Shown: piece by piece, positions 1 to 64,000 of the stretch
Position numbering within the stretch: position 1 is the stretch's first letter
How the letters are laid out: every line of letters starts with the position of its first letter
Assembly: GCA_944389195.1 (NCBI GenBank)
Contig: CALXLM010000012.1
Span: 1 to 64,000, forward strand
Reading direction: 5' to 3'
Origin: an uncultured Opitutales bacterium
GTDB lineage: Bacteria; Verrucomicrobiota; Verrucomicrobiia; Opitutales; Intestinicryptomonadaceae
DNA length: 64,000 bases
Position numbers and translations under genes: made by a program
Notes under the pieces: generated by a model
What the model was told of the DNA's origin: nothing
What the model saw: only the letters and a program-made list of their open reading frames with translations
Database searches by the model: none

Positions 1-2
1 CG

Positions 3-443
3 AATGCGCAAAAAGCGTATGCCTATATGTATTTGGCAAGAATAAAGCTTAGAAGAAATCTTTTAAATGAGGCCATTTCATTATTGGACAAATCGGAAGA
101 ATATGCGAATTTATTTCCGTATAAGAGTGAATTATTGGCAGGCTATTTTTACAAAAATGGCAACGTTATAGAAAGCAAACGATATTATAAGGAGTTGATA
201 AAATGGATAGATAAGCGTATAGAAGAAGTTTCGTCTGGAAAATTTGACGTTGACACTTTGGAATTCATGAGCATGCGTTCGTATTCAGATAGAGGCTTTG
301 AAAGCGGCTACAAGGACATGTATAAACATTTAGAGAAACCCAAGGACTTTAGGGAACGTGTTTATATTAAATATTTAAGCGACAAGAAAGAATTGGCATT
401 GCGCAGAATTGGCGAGATGGGGAACCGTAATAAAGCGCAATAA
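3..443 (+). CDS. 5'-truncated TPR-like hypothetical protein, probably frameshifted at its 3' end
   Basis: The reading frame is already open at the left edge of the window, so the true start lies outside; the first internal ATG is at 27. The residues seen are largely helical with a tetratricopeptide-like pattern (AYMYLARIKLRRN, LLNEAISLLDKSEEYANL, then a second helical pair ending in YYKELIKWID). TPR-like folds usually mediate protein contacts, but no specific role can be named. The frame stops at TAA 441-443. A different frame directly downstream (442-540) reads as a good protein tail up to a stop 13 bases before the next start, which suggests a frameshift near 400-440. Part of the 3' end (252-363) is duplicated at 801-912. 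Composition is AT-rich, unlike the genes after 2.8 kb. Confidence 0.55.
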   Translation, partial: NAQKAYAYMYLARIKLRRNLLNEAISLLDKSEEYANLFPYKSELLAGYFYKNGNVIESKRYYKELIKWIDKRIEEVSSGKFDVDTLEFMSMRSYSDRGFESGYKDMYKHLEKPKDFRERVYIKYLSDKKELALRRIGEMGNRNKAQ

Positions 444-540
444 ACTGGAAACAACATTGGTATATGATTACATGAAAGATTCTTTGATAGATTCTTTGGA
501 ACGGATTGAGGAATCTAAAAAACAACAACAGCTCTTATAA
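442..540 (+). pseudogene. Out-of-frame C-terminal tail of the preceding gene
   Basis: In the frame +1 to the preceding gene, codons from 442 read K-LETTLVYDYMKDSLIDSL and then a charged, glutamine-rich end, stopping at TAA 538-540. The composition looks like real protein, and the stop sits just before the ribosome binding site and ATG (554) of the next gene, as expected for a native operon junction. The simplest reading is that this is the original C-terminus, separated by a small indel around 400-440. An alternative is a chance open frame. Part of it (447-462) is also present in the duplicated copy at 913-928. Confidence 0.4.
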
Positions 541-553
541 CTTGAGGCATTTT

Positions 554-799
554 ATGAGTAGAAGAACTTTTAAATTCTATTGCTATAATATAGTTGGCCT
601 AATAATAGGTATATTTATTTTTATCATCTCATGGATCTATATTTTGAAGTTTTTAACAAAATCTGAAATAGTTATTAATTTTTTAAATGAACAAATTAAG
701 AATCAGAGAATTATTGAAGATGTTATTTTTGTTTCATCGTCAATAATTCCAACATTTTTATTTGTAATGGTGATATTTTTATTCAGGAAAATAACTTAG
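554..799 (+). CDS. Small membrane protein with two predicted transmembrane segments
   Basis: An 81-residue protein of unknown function. ATG 554 is preferred over an upstream TTG (506) because a GAGG ribosome binding site (544-547) precedes it with normal spacing, and the upstream extension overlaps the tail of the previous gene. Two hydrophobic stretches are visible: roughly residues 9-33 (NIVGLIIGIFIFIISWIYIL region) and 58-78 (SSIIPTFLFVMVIFLF region), with a short charged segment between. It starts 13 bases after the previous stop, so the two may be cotranscribed. No family was recognised. Such small two-helix proteins are common next to fast-evolving accessory genes, but nothing here proves a toxin, immunity or phage role. 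Confidence 0.5.
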   Translation: MSRRTFKFYCYNIVGLIIGIFIFIISWIYILKFLTKSEIVINFLNEQIKNQRIIEDVIFVSSSIIPTFLFVMVIFLFRKIT

Positions 800-800
800 T

Positions 801-971
801 GACACTTTGGAATTCATGAATATGTGTTCCTATTCAGATAGAGGCTTTAAAAGCGACTACAAGGAAATGTATAAACATTCAGGGAAACCCAAGGACTTTA
901 GGGAACGTGTTTGGAAACAACATTGGTACGTAGAAAAAAACAGGCACACAGGCATAGGAGTAGTTAAATAG
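801..971 (+). pseudogene. Partial duplicate of the 3' end of the gene at 3-443
   Basis: Bases 801-912 match 252-363 without gaps and with about nine mismatches counted by eye (roughly 92% identity). Directly afterwards 913-928 matches 447-462 exactly, so the copy lacks the 83 bases between. The open frame continues to TAG 969-971, giving a product beginning at ATG 816 (MNMCSYSDRGFK...). The copy lacks the TPR-like N-terminal part and is best read as a decayed tandem duplicate, with the small membrane gene lying between the two copies. Confidence 0.75.
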
Positions 972-1002
972 GATTTCTCTACTATCGACAAGACGAGCTT
1001 TG

Positions 1003-1265
1003 GTGCGGATAGATGTAGGCAAATGGCTGATCCAAGGCATTATCGGTTATCTTGTTCTACATTTCAAGCATGTGAACCGGCATAAAAAAATACTCGTAAT
1101 GCTCAATGAAGCCAGAGATGATCCATATACTGAATCTATGAAAGTTGAAATTACTTCAGACAAGATATGTTAGCCAGAAATTATGCTGAAGAACATAATT
1201 ATGAATCAATATTCTATCCTTCAAATTTTATAGATGAGAATAAAGGGAATGGAGTTTGGGTGTGA
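1003..1265 (+). pseudogene. Frameshifted gene fragment upstream of the secreted hypothetical
   Basis: A frame from about 1003 (GTG) reads VRIDVGKWLIQGIIGYLVLH and continues through KKILVMLNEARDDPYTES to TAG 1171-1173. Around 1158 the coding sense jumps to another frame (RQDMLARNYAEEHNYESIFY) that ends in TGA 1263-1265. Joining the two frames gives one plausible protein of about 87 residues, so a single indel near 1150-1160 is likely. The final TGA overlaps the GTG start of the next gene (GTGA-type overlap at 1262-1265), as in translationally coupled gene pairs. Family unknown. Confidence 0.45.
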
Positions 1266-1876
1266 AAGCGTTATATAGGTTTTTTACATTTATTAGCTTG
1301 TCTGTTATAACGATACCAACAATGGCAAGCCTTAACAATGCAGATTTGTTAAGAAGGTATGAAAAAGAAATATTAGGTGTATGGGTTTCCGGAGATTCGA
1401 TGTATATAATTGTTCCTCAATATGTATTATATATACCGTCAAAAACCCCTAACGGTAAGGATGAATTGAAACCTGCTAAATACGCATATGCCATAACCAA
1501 CGAGCCATCAGGATATTATTTTAGATCCATGCGGTGGTATCGCATAGAGGGAGAAGGCAATAATATGTGTATGGATAATCGTAAATTTTTACTTCGTATA
1601 GGTCCCATAAAATTATTTTCGTATGATAGGGGAGGAGTGTTAAATAAAATTTCTAATATTGAAGCATTAAAACGATTGAAAGATTATAATCTTGATTTTG
1701 ATTATATTCGAAAATTACCGATTCAACCTCATCAGAACATACCAGAAACGGCTAAGAATTTTAATGAAATATCTCCCTCTCCAAAAAATCCAAAAGGTTT
1801 CTTGATAAATATAAAAGATAATTCTTTACCTGAGATTTTAGAGGAGTTTTTAAAGACTAAGCAAAAAATAAATTAA
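1262..1876 (+). CDS. Secreted hypothetical protein with N-terminal signal peptide
   Basis: A 204-residue protein of unknown function. GTG 1262 is chosen: it overlaps the stop of the upstream fragment, has GGAG at 1251-1254 at normal spacing, and gives a compact signal peptide (MKALYRFFTFISLSVITIPT, probable cleavage after TMA-S). A TTG at 1256 would be too close to the ribosome binding site. After the signal the protein has a mixed sheet-type region (LGVWVSGDSMYIIVPQYVLY) and one Cys (NNMCMDN), then a Lys/Asn-rich C-terminal third. The segment GVWVSGDSMYIIV followed by short strands resembles small lipocalin-like or immunity-type folds, but that is only an impression. The gene is AT-rich and sits among decayed genes. 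Confidence 0.55.
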   Translation: MKALYRFFTFISLSVITIPTMASLNNADLLRRYEKEILGVWVSGDSMYIIVPQYVLYIPSKTPNGKDELKPAKYAYAITNEPSGYYFRSMRWYRIEGEGNNMCMDNRKFLLRIGPIKLFSYDRGGVLNKISNIEALKRLKDYNLDFDYIRKLPIQPHQNIPETAKNFNEISPSPKNPKGFLINIKDNSLPEILEEFLKTKQKIN

Positions 1877-2752
1877 GGTTTAGTTTATACCGCGATTATA
1901 ATCATTAACGGAAAGTAATCAGCTTTTATTTTATGTTTAGCCATGTGCTAATTGTTATGCGCAAGTCATTGAGCTAATAACGGTTAAGACATTTTCCAAA
2001 AGAAAATTTTGCCTCATTACTTGCATTTTCTTGATTAGACATAATAAATATTATACGACAAATTTATATATTTTTATATACTATCTTATTTTTTAACCTT
2101 CCTTGATGGCAACTACCGCGCCATTACGGTCAACGTTCTTGGCAATTATCTCCGTCTCAATATATACGCGCGCCAAATTTCCTATTCTTTTATATATTTA
2201 ACCGCCTTGAATTAATAACTTGCTAATTGCGGCATGTGTGTCCAATTTTTGCGTTGTTTTTTTAATCTTTTCCGTTTGTGCATTTAAATTTACTCTTTTA
2301 TAGGCGGAAATCTCCCTACGCGTTAAAATTTAAAGCGGCGACTTGGCATTTTGCTTTAGTCGCATTAATATTCTTTCCGTTTAAAATCATTTAAATGCCG
2401 CAAGCGCTTTTTACTGGTTCCAATTACGGCATTCTTTGTCCAATGATCCTCAGGTTGGTAATTTTCCTCATTTTGTCTATCGAACGGTTTTTTAAGCGGA
2501 TTTATACTTTTGAATTTTAAATGCACAGTTACGTTTTGAATGTAAAATTTTTTACATGTGACATTTTTGGTAAATTTTATTTAATGTGAATATTCTGTAT
2601 TTTAGAAAAAATTCTCGAAGCATAATCGGATAAAGAAATTAAATAAAACAGCGTTTTTCCAAAATTTTAATTTGCAGTTAACGCTCTTTTAAATAATCAT
2701 AACTTATTTATAATGAATTACATATAAAATAAAAATATAATTCTATATTTAT
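1877..2752. other. AT-rich non-coding stretch with decayed sequence
   Basis: No intact gene was found on either strand here. The middle part (about 2093-2587) contains a decayed minus-strand gene, listed separately. The remainder is AT-rich with no convincing RNA gene, repeat array or terminator. The stretch ends at the sucC promoter. Confidence 0.6.
2093..2587 (-). pseudogene. Decayed minus-strand gene of unknown family
   Basis: On the minus strand three frames in succession read like real protein. The upstream part, about 2587-2381, ends in a stop after NAVIGTSKKRLRHLNDFKRK. The middle part reads ISAYKRVNLNAQTEKIKKTT then LDTHAAISKLLIQGG and a stop. After that same-frame stop come RIGNLARVYIETEIIAKNVD and RNGAVVAIKEG, with the final stop at 2093-2095. 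The residue mix and helical periodicity are protein-like, and only a few frameshifts and stops interrupt them. No family was recognised. The reading is by eye; an aligned intact homologue would be needed to confirm it. Confidence 0.4.
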
Positions 2753-2780
2753 TTGACATGGAATTGGACTGGGAGATAAT
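2753..2780 (+). promoter_or_regulatory. Sigma70-type promoter of sucCD
   Basis: TTGACA at 2753-2758 and GATAAT at 2775-2780 are separated by 16 bases, about 53 bases before the sucC ATG. This is a near-consensus housekeeping promoter in the right place and orientation. Confidence 0.65.
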
Positions 2781-2833
2781 CGTGTTTAGATGATTTTTTA
2801 ATCAAAAAAATTCTACAAAAGGTAGTTAAAAAA

Positions 2834-4027
2834 ATGAATATTCACGAATATCAGGCTAAAGAGTTGTTCAAAGAATTCGGCGTAGCCATACCCGCTGGGT
2901 GTGTCGCAAAATCCGCAAACGAATTCGATGCGGCTGTAGCGTCGCTTGGCGGGGACGTAATTGTCGTAAAGTCGCAGATCCACGCCGGAGGCAGAGGCAA
3001 AGGCGTTTTTGCGGACGGTTTTCAGGGGGGCGTTAAGCTCGTTAAACGCGATGAAGCGCCTTCGATTGCGGCAAAAATGCTCGGAAACACCCTAATAACA
3101 AAACAGACCGGCCCGGCGGGAAAAACAGTCGGGGCGATCCTGTTTACGGAAGCCAACGATATTCAAAAGGAATATTATTTGTCTATCTTAATGGACAGAG
3201 CTTCGGGAAAAGTCGCCATTGTAGCCTCGCTTGCCGGAGGCATGGATATCGAAAAAGTCGCTGAAGAAACCCCGGATCAGATTCTAACGATGCTTATAGA
3301 TCCCGATATCGGGCTTCAGTCTTTTCAGGTGCGCAAGCTCGGATTTTTCCTCGGTTTCGGCGCCAAGGAACTGATGAAACAATGGACGTCCATCATTAAG
3401 GGGCTTTACAGGCTGTTCTGGGAAAAAGACTGTTCAATGGTTGAGGTTAACCCTCTAATACTTACCGTTTCCGGCAAGATAATGGCGCTCGACGCCAAGG
3501 TTTCATTCGACGACAACGCCCTATTCCGCCACCCGGAGATCGAGGCGCTTAGGGATTTGCACGAAGAGGACCCGAAAGAAACGGAAGCGGGAAAATACGG
3601 CCTGAATTACATAGCCCTCGACGGCAATATCGCGTGCATGGTCAACGGCGCGGGTCTCGCCATGTCAACAATGGATATAATTAAGTTCTTCGGCGGCAAC
3701 CCCGCAAACTTTCTCGACGTGGGCGGAGGCGCCAACGAGGAGGCCATAACACAGGCCTTCAATATTCTGCTGAAAGACAAAAACGTAAAGGGAATACTCG
3801 TAAACATCTTCGGCGGAATCATGCGCTGCGACGTAATTGCAGCGGGCGTAATCGCGGCCGTTAAGAACGTCGGGCTCACCCTCCCCCTTGTCGTAAGGCT
3901 CGAAGGAACGAATGTCGAAAAGGGAAGGCAGATGCTTGCGGACAGCGGCATAAAACTTACAACTGCCGATTCCCTTGCAGACGCTGCGGAAAAAATCGTG
4001 AAAATCGTCGCGGCCGAAAACAAATAA
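2834..4027 (+). CDS. sucC: Succinyl-CoA ligase (ADP-forming), beta subunit
   Basis: Forms, with SucD, the enzyme that interconverts succinyl-CoA and succinate with substrate-level phosphorylation in the TCA cycle. The 397 residues match the family length (E. coli 388). Visible features: the N-terminal [12 protein letters not shown] opening typical of SucC, an ATP-grasp domain with [10 protein letters not shown] near residues 51-60, the metal-binding VEVNPLI segment near residue 204, and the C-terminal CoA-ligase domain with [12 protein letters not shown] and [14 protein letters not shown] weak AAAGGTAG ribosome binding site precedes ATG 2834. sucD follows 21 bases later, so the two are an operon with its own promoter and a terminator after sucD. 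Nothing unusual was seen. Confidence 0.97.
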
Positions 4028-4048
4028 ACCCTTAACTTTCATACAAAA

Positions 4049-4933
4049 ATGAGCGTACTCGTAAATAAAGATACAAGAGTTGTCGTTAGCGGCATTACCG
4101 GCAATACGGGCGCATTCCACACCCGTCAATGCCTCGAATACGGCACAAACATCGTAGCTGGCGTCACCCCCGGAAAAGGCGGACAGATTTTTGACGAAAA
4201 AGTCCCCGTCTTCAACACGATAGCCGAATCGGTAAGCAAGGAAGGCGCAAATGCCTGTGTAATATACGTTCCGCCGCCTTTTGCTGCGGACTCGATTATG
4301 GAGGCGATAGACGCGCAGGTTCCTCTCATTATTTGCATTACCGAGGGAATCCCCGTTAAGGACATGGCTATTGTAAAATCGCGCCTGATGCAGAAAGGGT
4401 GCAAGTCGCGCCTTATAGGCCCGAATTGTCCCGGAATTATAACGCCCGGAGAATGCAAGATAGGAATCATGCCAGGCTATATACACAAACCCGGCACTGT
4501 AGGCGTTGTCAGCCGTTCGGGAACTTTGACTTACGAAGCTGTTTGGCAGCTAACATGCCTCGGATACGGGCAAAGCACCGTTATAGGAATCGGCGGAGAC
4601 CCGATTAACGGAACGAGCCACCTCGACGCCGTAAAAATGTTTAACGACGACCCGCAAACCGAAGCTATCGTTATGATTGGCGAAATCGGAGGCAACGGCG
4701 AACAAATCGCCGCCGAATGGCTAAAAGAAAACTGCAAAAAGCCCACGGCCGCATTTATCGCCGGACGCACAGCCCCCAAAGGCCGCAGAATGGGTCACGC
4801 GGGAGCGATTGTATCTGGCAAATCGGGCGGAGCCGAAGACAAAATAAACGCTCTTAAATCCGCGGGAATTGCAGTTGCTGAAACACCTTCTGTCATAGGA
4901 GAAACCCTTTTAAAACACTGGGGAAAAATCTAA
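4049..4933 (+). CDS. sucD: Succinyl-CoA ligase (ADP-forming), alpha subunit
   Basis: The 294-residue partner of SucC. It binds CoA through an N-terminal Rossmann domain ([20 protein letters not shown], from residue 11) and carries the catalytic phosphohistidine in the C-terminal domain. That histidine is visible as His250 in [12 protein letters not shown]. Other family signatures are [29 protein letters not shown] and [12 protein letters not shown]. Length matches E. coli SucD (289). It lies 21 bases behind sucC and is followed by a strong intrinsic terminator. Confidence 0.97.
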
Positions 4934-4968
4934 ACGAAAATTCCATTTAGGATTTTTGCAATTTTATG

Positions 4969-5003
4969 AAGGCGGTTCTGAATAATTTTAGAGCCGCCTT
5001 TTT
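4969..5003 (+). terminator. Intrinsic terminator after sucD
   Basis: AAGGCGGTTCT (4969-4979) pairs with AGAGCCGCCTT (4990-5000) around a 10-base loop and runs into a T tract. It lies 35 bases after the sucD stop. Confidence 0.85.
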
Positions 5004-5067
5004 GCTTTCTGCAGCTGCTTTCGGATTTTTATTGACAGCTTAACACAGCGATACCAAAAACAATAAA

Positions 5068-7620
5068 ATGATTACTCGCAGATTAAAATTTATACTTGTT
5101 ATAACGGTGGTATTTGTCGGTATTTTCGCAAAAGAATCGTTTTGCGCTAAAGAACCGGAAGATGAAAAAGTAAGGATCTTTGTTTTTTCCGACCAGTCCG
5201 TAGAGGCATGGAGAAAGCTGCAAATAGCCTATTTTGAAGGCGGAACATGGAAGGCTTCCAAATGCAGGGTTCTGGTCAGCTTTTTCGGAGACAGGCGTCT
5301 ACGCACAAACCGCCAAATGACTTCCCCTTACCTATTTAAAGGCGCTGACGGATTATATCATTGCATATGGGCATTCGGTACTGGAAGAAATGAATTTGCC
5401 CATTCGAGCACTCCGAATTTTGTGGATTGGCGAAAACAGGACAACGCAATATTGGAAGAATCTGTCATTTTTAGAAATCCTGTTGTAAGATCTTCAGAAA
5501 ACAGCGCTTACAATATATACTTTAAAAGCGAAAACGACACATACTATCAAATTTCCACCCGCGATTTTAAAAATTACACTTCGCCCAAAAAAATAAGCAA
5601 ATCCGACTATCCAGATGAATATTCCGAATTGGAGGTTGAAGGCAAAAAACACACCGGCGTCTTTATGGATATGGACAAAGCCGACTTCGACAAGTTTATG
5701 GCCATTGAGCGTGATTGGCTAAAAAAAGCCGAAATAATGGCACAAACTCCCGAAAAACTTGAAAAAAGGCTGAAGAATAAAATAACCGGCAATCTCGTCT
5801 CCGAAAAAACAAAAAAAAGCATAAATCCAAAAATGATTGGAATATTTTACGAAGATATCCTTCGTGCGGCGGACGGCGGCTTATATCCCGAACTTTTACA
5901 AAACCGCGATTTTGAATATTCAGAGCTTGACAATCCGGATTTTTCTCCACTGACTGCTTGGAAAATTTCCGGCAGCGCCAAATATTCCATAAAAACCGAC
6001 GCCCCGCTTACCAAAAACAATCCCCACTACCTGCAAATTGATGCGGGCAACGGTTCTTCTTTAATAGTGGAAAACGAAGGTTGGAACGGCATATCGCTGA
6101 AGGCGGGAAAGACCTACGACTTTTCTTTGTTTGTAAAATCGGACGCTCCGGTTTCGATAAAAGTTGGCGTTGAAGCGCCCGGCGGCAAAATAGAATCCGA
6201 AGAGACAATCAACGCGGATTCGCGGACATGGGAAAAATATTCCGTTCCATTATTCGCAAAGAACGGCGTAAAGGGAGCGTCGTTAAAAGTGGAAATATCT
6301 GGAAATGGAAAAATAAGCCTGGACATGTTTTCACTTTACCCGCGCGATACATTTATGTGGCGCCAAAACGGCCTCAGAAAGGATATAGCGCGGCATTTGG
6401 CCGCTTTGAGGCCGAATTTTGTGCGTTTTCCCGGAGGCTGCCTCGTGCATTCCGACAGCCCGAAAAATTTTTACAGATGGCAGTACACAATTGGAAAGCT
6501 TGAAGATAGAAAGCCTTTGCCCAATGTTTGGAAATCCCATCAAACTTTTGGATTGGGATACGACGAATATTTCCAGTTTTGCGAGGACATAGGAGCAGAG
6601 CCCCTGCCTGTCGTATCTGCCGGAACATCATGCCAAGTCAAAGGCGGAGCTGCCATTCCAATGAAAGACATGCCGAAATATGTTCAGGAAGTGCTCGACT
6701 TGATAGAATGGGCAAACGGAGATCAGGAAACGACGCTCTGGGGAAAAACACGAGCCGAAGGCGGTCACCCAAAACCTTATAATCTGAAATATCTCGGTAT
6801 CGGAAATGAAGACGAACCGACCGCGGAGTTTAAAAAACGCTATCTCATGATTAAGGACGCCGTGAACAAAAAGTATCCCGACATAGTTGTAATCGGCAGT
6901 TCCGGTATTTTGGGTTGGGGGCAAGACTTCACCGAGGGATACAAACTTGTCCGCGATTCATGCACGCCCATCATCGACGAGCATTACTACGAATCACCAG
7001 AATGGTACATAGCGCATTGCGACTTTTACGACAACCGCGACAGAAACGGTCCGCAGATTTATCTCGGCGAATACGGTTTCATTTCAAAAAAGGGCAACAA
7101 TGTATATACCGCCTTGTGTTCCGCGCTCTATATTATGTCTCTGGAACGCAACGGGGATATTGTTAAAATGGTTTCGTACGCGCCTCTTATGGCGAACAAA
7201 AACCTAAAGGGAGCGAATCGCGTCATGATACAATTCGACAACGACGGCGTATATCCCATGCCCGAATATTACGTCCAAAAACTTTTCTTACATAATTCAG
7301 GCGATGAATATGTAAATTCAAAGCTGCAGATAAACAATCCGGAGACCGGCGTCGCTGAACGCATAGGCGCGTCTATCGTAAATCGCGGAGAGGAAACGAT
7401 ATTAAAAATCGTAAACATTCTGCCGGTAGAAACGGAACTCGAAATAGATGTGGGAAACATCGTAACCTCCAAGCGCCGCGTTCTAAAGACAGTTCTAAGC
7501 TGTAAAAGATACGACGATTTGCGGAGCGATATACGCGAGTCTAAAACGGAACTTTCCGGAAAATTCAAGGAGAAATTGCCGCCCTACTCTCTAACGATAT
7601 TGCGTTTCTTGAAAGATTAA
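5068..7620 (+). CDS. Secreted GH51-type alpha-L-arabinofuranosidase with N-terminal propeller-like extension
   Basis: Hydrolyses terminal alpha-L-arabinofuranosyl side chains, for example from arabinoxylan or arabinan, probably in the periplasm or outside the cell. Order of parts in the 850 residues: signal peptide (about 1-26, ending FCA-K); a segment up to about residue 180 with short blade-like repeats (LYHCIWAFGTGRNEFAHS, YNIYFKSENDTYYQISTRDF) resembling glycosidase beta-propellers; a charged linker; a GH51 N-terminal part (IGIFYEDI) into which a CBM4/9-like sandwich is inserted (about 290-425); then the (beta/alpha)8 barrel and C-terminal sheet domain. The acid/base Glu is E581 in GIGNEDE and the nucleophile E668 in YLGEYG. 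Typical single-domain GH51 enzymes are about 500 residues, so this one is long. It is followed by a converging gene. Confidence 0.9.
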   Translation: MITRRLKFILVITVVFVGIFAKESFCAKEPEDEKVRIFVFSDQSVEAWRKLQIAYFEGGTWKASKCRVLVSFFGDRRLRTNRQMTSPYLFKGADGLYHCIWAFGTGRNEFAHSSTPNFVDWRKQDNAILEESVIFRNPVVRSSENSAYNIYFKSENDTYYQISTRDFKNYTSPKKISKSDYPDEYSELEVEGKKHTGVFMDMDKADFDKFMAIERDWLKKAEIMAQTPEKLEKRLKNKITGNLVSEKTKKSINPKMIGIFYEDILRAADGGLYPELLQNRDFEYSELDNPDFSPLTAWKISGSAKYSIKTDAPLTKNNPHYLQIDAGNGSSLIVENEGWNGISLKAGKTYDFSLFVKSDAPVSIKVGVEAPGGKIESEETINADSRTWEKYSVPLFAKNGVKGASLKVEISGNGKISLDMFSLYPRDTFMWRQNGLRKDIARHLAALRPNFVRFPGGCLVHSDSPKNFYRWQYTIGKLEDRKPLPNVWKSHQTFGLGYDEYFQFCEDIGAEPLPVVSAGTSCQVKGGAAIPMKDMPKYVQEVLDLIEWANGDQETTLWGKTRAEGGHPKPYNLKYLGIGNEDEPTAEFKKRYLMIKDAVNKKYPDIVVIGSSGILGWGQDFTEGYKLVRDSCTPIIDEHYYESPEWYIAHCDFYDNRDRNGPQIYLGEYGFISKKGNNVYTALCSALYIMSLERNGDIVKMVSYAPLMANKNLKGANRVMIQFDNDGVYPMPEYYVQKLFLHNSGDEYVNSKLQINNPETGVAERIGASIVNRGEETILKIVNILPVETELEIDVGNIVTSKRRVLKTVLSCKRYDDLRSDIRESKTELSGKFKEKLPPYSLTILRFLKD

Positions 7621-7901
7621 AAGCCGGGACGGCATGCAAAAGTCCGGAAAATAGGCCTTTTAAAACACCGCCCGCAGATCCCTGCCGCTTGGGAATTTGC
7701 CGTTTTGCAAACCGGAACGGAAGAAATTGCATTGGGCGTTTCTTAAACGGCTTATGACCGTCTCTTTGCCGGAGGGATATTCCCGGCGGGAATGCGACGC
7801 AAAAGCACGCGCCGAACCGCGTCCTATGTTTCTTGCCGTGTTTTTTAATGTCCCCCGCCGGGCGGAAGTGGTATTTATTGCCTCCCCTCCACGCTTGAGA
7901 T
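7621..7901. other. Intergenic region between GH51 and a convergent PEP-CTERM gene
   Basis: About 280 bases without a convincing gene; short open frames on both strands lack ribosome binding sites and protein-like composition. No plus-strand terminator was recognised for the GH51 gene. The far end holds the minus-strand terminator listed next. Confidence 0.6.
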
Positions 7902-7937
7902 AAAAAACACGCCCGCACGGAAAATAGCGGGCGCGTT
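7902..7937 (-). terminator. Intrinsic terminator of the minus-strand PEP-CTERM gene
   Basis: CGCCCGC (7910-7916) pairs with GCGGGCG (7927-7933). Read on the minus strand, the hairpin is followed by a run of T (A run at 7902-7907). It lies about 25 bases beyond the stop of the gene at 7960. Confidence 0.75.
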
Positions 7938-7959
7938 TGAGAACATGCTATAAATACGC

Positions 7960-9711
7960 CTATTTTCTTCTTCTATACGCGGCAAGCGCGAGAGCCGAAA
8001 TCCCCAACAGCAATGCCCATTCGGCGGGTTCAGGAATAAGTCCGGAATTGGCAAGATAACCGTCGGCAGTAATGCTCCAATCTCCCGTCAAAAGTTCTCC
8101 GTTTACGTCGTAGGCGGTAAGCTTTATGTTCGCGCTTGTGATGCCGGTGGTAATTATGCCGTTGGCGGACAGCATGGATTCGTCGATGCCTAAAGATACC
8201 ATATTGGGGGCAAAATCGTATAATATAATCTCTGAATCGCACTCCCTGCCCAGATACGACTCGACCCCCGAAAACGACAATTTGGCCTCTCCGAGATATA
8301 TCTCAATATTCGAATTGCGCAAAAACATCAATTTTCCAAAATCATAATTGCCCGTATCCGCAGTGAGATAAAGTTGAGCCGTAGATAGCAGCATAGTAGA
8401 GGGACCATTGACTAAAATTCCGGATTTTTGGGCGAGATTGTCGGGGGAAGCCAGTACAAGCGTGCCACCTCTTTCGGAGAATGCTATATTGGAAGCGTCT
8501 ATTATGGAAGTTGCGTCAACGTCATAAGTGCCGTTTTCGCTTATTCCCAAGAAACCTGAAGAGCGCGTGACTTTGGCGGTTGCACCGTTTATAAGTTTAA
8601 CAGTTCTGTTATATGCGTCCAGTGCGTATGATCCTTGAGCCGAATTTTCAATTATAGTGCCACCATCAACTGTTAGAAGTCCAAGCTTACTTGAAGGATT
8701 GTGTTGGGCGTCGCTGCTGTTGATAATTAAAGTCCCCTTTATTGTTCCTGAGCCGTAATTTTCAAAGTTTACCGTGCTCGAAGTGGAACCCACCGTCAGC
8801 GTGATTCCCTCGTCCACAGTTAAGGAACTGGCGGTATTCATAATTTTTAATTTATTAAACGTCAGCGAAGTTTTAACGTTTAATTGGGAGGAAGCGTCGG
8901 TTTCTTCAGACCTTAAATACGCATTCGCGAACACGTCGGCAGACTGCGCTGACAGATTCACTTCCCCGCCGTTAAGATATACCGTGAGATTGCCTCCGGA
9001 AGTCTGCGATGAAATAGCCCCTCCTATATTTACGTCGGAATTGCTTATATAAATCGAATCTGCTTTTATTGTGGAAGATGCGCTTTGAGTCAAGTTGGCA
9101 CCCGAAACGTAAAGCGACGAACCCGCCGCGACGCTTACGTTGCCGTCAAGCTGCAATATCGCCAAAGGGTATTGTGTTGCCGTATTGGATATTGATAAAT
9201 TGCTTTCCGTGACAAGGTTTACACCCTGTCCGAGCATAATGCCCCTGTCGATTGTGTCGGCGCCGTTTCCGCTATAGCTTAAATTAAAAGTTGCATTCGC
9301 GTCGGTTGTTTTAATCGTTGCCGAAGACGCCCCTTCGGCAAGGTTGAATTTGTAAATCAAGCCGGCGTTGGAAACCGAATTAAGTTGGATTGCATTAGTT
9401 GAAGTGAGCTCCAAAACGGAGCTGTCCTCCAACAGCGTCACCATGTTGTTGAACTGCCCGCCGCTGCCGCTTGGCAAAATCCCCAAAATGCTTACGGTGG
9501 AGTTTCCCGCAACTTTTACGTAATAATCCTTCAATCCTCGCTGCAATGTTCCGTTTGTACCGTTTGCGCACCAAAGCAGACGGTACGGCGAAGATTGAAT
9601 ATACGGAGCCGAAGATTCAGTATCGGTGGCGTTGGAAACTCTGTAATAATCCTCGGAAAATGCAAATTGGCATATTGATATAAGGGGTATTAACAATAAT
9701 ATTTTTTTCAT
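7960..9711 (-). CDS. PEP-CTERM surface protein with beta-helix/autotransporter-like passenger
   Basis: A 583-residue exported protein. It begins with a signal peptide (MKKILLLIPLISICQFAFSE) and ends in a PEP-CTERM sorting signal: the motif PEPAEWA, a hydrophobic helix (LLLGISALALAAY) and a terminal RRRK. In characterised systems such tails are recognised by an exosortase, and the proteins go to the outer surface or biofilm matrix; no exosortase gene lies in this window. The body is rich in Ser, Thr, Asn and Gly with short repeated strands, as in right-handed beta-helix or autotransporter-associated repeats. Substrate or binding partner is unknown. A second protein with the same tail is encoded at 33053-34411. 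It has its own terminator. Confidence 0.8.
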   Translation of the reverse strand: MKKILLLIPLISICQFAFSEDYYRVSNATDTESSAPYIQSSPYRLLWCANGTNGTLQRGLKDYYVKVAGNSTVSILGILPSGSGGQFNNMVTLLEDSSVLELTSTNAIQLNSVSNAGLIYKFNLAEGASSATIKTTDANATFNLSYSGNGADTIDRGIMLGQGVNLVTESNLSISNTATQYPLAILQLDGNVSVAAGSSLYVSGANLTQSASSTIKADSIYISNSDVNIGGAISSQTSGGNLTVYLNGGEVNLSAQSADVFANAYLRSEETDASSQLNVKTSLTFNKLKIMNTASSLTVDEGITLTVGSTSSTVNFENYGSGTIKGTLIINSSDAQHNPSSKLGLLTVDGGTIIENSAQGSYALDAYNRTVKLINGATAKVTRSSGFLGISENGTYDVDATSIIDASNIAFSERGGTLVLASPDNLAQKSGILVNGPSTMLLSTAQLYLTADTGNYDFGKLMFLRNSNIEIYLGEAKLSFSGVESYLGRECDSEIILYDFAPNMVSLGIDESMLSANGIITTGITSANIKLTAYDVNGELLTGDWSITADGYLANSGLIPEPAEWALLLGISALALAAYRRRK

Positions 9712-9897
9712 TTCGTTTTTTAGTGTGTGTTTGATGGGTAATATGGGGTAATTTACAAGTTGGGAGTGATAAATTACTTTACCAAACTTGCTTATAAATT
9801 TTAAATAGAAATCCGCTAAAGAAAGTCAAATAATATTTTACTGTGAAATTTAAATTTTTTATTTAATAAAATTTTCAAAAAAAGCTTTTCAAAAACG

Positions 9898-9903
9898 TAT
9901 AAT
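9898..9903 (+). promoter_or_regulatory. Probable -10 element for potABCD
   Basis: A perfect TATAAT preceded by CG lies 33 bases before the chosen potA ATG at the end of an AT-rich intergenic stretch. No good -35 box was seen at 17 bases; TTTTCA at 9872-9877 is the best candidate (20-base spacing). Confidence 0.4.
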
Positions 9904-9935
9904 TGTTATTCTCTTGCCTTCTTTATCTTTGTGTA

Positions 9936-11039
9936 ATGGGCGAGTTTTTCGAGTTTAAAAATATTGAAAAATATTACGGAGCCACACACGTTGTAAAAAA
10001 CGTCAGCTTTGGCGTCCGTTGCGGCGAAATATTTTCCCTCCTCGGCCCGAGCGGATGCGGCAAAACCACCATGCTGAGAATAGCCGGAGGGTTCGAAACC
10101 CCCGAAAGCGGCGAAGTGTTTCTGGATTCGGTAAATATCACGTCGCTGGCCCCCAACAAGCGCAAAATTAACACCGTATTTCAAAATTACGCCCTTTTCC
10201 CCCATATGAACATATGGGACAATATAGCTTTCGGCCCGCGTACGGCCGGGCTTCCGGAATCGGAGGTTGCAAAGAAGGTTGAGTGCATGCTCGATATCAT
10301 AAGGCTCGGCGGGCACGGCTCGAGAATGCCCGACACAATAAGCGGCGGCCAAAAGCAGCGCGTCGCAATAGCCCGAGCCCTCATAAACAATCCCAAACTT
10401 CTGCTGCTTGACGAACCTCTCGCGGCCCTTGATCTTAAGCTGAGGCAATACATGCTCTTGGAGCTCGACCGCATACACGACGAAGTCGGAACCACCTTCA
10501 TATACGTCACGCACGACCAGGGCGAAGCCATGAGCCTTAGCGACAGAATAGCCGTCATGAACGGCGGAGTTATCGAGCAGATAGGTACGCCGGCAGAAAT
10601 TTACGAAAATCCGCGCACAAAATTCGTAGCCTCGTTTATCGGCGACACAAATTTTTTCGACGGCAAAATTTCCGGGCAAATCGACGGCGAAACCTGCCGA
10701 ATTTCAATGGACGAATTGGGGGAATTCCCATCGTATAACGAGCACAAACTTTCAAACGGTGCCAAAGTGACAGTCAGCATAAGGCCCGAAAAGTTCCGCA
10801 TATTCGGAAGCCGCGCCGAAGCCGAAGGCTTAAACGCGCTTGAAGCCGAGGTTATAGACGTTGTTTACCAAGGGGCACAAACCCGCTATTGGGTTTTGGC
10901 GAACGGGCACCGCATCAACGTGCTTTCCCAGCACAACAGATGCTATCTTGACTCAAAACAGCCCACTTGGGGCGACAAAGTCTGGATTGCGTGGCACCGC
11001 GACGATGTCACAACCATACCTTTTGAATCTCCACGTTAG
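9936..11039 (+). CDS. potA: Spermidine/putrescine ABC transporter, ATP-binding subunit
   Basis: The cytoplasmic ATPase that drives polyamine import through PotB/PotC. The 367 residues contain all ABC signatures: Walker A GPSGCGKTT, the Q-loop (VFQNYALFPHM), signature SGGQKQRVAIARAL, Walker B LLLLDEPLAALD and the H-loop THDQGEA. A C-terminal TOBE-type domain follows (IRPEKFRIF region). ATG 9936 (MGEFFEFKN) is preferred to an upstream in-frame TTG at 9903, which would put the start on top of the -10 box. potB begins 5 bases after the stop. The complete potABCD order here argues for a polyamine importer, although related spermidine/putrescine-type systems can carry other small cations. Confidence 0.93.
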   Translation: MGEFFEFKNIEKYYGATHVVKNVSFGVRCGEIFSLLGPSGCGKTTMLRIAGGFETPESGEVFLDSVNITSLAPNKRKINTVFQNYALFPHMNIWDNIAFGPRTAGLPESEVAKKVECMLDIIRLGGHGSRMPDTISGGQKQRVAIARALINNPKLLLLDEPLAALDLKLRQYMLLELDRIHDEVGTTFIYVTHDQGEAMSLSDRIAVMNGGVIEQIGTPAEIYENPRTKFVASFIGDTNFFDGKISGQIDGETCRISMDELGEFPSYNEHKLSNGAKVTVSIRPEKFRIFGSRAEAEGLNALEAEVIDVVYQGAQTRYWVLANGHRINVLSQHNRCYLDSKQPTWGDKVWIAWHRDDVTTIPFESPR

Positions 11040-11044
11040 CGGCA

Positions 11045-11968
11045 ATGAACGGCTTTCAAACCCAGACGGGCGCGCGCGCGGCATATAACGGCCGCAAACT
11101 TTCGGAATATTTGCTTACAGCCCCGTCGTTTTTGTGGTTGACCCTGTTTTTTGCGATACCGTCGGTTCTCGTATTTGCGATAGCTTTTCGCACTGCCGAC
11201 CCGTCGGGCGGCATAGACGCGGGCTGGACTCTCGCGTCGGTCGAAAGCGTCCTGAAAAACGCGTATTTGGGGGTTCTTTGGCGGACGGTATGGGTCAGCT
11301 GCGCCGTCACCGCCATATGCCTTGCGCTCGGCATACCGGTCGGATATTGGATAGCCCTGCAAAATCCGAAATACCGCTATTGGCTCCTTTTGGTTGTCAT
11401 CATACCGCTTTGGACAAACTTCCTGATAAGAATATTCGCATGGCGCGTGCTTTTGCATCCGGACGGCTTCCTGCGCCAGTCTCTTGTGGCGTTGGGGATT
11501 GTCCCTGACGACGTTTTCTTTCTGAACAACATCGGAGCGGTGATAGTCGTGACAGTCTATACCTGCCTGCCGTTTGCGATACTTCCGATATACGCGGCGG
11601 CAGAAAAGTTCGACTTCTCGCTCCTTGAAGCCGCCCGCGACCTCGGGGCGTCGAGGTTTTGCGCCTTTAGGCGAATATTTTTGCCGGGAATAAGGCGCGG
11701 AATTTTCACCGCAACGCTTGTCGTTCTCATACCGGCCCTCGGTTCCTATGCAATCCCCGACCTCGTGGGGGGCGTGGACGGCGAAATGCTCGGAAATAAA
11801 ATCGCCGCAAAAGCCTCCGCTTACAGGAACCTCCCGGAGGCCGCCGCGCTGGCCGCTTTCCTTTCAATCATAATAACCCTCCCAGTGCTTTTGTTTTTGC
11901 TAAAACAAAAGCGCATAATAAGAAGCGTCGTTGCGGCGCGCCGGTCGGCGGGAGACTCAACCAAATGA
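11045..11968 (+). CDS. potB: Spermidine/putrescine ABC transporter, permease subunit
   Basis: A 307-residue inner-membrane permease with about six membrane segments, the first at LTLFFAIPSVLVFAIAF. The cytoplasmic EAA loop that docks to PotA is seen as LLEAARDLGASRFCAFRRIF followed by LPGIRRG. It starts 5 bases after potA and overlaps potC by 4 bases (ATGA at 11965-11968), so the genes are translationally coupled. The C-terminal tail is basic and cytoplasmic. Family length is normal (E. coli PotB 275) with a slightly longer N-terminus. Confidence 0.92.
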   Translation: MNGFQTQTGARAAYNGRKLSEYLLTAPSFLWLTLFFAIPSVLVFAIAFRTADPSGGIDAGWTLASVESVLKNAYLGVLWRTVWVSCAVTAICLALGIPVGYWIALQNPKYRYWLLLVVIIPLWTNFLIRIFAWRVLLHPDGFLRQSLVALGIVPDDVFFLNNIGAVIVVTVYTCLPFAILPIYAAAEKFDFSLLEAARDLGASRFCAFRRIFLPGIRRGIFTATLVVLIPALGSYAIPDLVGGVDGEMLGNKIAAKASAYRNLPEAAALAAFLSIIITLPVLLFLLKQKRIIRSVVAARRSAGDSTK

Positions 11969-12738
11969 GAACCCGCTATACGTCGCTTATAGTCGCCCTA
12001 TTCGTGATGGCGTTCATGTATCTTCCGATAGTGACGCTTATAGCTCAGTCGTTTAACGCCTCGCGCTACGGCGGAAGGTGGATGGGCTTCTCCCTAAAAT
12101 GGTATGAGGCGCTCTTTAGGGATTCTGCGGTAATAAACGCCACCGTCAACACTCTCGCCATAGCGTGCGCGGCGACGATTTTTTCCACTATATTAGGCAC
12201 GTGCGCCGCGTGGGCGCTGAATAAATACAGGCGCTCCAAGCTGCAGTCGGTCCACTATGCGCTGGTTTACGCGCCGCTCATAGTTCCCGATGTTCTCATG
12301 GGAATAAGCCTGCTTTTGCTGTTCGTAAGCATGAAAGTGCAGCTCGGAATGCTCACGGTCATCATAGCCCACATAACGTTTTGCGTAAGTTTCGTCACGT
12401 TTACGGTGCTTGCGCGGCTTCAGGATTTCGATTTCAACATACTGAACGCCGCTCAGGATCTCGGCGCGGGAAATTTCCGCATATTCGCCAAGATCCTTCT
12501 TCCGCTGCTCGGCCCCGGAATAGCGGCTGGAGCTATGATGGCATTCACGCTGTCAATGGACGACTTTGTCGTGACGTTTTTTGTGGGCGGCCCTGGGAGC
12601 ACCACCCTGCCCGTAAAAGTTTACAGCATGATGAAGCACGGGGCGCCGGCGATTATCAACGCGCTGTCCGTCGTGTTTATGGCGCTCACATTCACTGTTG
12701 CAATTATAGGGCAATTTTGCACAAAAAGAAAATTCTAA
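11965..12738 (+). CDS. potC: Spermidine/putrescine ABC transporter, permease subunit
   Basis: The 257-residue second permease. Its EAA-type loop appears as LNAAQDLGAGNFRIFAKILL. The signature MAFTLSMDDFVVTFFVGGPG is typical of PotC/PotI-like permeases. The start overlaps the potB stop, and potD follows 11 bases later. Length agrees with E. coli PotC (264). Confidence 0.93.
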   Translation: MRTRYTSLIVALFVMAFMYLPIVTLIAQSFNASRYGGRWMGFSLKWYEALFRDSAVINATVNTLAIACAATIFSTILGTCAAWALNKYRRSKLQSVHYALVYAPLIVPDVLMGISLLLLFVSMKVQLGMLTVIIAHITFCVSFVTFTVLARLQDFDFNILNAAQDLGAGNFRIFAKILLPLLGPGIAAGAMMAFTLSMDDFVVTFFVGGPGSTTLPVKVYSMMKHGAPAIINALSVVFMALTFTVAIIGQFCTKRKF

Positions 12739-12749
12739 CATAACTCACT

Positions 12750-13799
12750 ATGGCTATAAAAAAAATACTAAGATTGTTTTCGGCGGCGCTTGCGGCATCC
12801 GTATGCGCATTAATCTTCGGGTGCGGCCCATCGAAGCCCGAATTGAATGTCTATATGTGGTCAGACTATATCGACATGGATCTCGTCAGGGAATTTGAGC
12901 GGCAAAACTCCTGCAAGGTCGTAATCGACATTTTCGACTCCAACGAGTTCATGTACTCCAAACTCAAGGCGGGGGGCACGGGGTACGACGTCATACTGCC
13001 GACGTCGTATATGGCGAAAGTCATGTTCGACCAAAACATGCTCGAAAAGCTCGATCTTTCGAAAATACCAAATTCAAAGTATGTAAACCAAAAAGTCCTT
13101 TCCGATTTGGCGATAGATAAAAAAATGGAGTACAGCGTTCCGTACATGCTCGGATACACTTGCGTGGCCTATAATAAAGGCAAAATCGGGGAGATTCCCG
13201 CAACGTGGGACGTGTTTTCCAACGAAAAATATGCCGGCAAGATGACGATGCTAAACGACCACCGTGAGACTATCGGCGCGGCGCTGTTCTTCACGGGGAA
13301 AAGCATGAACGACTCCTCAGACCAAGCTTTGGCCAAGGCAAAGGAGGTTCTGTTAAAATGGAAAAAGAATCTGGCCAAATTCGACAACGAACTCTATAAA
13401 GTCGGCATACAGTCCGGCGAATTTTTAATCGTGCAGGGATACAGCGGGGATATTTTTCAGGTATTGGCGGAATCTCCCAACTTGGCTTATATGTGCCCCA
13501 AAGAGGGCATTTCAATGAGCTGCGACGACTGGGTCATACCGGTGACCGCCAATAACAAGGATCTGGCGCACAAGTTTATAAATTTTTTGTGCGACCCCAA
13601 AAACGCCGCAAAAAACATGGAGTTCACCTGCTACAGCGCCCCGATACCCGAAGCGCGCAAATACGTATCGGAAGAAAACAAGAACCATCCGGGAATGTTT
13701 ATTCCCGACGACTTGTACAAACGCGGCGAACTCATCAGGGATTTGGGCGCCGACAATTCAAAATTTAACGCCCTCTGGGACGCCGTAAAGGGGAATTGA
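12750..13799 (+). CDS. potD: Polyamine-binding lipoprotein of the potABCD system
   Basis: The periplasmic substrate-binding protein that delivers polyamines to PotBC. It has 349 residues with a lipoprotein signal peptide (lipobox LIFGC, Cys25), so it should be membrane-anchored instead of free as in E. coli. The mature start LNVYMWSDYIDMDLVREFE matches PotD/PotF proteins (NxYxWxDYI). Later family segments are SYMAKVMFDQNML, ATWDVFSNEKYAGKMTML and VQGYSGDIFQ, and the acidic and aromatic residues expected in a polyamine pocket (Trp, Tyr, Asp) are present. It is the last gene of potABCD; a strong terminator lies about 160 bases after the stop. Confidence 0.93.
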   Translation: MAIKKILRLFSAALAASVCALIFGCGPSKPELNVYMWSDYIDMDLVREFERQNSCKVVIDIFDSNEFMYSKLKAGGTGYDVILPTSYMAKVMFDQNMLEKLDLSKIPNSKYVNQKVLSDLAIDKKMEYSVPYMLGYTCVAYNKGKIGEIPATWDVFSNEKYAGKMTMLNDHRETIGAALFFTGKSMNDSSDQALAKAKEVLLKWKKNLAKFDNELYKVGIQSGEFLIVQGYSGDIFQVLAESPNLAYMCPKEGISMSCDDWVIPVTANNKDLAHKFINFLCDPKNAAKNMEFTCYSAPIPEARKYVSEENKNHPGMFIPDDLYKRGELIRDLGADNSKFNALWDAVKGN

Positions 13800-13802
13800 C
13801 TT

Positions 13803-13881
13803 CTGTACGCTAATGGCGCGCCTGTTCAAAGCGCGGTATAAACGCATATTTATTTAAAGTTTCCGCTGTACGCCAATGGCG
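13803..13881. repeat. Two copies of a 16-bp direct repeat, partly palindromic
   Basis: CTGTACGCTAATGGCG at 13803-13818 recurs as CTGTACGCCAATGGCG at 13866-13881, 63 bases apart with one mismatch. The second copy contains the inverted repeat CGCCA-A-TGGCG. Such units can be REP-like elements; no other copies were noticed in the window. Confidence 0.45.
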
Positions 13882-13958
13882 TCGCAGTGGCGTTATTTGG
13901 ATTATTCCAATGCGTGCGCCATTGCGCCGCCGAATGTGCAGTAGAGCCCTTCTTCTCA

Positions 13959-13989
13959 CGCTTTCCCTCCATGGGAAAGCGATTTTTTT
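13959..13989 (+). terminator. Intrinsic terminator of potABCD
   Basis: CGCTTTCCC (13959-13967) and GGGAAAGCG (13973-13981) form a perfect 9-bp stem with a 5-base loop, followed by A and seven T. Confidence 0.88.
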
Positions 13990-14112
13990 ACTGCTTGTGT
14001 TTTGGCGGATTTGCGCCGTACGGATTTTTCATAATGGGCTATAAATGCCGTTATTATCTTTTAGCGTTCCGCATATGGATGTCTGATGCGCATTCGCCAG
14101 AGGCAAAAGTTA

Positions 14113-14142
14113 TTGACAGGAGTAAAATATGCTCAATATAGG
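14113..14142 (+). promoter_or_regulatory. Probable promoter of the GH127 gene
   Basis: TTGACA at 14113-14118 and TATAGG at 14137-14142 with an 18-base spacer, about 43 bases before the ATG at 14185. Confidence 0.5.
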
Positions 14143-14184
14143 TAGTAGGTTATATTCTATATTTTAATTCCAATTAATTTTTAT

Positions 14185-16149
14185 ATGCTAAAAAAATATT
14201 CACGGACGACATGCGCGGCTATTATTGCTTTATATGCGTTTGCATCTATGGCTTTGGGGGCGATTAAAAAGGTGCCTTATGCTAAAAGCGACATTCTTAA
14301 AGTTTCCGAATTGCAGGACGTAAAGATAAAAGGCCCCATCGGCGAAAAAATGGAGAATTTCTTTCAAAACCGCATTTTCTCGGCCTACGCAAAGAAAGAA
14401 ATATTTGGAGAAGCCGAAAGCGCCTTTACAAATCCCCAAGACGACATAACCGGAGTCGTGGGGTTATGGCAGGGCGAATTTTGGGGAAAGCTTGCCATAA
14501 GCGCGGCGCGCGTATGCCGCTATTCGCAAAATTCCGAGCTAAAAAGCTTCATAGAACGCTCCACTAACAGAATTATAAAATGTCAGGATACCGACGGCTA
14601 CATAGGAAGCTACAAAAACAAAAAATTTCTGAAAGTGACGGATCTTCAGGCGGCAAAGGCGGTAATGAAGTGGGAATGCAACTGGTGTTGGAACCTTTGG
14701 TGCAGGAAATACACCCTATGGGGCTTGCTGGAATCATATAAACTCGGGGAAAACCCTGACGTTTTAAATGCCGCCAAACACGCCACGGACCAATATATCG
14801 ACATGCTTGAATCGGAAAAAATAAGGATTTGCGACACGGGCACTTTTGTGGGCATGCCGAGCATGTCTATACTGAAGCCGATGCTCATCTTATACCGCTA
14901 TACCGGAGACAAAAAATATCTCGATTTCTCGCGCCAAATAGTATCCTCCTGGGACAGGGACGACAACGCAGCCCCCAATTTAATAAGAAACGCCTTTACC
15001 GGCAAACCCGTTCATGAATGGTATCCCGTTCCGGAAAAATGGGCGAAAGCCTATGAAATGATGTCGTGCCTTGAGGGGCTTTGCGAATACTACCGCGTCG
15101 CAGGCGACGAAAGGGTATTGGAAGCGGTAAAGAGAATCCACGAGAAAATATGGGCGCACGAGCGCAATCCGCTGGGCAGCGTCGGGTATAACGACATGTT
15201 TTCAAACGGCGCAAGCTATATAAACGGCATAACCGAACCATGCGACGCAATCCACTGGATGCGCCTCAACCACGAGCTGTTTAGGATAACCGCCGACCCC
15301 AAATATATGGACATATTCGAAGAGACATTCTTCAACGCGTTTTTGGCGGGCGTGTATCGCGACGGCAAGTGGGGAGCGCGCGGCGTCCGCTCTCACGCGC
15401 GACCGCTTACGGCGAATATCCAGGCGGGTTTTGTAAAAAACCACTGTTGCGTCGATAACATGCCGCGCGGTTTTATGGATATGGCGCAATCCGTGGCCTT
15501 TTCGTCGGGCGACAAGATATACATAACCCTATACGCTCCCGCCACGGTAAAACTCGGCGACGCCTCAATAGAAATTTCCGACGGTTATCTGCAATACGGT
15601 AAAGTGGATGTAAATGTTTTGGCAAAGACGCCAAAGACTGTCATGTTGCGCATACCGTCATGGAGCAAAACGGCGTTTGTGGACGGCAAAAAGGTAAATT
15701 CTGGCTGGTGCGAAATAAAGACGCTCGGCCCGCGCCGCATGGAAATAAAATTCGACCATTCGGCGCGCGTCGTTTCCTCAAACTTGCCTCCGGTCAAGAT
15801 AGATAAAAAAAGCTACGAGTACCGGCGCTGGTTTAGCGGAGACAAAGCGCTCATGGAAGAAGTTTCCATGCTTGAAAAACCCGCCGCACGGATAATGGTG
15901 GGGCCGCTTATTTTGGCCAAAAGCAAGCATATTGGAAATTCCGAAAGCGAAATGTTCAATTTTGAAACCATCAACAATAAGGGCGCCAAATGCGTGCTCA
16001 AGCCTGCTGAATCCAATTCGGTTATGTGCGCGTGGGAGGCCGAAATTTCCACCCCCGAAGGCTCATTCAAGACAAAAGTGTGCGATTTGTCGTCCGCGTG
16101 CGACGAAATATCCGAAAATGACGAAAAGCTGTATTCGATATTCTTTTAG
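14185..16149 (+). CDS. Secreted GH127-type beta-L-arabinofuranosidase
   Basis: A 654-residue glycosidase of the DUF1680/GH127 group, whose characterised members release beta-L-arabinofuranose from plant glycans and glycoproteins using a zinc-bound cysteine nucleophile. A signal peptide is seen (AIIALYAFASMALGA). The (alpha/alpha)6 barrel includes DITGVVGLWQGEFWGK and RSTNRIIKCQDTDGYIGSYK. The catalytic cluster is recognisable: E351 and C353 in ITEPCDAIH, and C421-C422 in KNHCCVDNMPRG, matching the Glu-x-Cys plus Cys-Cys pattern of the zinc site. A C-terminal sheet domain follows. Together with the GH51 enzyme on the other side of potABCD it suggests arabinose-rich substrates. It has a promoter and a terminator of its own. 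Confidence 0.88.
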   Translation: MLKKYSRTTCAAIIALYAFASMALGAIKKVPYAKSDILKVSELQDVKIKGPIGEKMENFFQNRIFSAYAKKEIFGEAESAFTNPQDDITGVVGLWQGEFWGKLAISAARVCRYSQNSELKSFIERSTNRIIKCQDTDGYIGSYKNKKFLKVTDLQAAKAVMKWECNWCWNLWCRKYTLWGLLESYKLGENPDVLNAAKHATDQYIDMLESEKIRICDTGTFVGMPSMSILKPMLILYRYTGDKKYLDFSRQIVSSWDRDDNAAPNLIRNAFTGKPVHEWYPVPEKWAKAYEMMSCLEGLCEYYRVAGDERVLEAVKRIHEKIWAHERNPLGSVGYNDMFSNGASYINGITEPCDAIHWMRLNHELFRITADPKYMDIFEETFFNAFLAGVYRDGKWGARGVRSHARPLTANIQAGFVKNHCCVDNMPRGFMDMAQSVAFSSGDKIYITLYAPATVKLGDASIEISDGYLQYGKVDVNVLAKTPKTVMLRIPSWSKTAFVDGKKVNSGWCEIKTLGPRRMEIKFDHSARVVSSNLPPVKIDKKSYEYRRWFSGDKALMEEVSMLEKPAARIMVGPLILAKSKHIGNSESEMFNFETINNKGAKCVLKPAESNSVMCAWEAEISTPEGSFKTKVCDLSSACDEISENDEKLYSIFF

Positions 16150-16183
16150 GCGCATCCGGGTGTTTTAAAACGCCGCCAACCCG

Positions 16184-16212
16184 AAAAAATCCGCCAATGG
16201 GCGGATTTTTTT
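16184..16212 (+). terminator. Intrinsic terminator after the GH127 gene
   Basis: ATCCGCC (16189-16195), a 4-base loop and GGCGGAT (16200-16206) run into eight T. The upstream A run makes the hairpin longer and potentially bidirectional. Confidence 0.88.
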
Positions 16213-16299
16213 GCATATTTGAAAAAAGCTTTCATATTGACTTGCCAAGCGCGAAAGCATCTTAAAAATGTGGGGCGATTTCATTGATTATATATCCAT

Positions 16300-18216
16300 A
16301 TGAGCGATTCTATCAAACACGAGTGCGGCATTGCTTTAATCAGGCTTTTGAAGCCCCTTGAATATTACAAGGACAAATACGACGACCCCATATACGGCTT
16401 CCACAAGCTGTTTCTCCTGATGGAAAAGCAGCACAACCGCGGGCAGGACGGAGCGGGCATAGGAGCCGTAAAAATCGGCGTGGAACCCGGACAAAGATAC
16501 ATATTTAGAGAACGCAACGCCAAAACGAACGGATTGTCCCAGATATTTACCGACCAATTTGAAAAATACGCCGAAAACGTAAGGCGCGGGATAATACACC
16601 CCGAATTCATGGACACGGTAAAGTCTAATTTCGACTACGCCGCCGAGCTCTTGATGGGGCATCTTAGGTACGGCACAAGCGGGTCATACCAAAAAAGCAG
16701 CTGCCATCCGTTTTTCAGGAAGAGCACATGGCCCGCCCGCAACCTAATGCTTGTGGGAAACTTTAACATAACCAATACCGAAGAGTTAAACAACGACCTC
16801 ATAGAGCGCGGCATACACCCTGTCTTCAGCACGGACACGCAGGCTATTCTGGAGGAGATATGCTTCCAGCTCGACATAGAACACGCCGAAATTTACAGGG
16901 AGCTGCGCGACGAGGGAATTGCCGGCGAGGACATATTGCGAATGATGAACGAGCGCTTGAGCCCGCTGCGCATAGTCAGCAGCGCGGCGAAAAGCTGGGA
17001 CGGCGGATACACCATAGCCGGGGCAATCGGCAACGGCGACGCCTTCGTTCTGCGCGACGCAAACGGCATACGTCCCTGTTTTTATTACAAGAGCGACGAA
17101 TTGATAGCGTTTGCGTCGGAGCGAGTCCCTTTAATGACAGTATTTGAAGCCGAAGAAAAGGACATAAAGGAGGTTTCTCCGGGGAACGTTTACGTTATGA
17201 AATGCGACGGCACATGCTACGAACAGCCGTACAGGGAGGCCGGGGAGAAAAAATCGTGCACGTTTGAGCGGATATATTTTTCTCGCGGGAACGACCCGCA
17301 AATATACAGGGAGAGGAAGGCTCTCGGCGAGGCGCTTTGCCCGAAGCTGATAAAGTCCATCAACAGCGACTTCAAGCACGCGGTTTTCAGCTACATACCC
17401 AATACCGCCGAAATAGCCTATTACGGCATGATGAGCGGGCTGCGCGTCATGCGCCGCAAAGAGGTAAAAAACGAGCTTCTCGAACTTGTAAAATCGGACA
17501 GGCCCCTTACCGCCGACATTATCGACAAGCTCGTTATGGACAACTGGCCGCGCGGCGAAAAAATAGCCCACAAGGACATCAAGCTTAGAACTTTCATATC
17601 GCAGGAAAAGACGCGCACCCAGCTGGCATCGCACGTTTACGACATAACCTACGGCGTTGTGAACCCCAAGGACGTGCTCGTATGCCTTGACGACTCCATC
17701 GTGCGCGGAACGACACTCAGGCAGCAGATTTTGCGCATATTGAGCCGCACAAATCCCAAGAAAATAGTCATCGCATCAACCGCCCCCCAGATACGTTATC
17801 CCGACTGTTATGGGATAGACATGAGCGAAATCGGCAAATTTATAGCTTTCCAGGCCGCGGTAAAACTCCTGAAGGAAACCGGAAATGCGGAGGTTGTAAA
17901 GGAGGTTTACAGATTGTGCGTGGCCCAAAAGGACAAACCGGCCCACGAAATCGTCAACCATGTTGAAAAAATATACGAACGTTTCACCGAAGACCAGATC
18001 ACAAAGAAAATAGGCGAACTCGTATATCCCAAAAACGTCGAGTGGAACGGCGAACTGGAAATAGTTTTCCAGTCTATAGACGACCTGCACAAGTCCATAA
18101 CGTCATGCACGGGCGACTGGTATTTCACTGGCAACTACCCCACTCCCGGCGGATACAGGGTTTTGAACAACGCTTTCATAAATTATTACGAGAACAAGGA
18201 GGTCCGCAGCTATTGA
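16300..18216 (+). CDS. purF: Amidophosphoribosyltransferase, long form
   Basis: Catalyses the first committed step of purine synthesis: PRPP plus glutamine to phosphoribosylamine. An N-terminal class II glutaminase domain begins at Cys9 (KHECGIALIRLL); the eight residues before it would have to be removed, as with PurF propeptides. The phosphoribosyltransferase domain carries the PRPP loop LVCLDDSIVRGTTLRQQI. Other signatures are QHNRGQDGAGIG and HLRYGTSGSY. At 638 residues it is much longer than E. coli PurF (505), resembling the long forms known in Bacteroidetes. A possible -35 TTGACT lies at 16237. purA is also in this window but on the other strand and not linked. Confidence 0.9.
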   Translation: MSDSIKHECGIALIRLLKPLEYYKDKYDDPIYGFHKLFLLMEKQHNRGQDGAGIGAVKIGVEPGQRYIFRERNAKTNGLSQIFTDQFEKYAENVRRGIIHPEFMDTVKSNFDYAAELLMGHLRYGTSGSYQKSSCHPFFRKSTWPARNLMLVGNFNITNTEELNNDLIERGIHPVFSTDTQAILEEICFQLDIEHAEIYRELRDEGIAGEDILRMMNERLSPLRIVSSAAKSWDGGYTIAGAIGNGDAFVLRDANGIRPCFYYKSDELIAFASERVPLMTVFEAEEKDIKEVSPGNVYVMKCDGTCYEQPYREAGEKKSCTFERIYFSRGNDPQIYRERKALGEALCPKLIKSINSDFKHAVFSYIPNTAEIAYYGMMSGLRVMRRKEVKNELLELVKSDRPLTADIIDKLVMDNWPRGEKIAHKDIKLRTFISQEKTRTQLASHVYDITYGVVNPKDVLVCLDDSIVRGTTLRQQILRILSRTNPKKIVIASTAPQIRYPDCYGIDMSEIGKFIAFQAAVKLLKETGNAEVVKEVYRLCVAQKDKPAHEIVNHVEKIYERFTEDQITKKIGELVYPKNVEWNGELEIVFQSIDDLHKSITSCTGDWYFTGNYPTPGGYRVLNNAFINYYENKEVRSY

Positions 18217-18350
18217 TTTCTTTGCAAGGGAAACGGCGTTTGTCCATGGGCGCGCGGGTTTCGGGCGCGCAGTATCGTCCGAAATTTCGCCGGCTTGACG
18301 GCGTGCCGTTTTGCCGCTTTTGAAAATCAAAAAACGGCGATTTTGTTGCG

Positions 18351-19952
18351 ATGAATGAGGGAAAATCTTTTCGCGGGCCCGCAAAATCCTCAGGATTGCC
18401 CGAAGATCCCGTAAACATTCCGGATTTTTCGTGGAGCAAAGGCAGGTCGGCCGGCGTATTTTTGCACATATCTTCGCTTCCTTCGGAATGGGGGATAGGC
18501 AATGTGGGCGGAGCGGCGGAAGCCTTTTTCGACTTTCTCGAGACCGCCGGCATGCGCTGGTGGCAGATGTGTCCGCTCGGGCCGACCGGATACGGGGACT
18601 CGCCGTACCAGTCGTTTTCGGCTTTCGCCGGAAATCCTTACTTCATAGACCTTGAAGATCTCACAAGAAGTGGTCTGCTGAAGGCGGCAGACGTGGAGCC
18701 TTTGCGCAGGCTGCCGCGGGATTTTTGCGATTACGGCGCAGTTTACGCCGCCATACCCGCCCTGCTTCGCAAAGCGGCTTTCGCCTGGCGTACAGCGGGT
18801 TCGCCGGAGGGGATTTTCGATTACCGCCAATCTTTTAAAAGTTTCAGCGGCAAAAACGCCAGTTGGCTCGAGCCGTATTCGCTTTTTTCCGCTTATAAGC
18901 GAAAATTCGGCGGCAAACCGTGGTACGAATGGCCGCAAGACTGCCGTTTTTTTAAAAATGCGGCGAAAATCAAGCGCGATTCCGAAACAGTCGACGAAAT
19001 CTTTGCCGTAAAGTTTTGCCAGTGGATTTTTTTCTGCCAGTTCGAGAAGTTTCGTGAAAAAGCCGAATCGCGCGGGATAAAAATATTCGGGGACCTCCCT
19101 ATTTTTGTGGCGCACGACAGCGCCGACGTCTGGGAAAACCCCGAAATATTCGAGCTTAACAAGGACGGTTCAGCCCGAAATGTGGCCGGAGTCGGGCCCG
19201 ACTACTTTTCCGCCGAAGGGCAATTATGGGGAAATCCGCTCTACGACTGGAGGGGCGCAAAAACGCAGGTTTACGAATTTTGGCGCAGGCGAATATCGGC
19301 GGCCCTGTCGATGTACGACGCCGTAAGGCTGGATCATTTCAGGGGTTTTGCAGACTATTGGTCGATTCCAGCCAAGTCTAATGACGCGCGGAAGGGTTCG
19401 TGGAAACTCGGGCCGGGAATGGATTTTTTCAGATTTCTTAAAAGAAATTTCCCCAAAAACCGCTTTGTGGCCGAAGATTTGGGAATGCTTTCGAAGCGCG
19501 CGCGGGAGCTGCGCGACAAGCTCAACATGCCTTCAATGGCGGTAATGCAGTTTGCCTTCGGGGACGCCCCTTCAAACCCCTATTTTCCGCACAACGTAAG
19601 GAGGAATTGCGTCTATTACACCGGAACGCACGACAATGACACCGCGTGCGGCTGGTACGCTTCTGCGGGCGAGGACGCAAAAGACCAACTGCGCAGATAT
19701 TTCCGCTCCCCTGGAGACTCTCCAAACTGGGATATGATACACGCGCTTTTGCTGAGCGCGGCGCAAATGGCGGTAATCCCCATGCAGGACATACTCGGGC
19801 TGCCCTCCGAATGCAGGATGAACACTCCCGGGAAAGCCGGCGGAAATTGGCGTTGGCGAATGACTTGCGAACAGCTTGAGGCTGCGAAGAACCTAAACGC
19901 CCCCTATTTAAAATCGCTTGCGCATCTTGGCGGCAGGCTGGCGGATTATTAA
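18351..19952 (+). CDS. malQ: 4-alpha-glucanotransferase (GH77, amylomaltase)
   Basis: Transfers alpha-1,4-glucan chains between acceptors, used in maltodextrin or glycogen metabolism in the cytoplasm. The 533 residues show the classic GH77 pattern: GVFLHISSLPSEWGIGNVG near residue 39, LGPTGYGDSPYQSFSAFAGN, the nucleophile Asp in DAVRLDHFRGFADYW, the acid/base Glu in FVAEDLGML and the transition-state Asp in YTGTHDNDTACGW. Length matches E. coli-independent bacterial amylomaltases of about 500 residues. No signal peptide. It lies 134 bases after purF and 43 bases before ptsI, so purF-malQ-ptsI-glcD could be read together, but a promoter inside cannot be excluded. Confidence 0.95.
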   Translation: MNEGKSFRGPAKSSGLPEDPVNIPDFSWSKGRSAGVFLHISSLPSEWGIGNVGGAAEAFFDFLETAGMRWWQMCPLGPTGYGDSPYQSFSAFAGNPYFIDLEDLTRSGLLKAADVEPLRRLPRDFCDYGAVYAAIPALLRKAAFAWRTAGSPEGIFDYRQSFKSFSGKNASWLEPYSLFSAYKRKFGGKPWYEWPQDCRFFKNAAKIKRDSETVDEIFAVKFCQWIFFCQFEKFREKAESRGIKIFGDLPIFVAHDSADVWENPEIFELNKDGSARNVAGVGPDYFSAEGQLWGNPLYDWRGAKTQVYEFWRRRISAALSMYDAVRLDHFRGFADYWSIPAKSNDARKGSWKLGPGMDFFRFLKRNFPKNRFVAEDLGMLSKRARELRDKLNMPSMAVMQFAFGDAPSNPYFPHNVRRNCVYYTGTHDNDTACGWYASAGEDAKDQLRRYFRSPGDSPNWDMIHALLLSAAQMAVIPMQDILGLPSECRMNTPGKAGGNWRWRMTCEQLEAAKNLNAPYLKSLAHLGGRLADY

Positions 19953-19995
19953 AAATAATGTTGAAAAGAACAAGGTTTATCGGAAAATAGGGACA

Positions 19996-21765
19996 ATGGG
20001 CGAAATGGAACACGGAGTCGAACGCGAGTTAAAGGGGCTGTCGGTATCGAAGGGGATAGCGCACGGCGAAGCGTTTGTCATGCTCCACCGCGATCTTGAG
20101 ACGCCCGTTTACGAAATACGCGAATCCGACAAGCCAGCCGAGATAGAGCGCTTCCAAAACGCCATACTCAAAACAAGGGCGGATATCAGGCAGCTGAAGG
20201 AGGAGCTTTCCGAAACCGTGGGAGAGGCCGAATCGAGCATATTTGACGCGCACTTGCTCGTTCTTGAAGACGTAGCCATAATGCAGGAAACCCTGTCGGC
20301 CTTCGACAAGGGAAACTACAACATAGAATACTGCTACTCCACCGTCATAAACAAGTTTATAGGCGCATTCGAAAAAATCGACGACTCTTTTATACGCGAA
20401 AGGATAGGCGATCTCAAAGACGTGTCGAGGCGCGTGATTGCCAACATGCTCGGCATAGAAACGGCTAAAATAGGCGCGCTGTCCGATCCGCTCATACTTG
20501 TAAGTTCCGATTTCGCCCCCTCCGATTTCGCGTTGGTCGACAAAAGTAAAATTTTGGCGATCGTCACTGAAAAGGGGTCCCAGACCAGCCACACCGCCAT
20601 ACTTTCGCGCTCGCTGGGCATACCGTGCATAGTCGGCATAGTGGGGGTGGCGGACGCCATATCCACCGGGGAATTTTTATTGGTGGACGGATACAACGGC
20701 AATGTGGTGGTAAACCCCACAAAAAACACATTGCGCCATTATACCGAGGTGGAATCCGTCCACCGCGAAATTCAAAAGATTTTCGACACATCGCTTCCGT
20801 ATCCTTCGGTGACGACCGACGGCCTCGATTTTAAAATAGAGTTAAATATCAGCTCCGCCGCAGACATTCCTGACGGGGCCATGAATTATTGCGACGGCGT
20901 GGGATTGTTGCGCACGGAGAATTTCTTTTTGGACACCGGCGCTTTCCCCGACGAGGAAGCGCAGTTTGAAACCTACAAGAAGGCGGCTTTGGCCGCGGCG
21001 GGCAAGCCCATAACAATAAGGACGCTCGATCTCGGCGGGGACAAGAATCTGAACCTGATGAAGATGGTCAACAAAGAGGAAAATCCCTTCATGGGCTACA
21101 GGGCGATCAGGTTTTGCCTCGACCACAAAGAGATATTTCTTATCCAGCTCAAGGCTATTTTGCGCGCCAGCGCCTATGGAAACGTAAAGATACTTCTGCC
21201 GATGATAAACTCCATACGCGAAGTCGAACGCTCGCGCATTTTAATCGAGCAGGCGAAAGAAGAGCTTGCGGCTTCGGGAATGGATTTTGACAGGCACATA
21301 AAAGTGGGGGCAATGATAGAGGTCCCGAGCGCTGCCATAACCGCCGACGTAATATGCGACGCCTGCGATTTTATAAGCATAGGAACAAACGACCTCATAC
21401 AGTATATACTTGCCGTGGACCGCGTCAACGACATGGTGGCCTATCTATACGAACCTACGCACCCGGCCGTAATCCGCACGCTCGACATGGTTGTTTCTGC
21501 CGCGCGCAAGGCCGAAATTCCAGTGTCTGTGTGCGGCGAGCTCGCCGCGGATCCGATTTTTGCTCCCCTGCTTTTGGGTATGGGCGTCACAGAATTCAGC
21601 ATGAGCCCCAAAGCCGTAAGCGAGATCAAGTTTCTGCTGCGCAAGATGAGCTATGAAAGGGCGAGAAATTTGCGCAACGAGATTCTCTCCCTGAAAAGGG
21701 CGCGGCATATCGTGAGCCGGCTGCGCTCGTACTATTACGAGTCGATGCAGCCTTACATACAGTGA
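19996..21765 (+). CDS. ptsI: Phosphoenolpyruvate-protein phosphotransferase (enzyme I of the PTS)
   Basis: Takes phosphate from phosphoenolpyruvate and passes it to HPr. About 589 residues from ATG 19996; an upstream in-frame ATG (19918) lies inside malQ and is less likely. The N-terminal domain opens with KGLSVSKGIAHGEAF, the active-site His lies in EKGSQTSHTAILSRSLGIPC, and the PEP-binding barrel has GLLRTENFFLD, MGYRAIRFCL, GAMIEVPSA, FISIGTNDLIQYILAVDR and SVCGELAADP. Length fits E. coli EI (575). No HPr or sugar-specific enzyme II gene is in this window, so its target is not visible here. The next gene overlaps its stop by 4 bases. Confidence 0.95.
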   Translation: MGEMEHGVERELKGLSVSKGIAHGEAFVMLHRDLETPVYEIRESDKPAEIERFQNAILKTRADIRQLKEELSETVGEAESSIFDAHLLVLEDVAIMQETLSAFDKGNYNIEYCYSTVINKFIGAFEKIDDSFIRERIGDLKDVSRRVIANMLGIETAKIGALSDPLILVSSDFAPSDFALVDKSKILAIVTEKGSQTSHTAILSRSLGIPCIVGIVGVADAISTGEFLLVDGYNGNVVVNPTKNTLRHYTEVESVHREIQKIFDTSLPYPSVTTDGLDFKIELNISSAADIPDGAMNYCDGVGLLRTENFFLDTGAFPDEEAQFETYKKAALAAAGKPITIRTLDLGGDKNLNLMKMVNKEENPFMGYRAIRFCLDHKEIFLIQLKAILRASAYGNVKILLPMINSIREVERSRILIEQAKEELAASGMDFDRHIKVGAMIEVPSAAITADVICDACDFISIGTNDLIQYILAVDRVNDMVAYLYEPTHPAVIRTLDMVVSAARKAEIPVSVCGELAADPIFAPLLLGMGVTEFSMSPKAVSEIKFLLRKMSYERARNLRNEILSLKRARHIVSRLRSYYYESMQPYIQ

Positions 21766-23186
21766 CAATGGGGCAAGCCGAAAAAATGCTAAAAAGGCTC
21801 GTCGAAAGCGGCCTGGATTGCGCCGACGACGAAAAATCGCTGTTCGCCGCGTCGGTTGACAATATGCGCTACAGCTTTTTGCCCCGTTTTGTGGTGCGCG
21901 CGAAATCCGGAGATGACGTCGAAAAAACCATGCGGGCCGCCTACGATTTCGAAGTGCCCGTCACTGTGCGCGGATCCGGAACGGGATGCGCGGGCGGATG
22001 CGTTCCGACGCTCGGCGGGGCGGTTTTGGATCTTTCGGGCATAGATTTCATAGAAATAGACCCCGTTTCGCGGGTGGCGCACGTCGGCGCGGGGGCCGTG
22101 ACCGCGCATATCGACGCAAAGGCAAACGGGTTCGGACTTTTTTACGCGCCTGACCCGTCGTCGCACAAATATTCGTCCATCGGCGGCAATATCGCCTGCA
22201 ATGCGGGCGGTCTTCGCGCCCTAAAATACGGCACGACGCGCGAGCACGTTTTGTCGCTTGCGGCTGTCCTTGCCGACGGGCGAAAAATATCGTGCGGCCT
22301 GCCGTTGAAAAAGTACTCCGTCGGACAAAATCTGCGCGACATGTTCATCGGCTCCGAGGGAACACTCGGAATTGTGACGGAAGCATGGTTAAAGCTCCTT
22401 CCGCTGCCGAGCGCAAAAACGGCGGCGCTGGCCTATTTTGACGACGACGGATCGGCGTTTAATGGCATTGAAAGAATTATGAGGGCGAATCTCGCGCCGT
22501 GCGTCCTTGAATTCATGGACACGGAAACGGTGGCCTGCGTGCGCGCCAGAAACCCCGGGCTGTCCGTCCCGGAAAACGCCGCCGCGATTCTCGCCGAGTT
22601 TGACGGGGAAAGGAACGAAACACTCTTTCAGGCGAGAAAATTTGCGGAAACGCTTTCGCCCTTTTCCGACGCCGAATTTGCAGTGGAAGATTCGGCTATG
22701 GCGAAACTTTGGGAAGTCAGAAGGTCGGCTTCGCAGTCGATGTACGAACTCGGCGATTCGAAAATAAGCCAGGACATCGTTCTTCCCAACGGCGTTTTGC
22801 GCGATTTTTTCAGCTTCTACAAAGATCTCGGCCGGTCCAAAAAACTGGCTACTCCCGTTTTCGGCCACGCCGGCGACGGCAATTACCACATACATTTTAT
22901 GTACGACTCCTCTGACGCCGGGGCGCGCGCAAGAGCTTTGGAGGCTATGGATGCTTCCATAGAAAAAGCGGTTGAACTCGGCGGAGCCGTATCGGGCGAA
23001 CACGGCATAGGATTTTTAAAATCGAAATATATGCCGCTGCAACACGGCGCATTAGAACTCGAACTAATGTCGTCGATAAAGCGCCTGTTCGACCCCAAAA
23101 ACATTTTGAATCCCGGCAAAATTTATGCGCCGTCGGATATTGAAGGCTTATCGCCTCTTAAGGGCTTAAAGCTCCCGTGGGATTAA
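21762..23186 (+). CDS. FAD-linked glycolate/D-lactate dehydrogenase family protein (GlcD-like)
   Basis: An oxidoreductase that likely oxidises a 2-hydroxy acid such as glycolate or D-lactate. The 474 residues contain an FAD-binding type 4 (VAO/PCMH) domain with PVTVRGSGTGCAGGCVPTLG, SSIGGNIACNAGGLRALKYG and FIGSEGTLGIVTEAWLKLLP, and an FAD-oxidase C-terminal domain with the metal/substrate histidines in VFGHAGDGNYHIH and GAVSGEHGIG. GTG 21762 overlaps the ptsI stop (GTGA); ATG 21768 is an alternative start two codons in. No glcE/glcF or lactate permease is adjacent, so the substrate stays open. No iron-sulfur domain is fused. Confidence 0.87.
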   Translation: MTMGQAEKMLKRLVESGLDCADDEKSLFAASVDNMRYSFLPRFVVRAKSGDDVEKTMRAAYDFEVPVTVRGSGTGCAGGCVPTLGGAVLDLSGIDFIEIDPVSRVAHVGAGAVTAHIDAKANGFGLFYAPDPSSHKYSSIGGNIACNAGGLRALKYGTTREHVLSLAAVLADGRKISCGLPLKKYSVGQNLRDMFIGSEGTLGIVTEAWLKLLPLPSAKTAALAYFDDDGSAFNGIERIMRANLAPCVLEFMDTETVACVRARNPGLSVPENAAAILAEFDGERNETLFQARKFAETLSPFSDAEFAVEDSAMAKLWEVRRSASQSMYELGDSKISQDIVLPNGVLRDFFSFYKDLGRSKKLATPVFGHAGDGNYHIHFMYDSSDAGARARALEAMDASIEKAVELGGAVSGEHGIGFLKSKYMPLQHGALELELMSSIKRLFDPKNILNPGKIYAPSDIEGLSPLKGLKLPWD

Positions 23187-23280
23187 TTGCCGCCCGAACG
23201 CCGTCCGCGGATCCCGTTTCCGGTTTGGGTATAGCCGCATTTTATTGTCCCGGCTCCGGACGCGTTCTGGATTCCACACC

Positions 23281-23312
23281 AAAAAAAAACGCCGCATTTG
23301 TGCTGCGGCGTT
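23281..23312 (-). terminator. Intrinsic terminator of the PPi-phosphofructokinase gene
   Basis: AACGCCGCA (23288-23296) and TGCGGCGTT (23304-23312) form a 9-bp stem with a 7-base loop. Read on the minus strand it is followed by at least nine T (A run at 23281-23289), 26 bases past the stop at 23338. Confidence 0.85.
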
Positions 23313-23337
23313 AAAAAAGCTGGTTGTCGGGCTTTAA

Positions 23338-24537
23338 TTACAACTGTCCTATCTGCTTTAACATGGACACGAACCACTCGCTGCCGACATTGAAAGGCTT
23401 GCCTCCCTTGATTCTTTCGAATTCGCATGCGCGCAAAACGTTTCCGTTGTCTTCGTCATGGCCGATTACGCCCCCCTCGCGGCGCAAGGCGCATTCGACA
23501 GCCAGGTCGGTGCAGCTCTTGATGAGGCGCAAATCGTCGGCATTGGCGGCGGCCGCTCGGGCGAAATATCCGCTCTTTTGAACCATCACCTTTTCTGCCC
23601 CTATCATTTCGGCGAATTGCTTGCCGAACCACTTGCCGGGATTTACTGCGTCGAGTTTTACATGCCCGAAAGCGTCGCGCGGAACTTCCTCCCCGTTTGC
23701 CTCCATTTCGGCGACTATCGTTTTTACGCCGGCGCCTTCGGAAATGAAAATATTTACGCAGTCGTTTTCATCCATGAGCTTTTTGAGGCGTTTGGCTTCT
23801 TTGGGTATGTCGATTTCCATTTCGGGAATAAATACCGCATGGACATCGCGCCTGGCTTTAGTCAGGCCAAGCCCGTCGGCAAACTCTCCGCTGTTGAGCA
23901 TTTCGCGGTATTTTGCGGCGGTTGCGGCGGTCAGCCAACCGCAGTTGCGCCCCATTACTTCGTGTATGATGAGCATGCGCGGATTTGCGCCGCACTCCCC
24001 TACCACGTTTCTAAAAAATTTAGCGCCCTCTTCTGCCGCCGTCCACGCCCCGAGGCTCTGCCTTATGGGATAGACGTCGTTATCTATGGTTTTTGGAAGC
24101 CCTATTACCGTCAGTTCGTAATTGTTCTCCTTCAGAAATTTTGCCAAATCCGCTGCCGCGGTGTTTGTGTCGTCTCCTCCGATGGTATGCAAAATATCGA
24201 CGCCGTCTTTTACGAGGCGGTCTGCCGCCACTTTTTGCGGATCCTCGCCCTCCTTGACGAGTCCGCGTTTCACGCAATCCTTCACGTTTGTGAGCTTTAC
24301 GCGGGAGTTTCCTATCGGGGATCCTCCGTATCTGTGAAGGATAGGCGCTTTAGAGCGCATTTCGGCGTCCACTTTGATGCTTTCGCCGAGAAGCAACCCC
24401 TTATATCCGTTGACATAGCATATAATCTCTATCGACGGGTCGATTTCCGTATAGCGTTCAATCAGGCCGCCTATTGCGCTCGATAGGCAGGGCGCCAAGC
24501 CGCCCGCCGTAAGTATTCCGACTTTTTTTGGTTTCAT
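23338..24537 (-). CDS. Pyrophosphate-dependent 6-phosphofructokinase
   Basis: Phosphorylates fructose 6-phosphate reversibly with pyrophosphate, so it can serve both glycolysis and gluconeogenesis. The 399 residues begin KKVGILTAGGLAPCLSSAIG. The key feature is HTIGGDDTN: an Asp follows GGD where ATP-dependent enzymes have Gly, the well-known marker of PPi use. The catalytic loop reads GLPKTIDNDV. Further signatures are HEVMGRNCGWLTA and ISEGAG. Length fits the roughly 400-residue group found in many anaerobes. It lies 161 bases behind clpC with a terminator between, so it is probably transcribed separately. Confidence 0.9.
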   Translation of the reverse strand: MKPKKVGILTAGGLAPCLSSAIGGLIERYTEIDPSIEIICYVNGYKGLLLGESIKVDAEMRSKAPILHRYGGSPIGNSRVKLTNVKDCVKRGLVKEGEDPQKVAADRLVKDGVDILHTIGGDDTNTAAADLAKFLKENNYELTVIGLPKTIDNDVYPIRQSLGAWTAAEEGAKFFRNVVGECGANPRMLIIHEVMGRNCGWLTAATAAKYREMLNSGEFADGLGLTKARRDVHAVFIPEMEIDIPKEAKRLKKLMDENDCVNIFISEGAGVKTIVAEMEANGEEVPRDAFGHVKLDAVNPGKWFGKQFAEMIGAEKVMVQKSGYFARAAAANADDLRLIKSCTDLAVECALRREGGVIGHDEDNGNVLRACEFERIKGGKPFNVGSEWFVSMLKQIGQL

Positions 24538-24628
24538 ATTTTGTTTGCAGATAATGTGAAAGAATTAAACGACGACTTATACACCGCTTGCGGCCGGGCG
24601 CAAGCAAATTCGGGCGGCGATCAGATAT

Positions 24629-24667
24629 GAAAAAACACGGGCCGTTTAATTAAAAAAACGGCCCGCG
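24629..24667 (-). terminator. Intrinsic terminator of the mcsA-mcsB-clpC operon
   Basis: CGGGCCGTTT (24638-24647) pairs with AAACGGCCCG (24656-24665), a 10-bp stem. On the minus strand it is followed by TGTTTTTT. It is about 33 bases beyond the clpC stop. Confidence 0.85.
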
Positions 24668-24697
24668 CTCAACGTAGTAAGTTTCTAAAAATTCAGG

Positions 24698-27199
24698 CTA
24701 CAATTTTTTGCAGGTTCCCCTTCCTCCTTTTTTCTTTTGCGAAAATGCCAGTTTTTTGCCGTCTGAAGCCAGAGACACTTCTATTTCTCCGGCATCCTCG
24801 CATATGGAACCCCGCAGTATCTCTTCCGCCAAAGCGTCCTCGAGCTCGCGCTCTATTGCTCGTTTCAAGGGCCTCGCCCCGTATTTTTCGTCCCAACCCT
24901 TTGAAATAATAAATTCGATAGCTGGGTTTTCAAAGGATATTGTCATGCCTTTTTCGGCAAGACGCGAACGAAGCTTCCCAAGTTCAAGCTCGACGATTTT
25001 TTCCATATCGGCCTTTGTCAGCATTCTAAACAAAACAATGTCGTTTATTCTGTTCAGGAACTCAGGACGAAAAGACTTTTTCATTTCGTCGAGAACCTTT
25101 TCCTTGAGCCTGTCGTAGTCGTCGTCGAAACCCGCGGCGCCGAAACCCATGGAAGGATTTTTTTGGAGAATGTGCGCGCCCACATTGCTTGTCAAAATTA
25201 TTATAGTATTGCGGAAATCCACAGTGCGGCCGAGGCTGTCGGTCAGCCTGCCGTCCTCCAAAACCTGAAGGAGAATCTGCACGACGTCCGGATGCGCCTT
25301 CTCTATCTCGTCGAAAAGAATCACGCTGTATGGGCGGCGCCGAACCTGTTCGGTAAGCTGCCCCCCGTCTTCGTGCCCCACATATCCCGGAGGCGAGCCT
25401 ATAAGGCGCGACACCGAATACTTCTCCATGTACTCGGACATGTCGATTTGAATCAGGGCCTCCTGCTTGCCGAACATCTGTTCCGCGAGCGTCTTTGCAA
25501 GATAGGTTTTCCCCACACCGGTAGGCCCGAGGAACAAAAACGAACCTATCGGTCTCTTAGGATCCTTGAGCGCCGCCCGCGAACGTCGGAGGGCTCTGGC
25601 TATTACGCCTGTTGCCTCCTCCTGCCCGATTACGCGCTCTCGCAGACGTTTGTCTAATTCGAGCAGTTTTGCGCTCTCCTCCTTTTCCATGCGGGAAAGC
25701 GGAATTCCAGTCCATGCGGACACTACGGCATATATGTCGTCCTCACCAACGTCGACGCGCTTGTCTTCAAGCGACTTTTTCCACGCCTCAACGATGTCGC
25801 TCCGCTGTTTTGCAAGCGTCTTTTCGGTGTCGCGCAGACGGGCGGCGTCTTCAAAACGCTGGTCGCGTATCGCGTCCTCCTTTAGCTTCGCCGTTTCTGA
25901 AATCCTCTCGTTTATGTCCAAAACCTCGCGCGGACGCTCGAGCATTTTTATGCGGGCCCGCGAACCCGCCTCGTCTATTACATCGATGGCCTTGTCCGGA
26001 AGAAATCTGCTTGTTATATACCTTTCGGACAGCCTTACGGCCGCGTCGAGGGCGGCGTCGGAATAGGCACAATGATGGTGCTTTTCATAATTGGCCCTGA
26101 GCCCCTTTAATATGAGAACGGCGTCCTCGGGAGAAGGCTCGTCGACCTTCACGCTTTGAAAACGCCTGTCGAGAGCGCTGTCCTTTTCGATAAATTTGCG
26201 GTATTCAGCCAATGTCGTGGCCCCTATGCACTGGAGCGATCCGCGGGAAAGGGCGGGTTTAAAAATATTAGAGGCGTCCATGGCACCCTCGGCTGCTCCC
26301 GCGCCCACTATGGTGTGGAGCTCGTCTATAAACAAAATGACGTCTCCGGACTTTTCTATCTCGTCCATCACGGCCTTGATGCGCTCTTCAAATTGCCCGC
26401 GGTATTTCGTGCCGGCCACCATGAGCGCCATGTCGAGGGTTATCAGGCGCTTTGACGCCAAAAGCTCCGGAACCTCCCCGGAAGCTATCTCCTGCGCCAG
26501 GCCCTCCACTATCGCCGTCTTCCCCACTCCGGCCTCCCCAACCAGAACCGGATTATTTTTTGTTCTGCGGCACAAAATCTGGACAACGCGCATGATTTCG
26601 TTCGACCTGCCCACAACGGGATCGAGTTTCTTGTTTCTGGCAAGTTCGGTCAGATCGCGCCCGAATGCTTTTAGCGCGCTCTGCTTGGGTTGCCCCTGCC
26701 GTTCCCCGTTATCCTGCATCGGAATGTCGGCGGCGGGATCCTCCGGGGCGTCGCCGACAAACTTCGGGTCGAGCTCGGCGAGAATCTGCTTGCGGCAGGC
26801 GTCTATGTTTATCCCAAGTTCCCTAAGAACCGTGGCGGCCACGCCCTCGCCTTCGCGCAACAGCCCCAAAAGGATGTGCTCGGTGCCTATGTAGTTGTGC
26901 TTAAGCTGCGCGGCCTCGTGCGAGGCCAAAGCCAAAACCTTTTTTACGCGCTGCGTGTGCTGAAGCTCCGACGAGGCGTCCGAAGGGAATTCGCCGCCCC
27001 CGACCTGCCGGGAAATTTCGTCGCTCACATTTTCAAGGCTGACGCCCATTTTGCGGAGCACGTTGACGGCTACGCCCTGTCCAAGCCTGATCAGCCCCAA
27101 AAGGATGTGCTCGGTGCCTATGTAGTTGTGCTTTAACCTCGCCGCCTCTTTGCGGGCGAGGGTCAAAACCTGCTGAGCTCTCGGTGTAAAATGTTGCAT
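24698..27199 (-). CDS. clpC: ClpC-type AAA+ unfoldase of the Clp protease
   Basis: Unfolds proteins, including those marked by arginine phosphorylation, and feeds them to ClpP in the cytoplasm. The 833 residues contain two near-identical N-domain repeats (each with [14 protein letters not shown], about residues 1-150), AAA1 with [16 protein letters not shown] and [15 protein letters not shown], a UVR motif in the middle domain ([13 protein letters not shown]) and AAA2 with [13 protein letters not shown] and [12 protein letters not shown]. The N-domain and UVR motif distinguish ClpC from ClpB. The C-terminus ends in a basic tail. It follows mcsB by 60 bases, matching the mcsA-mcsB-clpC order of Firmicutes; no ctsR gene or CtsR box was seen. 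Confidence 0.95.
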
Positions 27200-27259
27200 T
27201 TTGAAAATTGTTTGTAGTGTTGCGTCTCTTTATCGGACATGCCGCAGATATTTAAAGCG

Positions 27260-28309
27260 CTATGCGACCTTAAAATCCGGCAGCGTTTCGGCGAACGCGT
27301 TCAAATACGACGCCCTTACTGCGTCCCGCTCGGAGGGTTCCGACTCCCTTATATTGAACTTATGCTGGAGATGGGACGGCTGGATATCGACAATCGCAGC
27401 GTCAACGCTTTTTATAAGCGCTCCGGCGGATTTGCAAAACCCCATATCGGCGGCCAAACGCACGTTTGAAAGCAAAGAAACGGCTTCGGCCGTGTCGATA
27501 AGCCTGCAATGTTTAAGTAGCGTCGCAGAACGCTCTATCTTATCGACAAGCACAAGCGGAGATTGTTGCATTAATTTCAAGCGGGCATTCGTCTCAAACT
27601 CCGCAAGCTTCCCCCCGAACTTTAGGATTTTGCTTATTATGTCGGGTTCAGACATGCCGAGCGTCTGCTGGTTGGAGAGTTGAAAAAACGCCCCGTATGA
27701 CTCGCTGCCTTCGCCGTTCGCCCCCCTTACGACCATTCCAAGCTGGTTTAAACCCCTGACTATTTTCTCAATTTGCTCGGTTGTCGAAAGCGCCGGAAGA
27801 TGCATCATCAGCGAAGCCCTCATTCCCGTGCCTACATTTGTCGGACACGCCGTGAGATACCCAAAACGGTCGTTAAAGGCATACTCGAGGGTCTCTTCAA
27901 CGGCGTCGTCTATGGCATTTACAGTGCGCCATATCGAATTTAGACACTGGCCTTCGGCAACCGCCTGAATGCGCAAATGATCCTCCTCGTTTATCATGGC
28001 GCTGGCTTTGCCGTCTTTTGAAATGTAAACCCCGGCAAAATCGGCCGCCATCAGAAGCTCGCGGGTGACGTGGCGCTCCTCCATCAGCATGCCCTTTCCG
28101 AAATCGGAAATTTCCGACATTCTTACAAGGCGGCCATCCTTGAATTTTCTAACTTTTGAAAGGGCATGGACGCATTTGTCGAATATTGCGGACAATTCCT
28201 CCGGAGATGCGGAGTTTGCAAAACGCGAATGCGCCAAATTCCGAGCAAGCCTTATGCGCGACGTCACAATTATTGCGGAATTTTTCTTGTGGGGCTTAAG
28301 GTCGATCAT
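27260..28309 (-). CDS. mcsB: Protein-arginine kinase McsB (ATP:guanido phosphotransferase family)
   Basis: Phosphorylates arginine residues of damaged or regulatory proteins, which are then recognised by ClpC-ClpP. The 349-residue length fits McsB. Family features: the N-terminal VTSRIRLARNLAHSRFAN (ATP phosphate-binding arginines), MINEEDHLRIQAVAEG (with the catalytic Glu expected in this loop), YLTACPTNVGTGMRASLMMH and VVRGANGEGSESYGAFFQLSN (with the second ATP-binding arginine). The C-terminal domain typical of McsB, used for sensing phosphoarginine, is present. The start overlaps the mcsA stop by 4 bases (ATGA at 28306-28309), and clpC follows, so the three act as one operon. Confidence 0.93.
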   Translation of the reverse strand: MIDLKPHKKNSAIIVTSRIRLARNLAHSRFANSASPEELSAIFDKCVHALSKVRKFKDGRLVRMSEISDFGKGMLMEERHVTRELLMAADFAGVYISKDGKASAMINEEDHLRIQAVAEGQCLNSIWRTVNAIDDAVEETLEYAFNDRFGYLTACPTNVGTGMRASLMMHLPALSTTEQIEKIVRGLNQLGMVVRGANGEGSESYGAFFQLSNQQTLGMSEPDIISKILKFGGKLAEFETNARLKLMQQSPLVLVDKIERSATLLKHCRLIDTAEAVSLLSNVRLAADMGFCKSAGALIKSVDAAIVDIQPSHLQHKFNIRESEPSERDAVRASYLNAFAETLPDFKVA

Positions 28310-28968
28310 TTGTTGTTTCCGGACAATTTTTTGATTTTGTCGCGCAGTTTGGCCGCATCTTCATAGCGCTCCTCGGATATGGCCTCGGATAATTGCGCCT
28401 CAAGCGACTTCTCGTTTTCCGGATCCCCACTCTGTTGGACTGGCGAATCTGCGCATGCCGAATCCTCGCCAAAATCGCAATCGAATTCGGGGCTTTGCCC
28501 GCCGGATATAAAATCTCCCTCTGGAACGCCATCGTCCAGAGCCACAGACTCCGACGGATTTTCTGTATTTTCTTTTTCGGTAGAAACGAAAGAGTTTGCG
28601 GAGTGCTTTTTTGGTTTTTTGCCTACATGCTCCGTCGCCGCGTGCATTTGCGCAAACAGCTCGAACAGCCTTGCACCGAGCGTATCGTAGCATTCTGTAC
28701 ACGAAAACCTCGCACCTTTTTCCATTTCGGAAAGCGGAGTTCCGCAATTCGGACAAATCCCCGCGCCGGAAGTTTTCGCCATAACTACTTGCTGTTCCAG
28801 CTCCTTTAATTTCGGAAATAGTTCGAGCGGGAGATTAGCGGCGTCCAACGACGCCTTTTCAGCGCATTCCGAACAAAGATGCACCTTCACCTTCTTACCG
28901 CCAATTATTTTGGTGATATGGAAGGTTGCGGGTTTCCCGCATATATCGCATTTGTATTCCGTTGCCAT
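28306..28968 (-). CDS. mcsA: McsA-like zinc-finger activator of the arginine kinase
   Basis: The adaptor that activates McsB in known systems. From ATG 28968 it has 220 residues; a longer open frame upstream only reads antisense through purA and is rejected. Two four-cysteine zinc fingers are visible: YKCDICGK with CSECAEK, and CPNCGTP with CTECY. A UVR motif ends the protein (SEERYEDAAKLRDKIKK). Between them is an acidic, low-complexity linker of roughly 60 residues (FDCDFGEDSACADS region), which makes it longer than the Bacillus protein (185). It starts 33 bases after purA, so purA may be the first gene of the operon. Confidence 0.88.
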   Translation of the reverse strand: MATEYKCDICGKPATFHITKIIGGKKVKVHLCSECAEKASLDAANLPLELFPKLKELEQQVVMAKTSGAGICPNCGTPLSEMEKGARFSCTECYDTLGARLFELFAQMHAATEHVGKKPKKHSANSFVSTEKENTENPSESVALDDGVPEGDFISGGQSPEFDCDFGEDSACADSPVQQSGDPENEKSLEAQLSEAISEERYEDAAKLRDKIKKLSGNNK

Positions 28969-29000
28969 TTTTTCAAGCGGGCGCGGCAGGGCCCGTGTTT

Positions 29001-30548
29001 TTATTGTGCCAATTTTATTAGTTCTTCGGTCGGGGGAATGTCCTTTATTATCTGCGACTGCATGGGCCCGACCCCTATGTATCGCAAATTGGGCACGTTT
29101 TTTAAGCCCGATTTGGACGCAACTTCGACGACACTCTTCATGCAAAACGCCACATAGCGCTTCGCATTTTCCGGCAAATCGCCGAAAGAGCGCACATTGG
29201 AAATGTCCTGGCCCCAACCCTTGAGCGCCGAATAGACAGGGCGCAGGCGCCTGCGTGTTTCGTCGCAGCGCGGCACGCCGCAATAGATCTTTCCAGTGGA
29301 ATCGTCCACATAGGCCGTACACACGAGAAGGTCGCCGTCGCGCCACTCTCCTGAATATGACAGAGCGTCGAGCTTGTTTATTACGATGTCGTCGTAGCCA
29401 CCATATCTGAGTGCGTCCCCCTTTTCCACGGCGTCGAACCAGCCCACCATTCTCTGGCGCCCGGTGCTTGTGCCGTACTCGAGCTCCTTGAGCTTTTGGG
29501 CGAGAGGGTGGCTGTCGTCCATGCGGGTGAGGAAAACATGGGTACCCACTTTCGTATCGTAAGCCTTGCAGCATCCGAGGGTGTGTACGGCGCGCAGCGG
29601 AATGCACGCGCTCTGGAAAAATTCTGGAACCCCCGTGTGCGAAGCCGTGACGTTTGGCGCAAATCCGTGCCGCTTGTCGAGCCAGTACGACTGCCCGTAT
29701 TCGCCTATAATATACTTTCCTTCCGCAAGCGCGCCGAGGCACGCCTCCCGAACGTCACCGATGTTTTTTGCCAATTTTTCACCTGCGTTCCAATATTCGT
29801 CCACAACGGCGCCAATGTCGATAGAGAAAGGTTCCTTTCCCATGAACCTTTCGAACGAAAATTCGGACTCGGGAAATATTCCGTCTTTTATCGCCTCGGC
29901 GTTTGCCCTGATTTCCGCCTTTGTAAGCGCGGCAAAGAATTGGGACCATTTTTCGGGAGAAACCCTGCAAACGTGGCGGATTATGTCGCATGCCCGTTCA
30001 AGCTTGGAAGCGAGCCTGCGCTCAAAATTCCGCCTGTCGCCCAAAAATTCCGAATAGCAAATTTGAAACTGGCTTGTTTCGTCGGCATACGAGGGCGTTA
30101 TGCCCCTTCCTGTCGAACCGCGCGGCTCCTCCTTGAGAACATTTACGCGGTAATCCTCCCACGCCAAATCGAGCAGCCTGTGCCCGATGTCCGAGACCAT
30201 GGTGCGCTCGTCTATCAGCAACCTGCCGAAAATGTCATATCCCCGCTTCTCGAGCGGCATGCCCTCCCAAAGAAATTTCCGCGGATCAGCTACGACGCCC
30301 GCGCCGACAGCCAAAGTTCGAACATCTTTTTCTATTACGCCCGCCGGAAGAAGATTAAGCTTTATGCCGCCGGCGGTATGGCCGGAATTGGCGCCGCCGT
30401 TTACCTTTATCACTATGGCGGCTATGTCGTTTTGCCCCGTTTTGGATTTCAATTCGTCTATAACTTCATAGACGAGGCGTCCCTTGCCCTCGTCGCCCAT
30501 GCTGATTCCCACATCGGCGATTATTTGACTTTTAAATTCTGTAAGCAT
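29001..30548 (-). CDS. purA: Adenylosuccinate synthetase, long divergent form
   Basis: Converts IMP and aspartate to adenylosuccinate with GTP, the first step to AMP. Diagnostic motifs: [14 protein letters not shown] (phosphate loop; the usual Trp before GDEGKG is Met), [14 protein letters not shown], and [13 protein letters not shown] (family STGRGIGP). At 515 residues it is well above the usual 430, with extra sequence around [14 protein letters not shown] to [10 protein letters not shown] and near the C-terminus. The aspartate-binding region is plausible as [14 protein letters not shown]. It lies 33 bases upstream of mcsA on the same strand. The call is firm at family level; the extra segments are unexplained. 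Confidence 0.85.
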
Positions 30549-30940
30549 TGTCTTTTACAATTTAAACAGTCTTTCAACAATGAAGTTTTGCTTTTATTTT
30601 ACAACACCTATTTTTAAAAAAAATGCTATATTTTCCGCGATACGTCCCTAAAAAAGAAACTTTCACGGACGCCAGGCTCGCGGCGCGGCGGTTTTTATCT
30701 AAAAAACCCGTCCGTGATGCACAATGCGCCGGAATCTCAATTCGAAACGAACGCTGAAATATGAAAGACACTTGCGCGCAAATAAAGTGTCAATTTATGA
30801 AAAGCGAAAAATCGAAGCCTAAAATTGCAATTAATTGCTTGCGGGAATGTGAAAATCCATCATCATTCCCAAAAAAGGGGAATTATTGTTTTACATTTAA
30901 AACATATTCGGTTGTCTTTTGCATGGCGACCGGCGGCAAT
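30549..30940. other. Divergent intergenic region between purA and the cytochrome gene
   Basis: About 390 bases with no accepted gene. An in-frame ATG at 30761 would lengthen the cytochrome by 60 residues without a signal peptide at the new end, so it is rejected. The notable feature is the inverted repeat at 30663-30717. Promoters for both directions are expected here but no clear one was picked. Confidence 0.6.
30663..30717. repeat. Long inverted repeat with nested hairpin
   Basis: TCACGGACG (30663-30671) is the exact reverse complement of CGTCCGTGA (30709-30717). The 37 bases between contain a second, A/T-rich hairpin (GGTTTTT pairing with AAAAAACC around ATCT). It could be a structured leader for purA or for the cytochrome gene, a protein site or a terminator; the sequence alone does not decide. 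Confidence 0.5.
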
Positions 30941-32788
30941 ATGAGAAATATCATAGCAACATTGTTTATTTTGGCGTTTATAACTGCTGCAGCGCGGGCG
31001 GAGGATTCTTCGCCGGTGTACGGGGACATACCGGATTACGGCGAGAAATATCTCAGCCCGGATTTCGTAAAGGTTCACGGAGAACGCGTTTATGTCACGG
31101 CGCGCACCGGAGACGAACTAATCATTTTAAAGGGCGATAAAATCGAAAGGCGTATAAAGCTGAACGGGCATCCTTCGGGAGTGGCGGTCTCAAAAGACGG
31201 CAAATACGCGTTTGTCACAATAGCCCATCCCGACGGAAAATTGCTGAAAATCGAAACTGCGACAGGGAAAACAGTATCGTCCGCCGAAGCCGGGCACATG
31301 CCGCGGGCGGTCGCGCTTTCGCCGGATTCGAAAACAGTTTATGTCGCCAACCAGTTTGAAAATAAAGTGCGTTCGTACGAGGCGTCGAATCTGAAAAAGA
31401 TCGCCGAAGGAAAAGTTTTGCGCGACGCCTTTTCTATAGCCCCCTCACCCGACGGTAAAAAGCTCTTTGTGGTCAATCAGCTGCCCGAAGCAAAAGGGGG
31501 GCTCTACGAGGAAAACATAGCCGCCGCGGTATCGGTTTTAGACGCTACTACGCTAGCCGCCGCCGCAAAAATAGACCTTCCGAACGGTTCCATAAACGCG
31601 CAGGACATTGCGGTTTCCCCGGACGGAGCCTTCGCGTATTGCACGCATGTTGTGGCACGCTTCAACGTGCCTACCACGCAGGTTGAGCGCGGCTGGATAA
31701 ACACAAACGCCGTAAGCGTCATAGACGCGAAAAAAAACGAGCTTATCGCTACCGTTTTGCTCGACGACATGGAGCTCGGCGCCGCCAATCCGTACGGCAT
31801 AGCTTTGGCCGGCAATGGGAAATACCTGGTTGTCGCCCACGCCGGCACGCACGAAATCAGCGTGATCGACCGGAAAAAGCTCGACGGACGCGTGGCGGAA
31901 ACCTTCTCTAAATCAGACGACAAGGCAGCCACCTTTGAAGCGGTATGCAACGACCTCTCGTTTTTGTCCGGAATCAGAAAACGCGTTAAGCTCGACGGTT
32001 TCGGTCCGCGGCACCTGTCGGCATTCGGCGACAACTTCGCATACGTCGGGCTCTATTATTCCGACGTCTTGAACAAGGTCGATTTGGAGTCTCTAAGCGT
32101 AAAGAAAGTGCCACTTGGCGGAAACGAAAATCTAAACGAGATACGACTCGGGGACCTCTATTTCCACGACGCCTCGCTGTGCTTTCAAAAATGGCTATCG
32201 TGCGTGACATGCCATACGGAAGTGCGCTCCGACGCCCTTAATTGGGATTTGCTAAACGACGGTATGGGAAACCCCAAACAATCAAAATCGATGCTTTTTG
32301 CGCATTTCACGCCGCCAAGCATGATTACGGCGGTCAGAGACAACGCGAAAATTGCGGTGCGCAAGGGAATACAATACATACAATTCACGCGCCGCCCTGA
32401 AAAGGATTCCGTGGCGATAGACAAATATCTTTCATCGCTGCGTCCCGTCAGAAGTCCGCACCTTGTGGGGGGCAAAATGTCGGAGGCGGCGGAACGCGGA
32501 GAACTTATTTTTGAAATCGCAAAATGTTCGCATTGCCATTCCGGAAATTATTACACGGATATGAAAAGGCACGATGTAGGCTCCGGCCTCGACGAATACA
32601 AGGGCTTTGCATTCGACACTCCTACCCTTTGCGAAGTTTGGCGAACCGCCCCATACCTTTACGACGGCCGCGCCCGCACGATATTTGATATGTTTAAAAA
32701 ATATAATGCCGGCGACAAGCATGGCATCACCTCAGACCTTAACGACGACGAATTGAAGGATTTAGAGGCTTACATTCTCACTTTGTAG
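30941..32788 (+). CDS. Periplasmic YVTN beta-propeller fused to a dihaem cytochrome c domain
   Basis: A secreted redox protein of about 615 residues; substrate unknown. ATG 30941 gives a clean signal peptide (MRNIIATLFILAFITAAARA). The N-terminal half is a beta-propeller of YVTN/SMP-30 type (GVAVSKDGKYAFVT, AVALSPDSKTVYVANQ, SIAPSPDGKKLFVVNQ, DIAVSPDGAFAYCTH). The C-terminal half has two haem motifs, C421-VTC-H425 and C529-SHC-H533, and the sequence PTLCEVWRTAPYLYDGR seen in MauG/cytochrome c peroxidase-like proteins. Propeller-dihaem fusions of this kind occur in many environmental bacteria. A typical distal Met ligand is not obvious. No partner genes are adjacent. It implies some respiratory or peroxide-linked electron transfer. 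Confidence 0.85.
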   Translation: MRNIIATLFILAFITAAARAEDSSPVYGDIPDYGEKYLSPDFVKVHGERVYVTARTGDELIILKGDKIERRIKLNGHPSGVAVSKDGKYAFVTIAHPDGKLLKIETATGKTVSSAEAGHMPRAVALSPDSKTVYVANQFENKVRSYEASNLKKIAEGKVLRDAFSIAPSPDGKKLFVVNQLPEAKGGLYEENIAAAVSVLDATTLAAAAKIDLPNGSINAQDIAVSPDGAFAYCTHVVARFNVPTTQVERGWINTNAVSVIDAKKNELIATVLLDDMELGAANPYGIALAGNGKYLVVAHAGTHEISVIDRKKLDGRVAETFSKSDDKAATFEAVCNDLSFLSGIRKRVKLDGFGPRHLSAFGDNFAYVGLYYSDVLNKVDLESLSVKKVPLGGNENLNEIRLGDLYFHDASLCFQKWLSCVTCHTEVRSDALNWDLLNDGMGNPKQSKSMLFAHFTPPSMITAVRDNAKIAVRKGIQYIQFTRRPEKDSVAIDKYLSSLRPVRSPHLVGGKMSEAAERGELIFEIAKCSHCHSGNYYTDMKRHDVGSGLDEYKGFAFDTPTLCEVWRTAPYLYDGRARTIFDMFKKYNAGDKHGITSDLNDDELKDLEAYILTL

Positions 32789-33052
32789 CCGGCAGATTAT
32801 AATCCTATTCCGAACGGTCTATGCGCTTTCCCCGAAGGGCCTTTGTGCTTTTGCAGGTACTGATATTTTCCCGTCTGCAATACTGGATTAAATGCGCAAA
32901 TTTTTTTAATTTGCGGCATGTTAATTTATATAAATAAAAAAAAGTCAATATATTTCAAATAAACACAAATAGAAAACAAAATAAACAAAGAAATTAATTG
33001 TTAAACACAGATTTTCTACCTAAAAAGTTAAAAAGAAGAAAGATAATGCAAT

Positions 33053-34411
33053 ATGAAAACCGTTAAATTATTTGCAATATTTGCCACTATATCAGCCTCG
33101 ACATTCGTCGGCGCTTCCACAGTCACAATTTCCGGTTCAAGCACAGAGCGAGTTCAAATCTCCGGATTCAATTCCGACGACGATGTCGTACTCGATTCTT
33201 CCATAAGCGCCAACTTTGCGGGCGCGGGCAAAACGATGAAATCTCTGTCGTCGGCCGGAGACGTGTCGATAGCCCTGCCCGGCAACAACTTATTGGGCAA
33301 TCTCATAGATATCAACGCGGCGAGCGGCACGGTTTCGGCGGTAGATATCGAAGGGGCATTTTCAATGAATTATTCGGTTATGGAGATAACCAATTCGCAC
33401 GCTGACAGTACAGCGGTAGCCACGGTTACTTTTGGTTCCCTGTCGCTTATTAGTGGATCTGTTTCACCGAACGACCAAATGCAATCTATTAAATTTGAGA
33501 ATGTCAACGCCGTCGTAAACACTGTTTCGGGAGCTACAATAGGAAACAACCACAATGACGGTAAAAACATTTCCACAATAAGTGTTGGACAAGGTGCGAA
33601 TGTGACATGGAACGGAGCGCAAGCTTACGGGCTCAGCGGGCGCCTGATTGTAAATGGCACTTTCACCACAAACGACACTCCCACGTTTGATCCGGGATCC
33701 CTTGTGACGATAGGCTCAGGCGGGACGATGAACCTCTCCACATTCGTAGTGTTCGGCGGGCTCGAAAGCATAGGCAATTTAAACCAGTTGACAGCCGACG
33801 GCATCGGTTTTAGGGGAGGCGTCGCCAACATATATGAAGACGCCGTTTGGAACGTGCGTGGCAAGCTCCACATTTATTCTGGAGCTGATGTTTCCATATA
33901 CAGCTCACATGTCACACTCTCCTATGCCACCGAGCCTCGCGTGCTTCTTGAAGGAGGAAAGCTTTCGCTCTACGCAAATCTTATCCCACAAGTAGAAATA
34001 GGAAGCAATATAAATATAGGGATACTCGGGACCCAGGAATCCACGCTCGTCGTTGGGGCTGACGTTTCGTTTGGATATATAAACCAGATGTCAAACGTAG
34101 CCACAAACATTATACTTAGTGACGGTGGTATCCTAAGGCTTGTTTATGATAACAACCCGCTTACACTTCAAAGTGAAGGTTTAAGAATTTTCAATTTTGA
34201 AGAAAACAAGGTTTATGTAGGATTAAACGTCACCCCAGGAGAACTCGGGTTCATAAAGCTCTATGCGGGCACCGATTTGGAGTCATTTATAGGGACAGCC
34301 AAACTTACCTCCGACGGCTGGCTTACTGCGATTCCGGAGCCCGCGGAGTGGGCTGCTGTATTGTGTGCGGCAGCTCTGGCTGCCATTTCCTTCAGGAAAA
34401 GAAAAAACTAA
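33053..34411 (+). CDS. PEP-CTERM surface protein, beta-rich
   Basis: A 452-residue exported protein with a signal peptide (MKTVKLFAIFATISASTFVG) and a C-terminal PEP-CTERM signal: IPEPAEWA, then a hydrophobic stretch (AVLCAAALAAISF) and RKRKN. The tail is nearly the same as in the protein at 7960-9711, so both probably pass through one exosortase pathway. The body is rich in Ser, Asn, Val and Gly in short strands (TVTISGSS, LIVNGTFTTND, LVTIGSGGTMNLS), as in beta-helical autotransporter-like passengers. A purine-rich AGAAGAAAG lies before the ATG. A strong terminator follows. Role unknown; such proteins are usually placed at the cell surface or in the matrix. Confidence 0.78.
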   Translation: MKTVKLFAIFATISASTFVGASTVTISGSSTERVQISGFNSDDDVVLDSSISANFAGAGKTMKSLSSAGDVSIALPGNNLLGNLIDINAASGTVSAVDIEGAFSMNYSVMEITNSHADSTAVATVTFGSLSLISGSVSPNDQMQSIKFENVNAVVNTVSGATIGNNHNDGKNISTISVGQGANVTWNGAQAYGLSGRLIVNGTFTTNDTPTFDPGSLVTIGSGGTMNLSTFVVFGGLESIGNLNQLTADGIGFRGGVANIYEDAVWNVRGKLHIYSGADVSIYSSHVTLSYATEPRVLLEGGKLSLYANLIPQVEIGSNINIGILGTQESTLVVGADVSFGYINQMSNVATNIILSDGGILRLVYDNNPLTLQSEGLRIFNFEENKVYVGLNVTPGELGFIKLYAGTDLESFIGTAKLTSDGWLTAIPEPAEWAAVLCAAALAAISFRKRKN

Positions 34412-34440
34412 GGCTTACCTCCTTATAAGGTAAATACTCT

Positions 34441-34478
34441 AAACGGCCGGATTTCCGATGGGGGAACGGCCGTTTTTT
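34441..34478 (+). terminator. Intrinsic terminator after the second PEP-CTERM gene
   Basis: AAACGGCCG (34441-34449) pairs with CGGCCGTTT (34467-34475) and runs into a T tract; the 17-base loop has a small inner TTCC/GGAA pairing. Confidence 0.82.
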
Positions 34479-34521
34479 AATCCGCAAAACGTTCTGCGAG
34501 AATTTTTAGTCCGATAAAAAA

Positions 34522-34549
34522 TTGACAAACCTCGGATTACTTTTAAAGA
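34522..34549 (+). promoter_or_regulatory. Candidate promoter of the helicase-IbrAB cassette
   Basis: TTGACA at 34522-34527 and TAAAGA at 34544-34549 with a 16-base spacer, about 120 bases before the first cassette gene. A second possible -35 (TTGACT, 34616-34621) lies closer but lacks a good -10. Confidence 0.35.
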
Positions 34550-34669
34550 GATTTTATCCGTTGCAGGGTATACGGTACAGCGAAGCGCAATAGAGGGGGA
34601 AGAAGATAAAAGTACTTGACTGACATTCGGGGACTTTATGGTTTTTATATGTAAATCAAGGCGGTTCAA

Positions 34670-34930
34670 ATGAAAGTAAGGGTAAGGCATGAAGGCATAG
34701 TCGAGGAAACGGGTAAAGATGTAGTTTTTGCAATATCCGGAAAAAAGGTCAAAATCAACCGCGATTTCTTCAAACACGGGAAATTTAATTCGATAATACT
34801 GGAACGCGCCATAGCAGACAAGAACCGCTTAAAATGGAAGCTGTTGTTCCATATTCCGCCGAAAATCAAGCCTATATATAACCAGACTTCCATATATGAA
34901 CTTAGAGTTAAAGCAACAAATGGCTATTGA
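34670..34930 (+). CDS. Small basic protein heading the helicase-IbrAB cassette
   Basis: An 86-residue protein of unknown family. ATG 34670 follows AAGGCGG (34658-34664). The N-terminal half looks like a small beta structure (MKVRVRHEGIVEETGKDVVF, AISGKKVKINRDFF) and the rest is basic with several aromatic residues (RLKWKLLFHIPPKIKPIYNQ). The overall charge is strongly positive, which would suit nucleic-acid or protein binding, but this is only inference. The last 35 bases overlap the helicase gene in another frame, so the two are coupled. Its presence as the first gene suggests an accessory subunit of the cassette. It is absent from the named families known to me. Confidence 0.6.
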   Translation: MKVRVRHEGIVEETGKDVVFAISGKKVKINRDFFKHGKFNSIILERAIADKNRLKWKLLFHIPPKIKPIYNQTSIYELRVKATNGY

Positions 34931-36140
34931 GAAACTCTCGCAGCTAAAAGCCGGAGCTTTGTTTATGAAAATGGGCACGGGGAAAACAAAAGTTGCGTGC
35001 GATCTTATAAGGCTCAAACTGTCCAGCATAGACGCCGTTATTTGGATAGCGCCCGCCTCGCTTATAAAGTCGACCAAATATATCGGCGAAGTCAAGAAAT
35101 GGAGCGCGGAGTTTTTCGATAAAATCCTATTTTATACAATTGAGGGAATATCTCAAAGCGATTCAAAATACTTGGAGATGCGGCAGACCGCCTGTACCCG
35201 CCGGAATTTTTGCGTTGTCGATGAAAGCATATATATAAAAAACACGCGCGCCCTGCGCACAAAAAGGCTCATGCGTGACTACAATCTGTTCGATTTTAGG
35301 ATAATATTAAACGGAACCCCCATAACAAAAAGCCTCTTAGACCTCTATTCGCAGATAAATTTCCTTTCCCCGAACATACTAAAAATGACGGAACGCCAGT
35401 TCGCGGACAATTTTCTGGTTTATTTTTTCAACGGCATAGACCCGTATCCGTGGCGCAGGTGGTCAAAACCCGCCAACGTTGAAGCGCTTGTCGAAATCAT
35501 AAGGCCGTACATTTTCAACGCGGACTTTAAAACCGAATGTTCGTTGAAGCTATTAACCCGCAAATTCGAACTCGACGCCGAGGAGCGCAGAAAGTACTCG
35601 GCGTTTAAGGACAGGTATCTCGACGGAAAACTCTGCGTGCGATTCTTTTCCGTAGCGCAGAAATTCCAGAGGGCGTACACCGTTTCGTGTAAGGCCAAAT
35701 TTTGTGCGGCCATTTCGATAGTCGGCAGAATTCTTGCAAAAGGGGAAAAAGTGGTCATTTTCGTCAAATACATAGCCGAGGCGAAAATGCTCAACAAGGC
35801 CTTCGGAGGCCTGCTGTTCACCGGAGGTTATAAGGACGATCTTTTGCTGTTTGAAAGCGGGGAAAATGTTTTAATATGCACCTACGGAGTCGGCAGCGTA
35901 GGTTTGAACCTGCAATGCGCCAATAATATAATATTTTATTCGCAAACTTTCGACTACAAAGAAAAGGAGCAGGCCAAACACAGAGTGTTCAGAACCGGAC
36001 AGACAAAAACCGTGAGGATCTTCGACATGTGGGTGGATACCGGGTTGGAGGACATAATAAGATACAGCCTTTCAAGAAAAAGCGACCTTCTAAAAACAGT
36101 GGAACAATTCATAAGCGCGGAGGAGGCCAGAAGATTGTGA
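34896..36140 (+). CDS. SNF2-type superfamily 2 helicase/translocase
   Basis: A 414-residue DNA translocase-like ATPase. Motifs in order: I, MKMGTGKTKVAC (Lys30 region); II, FCVVDESIYIKN (residues 108-111 VDES, where SNF2 proteins have DEAH/DESH-type boxes); III, ILNGTPITKSLLDLYSQINF; V, LICTYGVGSVGLNLQCANN; VI, EQAKHRVFRTGQTKTV. This is the short SNF2 core seen in phages and plasmids, with no accessory domain or nuclease. ATG 34896 overlaps the small upstream gene; its stop overlaps the GTG of the IbrA-like gene. Likely role: moving on or opening duplex DNA for the IbrA/IbrB proteins. Genuine activity looks likely because the motif set is complete. Confidence 0.88.
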   Translation: MNLELKQQMAIEKLSQLKAGALFMKMGTGKTKVACDLIRLKLSSIDAVIWIAPASLIKSTKYIGEVKKWSAEFFDKILFYTIEGISQSDSKYLEMRQTACTRRNFCVVDESIYIKNTRALRTKRLMRDYNLFDFRIILNGTPITKSLLDLYSQINFLSPNILKMTERQFADNFLVYFFNGIDPYPWRRWSKPANVEALVEIIRPYIFNADFKTECSLKLLTRKFELDAEERRKYSAFKDRYLDGKLCVRFFSVAQKFQRAYTVSCKAKFCAAISIVGRILAKGEKVVIFVKYIAEAKMLNKAFGGLLFTGGYKDDLLLFESGENVLICTYGVGSVGLNLQCANNIIFYSQTFDYKEKEQAKHRVFRTGQTKTVRIFDMWVDTGLEDIIRYSLSRKSDLLKTVEQFISAEEARRL

Positions 36141-37423
36141 AAAAATACCTAAATAAAAACGTTTATGAAGCCGCCAACGAAAGAATCGACTTCGCGTTTA
36201 AAAATTTTTCGCGCATATATGTCTCCTTTTCCGGAGGCAAAGACAGCTCGGTCTTGTTGAATCTCGCTTTGGACTACATGCGGCGCAAAAAAATCAAAAA
36301 AAAGCTGGGGTTGCTTTTTGTGGATCTCGAGGCGCAATACGCCCTCACCATAAAATTCGTCGAAGAAATGCTGAAGGAAAACGCCCCCATGCTTGATACG
36401 TACTGGTGTTGTTTGCCGCTTAATTTGCGAAACTCTGTAAGCGTATTCGAGCCTTTTTGGACGTGTTGGGATCCCGAACAGAAAGACAAATGGGCGAGGG
36501 AATACCCCAAATTTACGGGTGTTATCGGAGAATCGAACAACCCGTTTGGATTTTTTAAAAAGAACATGGAGTTTGAGGAATTTGTGGAGAGGTTCGGCGA
36601 ATGGTATTCCGGAGGTGAAAAGACTGCATGCCTTGTGGGAATACGCTCCGACGAAAGCCTAAACAGGTATAGAACCATACGCAATAATTCAAAGGAAAAA
36701 TTAAACGGCAAAAACTGGAGCACTAAAATAAGCAAAAGCCTCTACAATTTGTATCCGATATACGACTGGGCAGTCAGGGATATATGGATAGCCAATTACC
36801 GAAACGCTTGGAAATACAACTGTCTATACGACCTCCTATACAAGGCAGGCGTCCCGCTATCCATGCAAAGGATATGCCAGCCATACGGCGACGACCAGCG
36901 GCGGGGACTGAACCTGTACCGCGCAATAGAGCCGGAAACATGGGTTAAGCTTGTAAACCGCGTAAGCGGCGCAAATTTCGGAAACATCTATTGCGGCACC
37001 AGATTGCTCGGATACAGAAAAGTCGCCCTTCCTCAAGGCCACACGTGGAAAAGCTACTGCAAATTGTTGTTGGCGACCCTTCCAAAGGAGCTATCAACCC
37101 ACTACAAAAAGAAATTTAAACGCTTTATGCTGTGGTGGTTTCGGAAGGGATCACCCGTTGACAACGAAAACTTGAGCCGCCTTCCGCCGGAAGCGGAAAT
37201 AACGGGCAGAAAATCGCCATATATGGAGCCAATTGTCAGGTATAAGAAAATTCCCGACCATCTCGACAACGGATTAGAGCAAAAAAAATTTGCGCCTACT
37301 TGGCGGAGAATGTGTATTTGCATTTTGAAAAACGACCACCTGTGCACGGGGCTGAGTTTTTCGCAAACAAAAAAACAGCATGAAAGAATGAAAATCCTGA
37401 TAGAAAAATACAGAAATTTATGA
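36137..37423 (+). CDS. IbrA-like PAPS-reductase-family protein (ATP pyrophosphatase fold)
   Basis: A 428-residue protein of the phosphoadenosine-phosphosulfate reductase superfamily with a DUF3440-like C-terminal part, resembling E. coli IbrA. GTG 36137 overlaps the helicase stop (GTGA) and has AGGAGG (36121-36126) in front; a longer upstream frame lies inside the helicase gene. The nucleotide loop is S32-GGKDS in SFSGGKDSSVLLNLALDY. Other features: LGLLFVDLEAQY, a Cys-Cys pair (DTYWCCLPLNLR), GIRSDESLNRYR and SLYNLYPIYDWAVRDIWI. Members of this fold activate substrates with ATP (adenylation), as in sulfate reduction, tRNA thiolation and DndC of DNA phosphorothioation. The IbrB-like gene overlaps its 3' end by 4 bases. 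The reaction here is unknown. Confidence 0.87.
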   Translation: MKKYLNKNVYEAANERIDFAFKNFSRIYVSFSGGKDSSVLLNLALDYMRRKKIKKKLGLLFVDLEAQYALTIKFVEEMLKENAPMLDTYWCCLPLNLRNSVSVFEPFWTCWDPEQKDKWAREYPKFTGVIGESNNPFGFFKKNMEFEEFVERFGEWYSGGEKTACLVGIRSDESLNRYRTIRNNSKEKLNGKNWSTKISKSLYNLYPIYDWAVRDIWIANYRNAWKYNCLYDLLYKAGVPLSMQRICQPYGDDQRRGLNLYRAIEPETWVKLVNRVSGANFGNIYCGTRLLGYRKVALPQGHTWKSYCKLLLATLPKELSTHYKKKFKRFMLWWFRKGSPVDNENLSRLPPEAEITGRKSPYMEPIVRYKKIPDHLDNGLEQKKFAPTWRRMCICILKNDHLCTGLSFSQTKKQHERMKILIEKYRNL

Positions 37424-37932
37424 CGAAAAAATCGAAAAGCCCGGTGTACGGCGTAAGGGCCGTGCCGCTTGAAAAAATACGCGCGAACGCCTATAATCCA
37501 AACAGGGTCGCTCCGCCCGAGATGAAGCTGCTGTACGATTCCATACGGGAGGACGGATACACACAGCCCATAGTCTGCTACCACATAAAGGAAGAGGACG
37601 TTTATGAAGTTGTGGACGGATTCCACAGGTACCGCATTATGCAGACACACGCAGACATCTACGAACGAGAGAACGGATGTATTCCGGTGGTTGTAATCGA
37701 CAGGCCCATCGGCGACAGAATGGCCTCAACGATACGCCACAACAGGGCAAGAGGCTCGCACGACGTCGATTTGATGAGCAACATCGTCGCCGAGCTGACC
37801 GAAATGGGCAAAACAAACGCGTGGATTTCCAAGCATCTCGGCATGAGCGCTGACGAAATATTGCGCCTCAAGCAAATAACGGGGATAGCCGCCCTGTTTA
37901 AGGATGAAGAATTCTCAAAAGCGTGGGAATAG
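37420..37932 (+). CDS. IbrB-like ParB/Srx-fold protein
   Basis: A 170-residue protein with an N-terminal ParB-like domain and a helical C-terminus. The domain shows the family order: AVPLEKIRANAYNPNRV, then LLYDSIREDGYTQPIV, then the nucleotide/catalytic motif VVDGFHRYR (residues 64-72) and ASTIRHNRARGSHDVD. ParB-fold enzymes are NTP-dependent (CTPase in ParB, kinase in free-serine kinases). The C-terminal part (TNAWISKHLGMSADEILRLK) resembles the helix-turn-helix after ParB domains. ATG 37420 overlaps the IbrA-like stop. In E. coli, ibrA and ibrB form a pair of this type that raises expression of eib genes; their biochemistry is not settled. Here they are linked to a helicase. Confidence 0.87.
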   Translation: MTKKSKSPVYGVRAVPLEKIRANAYNPNRVAPPEMKLLYDSIREDGYTQPIVCYHIKEEDVYEVVDGFHRYRIMQTHADIYERENGCIPVVVIDRPIGDRMASTIRHNRARGSHDVDLMSNIVAELTEMGKTNAWISKHLGMSADEILRLKQITGIAALFKDEEFSKAWE

Positions 37933-37976
37933 GCGCCTGCATGCCATCGGCGGCAAACGCTCTGGGGCGCCTTTTT
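37931..37976 (+). terminator. Possible terminator of the helicase-IbrAB cassette
   Basis: AGGCGCC (37931-37937) and GGCGCCT (37966-37972) can pair around a 28-base loop, followed by five T. It overlaps the ibrB-like stop codon. The long loop lowers confidence. Confidence 0.4.
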
Positions 37977-38099
37977 ACAGGCGCGCAAACCAAACGGCGT
38001 CTGTGGGACATTGACACAAGTCGCAATTGCCGTTTCCCGGGTGCGCAGGCGCGGAGCTCCCGGGATTTTAAACGGCCGCATTCTTCGCCGCGCTGTCGG

Positions 38100-39983
38100 T
38101 TATCGGCCGCGAACGCCCGCGCCGCCTTTCAAATAATTTCTGTCGTACAGCAGACCGGCGTTTAAAACGACGAGAACTGAGGCGAGATTGTGGACGAGCG
38201 CTCCACTTACCGGAGTCAATACCGCCCCGATAGACAACAATATGGCAGCAAAATTTATGCACATTGAAAGGATTATGTTAAATCTTATAAGTTCGACCGC
38301 GGCGGAGGAAAGGCGCTTTAGATAGGGAATTTTTGTCAAATCGTCTCCCATGAGGGCTATGTCGGCAGCGTCCACGGCAATGTCGCTGCCCATGGTGCCC
38401 ATCGCGACTCCGACATCCGCACTCTTCAAGGCCGGCGCGTCGTTGACGCCGTCGCCCACCATGCAAACGACGAATCCTTCCGAACGCAAAGCCGCTATGC
38501 GTTCCGCTTTTTGCGACGGAAGCAATCCGGAAAACACTTCGCTTATGCCGGTTTTTTTTGCAAAAAAGGAGGCTGCCGCATGCGTGTCTCCGGTAAGCAA
38601 TGCGCTTTTTACGCGCATTTGGCGCAATTCCTCGAACACCTCCGAAGTTTCCCGTCGCGGCATGTCAGAAAGCGCAATAATCCCGGCGGCCTCTCCTCCG
38701 ATCCCCACAAAAACCGAAGCCTTACCCTCTCCGCTAAACTTCTCCGAAAGGTTTTTAAACCCCTCTACGCTCCGAAAGCCGTTTTCGACAAGCCAATCCA
38801 AATTTCCGCACGCCACAGCTTTGCCTCCCACGTCCGCGCGGACCCCCCTGCCCGGAACCATCGCAAAATTTTTGGCGGGTCCCGGTTTTATGCCGGAATA
38901 TTTTGCAAACTCCGAAATCGCCCTGCCGAGCGGATGTTCCGAAAGCGATTCCACCGAGGCGGCCAAAGAGAGAATGTCGTTTTGAGTGTGGCGCGGGGTC
39001 AAAGCCGCCACATCGCTCACCGACGGCGCGCCGCGGGTAAGTGTCCCCGTCTTGTCGAAGGCGATGCAATCAACTTTCCCCATTTTCTCGAGGGCCTCGC
39101 CCGACTTTACTATCACGCCGTATTTTGCAGCCTGCCCTATCGCCGCCATTACCGTTGTCGGCGTCGCCAAAACGAGCGCACACGGACAAAATACAACAAG
39201 CACCGTCACCGCCCGGGAAATGTCGCCGGTTGCAAAAAACGTAACCAATGCAACCAGTATTGCCGCCGGCACCAATCTCGACGCCCATTTGTCGGCTATC
39301 CTTTCTGTTGGCGACTTCTTCTCCTCGGCCTCCCTAACAAGGCGCACGAGCTTTTCTAGCGACGAATCCTTTCCGGCATTCGCCACCCTCACGTCGATTG
39401 TTCCAAAACGGTTGATTGTTCCGCAAAATACGCCGTCGCCGGGCGACTTGTCCACGGGAATCGACTCTCCAGTCACAACGGACTGGTCTATCGATGTGTT
39501 TCCGGAGATTATTTCGCCGTCTACGGGCACCGATTCTCCGGGAAGAACCCTCACAATGTCGCCGGGCGATATTTTGGAAATTTCGATATCCTCCCCGACT
39601 CCCCCGCGCAATACCCTGCCCCGGGCCGGGATAATCGACATCAGACTCCTTATGCCCCGCTTCGCGCGCTCGACGGTTCTTTCCTCGAGAATTTCGCCCA
39701 AAGCCATAATAAACGCTATTTCGCCGGCCGCAAACACTTCCCCTATGTACAGCGACGCCGCCATGGCCAGGGAAATTAAAAACGACGACGATATTTTTCT
39801 TTTATATGCCAATTTTTCAACGGCGTCGGCAATTAGGGGCAGCCCGCAAATCGCCACCGTAAATACCGCCGGATCAAAACGAAAGTCCGCTCCCGCACAC
39901 ATCAATGCGAAACTCGCGAGAAGAAACGTTCCTCCGGCGAGCGTCGCCCCGGTGCTTGAAAGAAATCCCAACGCTTTTTTCAT
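38100..39983 (-). CDS. Heavy-metal P1B-type ATPase, probably copper-linked
   Basis: A 627-residue metal exporter without an N-terminal metal-binding domain. Features: phosphatase motif TGES (VVTGESIPVD), the metal-binding CPC in VFCPCALVLATP, phosphorylation site DKTGTLTRG, the SEHPLG motif of P1B pumps and the hinge GDGVNDAPALKSAD. Two pairs of membrane helices precede the actuator domain as in this class. The last helices (NIILSMCINFAAIL and HNLASVLVVLNAG) lack the clear NxxxxYN/MxxSS set of classical Cu(I) pumps, so selectivity from the sequence is uncertain. Copper is suggested by the adjacent CsoR-type gene and its operator, 6 bases upstream on the same strand. It probably acts in metal efflux or in supplying an enzyme. 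Confidence 0.87.
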   Translation of the reverse strand: MKKALGFLSSTGATLAGGTFLLASFALMCAGADFRFDPAVFTVAICGLPLIADAVEKLAYKRKISSSFLISLAMAASLYIGEVFAAGEIAFIMALGEILEERTVERAKRGIRSLMSIIPARGRVLRGGVGEDIEISKISPGDIVRVLPGESVPVDGEIISGNTSIDQSVVTGESIPVDKSPGDGVFCGTINRFGTIDVRVANAGKDSSLEKLVRLVREAEEKKSPTERIADKWASRLVPAAILVALVTFFATGDISRAVTVLVVFCPCALVLATPTTVMAAIGQAAKYGVIVKSGEALEKMGKVDCIAFDKTGTLTRGAPSVSDVAALTPRHTQNDILSLAASVESLSEHPLGRAISEFAKYSGIKPGPAKNFAMVPGRGVRADVGGKAVACGNLDWLVENGFRSVEGFKNLSEKFSGEGKASVFVGIGGEAAGIIALSDMPRRETSEVFEELRQMRVKSALLTGDTHAAASFFAKKTGISEVFSGLLPSQKAERIAALRSEGFVVCMVGDGVNDAPALKSADVGVAMGTMGSDIAVDAADIALMGDDLTKIPYLKRLSSAAVELIRFNIILSMCINFAAILLSIGAVLTPVSGALVHNLASVLVVLNAGLLYDRNYLKGGAGVRGR

Positions 39984-39989
39984 GGCCGA

Positions 39990-40265
39990 CTATACGATTC
40001 TCGAAAATTGCTCTATTGCTGAAGACAAATGCCTAAGCGCCTCATCTCCGCGACCCGCCTTCACCGCGTCGAGGACGCAGTGGTGGAGGTGGCCCTCCAA
40101 AACCGACTGCCCCGTTTTATGCAGCGCGGCTTTCGCCGCCCCTATCTGAATAAGGACGTCTTCACAGTCCTTTTCGGACTCTATCATTTTTATTATGCCG
40201 CCTATCTGCCCCTGTATCCTTTTCAAGCGCCCGACGACCTTTTTGGAATCTATGCAATTTTTCAT
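39990..40265 (-). CDS. csoR: CsoR-family copper-responsive repressor
   Basis: A 91-residue DUF156 repressor. ATG 40265 is chosen over an upstream ATG (40334) because the longer form would be translated across the operator at 40285-40301. The metal site fits CsoR: Cys in [17 protein letters not shown], then HLHHC (His and Cys four residues apart), the C-H-C set typical for Cu(I). The usual [14 protein letters not shown] helix follows the start. RcnR-type nickel/cobalt sensors have His in place of the second Cys. It sits just before the P1B-ATPase, and both are likely de-repressed by copper. Six bases separate the two genes. Confidence 0.85.
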
Positions 40266-40284
40266 AGCGTCTGTAATATGCCCT

Positions 40285-40301
40285 ATACCCGTAGGGGGTA
40301 T
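40285..40301 (-). promoter_or_regulatory. CsoR operator
   Basis: ATACCC-N5-GGGTAT (40285-40290 and 40296-40301) matches the ATACCC/GGGTAT palindrome with 5-base spacing known from CsoR sites such as that of the Bacillus copZA operon. It lies 20 bases upstream of csoR and downstream of a TTGACT -35 candidate (40310-40315, minus strand), so repressor binding would block transcription. Confidence 0.75.
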
Positions 40302-40422
40302 TTTTGAAAAGTCAACTCTTTTTTCTCGGGGCAAAAATGCACATTTTTGTAGGAAAAGTTCATTAATATCGAAAAGGTTTGATTATTTACACCCGCACGT
40401 TTTGATTACGTGTTCAAAAATC

Positions 40423-41613
40423 ATGAAAAACAGACTTTCAACTTGGGCGCAAAATATAATGCCTTCTCCGACGCTTGCAGTGGACGCGAAGGCAAAAAAA
40501 TTGAGGGCTGAAGGCAGGGACGTATGCGGATTCGGCGCAGGCGAACCCGATTTCGACACACCCCAGTTTATAAAAGACGCCTGCGTAAAGGCGATAAAGG
40601 ACGGCAAGACAAAATATATAGCTGCCTCTGGCCTTCCGGAATTGCGCGAAATGCTCGTGGAATTATATTCGAGCAAAAAGTCGATACGCAATATAACTCC
40701 GGCAAATATCATAGTAAGCCCCGGCGGAAAATTCAGCTGTTATCTTGCAATCATGGCGCTTGTCGGCCCCGGTGACGAAGTCATAATCCCGTCGCCTTAC
40801 TGGGTAAGCTACCCGGAAATGGTAAAACTTGCAGGGGGAACTCCCGTTTTCGTGTCGGCTTCCGACGATGCGGATTTTAAAGTATCGCCGTCACAAATAG
40901 AAGAGGCCATTACCGAAAAGACAAAACTCGTAATCCTTAACAGTCCCTCCAATCCCACAGGTTCGGTGTACACCAAAGAGGAAATAGAAGCGATAATGGA
41001 GGTGGTAATAAGGCGCGATATCATGCTAATGTCGGACGAGATATATTCGTTCTTGACATACGACGGAGTAAAGGCGTTTAGTCCGGCTGGCGTTTCCGAG
41101 GAAGCGCGAATGCACACCATCATGGTGTCGGGTTTCAGCAAGGCATACTCTATGACCGGTTGGCGGCTCGGCACAATGTGCGCACCCGACGACGTGGCGA
41201 AGGCGGTTTCCAGCCTGCAAAGCCAGACTACTTCCAACGCGACAACATTCGCCCAATTCGGCGCGCTTGAAGCTCTTAAGAATCCCGAAGCTGCAAAAGA
41301 GTCTTTAGACGCCATGCTCAAGGTGTTCGACAAACGCAGGCTCATGTTGTGGGAAGGGTTGAATTCAATAAAAGGAATTGCCTGCCGAAGGGCGCGGGGG
41401 GCATTTTATCTTTTCCCCAACATATCGTCGTTCGGGCTATCCTCTACGGACTTTTGTTCCGCTCTGCTTGAAGACGAACTTGTCGCCGTGGTTCCAGGCA
41501 TTGCGTTCGGATCGGACAGTAACGTGCGTTTCAGCTACGCCGTATCCGATTCGGTAATAGCCAAAGGCCTCGAACGCTTGGATAGGTTTTGCACCAAACT
41601 TGGGGGAAAATGA
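40423..41613 (+). CDS. Aspartate aminotransferase (class I/II, PLP-dependent)
   Basis: Transfers amino groups between aspartate and 2-oxoglutarate, with PLP bound to a lysine. ATG 40423 gives 396 residues; a longer upstream frame lies on the csoR gene and its operator and is rejected. Signatures: [19 protein letters not shown] near the start, [40 protein letters not shown] and the PLP-lysine in [16 protein letters not shown]. Length and pattern agree with the Igamma AspAT (AspB) group. It overlaps tsaE by 4 bases. Confidence 0.9.
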
Positions 41614-42068
41614 CTGCTTCGAGAACGGATGGCGCGCCTGAGGTTTTTATTTCCGAATCCGACATGGCCACCAGGGCGTTTGCGTCAAACTTCGCAAAAA
41701 CGCTCTCCGACGACGCATATGTCGGGCTTTCCGGAGACTTGGGCGCGGGCAAGACGACTTTTGTAAAGGGAATCGCGGAAGGATTGGGCATATCGGCGCA
41801 TGTAAAAAGCCCTACATACAATATAATGTCAATATACGAAGCCCCTACCGGAAAAAAACTCGTGCATATAGACGCGTATCGGCTCCGTTCTGCCGACGAT
41901 TTCGACAATCTCGTCGTTGACGAAGTAGCTCCGCCGCCGCGCTGCGTATGTGTTGAATGGTGTGAAAACGCTGCTAAATCCATTCCTCCTGACGCCGCAA
42001 TGGTGGAAATGTCCATAGACGCTTCTGGCAGGCGGGTAATTTCCATATTGCGCCACCCGTTAGCTTAG
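41610..42068 (+). CDS. tsaE: tRNA threonylcarbamoyladenosine biosynthesis ATPase TsaE
   Basis: An ATPase that works with TsaB and TsaD to make the t6A modification at position 37 of ANN-decoding tRNAs. ATG 41610 overlaps the aminotransferase stop (ATGA) with GGGGGA just before; the product is 152 residues, as usual for TsaE. Motifs: Walker [20 protein letters not shown], the [11 protein letters not shown] segment, [11 protein letters not shown] (Walker B-like) and the C-terminal VCVEWCENA. The N-terminal half contains a short extension with [17 protein letters not shown]. Nothing unusual apart from its coupling to an aminotransferase. Confidence 0.93.
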
Positions 42069-42205
42069 CGGAAAGCTAAAAAGAAAAGTCAGGGTGTTTC
42101 TTCTGCAGCCTCCTCGCCTTCGCGTTTTGCTGCGACGCCGTTTATGCAAACTAAAACAACGCGACTACCGCACGCCCCAAACGGGCATACGCAGAAAAAA
42201 TTTTT

Positions 42206-42592
42206 TTAGCGGAACGTTAGAAACAGCGCATCTGCGGCGTGGTTTGCCGCCAAAAAAAGCGCCATGCCAAACATCAGGGAAGCCGTCGCGTAAAGCGTGG
42301 CCGCGAAAGCGCGGCGCGACTCCAGCATTACAGCAATCTGGAAGGCCAAAGAAGAAAACGTTGAAAGAGTTGCGCAAAATCCGGTTTCGGCCAAGAGTTC
42401 GAAGTGCGGCCCCAAGTGCGGGGAAAGCGCCGTAAAAATCCCCAGCGCGGCCGAAGCCGCCATATTGGCGAGAAACGTTCCAAAGGGATAGCCGAAGCGG
42501 GTTGCGTCGAATCTTGAGCAAAACGCAAACCTTAACAGCGCTCCTGGCGCCCCGCCTAAAGCCACGCAAATTACAGACAGTAAAACGCTCAT
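42206..42592 (-). CDS. crcB: Fluoride channel subunit CrcB/Fluc
   Basis: A 128-residue fluoride exporter subunit with four membrane helices; two subunits form the dual-topology channel. Family motifs: GGAPGALLRF in helix 1, GTFLANMAASAALG (family GTxxxN) and GFCATLSTFSSLAFQ (family GFxGxxTTFSTF). The start overlaps the upstream crcB-like gene (ATGA at 42589-42592). Two adjacent crcB genes usually mean a heterodimeric channel whose subunits have opposite topology. Confidence 0.87.
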   Translation of the reverse strand: MSVLLSVICVALGGAPGALLRFAFCSRFDATRFGYPFGTFLANMAASAALGIFTALSPHLGPHFELLAETGFCATLSTFSSLAFQIAVMLESRRAFAATLYATASLMFGMALFLAANHAADALFLTFR

Positions 42593-43122
42593 TTTCCACC
42601 TTTCCTTCCTTCGGGTTTTTCGGAAAGGCGTTTTTCGATATCCGATATTTTTTCCGGAAGCGATTCGCGCCGCAAATGCAGCTTAAGTGCGAACTTTCTG
42701 CGCTCCTGGCGCAAAAAATCCCTATGCGCGCGCAGAACGGCGGCAAGTTTTCTGGCAAAAAACACCGTCGCCACGCAAAGCGCAAAATTCGCCATCAGAT
42801 TTGCGAAAAAGAACAAATAGTTGTCGGCTGCCAGAAAAGCGGCAGAATCACGAGAAAAACTTGCGAATATCGACAACCCTCCGCAAAAACCGACAGAAAC
42901 CATATTTTCAATATCCGGGTGTATTCTCCGCCTCAATTCTATGGTCGACGAGAGCAGGAAAGTGCCAATTACATTGCAAACAAAAATCGCGACTATCTGG
43001 TTTGTAAACATTCCGCAAATTGCGACCCGCGCCAGTGCGCCTAAGCCCCCGCCGAAAGCTACCGACGCAATGTGCGTTTTTTGAACGTAAACAAAACTTA
43101 GAATTACCTTTAGGCTTTTCAC
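42589..43122 (-). CDS. crcB: Second Fluc/CrcB-family subunit with long C-terminal tail
   Basis: About 177 residues from GTG 43122; the start is uncertain because no clear ribosome binding site is seen, and a TTG at 43155 is also possible. The channel part has GGGLGALARVAI, NVIGTFLLSS and VGFCGGLSIFASFSRDSAAF, close to the CrcB pattern, followed by two more helices (LFFFANLMANFALCVATVFF). Unlike its partner it has an added basic, charged tail of about 50 residues (RAHRDFLRQERRKFALKLHL onward), perhaps a coiled coil. No fluoride riboswitch was found upstream. With the overlapping gene it likely forms a heterodimeric channel. Confidence 0.8.
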   Translation of the reverse strand: MKSLKVILSFVYVQKTHIASVAFGGGLGALARVAICGMFTNQIVAIFVCNVIGTFLLSSTIELRRRIHPDIENMVSVGFCGGLSIFASFSRDSAAFLAADNYLFFFANLMANFALCVATVFFARKLAAVLRAHRDFLRQERRKFALKLHLRRESLPEKISDIEKRLSEKPEGRKGGK

Positions 43123-43185
43123 GGTTAAATGCGCGAGTAAACTCCGGACAGGCAAATTTGTCCATAAAAATTTCTGTTAGCTTGC

Positions 43186-43213
43186 TTGACACGCGCATTC
43201 CATAATGAATAAT
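43186..43213 (+). promoter_or_regulatory. Promoter of the cstA operon
   Basis: TTGACA at 43186-43191 with AATAAT at 43208-43213 (16-base spacer). It overlaps an in-frame ATG (43205) and therefore supports the downstream cstA start at 43286. Confidence 0.55.
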
Positions 43214-43285
43214 TTGCACTTTACAAATATCCGCGCGCGCAACTCGCGCGGAGGGGTTTGCATTAAAATAATACAGGGAATATTT

Positions 43286-44785
43286 ATGCTATTTTTCTTT
43301 GCCGGACTTGCAATGCTTGTAATAGGCTATCTGACCTACGGACGCTTTATCGAGAAAATCCTCGGTCCCGACGACAGGGACACTCCCGCCGTGTCGAAAT
43401 ACGACGGCGTGGATTTTGTGACGCTGCCCCATTGGAAAAACATGCTTATACAGCTGCTGAATATAGCCGGTGTAGGCCCCGTAATAGGCGTCATACTGGG
43501 CATAAAGTTCGGAGAGATGGTGTTTTTGATTATCCCAATAGGCAACATACTTGCGGGAGCCACGCACGACATGCTTTCGGGCATGATGTCTATGCGCCAC
43601 GGCGGCGTCAATCTTCCGGTGCTGATACGGCAGAATCTCGGCTCGGCATACTATAAGTTCTTTTCGATTTTTGCGGTGTTCCTGCTTTTGCTGGTCGTAG
43701 CGGTGTTTATAAACGTGCCTGCAAACCTCATAGACAAGACGTTCCCGCAATACAGTATATTCTGGGTATCAGTCGGGGCGATATTTATTTATTATGTTTT
43801 GGCAACCCTCTTCCCGGTCGATAAAATAATAGGAAAAATATATCCGTTTTTCGGGCTGATGCTACTTGTGGGAACCATTGCGGTTTTTGTTTCAATATGC
43901 ATGGCTTTGCCCGACAATCCAACGTTGCTTTCGGAAAGCGAAAAATTCGCCGAGATGAAATGGTCGTCCGCCAACGGGCATCCGGTGATCCCCCTCTTGT
44001 TCGTCACTATTGCTTGCGGCATAATATCCGGTTTTCACGCCACGCAGTCCCCGATTGTGGCTCGCACAATGCGTTCCGAGAGGGAGGCGCATTCCACCTT
44101 CTACGGAATGATGGTTTTAGAGGGGCTGATTGCCATGATATGGGCTGCCGCCGGGCTCGCCGTGTACAATCTTGTCCCCGAATATTTCCAAAAGCCGCCG
44201 ACGGACGTTTTAATTTATGTGACACAGCATTTTCTCGGCAGTTGGATGGGCGTCGTCACAGTGTTTGCCGTAGTGATACTTGCGATCACTTCCGGCGATA
44301 CTGCCATGAGGAGCATGCGCCTCAGCCTCGCCGAAATATTCGGCATAGACCAAAAATCGGTATATAAAAGGGTTCTGACCACCCTGCCCCTGATGCTCTG
44401 CACGGTGGGGCTTTTGGCGTGGTCGCAAATCAGCGCGGAATCGTTCAACAACCTTTGGAACTATTTTGCATGGGGCAACCAGGTTCTTGCCGCCTCCACG
44501 CTGCTTGCCGCGGCCGTTTGGCTTTTTAGGCTTTCAAAAAACGGGCTCGTGGCGTTGCTGCCCGGAATGTTTATGGCTTTTATAGTCCTGACATACATTC
44601 TGTGGATATCGCCGGAACACGGAGGGCCTGTGGGATTCGGGCTCGATATAAACACGGCGTATGCGGTAGGCGGAATGCTGACATTGGCGCTGTCGGCATG
44701 GGTCGCGCGGCGCTCTAAAACCGCCTGCTCCGAAAACGCGCTTGGCGCCGGTCCGGAAAGCGCCGTCGAAGAATCGGAAGACTGA
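43286..44785 (+). CDS. cstA: Carbon-starvation protein A family transporter
   Basis: An inner-membrane transporter; characterised relatives (CstA, BtsT) take up peptides or pyruvate. ATG 43286 gives 499 residues starting MLFFFAGLAMLVIGYLTYG and has an AGGGAA ribosome binding site; the upstream ATG 43205 is within the promoter. At least 12 hydrophobic segments are present. Family signatures are DGVDFVTLPHWKNMLIQLLN, GVGPVIGVILGI, GATHDMLSGMMSMRHGG and the region GFHATQSPIVARTM. It is shorter than E. coli CstA (701), which has extra loops. The substrate cannot be deduced. It is first of a tight run of genes to 46802. Confidence 0.88.
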   Translation: MLFFFAGLAMLVIGYLTYGRFIEKILGPDDRDTPAVSKYDGVDFVTLPHWKNMLIQLLNIAGVGPVIGVILGIKFGEMVFLIIPIGNILAGATHDMLSGMMSMRHGGVNLPVLIRQNLGSAYYKFFSIFAVFLLLLVVAVFINVPANLIDKTFPQYSIFWVSVGAIFIYYVLATLFPVDKIIGKIYPFFGLMLLVGTIAVFVSICMALPDNPTLLSESEKFAEMKWSSANGHPVIPLLFVTIACGIISGFHATQSPIVARTMRSEREAHSTFYGMMVLEGLIAMIWAAAGLAVYNLVPEYFQKPPTDVLIYVTQHFLGSWMGVVTVFAVVILAITSGDTAMRSMRLSLAEIFGIDQKSVYKRVLTTLPLMLCTVGLLAWSQISAESFNNLWNYFAWGNQVLAASTLLAAAVWLFRLSKNGLVALLPGMFMAFIVLTYILWISPEHGGPVGFGLDINTAYAVGGMLTLALSAWVARRSKTACSENALGAGPESAVEESED

Positions 44786-44787
44786 AG

Positions 44788-45288
44788 ATGCTTGACTGGC
44801 AGATAAAGCCCCTATCGAAAAAATCGTTCCTGTCAGGCCGCGAAATAAAGCCCGGCGACACGGTCGTATGCGCGGTTTTCTTCAACGAACTGGGCGAACT
44901 CGACAGAATCGACTCGCATAAGGACGAATTTGACGACTCAAAAGTCGAAGGCAAAGTGATAGGCAAGTGGGAGCGCGTAGTCGGAGAAAATCCGGAAGCT
45001 GACGAGCGCGCCGCGCGCAGAATGTCGCTCGAAAGTTCGGAGGACTTCTTTGTTTCGCTTTTCGACTCAGATTCGCAGGTAAAGGCGGACGACGTTGACG
45101 TGGTAAAGCAGATGCTTGCGCTTTTGCTGGAGCGAAAGCGCATTCTCCGCCCTGTCGGCCGTCCGAAGGGCGGCGTTCAAAAATATGTGCAGCCCTCTAC
45201 AAAGCGCGAATTTCTGGTTCCGCAAAAAAACCTTGACGAAACCCTTGTTATAAAAATACAAAAACAACTCGGAAGCATAATAATATGA
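44788..45288 (+). CDS. Conserved hypothetical protein in the cstA cluster
   Basis: A 166-residue soluble protein with no recognised domain. The N-terminal part is a likely beta structure (SGREIKPGDTVVCAVFFNEL, VEGKVIGKWERVVGENPEAD) followed by a helical segment (RAARRMSLESSEDFFVSLFD, DDVDVVKQMLALLLERKRIL) and a basic stretch (RPVGRPKGGVQKYVQPSTKR). It starts 2 bases after the cstA stop and its end overlaps the next gene by 4 bases, so it is read in one operon. It might be a small metal-binding or RNA-binding protein, but no motif supports that. Confidence 0.65.
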   Translation: MLDWQIKPLSKKSFLSGREIKPGDTVVCAVFFNELGELDRIDSHKDEFDDSKVEGKVIGKWERVVGENPEADERAARRMSLESSEDFFVSLFDSDSQVKADDVDVVKQMLALLLERKRILRPVGRPKGGVQKYVQPSTKREFLVPQKNLDETLVIKIQKQLGSIII

Positions 45289-45788
45289 TAAAAATCTTCA
45301 AACTGGGAGCGCTTTTTTGTTCGCTTTTGTTTGTCGCCGGGTGCGCGGGCGATAAAATCGAAAACCTTGTGACGTTTCACGTCGCATCTTCCGCAAACAT
45401 TACTACCGCCCAGTCGCGCGAGCAGATAAAGATGCCATCGACCAATTTTTCCCTCATATCCAACGTCGAGCCGTTTATGTACAATAACGATCTCGTGCGT
45501 GTCGACGTGGCAAAAGTTAAGCTTCCGGAGGGCGCCTTTTTGGACGGATTCTATTTTACCGCCAACACGCGCGGCATGAAACGCTTATTTACCGCCACCG
45601 CCACAAACTTAAACAACTTTATCGTCGCCAAAATAAACGGCACGCCTTTTGCGCTTAGGCAGGTCGATATGGTCATAACCGACGGCAAACTGTTTATGGT
45701 GGCAGATGTGCCTGAAGGAATGGATTTGCAAAAAACCGCGGAGGACATTAACAAATCCATAGAAGTCTCCCACAAGATAAACGAATAA
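45285..45788 (+). CDS. Hypothetical lipoprotein in the cstA cluster
   Basis: A 167-residue protein with a lipoprotein signal peptide (FKLGALFCSLLFVAGC, Cys20). The mature part has strands and short helices (LVTFHVASSANITTAQSREQ, FALRQVDMVITDGKLFMVAD) that loosely recall the periplasmic head region of SecD-like proteins. It overlaps the preceding gene by 4 bases (ATGA) and lies 3 bases before the M23 peptidase. A role at the envelope together with the peptidase is plausible. No family name is given. Confidence 0.65.
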   Translation: MIKIFKLGALFCSLLFVAGCAGDKIENLVTFHVASSANITTAQSREQIKMPSTNFSLISNVEPFMYNNDLVRVDVAKVKLPEGAFLDGFYFTANTRGMKRLFTATATNLNNFIVAKINGTPFALRQVDMVITDGKLFMVADVPEGMDLQKTAEDINKSIEVSHKINE

Positions 45789-45791
45789 TTG

Positions 45792-46802
45792 ATGCTATAC
45801 GCCCGCGCCATTATAAGGCTCCATATTATTGTCTGCATTTTTTTGTTCGCACTCCAACGCGCGCATTCGGACATCGTGTGGCCCACACCCTCCAAAGCCT
45901 TTGCCGAAGGGCGCCCGGCTACGGAATTTCTACAGCCTACGGTAAGTGGAAACCCTATGAGCGGAGCGTTCGGGGACGTCAGAAACAACGGGTGGAGGTT
46001 CCACGAAGGCATCGACATAAAGCCGGTTTCGCGAAGCCGCCGAGGCGAGCCGCTCGACGACGTGTCCGCAGCCATAGACGGCAAAGTCGCCATGGTAAAC
46101 AGGGTCGCCGGAAACAGCGGGTACGGCCGCTATGTGGTTTTGACGCATCCGTCAAATGACGTCGAAATTTACACCCTTTACGCGCATTTGGCCGAAATTG
46201 ACGGAAACATATCCATAGGCTCAAAAGTTTCCGCCGGAACGCGCCTCGGAAAGATGGGAAGAAGCGCGAATTACCGCATAGCGCGGGCGCAAGCACATCT
46301 GCACTTTGAAATGGGACTCATGCTTAGCGACAAATTCGACAAATGGTATTCGGAATCGAGGCGCTTTAAGCAAAAAAACTTTTTCGGCAACTATAACGGC
46401 ATAAATCTCGTAGGTTTCGATCCTCTCGACTTCTATACCAAAGCCCGCGACGGCAAGATAAACGACGGCTTTAAAGGCTATTTGTCGTCGCTGCCGGTGG
46501 CTTTTGTGGCGCGGATTTATACGCGGCGCACGCCTGATTTCGTAAAAAAATATCCCAAGCTCGCGTCGCTTTCCGGAGAAAAATGCGGCTGGGATATATC
46601 TTTCACATGGTACGGCCTTCCCGTAAAATTCGAGCGCATACAAAACCCCCGCCCCGGGGCGCGCGAGGGCGACGTGGAAATCGTAAAATACAATCCTGCC
46701 GAGCTTAATCGGAAGTGCCGCCGCATGGTTGAGATAAACAAAAAGGGCGGCATCGTCATACGCGACGAACTCAAAGACCAGCTAAAGCGAATTTTTCCTT
46801 AA
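45792..46802 (+). CDS. Secreted M23-family zinc metallopeptidase
   Basis: A 336-residue secreted peptidase, probably acting on peptidoglycan cross-bridges or stems. ATG 45792 is 3 bases after the previous stop. The signal peptide is seen in IIVCIFLFALQRAHS. The LytM domain begins around residue 50 with the zinc ligands in RFHEGIDIK (HxxxD), continues with SGYGRYVVLTHPSND and TLYAHLAEIDGNISIGSKVS and ends in AHLHFEMGL (HxH). The active-site set is therefore complete. The C-terminal part (from about residue 205) is a distinct domain of unknown function. It might be a divisome or elongation protein, but relatives vary. Confidence 0.85.
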   Translation: MLYARAIIRLHIIVCIFLFALQRAHSDIVWPTPSKAFAEGRPATEFLQPTVSGNPMSGAFGDVRNNGWRFHEGIDIKPVSRSRRGEPLDDVSAAIDGKVAMVNRVAGNSGYGRYVVLTHPSNDVEIYTLYAHLAEIDGNISIGSKVSAGTRLGKMGRSANYRIARAQAHLHFEMGLMLSDKFDKWYSESRRFKQKNFFGNYNGINLVGFDPLDFYTKARDGKINDGFKGYLSSLPVAFVARIYTRRTPDFVKKYPKLASLSGEKCGWDISFTWYGLPVKFERIQNPRPGAREGDVEIVKYNPAELNRKCRRMVEINKKGGIVIRDELKDQLKRIFP

Positions 46803-46847
46803 AAAATCCTTGCCTGAAAAAGAAATGGCGTTTTATATTGCAAACAA

Positions 46848-47162
46848 ATGAGAACGCTTGCACACATTGGTATACCGGTCGGCGAAAAGCCTGAAAAATG
46901 CACATATCTCGAAGGGGCGAAACTCTACATCACAGACCCCTCCGACTCCAAAAACAATATAGAGTTTCTATATTTTGAAAAGGAGTGCCAAATGCCCGAC
47001 ATCGTCAAAAATTCGACGCATATCGCCTATATGGTGGACGACATTGACGCCGAAATAAAAGGCGCCGAAGTTTTAATTCCGCCGTTTATGCCCCTTCCCA
47101 CCGTAAAGGCCGCTTTCGTGTTGGAGGACGGCATACCGATAGAACTTATGCAGGCTATTTAA
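46848..47162 (+). CDS. VOC/glyoxalase-fold small protein
   Basis: A 104-residue protein of the vicinal-oxygen-chelate type. It starts MRTLAHIGIPV, and a second half begins HIAYMVDDIDAEIKGAE, the paired beta-alpha-beta layout of VOC domains, ending VLEDGIPIELMQ with the Glu expected as a metal ligand. Only one VOC module is present, so it would dimerise. It may be an isomerase, lyase or binding protein. It lies 45 bases after the peptidase gene, with no clear ribosome binding site, and is followed by a strong terminator. Confidence 0.75.
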   Translation: MRTLAHIGIPVGEKPEKCTYLEGAKLYITDPSDSKNNIEFLYFEKECQMPDIVKNSTHIAYMVDDIDAEIKGAEVLIPPFMPLPTVKAAFVLEDGIPIELMQAI

Positions 47163-47186
47163 AACAGAAGCGTTTTTGCCATTCGG

Positions 47187-47222
47187 CAAAAAAAGAGGCG
47201 GCTAAACCGCCTCTTTTTTTTG
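47187..47222. terminator. Bidirectional terminator between the VOC and GH10 genes
   Basis: GAGGCGG (47195-47201) pairs with CCGCCTC (47207-47213), loop of 5 bases, extended by A and T runs on each side. It serves the plus-strand VOC gene and the minus-strand GH10 gene. Confidence 0.88.
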
Positions 47223-47239
47223 GGGTGGTAAACCCCGCG

Positions 47240-48862
47240 CTACTTTACGTTTATGTAAGCAAATTTTTCGGCGCCCGAGGCGTCTTTCCAGGAAATCCTG
47301 TATTTGCCCTTAAAGCCCCTAAATTTTATGTTTCCGGAAGAGTCGGGAACAAGCTCAAGGCGCGTTTTCCACTCCTTGTTTATAAGCTCGTCGAGCGCGT
47401 AATAAGCGGGTTTTGGATCCATGCAGCGTGTGAATAAACCGGATATGGACGGCTCTCCGGGCGCACCGCAGTCGTCAACTACATTCCACCATGTCACTCC
47501 TATTACTGATTTTTGGCTAAACCACATTCTGTAAAGATTCCTTGTTATGATTGCCTGTATCATCTTTCCACGCTCGGTATTATCGGGGGCGCTTATGGTA
47601 ATTTCGCTCATATGAATGGGGCGGTTTACGCTTTCCATCATTTTGAAATCTTCCCACATTTGCTTGGGCGTGACTTTTCGCATGTGCATTTCGTATTGGG
47701 CGTTTTTAGGCTTTGCGCCGTCGGCTATGGCTGCTATGATTTGAGGATCGAATATGTGCATTTGCCAGCCTACGATGTCTATTTTGCAGCCTCTGGAAAT
47801 TAGCGAATTTATCTGGTCGTCGTATTTGTCGAGTCGGAAGGGGCCGTATGGGTTGTCGTTTATATTGAGTTTGACGCTTTCAGGAAAGGCTTTTTGTGCG
47901 GCCTGGAAACCTTCGTAGGTATAATCGGCAGGCATGAATCCATAACGTTTGCCTTTGCAGAAAACTTTGCCTGCATTCATATAACCGTCAGCAAATTCCT
48001 CGAGGCTTTCGTTTACGACGTCCCAACTGTCCACCCTGTCCTTATAATATTCGGCAAGAAGATTCACGCGGCGCACAAATTCACGCCTTAAATTTTTCCC
48101 GAAATTGGGCAGGTAGGCGTCCAGTTCTTCGTTGCTCATCTTTTCATAAAATTCCGTGTAGCGCTCGGGCTTGTTGCGGACTCCGGATTCCATCGGGGCT
48201 TTTATGATTTTTGCAAATTTTTCCCTCTCGTCGCCCTCAAGGCATTTGTCGTAAAGCCACAGTGGGATATTATACGACTTGTTTCCCCAAAGTATCGTGT
48301 GTCCGTGCACGCGCACACCCCTATCTTTTAAGTAGTTTATTACGGGGTCGGTAGGCGGCCTGCGCCAATGGATTTGAGACTTGGGGTCGGAACAGTTCGC
48401 CCAATATTCCTGCGAATCCCAATATTCCCCCGCGAACCGCGGTCTGCCGCGCTCCATCTCGAACTTGCACCAATAGAAGGCGACAGTCGCCGAATTAAAC
48501 AGAGTTCCGAAAAGCGACTTGTATTTGGCGTTTAAAGTCTTGTCGCCAAGCTGGTCAAAGTTAAATATATGCGCCCCGAAAAAGAAGTCGTGCGAAATCT
48601 GTTCGACATTCACTCGGGTGCCGTCGGCTATTTTTCCCACATTGAAAACGGCGTCGGCCTTCCTATTTGCCTCTATATCGCGGTCGATGCGCGCGTTTAC
48701 GTCATCGTTCCACATTTCCCAATAGGATTTCGCCATTACCCCGCCGGTGTCCTCGGCGGCATTCTTGGGTATTTTCATTTCGGAGCCCAATGTCGTTCCG
48801 CAAGCGGCCGCGCAAAGAAACGCGTAGAAAACGGATCTTTTTATCATTTTTATTTTTTTCAT
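47240..48862 (-). CDS. Secreted GH10 endo-1,4-beta-xylanase
   Basis: Cleaves internal beta-1,4 bonds of xylan. The 540 residues have a signal peptide (RSVFYAFLCAAACGTTLG) and a GH10 (beta/alpha)8 domain. The acid/base is E285 in SWDVVNESLEE, the nucleophile is E420 in PIHMSEITI, and substrate-binding segments are GHTILWGN and IDIVGWQMHIFD. It is longer than a minimal GH10 catalytic core (about 330) by an N-terminal segment of about 90 residues (KADAVFNVGKIADGTRVNVE region) and a short C-terminal beta piece. It lies 4 bases after the GH2-like gene, which points to a common operon. Confidence 0.93.
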   Translation of the reverse strand: MKKIKMIKRSVFYAFLCAAACGTTLGSEMKIPKNAAEDTGGVMAKSYWEMWNDDVNARIDRDIEANRKADAVFNVGKIADGTRVNVEQISHDFFFGAHIFNFDQLGDKTLNAKYKSLFGTLFNSATVAFYWCKFEMERGRPRFAGEYWDSQEYWANCSDPKSQIHWRRPPTDPVINYLKDRGVRVHGHTILWGNKSYNIPLWLYDKCLEGDEREKFAKIIKAPMESGVRNKPERYTEFYEKMSNEELDAYLPNFGKNLRREFVRRVNLLAEYYKDRVDSWDVVNESLEEFADGYMNAGKVFCKGKRYGFMPADYTYEGFQAAQKAFPESVKLNINDNPYGPFRLDKYDDQINSLISRGCKIDIVGWQMHIFDPQIIAAIADGAKPKNAQYEMHMRKVTPKQMWEDFKMMESVNRPIHMSEITISAPDNTERGKMIQAIITRNLYRMWFSQKSVIGVTWWNVVDDCGAPGEPSISGLFTRCMDPKPAYYALDELINKEWKTRLELVPDSSGNIKFRGFKGKYRISWKDASGAEKFAYINVK

Positions 48863-48866
48863 AGTA

Positions 48867-51746
48867 TTAGTGCTGTTGTTTTATGGAAATTTTAACCGGG
48901 TCGGAATTCCAAGCTGAAGCCGACAAATGCAAGCTTTCCCCCGCCGGAAAATCATAGAGCGATATTTTAAGCTCTTTTTTTTCGCGCGGCGCGAGCCAGA
49001 AGAAATTGTCGTCGGAATAAAAGTTTGCGTTGGGATTCTCCAAATCGAGGCGCGTCATAAAAGCCGGAGTGTCCGAAACGTTTTCCATCGACAATTTCGC
49101 TACGGTTTTCGCGCCGCTTCGACTTAGCGAAAGCAGATCGAGTTTTAAAGCGGATTTCCGCGCGGCCGCAAGCGTGGGTTTCAGCCATGGTCCGCTTTTA
49201 AGCGAAGGCCACGGAAACTCGCGTTTGTAAGGCACCGGCATTGTTTCCAGACGCGCTTTGAAAGCCGGATCCGCCGCCGCCTTAAGGCATCTTGGCCAAT
49301 ATACCGAACGCGACAATGCGGTTCCTCTGCCGTCGCGCAGCACAGCCTCTATAAAGAAGAAAGAGTCTTCAAAAGATTCCGGTATCTCAAACGCCCCTCC
49401 GTCGGCTTTTTTCGCCGCAGGCGACGGTTCAAGCGTTCCGATATGCGTTTTGGAGGAGCTTACAAGCCTCATATCTTTTGAATACACATTTATTTCGACG
49501 CATGCGTCCTCGCATTTGTCCGCAACGTTAGCCACCGATATTTCCATGGGGATCTTTTCCGATTTCCCCCAGATAAGGCGCGGCATAAGAAGCGCCACGC
49601 TGTTTTTTGAATAAGTGCGCTTCAGAAAATAATATGGCGCGCAAGGCTGCCCGAAACCGTCAACGAGCATTATCGCCGAAAACACCGGCCACGAGCGCCC
49701 GAATACCCACGGCAGCAAGCCTCCGGTAAGTGGAAAATTCGACTGCGTCTGCTCCGATAAAATTTTATAGAACTCGCCGGCGCCGATTTGGGTAGCTTCC
49801 GCAATAGAGTCGGCTGACGGGTTCGACATGTCGTCTATGTGCGATGCCCTGCTCAGCATTCTGGGAATACGGCTCGGCTCGTATTCAACAAAGTGGTTCA
49901 TCAGCTGCGGATGACGCCCTGCGAATGATTTTTCGTACAGCGCGCCCAAATCGCCCAATTCCGAAGCATCGACGATTTTTCGCACGTTTTTTGCCGACAT
50001 CACGCAGTGTATGCCCGTTTCGGAAATAAAAGGTACAAAACGGAAAACTCGCGAATACCAGCACGGATCCATATCAGGATAGTTGTGCATGTTGCCGGCG
50101 TCGGACGAACTGCGGACAAAAGCTCTGGTTTTGTCGTACAGGTTCAGCGTGCGCTCGAGAATCCCCATATGCTGGGTATTGCCGGCTGAAAATGGGTTGA
50201 AGCCGTTTCCGCCGCACCATAGCGCGAGCGCCGGACTGTTTCTGAGCCTGAAAACGTTGAGCATAACCTGCTCCTCCCAAACATTGTACGGGCGCAGCGG
50301 CGCGTCTTGGTGCCACAGAGTGAAATCCTGCCAGAGCATTATTCCCGAAGCGTCGCAAATTTCGTAGAACCTGTCTTTTTCGAACGGCCCGCCCCCCCAG
50401 ACGCGCAACATCTGAATGTTACAGTTCTTGGCCATTTCCAACATGCGCTCATAGCGCCAATCGGGGAGATCGCACAAGACGTCGGGTATCATCCAATTCG
50501 CGCCCTTTACGAACATCTCGCGGCCGTTGACTTCGAACAGCCAGTTGTCCCAGCGCTCCAAAATTTTAGGTCCTGAGGTGGGCTTAAGGAGTATTTTTCT
50601 TATACCCGTTTTGAATGAGATTGAATCCTCCGCAGAGCCTCCGTTCTTTACAAGGGTAAACTTGACGTCGTATAGATTGGGCTTCCCCATGCCGTTCGGC
50701 CACCAGAGCTTGGGATTTTCAACCTCTATTTCCGTCGAAAACCAGTTGCGCCCCTTGTGGACTGACAGCGGAAAACGCTTTTTAAAAAGCGTTCCTTCGG
50801 CGTCCGACATCTCTATTTCAAGCGCGAACGGATCGTTAGCCGGCACGACATCGCTTTCCGATGTTCCCCTGTACAATATGCCGTTTCTCCAGCCGTGGGG
50901 CGGGTGTTTTGCCGAGTGGAGATACGCGAGGATTTCAACCTCCGCCGATATTATCGCCGAATTTTCCCCCACGCTTTTCGTGTAAACGAAAGGCCGTTCT
51001 ATATGGACGTGCGGCAATAGCTCAATGCGAACGCCCCCCCACATTCCGAACGAAAAGAAAGGCTCTGTTCCCGACCCCGCCGCGGTTGCGATGGCTTTTA
51101 CAATCCTGCCGGGGCGCCTGTAATTGAAATTTTTCCTGTCTCCGCCGTGTGCCGCCGACACCTCTACGACAATTTCGTTGTCCGAATCGAATTTTAAGAT
51201 CTCGCCTATTTCAAACATCGGCCCGCCGTTCATGCCCTGGTGCGAACCAAGAAGTTTTCCGTTTAGCCACACCCGGGAAAAATAGTCCAATCCCTCGAAA
51301 TACAACATCGCGTATTTGCTTTTTTTCGCTCCGCCAACCGAAAACCTCTTTTTGTAATACCAAATTTTTTTCTCGAGGGGCTCGTAAAGTTTCGAGTTCA
51401 AGCCCGCGTACGGGTCCGGCAGCCTGCCAGCCTTAAAATGCGCCATCTGCACAGATGTAGGCTCCGATACGTGAATCCAAGCGGCGTCTTCCGGAAGCTC
51501 TTTCGGGGACTTTAATCCCGGGGCGTCAATTCCGGCAAGCTCCCAGTCGTTCGAAAGGTCAATGTGTGCGGACCCGCTCCTCTTAGACGGATAATATCCG
51601 TTATAAGTTCCCCTTTCGAGAAATGAGTTTGCGAAGCTCGACCCTCCCGCGGCGCTTTCCCTATTTTCTATGTCGGCAGCATTTGCAAAAGAAGCCTGCA
51701 AAAGCATCAATCCGACAAATACTATCGAAAATCTGTTCATAAGCAA
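48867..51746 (-). CDS. Secreted GH2-family glycosidase-like protein lacking the usual acid/base residue
   Basis: A 959-residue protein of the GH2 beta-mannosidase/exo-glucosaminidase type. It has a signal peptide (FVGLMLLQASFANA), a jelly-roll sugar-binding domain (KIWYYKKRF, LDYFSRVWLNGKLLGSHQG, MWGGVRIELLPHVHI), an immunoglobulin-like domain and a catalytic barrel with WLFEVNGREMFVKGANWMIP and MLRVWGGGPFE. The position that normally reads LWCGGNE reads ALWCGGNGFNP: Gly515 (codon GGC) stands where the acid/base Glu is expected. A nucleophile-like Glu is present (E576 in PFISETG). Either another residue supplies the acid, or it is an inactive binding protein. It sits in the GH10-GH2-ThuA run. 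Confidence 0.85.
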   Translation of the reverse strand: MLMNRFSIVFVGLMLLQASFANAADIENRESAAGGSSFANSFLERGTYNGYYPSKRSGSAHIDLSNDWELAGIDAPGLKSPKELPEDAAWIHVSEPTSVQMAHFKAGRLPDPYAGLNSKLYEPLEKKIWYYKKRFSVGGAKKSKYAMLYFEGLDYFSRVWLNGKLLGSHQGMNGGPMFEIGEILKFDSDNEIVVEVSAAHGGDRKNFNYRRPGRIVKAIATAAGSGTEPFFSFGMWGGVRIELLPHVHIERPFVYTKSVGENSAIISAEVEILAYLHSAKHPPHGWRNGILYRGTSESDVVPANDPFALEIEMSDAEGTLFKKRFPLSVHKGRNWFSTEIEVENPKLWWPNGMGKPNLYDVKFTLVKNGGSAEDSISFKTGIRKILLKPTSGPKILERWDNWLFEVNGREMFVKGANWMIPDVLCDLPDWRYERMLEMAKNCNIQMLRVWGGGPFEKDRFYEICDASGIMLWQDFTLWHQDAPLRPYNVWEEQVMLNVFRLRNSPALALWCGGNGFNPFSAGNTQHMGILERTLNLYDKTRAFVRSSSDAGNMHNYPDMDPCWYSRVFRFVPFISETGIHCVMSAKNVRKIVDASELGDLGALYEKSFAGRHPQLMNHFVEYEPSRIPRMLSRASHIDDMSNPSADSIAEATQIGAGEFYKILSEQTQSNFPLTGGLLPWVFGRSWPVFSAIMLVDGFGQPCAPYYFLKRTYSKNSVALLMPRLIWGKSEKIPMEISVANVADKCEDACVEINVYSKDMRLVSSSKTHIGTLEPSPAAKKADGGAFEIPESFEDSFFFIEAVLRDGRGTALSRSVYWPRCLKAAADPAFKARLETMPVPYKREFPWPSLKSGPWLKPTLAAARKSALKLDLLSLSRSGAKTVAKLSMENVSDTPAFMTRLDLENPNANFYSDDNFFWLAPREKKELKISLYDFPAGESLHLSASAWNSDPVKISIKQQH

Positions 51747-51872
51747 AAATTAAAATACCGTCCCGCAGTTGCAAAGACAAAACGTCGCGAAATTTATTCA
51801 ACAGTTTTCCTGGGGGCCTGCCGCTTCGAGGCGGGAGGTGCGCGCGCGCGAACCCGCTTCAAGTTAAAGCCG

Positions 51873-52808
51873 CTAATTTTCTGCCCGGCATTTTGCGTCG
51901 AATTCGCGCCAGTCTTTTATATAATATTCGTAGTCGCCCCTCTTCGGCTTTTTTATTCTTGATGCTACGGAATCAAACGAAGAAAATTCGGCATCGAATC
52001 CGTTTTGCGGAATTTCTATCTCCGCCAGCCACGCCACCATGTTCAGAACGAATTTGCGGTAGTCTTTCTGGGCGAGCGTCCACGGCACATGCCCACCCAT
52101 TATGCCAAAGCCCCTCGTTCCGTTCGGGTTTTCCGCGACCCACGCTACCGTTTCAAGTTTTCCTTTACCGTATTCGGCCTGCACGGCTTCCGGAGCGCTT
52201 CTGCGCCGCCGTATTTTGTCGGGGACCTCCGTTCTTAAAAGCGGGGTTATTTTGCGGTTTTTGTCGTTAGAAAAGGCTATGTTAAAATGCCATTCGTCAT
52301 AATATCCGAAATCTTTCACGCCGTTAAGCGCAGGGTGGCCCCCAGTGATTTTAAAGCTCGCCTCATAAAAAGGATTGTAGGAAAAACCCTTTTGATAATG
52401 GCCCCCCACCAGCGAATCGAGTGCGGCGTTGTCGGCCTTTCCGTTGAACATAAGCGAGTAGTGAAAGGCGCCGATGTTTGCGCCGCGCTCGTTGAGCCTT
52501 TTGAGGACGTCCGTTTTGGAATCGAAAGGGTGCGCGCCCTCCCCCTCGGTTATAAGGACGATTGCATCGGCGTCTTCAAGGGTTTCCAAGCCGCCCAAAT
52601 TTTCCGTGTCGAGCCATTCGGCGCGCACTTTCCCCGCCATGCACCTGTTGACCATGTCGGACAGTTCGGAACACATTATCGCATGTTCGTGGTCGCCCCA
52701 AAGATGAACCGACTTTCCTGAAACGAATACGACCTTTTTCGGCCCCGCGCATGCCGCCGACGAAAACGCCGCAAGAAATACAAACACCAGCTTTAATATA
52801 GATTGCAT
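51873..52808 (-). CDS. ThuA-like (trehalose-utilisation) secreted protein
   Basis: A 311-residue protein of the ThuA family, a class I glutamine-amidotransferase-like fold without amidotransferase function. ATG 52808 gives a signal peptide (ILKLVFVFLAAFSSAACAG), possibly with a lipid-anchored Cys. Family features: KVVFVSGKSVHLWGDHEHA near the start, DADAIVLITEGEGAHPFDS, a region GGHYQKGFSYNPFYEASFKI, and GFGIMGGHVPWTLAQKDYRK with WLAEIEIP at the end. Such genes often occur with oligosaccharide- or trehalose-type loci, but the reaction is not generally known. It starts divergently from the DUF4838 gene (85 bases) and lies upstream of the GH2-GH10 genes. Confidence 0.8.
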   Translation of the reverse strand: MQSILKLVFVFLAAFSSAACAGPKKVVFVSGKSVHLWGDHEHAIMCSELSDMVNRCMAGKVRAEWLDTENLGGLETLEDADAIVLITEGEGAHPFDSKTDVLKRLNERGANIGAFHYSLMFNGKADNAALDSLVGGHYQKGFSYNPFYEASFKITGGHPALNGVKDFGYYDEWHFNIAFSNDKNRKITPLLRTEVPDKIRRRRSAPEAVQAEYGKGKLETVAWVAENPNGTRGFGIMGGHVPWTLAQKDYRKFVLNMVAWLAEIEIPQNGFDAEFSSFDSVASRIKKPKRGDYEYYIKDWREFDAKCRAEN

Positions 52809-52858
52809 GCACCCTTTTAACTTTTTACCGGCGCAAGTCAACCAGTTTCAATTTAAGC

Positions 52859-52887
52859 TTGATGGTGTATCGGTTAAATTTTATAAA
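52859..52887 (+). promoter_or_regulatory. Probable promoter of the DUF4838 gene
   Basis: TTGATG at 52859-52864 and TATAAA at 52882-52887, 17-base spacer. A normal start site would fall at or next to the ATG (52894), and no ribosome binding site is seen, so the mRNA might be leaderless. Confidence 0.4.
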
Positions 52888-52893
52888 TACGCG

Positions 52894-55326
52894 ATGAAAG
52901 AAATTTTTTACCGCCCCGTTTTTTTCCTTTTGTTTGTCGTTTTATTGCCGCGCGCGGCAGATGCGGATTTCTACATATCAAAGGCAGGTAAAGCCCTCAC
53001 CCCGATAGTCGTGCCCGACAACGCCGGAATATCAGAGAAGTACGCGGCAGAAACCTTGAAAAAATACTTGGACGACATCTCCGGCGCAAACTTTAAGATA
53101 GTTTCCGCGTCGAACGCAAAAGACGTCGTCCCGTCCATTCAGATAGGCGACACCCCGAAAGCCCTCAAACATCTTTCTAAATTCGACTCGCATAAGGCTC
53201 CGTACGACTCCATCGTTATAAAAACTTCAGACGGCGCGCTCTTCCTTAACGGGCATAGGAAACGCGGCGCAGTTTATGCGGTTTCTGAATTTCTACAAAG
53301 GGTTCTCGGCGTACGGCAATGGTCCGCAGACCGTAGTTTTATTCCTAAAAACCCCGATATCGCGCTCGGAAACCTCGATATTTTTTACGCGCCGCGCCTC
53401 ATTTCAAGGCGCAGTTCATATTTGGAACCCATGCTCAACCCGGATTTTGCCGCTTTTATGAAAGACTCGCGCATGTCTTTCAAGGACAGCTCCGTTAGAA
53501 ATGCCCTTTCGGACGTCAACGCAATAGGTGGGCATTCGTTTTACAGAATACTGCCTCCGAAAAAATATTTTTCCGAACACCCCGAGTGGTACAGCTATAG
53601 CGCCAAGAAAAAATCCCGCGTAAGCGAGCACGGGCAACTCTGCCTCACCAATCCTGATATGCTCGAGGAATTTGCAAAAAACACTGCCGAACTGATATCA
53701 AAAAATCCCGAAGCCGAATATATACACATATCGCAAAACGACTGGCACGGCTATTGCGAATGCGAAAATTGCAGAAAGTTTGAGTCGGAACACGGAGGCG
53801 TTCAGGCGGCCACCAATATATACTTCGCAAACAGGCTCGCCGAAAAGATAGAGAAAACGTACCCCGAAATAAAGGTGATAACTTTTGCGTACCAATATAC
53901 CCGCAAAGCGCCCAAAGGCATAGTTCCGCGCCGCAACGTGTATGTGGAATTGTGTTCAATCGAGTGCGACTTCGCCCATCCCATCGAAGCCGACACGGAA
54001 TTCGGATTCGCCGGCGACCTCAGAGACTGGGCTTCCGTCACCGACAGGCTCTTCGTTTGGAATTACGCGACGTGCTTTTGGAACTATCTGCTGCCGCACC
54101 CGAACATGACAAACCTCGCAAGCGACATCGAGTTTTTCAAAAAAAACGGCGCCGCCGGAATATACGAACAGGGCGACAGCCAATGCAACGTCGGAAATTT
54201 CAACCGTCTGCGCTACTGGCTCATAATGCGCCTGCTATGGGACGAATCCCCAGAACAGAAAAAACTCGAACGCGAATTTCTATACGGTTTTTATGGCAAG
54301 CAGGTCGGAAAAATTTTTGAGGAGTACCTCGATATCATAAACAAATGCGCTTCCGAAACAAACTACGCCCAACACTGCTATTTTGTCGACACCCTCACAT
54401 GGCTCGACCCGGAAAGCTACGACAAATGTGCCGGCTTGATGAACGAGGCACTAAAAATGGCAAAAAGCTTAGAATCCGAAAATCCGAAAAAACACGCCGG
54501 CCTTACAGAAAATGTCGAGCGCGAAAAAATAGGCATAGACCTTGTAGGCGTGCTGTACTGCACCCAACTTTTGGAGTTGGCAAGCAAACGCGGAATAAAA
54601 CTAAAGAATCTTCCCGATCCGCAAAAAACCTCCCTCGATATAATCTCCAGGCTAAAAAAATTCGGAACCCGCACATGGCGCGAGCTTGCGACAAAAAAAA
54701 TGTTCGACGCATATATGGAACGCCTGCGGCTGGCAGGTGAAAACGCCGCCGAATACATTTCAAAACGGCCCGAATGGCGCACGAGCCCCCACCATGGAAA
54801 CGGCGCCGCCCCTGCGGTGTTCCAAGAAAATTTCATCATGCAGGAAAACCCTCCAAAGCCTATCCGCATAGACGCCGTTCCCTGCATATACGTCCGCGAC
54901 AAAAGCGCATCGAACGGCTGGGCGGCAAAATTGTCGGAAAAAAGCGAAGACGGAAGATATTTTTCAATTCCTCTCCGCGACACGCTCATCAAGCTATACA
55001 AAGCGTCCGGACAAAAAGGAAAAAACGCAAAATTTAGGGTAAGCGCGCTCGCGCGTTCAGATGAAAAGCTGCCGAAACGCGCATGGTTTGTGACGACTCT
55101 GAGAAACCTCTCAAGAGGAACCCGGGGCGTCAGCACCAAGAATGTCGCAAACATATCCGGAAGCGGATACAGGCAGATAGACTTGGGAACTTTCGAAATA
55201 GCCGATATAGCCGCCGAGAAAAAAAATCTGCTGACCTACCGCCTTACCATATTGCCAAAAAATTTCGAAAGGCAAGACGCCGCCCTCATAGACAGCATTT
55301 CGGTATCCATCGAACCGGAGCCGTAA
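52894..55326 (+). CDS. Secreted DUF4838-domain protein (alpha-glucuronidase-like)
   Basis: An 810-residue protein with a signal peptide (MKEIFYRPVFFLLFVVLLPR, probable cleavage near ADA). An N-terminal domain similar to the GH20b/GH67 N-domain (TPIVVPDNAGISEKYAAETL, IQIGDTPKA) precedes the DUF4838 region with YIHISQNDWHGYCECENCRK, a pattern common in this family. A helical part and a C-terminal beta-rich region (RVSALARSDEKLPKRAWFVT) follow. The Cys pairs may bind metal or form disulfides. The family is common next to GH genes in Bacteroidetes and Verrucomicrobia; a glycoside hydrolase function related to GH67 is suspected but unproven. An upstream in-frame ATG (52807) overlaps thuA and is not used. 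Confidence 0.82.
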   Translation: MKEIFYRPVFFLLFVVLLPRAADADFYISKAGKALTPIVVPDNAGISEKYAAETLKKYLDDISGANFKIVSASNAKDVVPSIQIGDTPKALKHLSKFDSHKAPYDSIVIKTSDGALFLNGHRKRGAVYAVSEFLQRVLGVRQWSADRSFIPKNPDIALGNLDIFYAPRLISRRSSYLEPMLNPDFAAFMKDSRMSFKDSSVRNALSDVNAIGGHSFYRILPPKKYFSEHPEWYSYSAKKKSRVSEHGQLCLTNPDMLEEFAKNTAELISKNPEAEYIHISQNDWHGYCECENCRKFESEHGGVQAATNIYFANRLAEKIEKTYPEIKVITFAYQYTRKAPKGIVPRRNVYVELCSIECDFAHPIEADTEFGFAGDLRDWASVTDRLFVWNYATCFWNYLLPHPNMTNLASDIEFFKKNGAAGIYEQGDSQCNVGNFNRLRYWLIMRLLWDESPEQKKLEREFLYGFYGKQVGKIFEEYLDIINKCASETNYAQHCYFVDTLTWLDPESYDKCAGLMNEALKMAKSLESENPKKHAGLTENVEREKIGIDLVGVLYCTQLLELASKRGIKLKNLPDPQKTSLDIISRLKKFGTRTWRELATKKMFDAYMERLRLAGENAAEYISKRPEWRTSPHHGNGAAPAVFQENFIMQENPPKPIRIDAVPCIYVRDKSASNGWAAKLSEKSEDGRYFSIPLRDTLIKLYKASGQKGKNAKFRVSALARSDEKLPKRAWFVTTLRNLSRGTRGVSTKNVANISGSGYRQIDLGTFEIADIAAEKKNLLTYRLTILPKNFERQDAALIDSISVSIEPEP

Positions 55327-55343
55327 AAACAATCCGCGGAAAC

Positions 55344-55371
55344 GCGCGTTCCCAAACTGCGGGAACCGCGC
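55344..55371. other. Strong hairpin between convergent genes
   Basis: GCGCGTTCCC (55344-55353) and GGGAACCGCGC (55361-55371) pair well around AAACTGC. There is no T tract on either side, so it is not a standard intrinsic terminator; it may support termination or RNA stability of the DUF4838 transcript. Confidence 0.45.
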
Positions 55372-55456
55372 ACTTTGCGGTCCGGCGCGCCGGCGTGGAA
55401 TGCCACGCTCCAAACGGCGAATGCATGTATGAAAACGCCAATCAGCGCGCCGCTCT

Positions 55457-57013
55457 CTACCTATACAAATCAGGATTTATCCCGAGCTTTTTTATCTTGT
55501 ACAAAATTACCCTTTGCGTGGCGCCGAGATGCTTAGCCGCTGCCGAAGCGTTGCCTTTTTTAAGTTTTAAAGCCTCCACAATAAGCTCCTTTTCAAAACT
55601 CGATACGAGAGATTCGTAATCGCCTCCCCGCCCCGGCTCCGCGAGCGACGTTTCCGTTATTTCCGCCGTTTGCAGCGACGGCGGAAGGTCGTATCCGCTT
55701 ATTACGTTGTCCGAAGTGTTCAGGACTGCGTATTCGATGCAGTTTTCAAGCTCCCTCACATTTCCGGGCCAATAATACGAAGTCATCATGTTAATGGCGG
55801 GGGTGGAAATTCTGACTATGCGCTTCGAATGTATGTCCGCATATTTTCTTAGGAAATATTCGGCCAGCAACACGATATCGCTTTTGCGGTTGCGAAGGGC
55901 AGGCATGCAAATGGGAAAGACGTTAAGCCTGTAATACAAATCTTCGCGGAAAGCTCCCGAACGAATCATTTCCTCGAGATTTCGGCTCGTGGCGGCGATT
56001 ATGCGCACATCGACCTTGCGCTCCTCGTTTCCACCGACGCGGTAAAACGAGTGCTCCTGGATAAAGCGCAAGAGCTTCAGCTGGATATGCGGCGGAAGAT
56101 CCCCCACTTCGTCGAGAAAAAGCGTTCCCGTATGCGCCATTTCGGCAAGGCCTATTTTGCGGTTAAAAGCCCCGGTAAAAGAACCTTTTTCATGCCCGAA
56201 AAGCTCGCTCTCAATAAGGCCTTCCGGGAGGGCGGCGCAATTTACGGCGACAAACGGATTGTCGCGCCGCAACGACCCGCGCTGTATCGCCTTTGCGACA
56301 AGCTCCTTGCCTGTCCCCGATTCTCCGCGGATAAGAACGGTCGCGTTCGACGATGCTACTTTGGAAATCATCGAATAGACTTTTTTCATGTTGCTGCAAT
56401 TGCCGATTATTTCGGCCGGGCGCAGCTTGTTTTCGAGTTCCAGCTTGAGCGCCCTGCTTTCGCTCAAAAGCTTCTCCCTTTCCTCGTGTTCCGAATAGGC
56501 GGCAAAAATCGCGTCAGCCATAATATTGGCAATAGTTTCAAGCAGGCGGTAGTCGGCTTTCAAATCCGTGTCTTTTTCGACCTTCCTGTCTATGCTGAGC
56601 GTCCCGATTACGTCGCCTTTGTAAACTATCGGAACGCAAATAAACGCAACGTTTTTTTCGCCGCTGCGCGCTTTTGTGCGGTTGAGAAACGACTTCTCCT
56701 TTGAAATGTCGGGAATAATTCTTCCCTTCGCCGTGGCGGCCACCTGTCCGGTGACGCCCTCTCCCACGCGGTACATTCCCCTGTCCATTTCAGCACGGCT
56801 GAGCCCTTCGGAAGCCTCTATCACAAGCACGTCGCCCTCGCGCAAAGCGAGGGTTCCGCGCAGCAGGCCCATCTCCAAATGCAGAATCTTTAGCACGTCA
56901 CGCAACATGTCCCTGACGCCGGTTCTCAGGGCGACAAGGTGGCTTATTTTATTCAAAACGGCAACTTCTACGTGCAGGCTCATATCGGAAATTTTATTGT
57001 ATTCTCCCACCAT
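55457..57013 (-). CDS. Sigma54-dependent NifA-like transcriptional activator (GAF, AAA+, Fis HTH)
   Basis: A 518-residue enhancer-binding protein. Order: an N-terminal GAF sensor domain (about 25-180; [20 protein letters not shown]), a short linker, the AAA+ domain with [17 protein letters not shown], the sigma54-contact loop GSFTGAF, Walker [14 protein letters not shown] and [16 protein letters not shown], and a C-terminal Fis-type helix-turn-helix ([20 protein letters not shown]). This is the NifA/AnfA layout. It lies about 70 bases downstream of gltB on the same strand. The gltB-glnN intergenic region has sigma54-type promoters and repeated palindromes, so these genes are its likely targets. 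It probably senses nitrogen status through the GAF domain. Confidence 0.93.
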
Positions 57014-57081
57014 AGCAAACCTTTCAAACGCGAGTCAATCCACTTAAAGATTTTTTATGTTTTGCAGCGGGGCGGCGGCGC

Positions 57082-60000
57082 CTACCGCCAACCTTTTTCG
57101 ACAGCCTTTCTGTATTCCACCGGAAATACTTTTACGAACTTGGGAAGCTCGTTCTCCCAGTTGTCCAGAAGCCTCCTTGCCCTGCGTGAACCGGTTGAAA
57201 GAGCGAATTCCCCTATGAGAGATTTCAAGTGCCCTTCGTCGGCAGAGCCCTCGTTTACGTTCTCCAAATCGACCGACTGCAGATTGCACCGCATGTCGAA
57301 ATTTCCCGATTCGTCGTAAACATACGCAAATCCGCCCGTCATTCCCGCGGCGAAGTTAAACCCCGTGCTTCCGAGGCAGACTACGCATCCGCCCGTCATA
57401 TACTCGCAGCAATGGTCTCCAACTCCCTCGACGACAAATGTGGCGCCGCTGTTTCTTATGGCGAAGCGCTCTCCCGCCCTGCCCCCGACAAACACCTTCC
57501 CCGATGTGGCGCCGTATCCAACCACATTTCCGGCAATAGCGTTGGCGTCTGACTCGAGCGCGGAGCCTTTGGGAAGGCGCACTGTTATTTTTCCGCCTGA
57601 AAGCCCCTTTGCGAGGTAGTCATTGACCTCTCCCTCCATGACGAATGTAGCGCCCGCGGCGAGAAACGCCCCGAAACTCTGGCCCGCCACTCCTCTGAAA
57701 TTGACTTTTATCGTATCCTCCGGCAGCCCCGCTCCGCCGTATTTGACGGCTATCCTTGAGGACAGCATCGCGCCGACGCTTCTGTCGGAATTGCCGATTT
57801 CCATCGAAATTTCTATCGGTCTGCCGCTTTCTATGTTTTTGGAAACCCTCGAAAGTATGCGGGTGTCGTAAGCTCCGGGCAAAGTCCTGGGCGAAAGCCC
57901 CGCGCACCGCCTTGGAAGCGAATCGCCGCATGGGTTTTCGAATATCTTGGTAAAATCGAGGTTTTTCGACTTCCAAAAATTTATGGCGCTGTTCATTTCG
58001 AGAAGATCAGTCCTGCCGACCGCCTCGTCTATCGAACGCAATCCCAAAGAGGCCAGTATGGCGCGCGTCTCCCCGGCGATAAACCTAAGAAAATTCTCTA
58101 TGTGCTCCGGTTTTCCCTTAAAGCATTTTCTCAGGCGCGGATCCTGCGTTGCTAGTCCCACCGGACAAGAATTTTCGTGGCAGCGCCGCAGCATTACACA
58201 CCCGAGCGAAACGAGAATGGAAGTCGCAAACCCGAACTCCTCCGCGCCGAGCAGCGCGCCGATAACGACGTCCCTTCCCGTCTTCATTTGCCCGTCAACT
58301 TGGAGCCGGACTTTGTCGCGCAGGCCGTTAAGCCTCAACGTTTGGTGCGCCTCCGCAAGGCCGAGCTCCCACGGCATGCCGGCATGCTTTATGCTCGTTA
58401 ACGGCGACGCCCCAGTCCCGCCGTCGTGACCGCTTATAAGAATCACGTCGGCCTTAGCCTTTGCCACCCCCGCAGCCACAGTGCCAACGCCCACTTCCGA
58501 CACGAGCTTTACAGAAATACGCGCGCGTTCGTTCGCGTTCCGAAGATCGTATATAAGCTGGGCAAGATCCTCTATGGAATATATGTCGTGGTGCGGCGGC
58601 GGAGATATCAAAGTGACGCCGGGTGTCGAATGGCGAACTTTTGCTATGATATCGTTGACCTTATAGCCCGGAAGTTGTCCCCCCTCGCCAGGCTTTGCGC
58701 CCTGCGCTATTTTTATCTGAAGCTCGCGGGCGTTCGCAAGATATTCCGCAGTGACGCCGAACCTGCCGCTTGCGACCTGTTTCACCGCGCTCGACAAATC
58801 GCCGCCGCCTCCCGCATTTTCGTATCTTGCCGGATCCTCTCCGCCCTCTCCGCAGTTGCTCATGGCTCCCAGCCTGTTCATTGCAAGCGCGATTGTTTCG
58901 TGGGCTTCCGGGCTTATCGAACCGAAGCTCATCGCCCCAGAAACGAATCTCTTAATAATAGACTCCTCAGGCTCGACCTCCGAAAGGGGAACCGGCTTTG
59001 CGCTCTTAAACTTGAAAAGCCCGCGCAAAGTGCACAGATGTTCCGATTGGTCGTTGATATAATTTGCGTATTCGAGATATTTGCTTTTGTCTCCACTCCG
59101 CACGGCGCCCTGCAAAAGCGATATTGTCTGCGGGGTCCAAAGGCGGTGTTCCCCGTCCTTCTTGTATCTGTATTTTCCCGAATTTTCCAGGGAGTTTTCG
59201 AATCCGGGCTTCGGATAATGCGCATTGCGATAGCGCTCCAGCGTTTCTGCGGCTATTTCCTGCAGCCCTATCCCGCCTATCCGCGAAGCCGTAGGGGCAA
59301 AATATTCCTCCACCAGGGATTCCGACAGCCCGACGGCTTCAAATACCTGTGCTTGCCTATAACTCCGCAAGGTGGATATCCCCATTTTAGACATCACTTT
59401 CAATATGCCGCTGCATATTGCCTCTATGTAGTTTTCCACAGCGCCCGCCGCGTCGATATTCTTTATGCGCCCGTCGGCGACCATCGCCGCTATGCTTTCA
59501 ATGGCAAGATACGGATTTATAGCCGTCGCGCCGTATCCCAACAGGAGGCAAAAATGGGCTATTTCCCGCGCCTCGCCGGTTTCGGCAACGATACCCGCGC
59601 TCGTGCGCATATTCTTTTCGATAAGCCTTCTGTTTACAGCCGCCACCGCAAGCAGCATCGGAACGGGCGCGTATCCATACGACAAATTTTTGTCGCTAAG
59701 AATTATTACGCTCTTGCCGTCGAGTACCGCGCGTTCGGCCTGCTCGCATACGCTCTCAAGCGCAAGCCTAAGCTCGCGCCCTCCGCCCGAAGCCGAAAAC
59801 TCTGCAACAATGCGCCTTGCCTGAAAATTCTCAACTTTCGATGTGCACAGGCAGTTTACGTCGCGATTTGCCAGAATCGGCCTCGGAAGCTTCAGCAGGT
59901 GCGCGTGTGACGGCACATCGGAAAGCGCGTTGCCCTGGTTGCCTATGTATGTCATCAAACTCATAAAAAGGCGTTCGCGTATGGGATCTATCGGCGGATT

Positions 60001-61575
60001 TGTCACCTGCGCGAAAAGCTGCTTAAAATAATCGTAAAGCAACTGAGGCTTGTCGGATAAAACGGCGAGGGCGGCGTCATTGCCCATGGATCCGACAGGT
60101 TCGCGCCCAGTTTCTGCCATCGGGCGCAATACGCTCTCCATGTCTTCCGCAACATATCCGAACAACTTCTGGCGCTGCAAAAGATTGCCTCCTACGACGG
60201 GTTCCGGCAACGATTCAAAAATGCCGCTCAATGTTATGCGGTTTTCCTCCACCCACCGTCGGTAGGGCTTCGAACGCGCTATCAGCGTCTTTATTTCCTT
60301 ATCAAAAAGAATGCGGCGCTTTCCCAAATCTATATACACCATTTCCCCGGCGCCGAGCTTCCCGCGCTTTAATACCATATTTTCAGGAATATCCAATACG
60401 CCGGTTTCCGATGCCAAAACAAAAAGGCCGTCCGAACAAATCGTGTAGCGAGCCGGGCGCAAACCGTTTCGATCGAGCAGCGCCCCGGCCCTTCTACCGT
60501 CTGTAAATACCACGGCCGCGGGGCCGTCCCACGGCTCCGTCAATCCGGAATTATACTCAAAGAACCCGGCGATGTCCTTGCTGACGTACAAACTGTTGCC
60601 CCAAGCCTGCGGCATGAGCATAAGCATCGTGTGGGCAAGCGACCTCCCGGCCGACGCGAAAAGCTCCACGGCGTTGTCGAGGCACGCCGAATCGCTCTGG
60701 TTTTCCCTTATCACGGGAATCACCTTGGATATGTTCTTTCCGAAAAGCGGAGATTCAAAATGGTTTTGCCGCGAACGCATTTGGTTTAAATTCCCGCGTA
60801 GCGTGTTTATCTCTCCGTTGTGAGCCAAATACCTAAACGGCTGCGCCAGCTGCCATGTGGGAAAAGTGTTCGTGCTGTAGCGTTGGTGCACAAGCGCTAT
60901 TGCGCTTTTAAAATCGCCGTCCGAAAGATCCGGATAGAACGCCTTTAACTGCGGAGCGTTTAAAAGCCCCTTATATACGATTGTACGGCATGAAAGAGTG
61001 CATATGTAAAACTCGTCGCCAGCCGCAGTTTCCGCTTCAATTCTTTTTTCAGCGACCCTGCGCAACACATACAGGGCGCGTTCAAAATCCTCCTCAGATC
61101 TGCCGTTGCGACCCGAAACAAAAATCTGCTCTATGCGCGGACATGTTTCCAACGCTACGCCACCGATAGCGGACTTATCTATAGGAACTTTTCTCCTCGA
61201 TATTATGCACATTCCCTCGCTCTCGACCGATTCCTCCAAAATTTTTCCGCACTCTTCTGCCAACGCGTTGTCGCGCGGAAAAAATACCACGCCTGCGGCG
61301 TATTCGCCGGCGGGCGGAAGCGAAGAAACACACTTTCTGAAAAATTCGTCCGGGATTTGCGTCATGATTCCCGCGCCGTCTCCGGTCTTGGAATCTCCGC
61401 CTACGGCTCCGCGGTGCATCAAACGCTCGAGTATTGCAACGCCCTTTTTGACTATGGAATGTTTCTTTTCCCCGTTGATATCGACTACAAGGCCGACACC
61501 GCAGGCGTCGTGCTCGTTCAAAGAATTGTAAAGTCCGGTTGGACCTGGATAATAACTGTTTCGTGTTTGTGGCAT
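57082..61575 (-). CDS. gltB: Glutamate synthase, large subunit
   Basis: Makes two glutamates from glutamine and 2-oxoglutarate. ATG 61575 gives 1497 residues with the short leader MPQTRNSYYPG and the glutaminase Cys at residue 25 (NEHDACGVGLVV). Domains: class II amidotransferase (1-430), central domain, FMN-binding synthase domain (YKVNDIIAKVRHSTPG, ISGHDGGTGASPL), and the C-terminal beta-helix (GGKITVRLPKG, FVGGRAGERFAIRNSG). The cysteines for the 3Fe-4S cluster are in CVMLRRCHENSCPVGLATQD. The length matches bacterial GltB. No gltD (NADPH-linked small subunit) is adjacent; the next gene is the sigma54 activator. A longer start (61662) is on the promoter and is rejected. Confidence 0.95.
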   Translation of the reverse strand: MPQTRNSYYPGPTGLYNSLNEHDACGVGLVVDINGEKKHSIVKKGVAILERLMHRGAVGGDSKTGDGAGIMTQIPDEFFRKCVSSLPPAGEYAAGVVFFPRDNALAEECGKILEESVESEGMCIISRRKVPIDKSAIGGVALETCPRIEQIFVSGRNGRSEEDFERALYVLRRVAEKRIEAETAAGDEFYICTLSCRTIVYKGLLNAPQLKAFYPDLSDGDFKSAIALVHQRYSTNTFPTWQLAQPFRYLAHNGEINTLRGNLNQMRSRQNHFESPLFGKNISKVIPVIRENQSDSACLDNAVELFASAGRSLAHTMLMLMPQAWGNSLYVSKDIAGFFEYNSGLTEPWDGPAAVVFTDGRRAGALLDRNGLRPARYTICSDGLFVLASETGVLDIPENMVLKRGKLGAGEMVYIDLGKRRILFDKEIKTLIARSKPYRRWVEENRITLSGIFESLPEPVVGGNLLQRQKLFGYVAEDMESVLRPMAETGREPVGSMGNDAALAVLSDKPQLLYDYFKQLFAQVTNPPIDPIRERLFMSLMTYIGNQGNALSDVPSHAHLLKLPRPILANRDVNCLCTSKVENFQARRIVAEFSASGGGRELRLALESVCEQAERAVLDGKSVIILSDKNLSYGYAPVPMLLAVAAVNRRLIEKNMRTSAGIVAETGEAREIAHFCLLLGYGATAINPYLAIESIAAMVADGRIKNIDAAGAVENYIEAICSGILKVMSKMGISTLRSYRQAQVFEAVGLSESLVEEYFAPTASRIGGIGLQEIAAETLERYRNAHYPKPGFENSLENSGKYRYKKDGEHRLWTPQTISLLQGAVRSGDKSKYLEYANYINDQSEHLCTLRGLFKFKSAKPVPLSEVEPEESIIKRFVSGAMSFGSISPEAHETIALAMNRLGAMSNCGEGGEDPARYENAGGGGDLSSAVKQVASGRFGVTAEYLANARELQIKIAQGAKPGEGGQLPGYKVNDIIAKVRHSTPGVTLISPPPHHDIYSIEDLAQLIYDLRNANERARISVKLVSEVGVGTVAAGVAKAKADVILISGHDGGTGASPLTSIKHAGMPWELGLAEAHQTLRLNGLRDKVRLQVDGQMKTGRDVVIGALLGAEEFGFATSILVSLGCVMLRRCHENSCPVGLATQDPRLRKCFKGKPEHIENFLRFIAGETRAILASLGLRSIDEAVGRTDLLEMNSAINFWKSKNLDFTKIFENPCGDSLPRRCAGLSPRTLPGAYDTRILSRVSKNIESGRPIEISMEIGNSDRSVGAMLSSRIAVKYGGAGLPEDTIKVNFRGVAGQSFGAFLAAGATFVMEGEVNDYLAKGLSGGKITVRLPKGSALESDANAIAGNVVGYGATSGKVFVGGRAGERFAIRNSGATFVVEGVGDHCCEYMTGGCVVCLGSTGFNFAAGMTGGFAYVYDESGNFDMRCNLQSVDLENVNEGSADEGHLKSLIGEFALSTGSRRARRLLDNWENELPKFVKVFPVEYRKAVEKGWR

Positions 61576-61607
61576 ATAAGTAAGTTGTATTTTATAACGC
61601 GTTACGA

Positions 61608-61623
61608 AGCATTTGGCATGCCA
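61608..61623 (-). promoter_or_regulatory. Sigma54 promoter of gltB
   Basis: On the minus strand TGGCATGCCAAATGCT matches the -24/-12 consensus TGGCACGNNNNTTGCW at all but two positions, with exact GG-to-GC spacing. The transcription start would fall near 61597, about 22 bases before the gltB ATG. Confidence 0.7.
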
Positions 61624-61710
61624 ATTTTTTAGTTTTCTTCCCAATATATTTATTAACAGCAAATAAACAAAAAATTTTTTTCTTTGTCGAAATGATATTA
61701 CGCTTTAAAA

Positions 61711-61777
61711 TTTGTAATGCGCTACAAAATTGTGGCGACACGGGAAATTGCGCTACAAAATTGTAGTACATTTTACA
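61711..61777. promoter_or_regulatory. Shared operator region of gltB and glnN with direct repeats and palindromes
   Basis: TGCGCTACAAAATTGT occurs twice, at 61718-61733 and 61749-61764, 31 bases apart (about three helical turns). Each belongs to a palindrome: TTTGTA-N6-TACAAA at 61711-61728 and CTACAA-N2-TTGTAG at 61753-61766. A TGT-N10-ACA element of NifA type is at 61762-61777. The region sits between the two sigma54 promoters and is the likely binding site of the activator encoded downstream of gltB, or of a separate repressor. Confidence 0.6.
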
Positions 61778-61896
61778 TGTTTGCGGAATTTTGAAAATTG
61801 ACATTCGGCAATAAAAACGGCATTCTTGCGCTCCGTGCAGAATAATATAGATAGACCGCCGATAAAAAATATAAAAAATCAATCTTTCAAAAAAAC

Positions 61897-61912
61897 CGGC
61901 ACGGCATCTGCT
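61897..61912 (+). promoter_or_regulatory. Sigma54 promoter of glnN
   Basis: CGGCACGGCATCTGCT matches TGGCACGNNNNTTGCW except for two positions, with correct spacing. The start site would be around 61923, leaving about 26 bases before ATG 61949. Confidence 0.7.
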
Positions 61913-61948
61913 AAAAGAAAAGCATACCACTTTAAACATAAGGAAACC

Positions 61949-64000
61949 ATGAATGCAAGAAAACAGGCATTGACCAAGATTTCGGAAACGCCAAAAGTTT
62001 ACGAAAACTTAGAAAAGCCCTACGACATCAATTCCGAATACGGAGTCGATTCCTTTGGGTTAGGAACAATGGAGGCCTATCTGTCAAAACCGATTTACAG
62101 AAGGCTGCGCAACACAATAGAACAAGGAGTGGCTCTCGATGAAGCCGTGGCCGACGACGTCGCGCACGCCATGAAGATCTGGGCAATGAACCGCGGCGCA
62201 ACCCATTACACGCACTGGTTCCTGCCGTTGACGGGTTCGAGCGCTGAAAAGCACGACGCGTTTTTGGATCCGACAAGCGACGGCCGCGCGATAGCCCGTT
62301 TTTCCGGCAAGAACCTGATTTTGGGAGAACCCGACGCGTCGAGTTTCCCGTCTGGAGGGTTGCGTTCAACATTTGAAGCGCGCGGATACACGGCGTGGGA
62401 TCCTACAAGCCCGGCATTTATCAAACGGATAGGCGGCGTTGCTACATTGTGCATTCCGACAATGTTCTGCTCCTATAACGGAGAAGTCCTCGACAAAAAA
62501 ACCCCTCTATTGCGTTCCATACAGGTTTTGGGTGCGCAATTGAAACGTTTAATGAAGTGCTTTGGAGTCGAAGAGGACGCCCGGCCGAGCGTCACGCTCG
62601 GGGCCGAACAGGAATACTTTCTTATCGACCGCGAACTATACGTGCAGCGCCCCGACATCATGCAGACTGGAAGAACGCTCTTCGGCGCGCCGCCGCAAAA
62701 GCACCAACAATTGGAGGACCACTATTTCGGTGCGATAAAGCCGCGCATCATAAATTTCATGCACGACGTCGATCTGGAGCTGTGGAGGATAGGAATACCC
62801 GCAAAAACGCGCCACAACGAGGTTGCCCCCGCACAATTTGAAATAGCGCCGGTCTTTGAAGAGCTTAACCTGGCGACCGACCATAATGTAATGATTATGG
62901 AAACTCTCAGGAATGTCGCTGAAAAACACGGCCTGGTATGCCTGCTGCATGAAAAACCGTTTGCGGGAATAAATGGTTCCGGCAAACACAACAACTGGTC
63001 TATATCCTACGGAGACAGAAATCTGCTGAATCCCGGAACTAATCCGCACGAAAACGCAATTTTTCTCACGGTGCTTTGCGCGGTTATAAAGGCCGTGGAC
63101 ACGCACGCTGATCTTCTTCGATCGGCGACGGCCGGAGCGGGAAACGACCACCGCCTCGGCGCAAACGAAGCGCCGCCCGCGATTATATCAATATTTCTCG
63201 GGGAACAGTTGACTGATATTATCGACCAAATAGAAACGGGAGAAGCAAAAAGCTCAAAAAATAGCAATTACCTGAAAGTCGGGGTCGATATGCTTCCTCC
63301 GCTTCCGACAGACGCTACCGACAGAAATAGAACGAGTCCGTTTGCATTTACCGGAAACAAGTTTGAATTCCGCGCGGCGGGATCGTCGCAATCGTGCGCG
63401 AGTCCGAATATAGTTCTCAATACGATTGTCGCCGAAGCGTTCGACGAAATCGCTACGGAACTTGAATCTCTTTCGAAAAAGGATTTCCAAAAAGGCCTGC
63501 AAAAAATATTGCAGTCGATAGTAAAAAAGCACAAGCGCGTAATATTTAACGGCGACGGTTATAAGGAAAACTGGAAAAAGGAGGCCTTAAAGCGCGGTCT
63601 GCCAAATCTGGCAAATACGCCGGCTGCACTAACGCCGCTTAAGGATTCAAAAAACATAGAGCTTTTCAGAAAGTATGGAGTGTTTAACTCAAGCGAACTG
63701 CTTTCAAGATATGAAGTCTTTATGGAGGAATATTGTAAAAAGGTTCATATAGAGACCTCACTTGCGCTCAATATCTCGAAAACTATTGTAATGCCTGCAG
63801 CTGAAAATTATCTGAACAAGATAGCTGAAACCGCAAAAAATATGCATGAAGCTAAACTCGGAAAAAATAAGGCATTGGAAACAAAAGGACGCCTAATAAG
63901 CACCCTTATTGAGAGCCTTTCGGAAGCGAATGCGGCATTGGAAAAACTCGTTGTTGCAAATGCCGATCCGTTAAAAAAGCTTGCGGCGATGGGCGACGTT
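61949..64000 (+). CDS. glnN: Glutamine synthetase type III, 3'-truncated by the window
   Basis: Makes glutamine from glutamate, ammonia and ATP. ATG 61949 is preceded by AAGGAAA. The 684 residues in the window lack only the last part of a protein of about 700-730. GSIII signatures: FGLGTMEAYLSKPIYRRL at the N-terminus, LPLTGSSAEKHDAFLDP, IARFSGKNLILGEPDASSFP, TLGAEQEYFLIDRELY with the catalytic Glu residues, HNEVAPAQFEIAPVFEELN, LHEKPFAGINGSGKHNNWS and FEFRAAGSSQSCASPNIVLN. It is divergent from gltB with a sigma54 promoter and shared operators. GSIII is much larger than the common GlnA (about 470). No regulatory PII gene is seen nearby. Confidence 0.95.
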   Translation, partial: MNARKQALTKISETPKVYENLEKPYDINSEYGVDSFGLGTMEAYLSKPIYRRLRNTIEQGVALDEAVADDVAHAMKIWAMNRGATHYTHWFLPLTGSSAEKHDAFLDPTSDGRAIARFSGKNLILGEPDASSFPSGGLRSTFEARGYTAWDPTSPAFIKRIGGVATLCIPTMFCSYNGEVLDKKTPLLRSIQVLGAQLKRLMKCFGVEEDARPSVTLGAEQEYFLIDRELYVQRPDIMQTGRTLFGAPPQKHQQLEDHYFGAIKPRIINFMHDVDLELWRIGIPAKTRHNEVAPAQFEIAPVFEELNLATDHNVMIMETLRNVAEKHGLVCLLHEKPFAGINGSGKHNNWSISYGDRNLLNPGTNPHENAIFLTVLCAVIKAVDTHADLLRSATAGAGNDHRLGANEAPPAIISIFLGEQLTDIIDQIETGEAKSSKNSNYLKVGVDMLPPLPTDATDRNRTSPFAFTGNKFEFRAAGSSQSCASPNIVLNTIVAEAFDEIATELESLSKKDFQKGLQKILQSIVKKHKRVIFNGDGYKENWKKEALKRGLPNLANTPAALTPLKDSKNIELFRKYGVFNSSELLSRYEVFMEEYCKKVHIETSLALNISKTIVMPAAENYLNKIAETAKNMHEAKLGKNKALETKGRLISTLIESLSEANAALEKLVVANADPLKKLAAMGDV

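Follow-up and report, generated by a model that had tools for sequence, protein, structure and literature searches.

Organization of the locus

The window analyzed here is a stretch of 64,000 nucleotides from an uncultured Opitutales bacterium (contig CALXLM010000012.1, positions 1 to 64,000). ORF calling revealed at positions 34670-37932 a cassette of four complete genes, all on the plus strand and overlapping by 35, 4 and 4 bases, exactly as the first-pass annotation had stated. The features of the locus and the evidence for each are as follows.

34441..34475, + strand: hairpin of a strong intrinsic terminator, which belongs to the upstream gene and delimits the cassette (RNA folding energy -20.3 kcal/mol; z -4.1 versus shuffles)
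34670..34930, + strand: gene of the small putative adaptor protein, 86 aa (ORF; homologues in the same position in five congeneric genomes and in phages)
34841..34909, + strand: segment coding for the shared C-terminal tail, LLFHIPPKIKPIYNQTSIYELRV, of the 86-aa protein (alignment, tail profile)
34896..36140, + strand: gene of an SNF2-family (SF2) ATPase/translocase, 414 aa, core domains only (Pfam, phrog_62 at E 3e-62, conserved motifs)
36137..37423, + strand: IbrA gene, 428 aa from the GTG at 36137 (Pfam, phrog_2302, fold match)
36230-36247, + strand: SGGKDS of IbrA (sequence)
37420..37932, + strand: IbrB gene, 170 aa (Pfam ParB_N, phrog_2159 at E 3e-80, PDB profile matches)
37615-37629, + strand: DGFHR of IbrB (sequence)
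37932..37984, + strand: possible hairpin with a T run 3' of the cassette (z -0.94, no better than shuffles)

The cassette is flanked by ordinary chromosomal genes encoding a di-haem peroxidase-like protein, a PEP-CTERM-like surface protein, a metal P-type ATPase, an aminotransferase and TsaE, in agreement with the earlier description of its neighbours as unrelated; terminators had been proposed on both sides, of which the upstream one was borne out and the downstream one was not. A prophage remnant at this site was rejected, the genes in the flanks being housekeeping or surface genes. The gene of the surface protein lies directly 5' of the cassette. The search for repeats around the cassette that might mark its insertion gave only a 10-base match, which is part of the terminator stem, and in the nearest relative, used for the empty-site comparison, the blocks flanking the cassette sit on separate contigs.

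The translocase and the IbrA/IbrB pair

The 414-aa helicase matches the Pfam families SNF2-rel_dom (7e-12) and Helicase_C (4e-7) and possesses, according to Pfam and the alignment, Walker A, a DEx motif II, motif III, motif VI and two RecA-like domains. The motifs GTGKT, DES(I/L), NG(T)P and Q..R..RxGQ are kept across its homologues, and the previous assignment to SF2 translocases with complete motifs holds. In the phylogenetic tree the helicases of the window's genus form a single group (99) within a mainly viral helicase family, which supports the phage derivation proposed earlier.

IbrA combines a PP-loop domain carrying SGGKDS (PAPS_reduct PF01507, 4e-15, 56.8 bits) with a C-terminal DUF3440 domain (PF11922, 3.5e-53, 180.5 bits against a cutoff of 25) and matches phrog_2302 over its full length (E 1e-102). 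By Pfam and fold match it has the PP-loop ATP pyrophosphatase/adenylyltransferase fold, the ATP pyrophosphatase having been recognized already from the letters, with FMN adenylyltransferase, PAPS reductase and ATP sulfurylase as the nearest folds. FAD synthase, PAPS reductase and CysD share with it the fold and the nucleotide-site motifs (Z 14-16), but are devoid of the DUF3440 extension and only 15-21% identical to it. The residues conserved among 40 IbrA proteins are SGGKDS, GIRxxESxxR and PIxDWxxxDxW, and since the ATP-pyrophosphatase site is conserved, chemistry rather than plain DNA binding is suggested for this protein. No invariant cysteine was found in the same 40 proteins, the best column having 32/40. 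Cross-matches of IbrA were registered with TIGR03183 (E 9e-5) and with the PADLOC model of DndC (8e-8).

IbrB belongs by its N-terminal fold to the ParB/sulfiredoxin superfamily (Pfam ParB_N PF02195, E 1e-8; profile matches in the PDB to Noc/ParB, SbnI and SerK) and contains DGFHR, HNRARGSH and a C-terminal helix-turn-helix, so that the ParB-fold protein with VDGFHRYR and a helix-turn-helix described initially was recovered. It differs from canonical chromosome-partition ParB in having DGFHR instead of the GERR CTP-binding box, in its length of 170 aa and in the absence of an adjoining ParA gene. The genes of IbrA and IbrB are adjacent in the window, and IbrB was found near IbrA in 80/80 genome loci.

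A family of small proteins with a common tail

The 86-aa protein had not been recognized previously as a member of any family. The tail alignment and the profile built on it now place it in what appears to be a family of adaptors, in which unrelated heads carry one short C-terminal tail of the approximate form HxP(x)9-18L; the window protein is encoded just 5' of the helicase and ends in this motif, its residues H61, P63 and L78 being invariant or nearly so among 34 aligned proteins. The profile, which was built from one head type, detected 79 proteins among 10,529 ORFs, every one within this cassette type. The window's own tail scored weakly against the profile made without its genus (E 0.23), while that of the congener L013 scored E 0.0011. 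As tail proteins are present in 71 of the 76 viral helicase loci, with two copies in 8 loci, and in none of the 66 IbrAB loci lacking this helicase that were searched with the profile, the tail is apparently tied to the helicase. Loci with a highly divergent type of IbrA (e.g., L127, L155, L193 and L194) retain the tail, and some Alphaproteobacterial loci have helicase, IbrA and IbrB with the tail protein absent.

When tails from different heads are compared, identity at third codon positions is low (about 0.14-0.5), which indicates conservation of the peptide rather than of the DNA and rules out DNA recombination as the source of the common tail. Neither can the gene overlap be its source, because in most loci the H.P part is encoded 5' of the overlap, and in tandem adaptors hundreds of bases separate the tail from the helicase.

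The AlphaFold2 model of the 86-aa protein consists of a small beta-barrel head (residues 1-57, pLDDT about 91-95) followed by a disordered C-terminal tail (pLDDT 53-59). No Pfam match was obtained for this protein, Csd1/Cas11c included, and its head matched nothing in the PDB at E 0.001 or better; the best structural match on a second look (Z 4.0 across 43 residues) places it at the level of a "small SH3/Hfq-like barrel" only, and uncharacterized small phage proteins resemble it slightly more than PDB folds do. Across cassettes the heads are of several unrelated types and change fast. The profile of the Csd1 C-terminus (near 444-558) matches the heads of the phage adaptors L176 (E 2e-9), L174 (5e-4) and L192 (5e-3), of which L176 alone exceeds the Pfam cutoff; these matches indicate that one phage head type is homologous to the C-terminus of Cas8c (Cas11c), a subunit of a nucleic-acid complex.

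Distribution and conservation of the cassette

In viral contigs found via this helicase and having enough downstream sequence, IbrA and IbrB accompany it in 62/62 cases; the helicase and IbrAB are co-inherited. The four-gene set occurs with unchanged order in five congeneric genomes, and also in a Listeria chromosome and several phages. Within the window's genus its distribution is patchy (6/14 genomes), and at the congeneric loci the neighbours differ and are non-phage, with the exact overlaps retained and no defence genes among the ten neighbours tested. In phages the cassette occupies moron positions (PHROG category "moron"), and in virulent Flavobacterium phages it stands beside terminase and portal genes. 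The occurrence of the genes side by side far above chance, in phages as well as in plain chromosomal positions, confirms the cassette as a real, recurrent unit of its own, as the first-pass annotation had proposed. The four reading frames are intact in every congeneric locus not cut by contig ends, and dN of the helicase, IbrA and IbrB is 0.11-0.27 while dS is mostly saturated: the four genes are kept together under purifying selection.

The IbrAB pair has a wider distribution, 66 of the 80 genome loci being without this helicase or adaptor. Because most chromosomal pairs stand in this way, IbrAB should have a role that needs no DNA delivery, and the ectoine-synthase-like and GNAT genes that separate IbrA from IbrB in other loci make a small-molecule substrate fit as well.

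Comparison with known systems

A literature search on IbrA/IbrB, DUF3440, YbdN/YbdM/COG3969, PAPS+ParB+SNF2 and the Listeria locus gave annotation only and no documented cassette function, as had been stated from the outset. Among the closest counterparts is the pyrH-proximal cassette of Listeria (lmo1309-1311, encoding IbrB, IbrA and SNF2, with the small gene upstream; listed in PMC5736727), in which all four genes recur in the order of the window, their ends overlapping or abutting. Its helicase and IbrA are 33% and 43% identical to those of the window, respectively, and its small protein (124 aa) terminates in THIPKKIEKDVIIENDLIR but has a different head. The small gene, helicase, IbrB and IbrA also stand together in the IbrAB region of Flavobacterium phage FCL-2/FCOV (PMC4541368) and in the chromosomal copy of F. 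columnare; unlike in the window, IbrB precedes IbrA, IbrA is shorter (377 aa) and the terminase and portal genes of a virulent phage flank the region.

In E. coli the same two families adjoin as IbrA/IbrB and YbdN/YbdM (DUF3440 + ParB), but no SNF2 helicase or tail protein is described there. The E. coli IbrAB pair reportedly activates prophage eib genes (in the work of Sandt and Hill, cited in PMC4541368), which is said to be its only published role. The ybdNM genes are regulated together with citrate genes (PMC9068703). DpdA/DpdB and DndC/DndB are likewise pairs of a nucleic-acid-modifying enzyme and a ParB-fold NTPase (PMC12839542, PMC10853773), but with enzymes of other families (TGT and an Fe-S PP-loop sulfurtransferase, respectively) and no known tail-bearing adaptor. 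PADLOC, with Zorya, Dpd, DISARM and BREX among its models, gave no full system: the helicase matched models of about 600-1300 aa only partially, its matches and those of the PAPS protein being cross-hits by fold, and the 86-aa protein and IbrB had no match.

Possible function of the cassette

Considering these data, we tentatively favour, at somewhat less than an even chance, a phage-derived and now chromosomal nucleic-acid-modifying machine, in which the adaptor would bring the translocase to a target and IbrA/IbrB would perform ATP-dependent adenylyl-type chemistry. The head of the small protein would bind the target and its tail would dock on the SNF2 translocase, which may travel along double-stranded DNA and bring IbrA/IbrB there. 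IbrA could then use ATP to adenylate nucleic acid, or a partner associated with it, or to modify either of them via an adenylated intermediate, with IbrB as a putative NTP-driven switch or kinase-like partner, by analogy with the ParB-fold proteins DpdB (with DpdA) and DndB (with DndC). With the cassette, phages would label their own DNA or alter its expression, and hosts retaining it would use the same activity. The reading is weakened by the many chromosomal IbrAB pairs that lack this helicase or adaptor, by the eib and citrate connections of the E. coli pairs, by the ectoine-synthase-like and GNAT genes at other loci and by the Alphaproteobacterial loci devoid of a tail protein.

A more specific version, in which interchangeable heads (small beta-barrels, Cas11c-like and others) plug by one tail into the SNF2 motor delivering the adenylating IbrA/IbrB, is possible but rather doubtful; if true, it would represent a new class of modifiers with exchangeable targeting and a DNA or RNA product, and, should the heads select the targets, a naturally modular targeting system. 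The tail, one peptide joining several unrelated heads to one motor, may provide the first handle on assembly. Genes for IbrA/IbrB are widespread, in phages, on plasmids and in gut bacteria; were IbrA to modify nucleic acid, many phages and some core genomes, e.g., that of Listeria, would carry an undescribed modification.

The family name and the published activation of eib genes by the E. coli pair point to another reading, in which IbrA/IbrB switch (pro)phage or host genes, SNF2 acts as a RapA-like remodeller of RNA polymerase or the nucleoid and the adaptor tethers a promoter or polymerase. The helix-turn-helix of IbrB, the commonness of stand-alone chromosomal IbrAB pairs and the surface protein gene just 5' of the window cassette are consistent with such co-activation; however, the adjoining gene is different in every congeneric locus, virulent phages have the cassette beside terminase and portal genes, and the conserved site of IbrA suggests chemistry, so that we regard this reading as possible, if somewhat improbable. 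Alternatively, the adaptor could sense invading nucleic acid or phage proteins and trigger the translocase, with IbrAB poisoning a nucleotide, tRNA or protein. Such anti-phage defence or superinfection exclusion would suit the accessory, patchy occurrence, the moron positions and the fast-changing heads, and SNF2 helicases are contained in several defence systems; nevertheless, the cassette has no nuclease or other evident effector, its congeneric neighbours tested include no defence genes, carriage by virulent phages is less expected, and with only cross-hits by fold in PADLOC the defence role suggested initially is unlikely and not supported so far.

Sulfur modification of DNA of the Dnd/Ssp type, with IbrA as a DndC-like sulfurtransferase, would account for the common PP-loop fold and for a ParB-fold partner comparable to DndB. 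Yet DndC requires three Cys for its 4Fe-4S cluster and a sulfur-accepting dyad (PMC10853773), and since IbrA has no invariant cysteine, Dnd-like sulfur transfer is disfavoured; moreover, no ABC ATPase (DndD), DndE or cysteine desulfurase is encoded in the four genes or among the ten flanking proteins tested. The thiolation considered earlier has accordingly found no support so far, and we consider it highly improbable. Hardly any credence can be given to a decaying, functionless prophage fragment: the helicase family is of phage origin and no other phage gene lies near the window cassette, but decay is contradicted by the intact frames at the congeneric loci, by the low dN of three genes and by the exact overlaps retained in different surroundings.

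Gene Composition and Surroundings of the Cassette

The four genes reported in the first-pass annotation are present in the window with successive overlaps of 35, 4 and 4 bases, and the identities of the helicase, IbrA-like and IbrB-like products were backed by Pfam and PHROG:

34670-34930, + strand: small protein, 86 aa (ORF; zero matches in Pfam or PHROG)
34896-36140, + strand: SNF2-type helicase (Pfam; phrog_62)
36137-37423, + strand: IbrA, PAPS_reduct + DUF3440 (Pfam; phrog_2302, category 'moron')
37420-37932, + strand: IbrB, ParB_N (Pfam; phrog_2159)

A PADLOC search of the cassette returned partial cross-hits only. The flanking genes are indeed unrelated, being ordinary chromosomal ones, and no phage gene or integrase was found among the window neighbours tested. 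As to the terminators annotated on both sides, the upstream one is strong and the downstream hairpin is not. A PEP-CTERM-like surface protein gene lies directly upstream (33053-34411) and is not kept beside the cassette in relatives.

Within the genus the cassette occurs in 6 of 14 genomes, the window's genome included. The small gene, helicase and IbrA were found in all five others and IbrB in four, the fifth locus being cut by a contig end, while the surroundings vary (purL, ilvC, ferritin-like and Na/H-exchanger genes). At these loci the helicase, IbrA and IbrB genes show dN values of 0.11-0.27 against mostly saturated dS, and the small gene changes more quickly, with dN 0.44-0.66.

Distribution in Phages and Bacteria

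An SNF2 gene neighbouring IbrAB was noticed previously, without explanation (PMC5736727, PMC4541368). The cassette is carried by phages of Lactobacillus (CR28), S. thermophilus (CHPC1062) and Flavobacterium (FCOV-F27) and, with rearranged gene order, by Fusobacterium phage phiFN37. The helicase profile was run against viral contigs; of the best 80 loci, 62 extend at least 2.5 kb downstream, and every one of these encodes both IbrA and IbrB, a proportion that applies to that sample. Because the best 80 loci of a bacterial-genome scan starting from IbrA all contain IbrB, and 66 of these 80 lack this helicase, IbrAB is the core, and the helicase with the small protein is an addition typical of phages. 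In a quick helicase tree the sequences of the genus group together (99*), adjoining chromosomal loci of Alphaproteobacteria as well as two viral contigs, within a family that is mostly viral.

All four genes also occur in Listeria, between pyrH and a methyltransferase gene, corresponding in part to lmo1309-1311 (PMC5736727). The L. monocytogenes 'plasmid 6' (NZ_LR134403.1; locus L205; 407 kb) carries core genes, among them frr and pyrH, and looks to be a mislabelled piece of chromosome. In 28 of the viral and phage loci surveyed (L125-L204, L007-L009, L040) the cassette is followed by a small XRE-type HTH gene, mostly as the very next gene. Near the phiFN37 cassette, a second ParB-like gene overlaps a queuine tRNA-ribosyltransferase gene (L040:11168-12453).

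A Family of Putative Adaptors with a Common Tail

The small genes immediately 5' of the helicase group into several clusters whose N-terminal parts (heads) share no BLAST similarity, and most of their products, whatever the cluster, end in one tail, approximately hxxHxPxxhxPxxxNxIxxLKK; the Listeria protein terminates in THIPKKIEKDVIIENDLIR. A profile built solely from the tails that go with the most frequent head type recovered, at E < 0.01, 79 of the 10,529 ORFs in the retrieved loci, every one inside a cassette and on its strand. In the best-80 samples, a tail protein accompanies 71 of 76 viral helicase loci (two such proteins in 8) and none of 66 IbrAB loci without helicase. The window tail is divergent (E 0.23 against a profile excluding its genus; congener 0.0011). 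Tails on unlike heads have about half of their residues in common and few third codon positions, and therefore the tail peptide is under selection. The co-occurrence is most naturally read as pointing to an exchangeable adaptor that would dock on the helicase through its tail. No description of such a family, with common tail and unrelated heads, was found in the open-licence papers searched; it may be described elsewhere.

For the window protein, AlphaFold2 confidently predicts a small beta-barrel as the head, which has no good match among solved structures, and a disordered tail. One phage head type is homologous to the Cas8c (Csd1) C-terminus, i.e., the Cas11c region. Three viral contigs encode stand-alone homologues (L174:5552-5986, L176:5634-6020, L192:1694-2107), each ending in the cassette tail, with the gene abutting that of the helicase; by homology, these would be cases of a CRISPR-subunit domain at work in a non-CRISPR setting. 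At five loci (L048, L049, L121, L155, L206) proteins of 338-406 aa replace the small adaptor, several with a CGH-type N-terminus and some with a tail-like end.

Predicted Chemistry and Possible Role

In its predicted structure IbrA resembles FAD synthase, PAPS/APS reductase and the ATP sulfurylase CysD (Z 14-16 over 170-196 residues). In 40 IbrA proteins the residues of the nucleotide site are invariant, namely all of SGGKDS except one glycine, together with D63, E65, R170, E173, S174, R177, P207, D210, W211, D215 and W217; no cysteine is invariant among these proteins. This pattern argues against sulfur transfer of the Dnd type, which needs cysteines (PMC10853773), and for adenylyl chemistry. 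In IbrB, DGxHR, N108 and G112 are invariant; its best profile matches are to Noc/ParB, with weaker ones to the serine kinases SbnI and SerK, and thus it likely uses NTP.

As genes for an ectoine-synthase-like protein or GNAT stand between IbrA and IbrB at other loci, the substrate may be amino-acid-like or another small molecule. The ectoine-synthase-like cupin, which hints at the substrate, lies there in L089:8308-8673 and L042:9305-9694 (both by Pfam) and L043:8308-9204, and in mycobacteriophage Gaia is annotated as a ParB fusion. Proteins of about 135 aa adjoin IbrA in L049:8289-8705, where the protein matches the GNAT acetyltransferase family, and in L083:6603-6998 and L103:6586-6990, which have no Pfam match.

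The best explanation, proposed tentatively, is an adaptor-targeted translocase: the head would select the target, the tail would recruit the translocase, and IbrA/IbrB would perform an ATP-dependent modification. A cassette acting as co-activator of gene expression is less probable, though a serious rival, and phage exclusion must be taken nearly as seriously. Sulfur marking, disfavoured by the lack of an invariant cysteine, is improbable, and a dead relic slightly more so.
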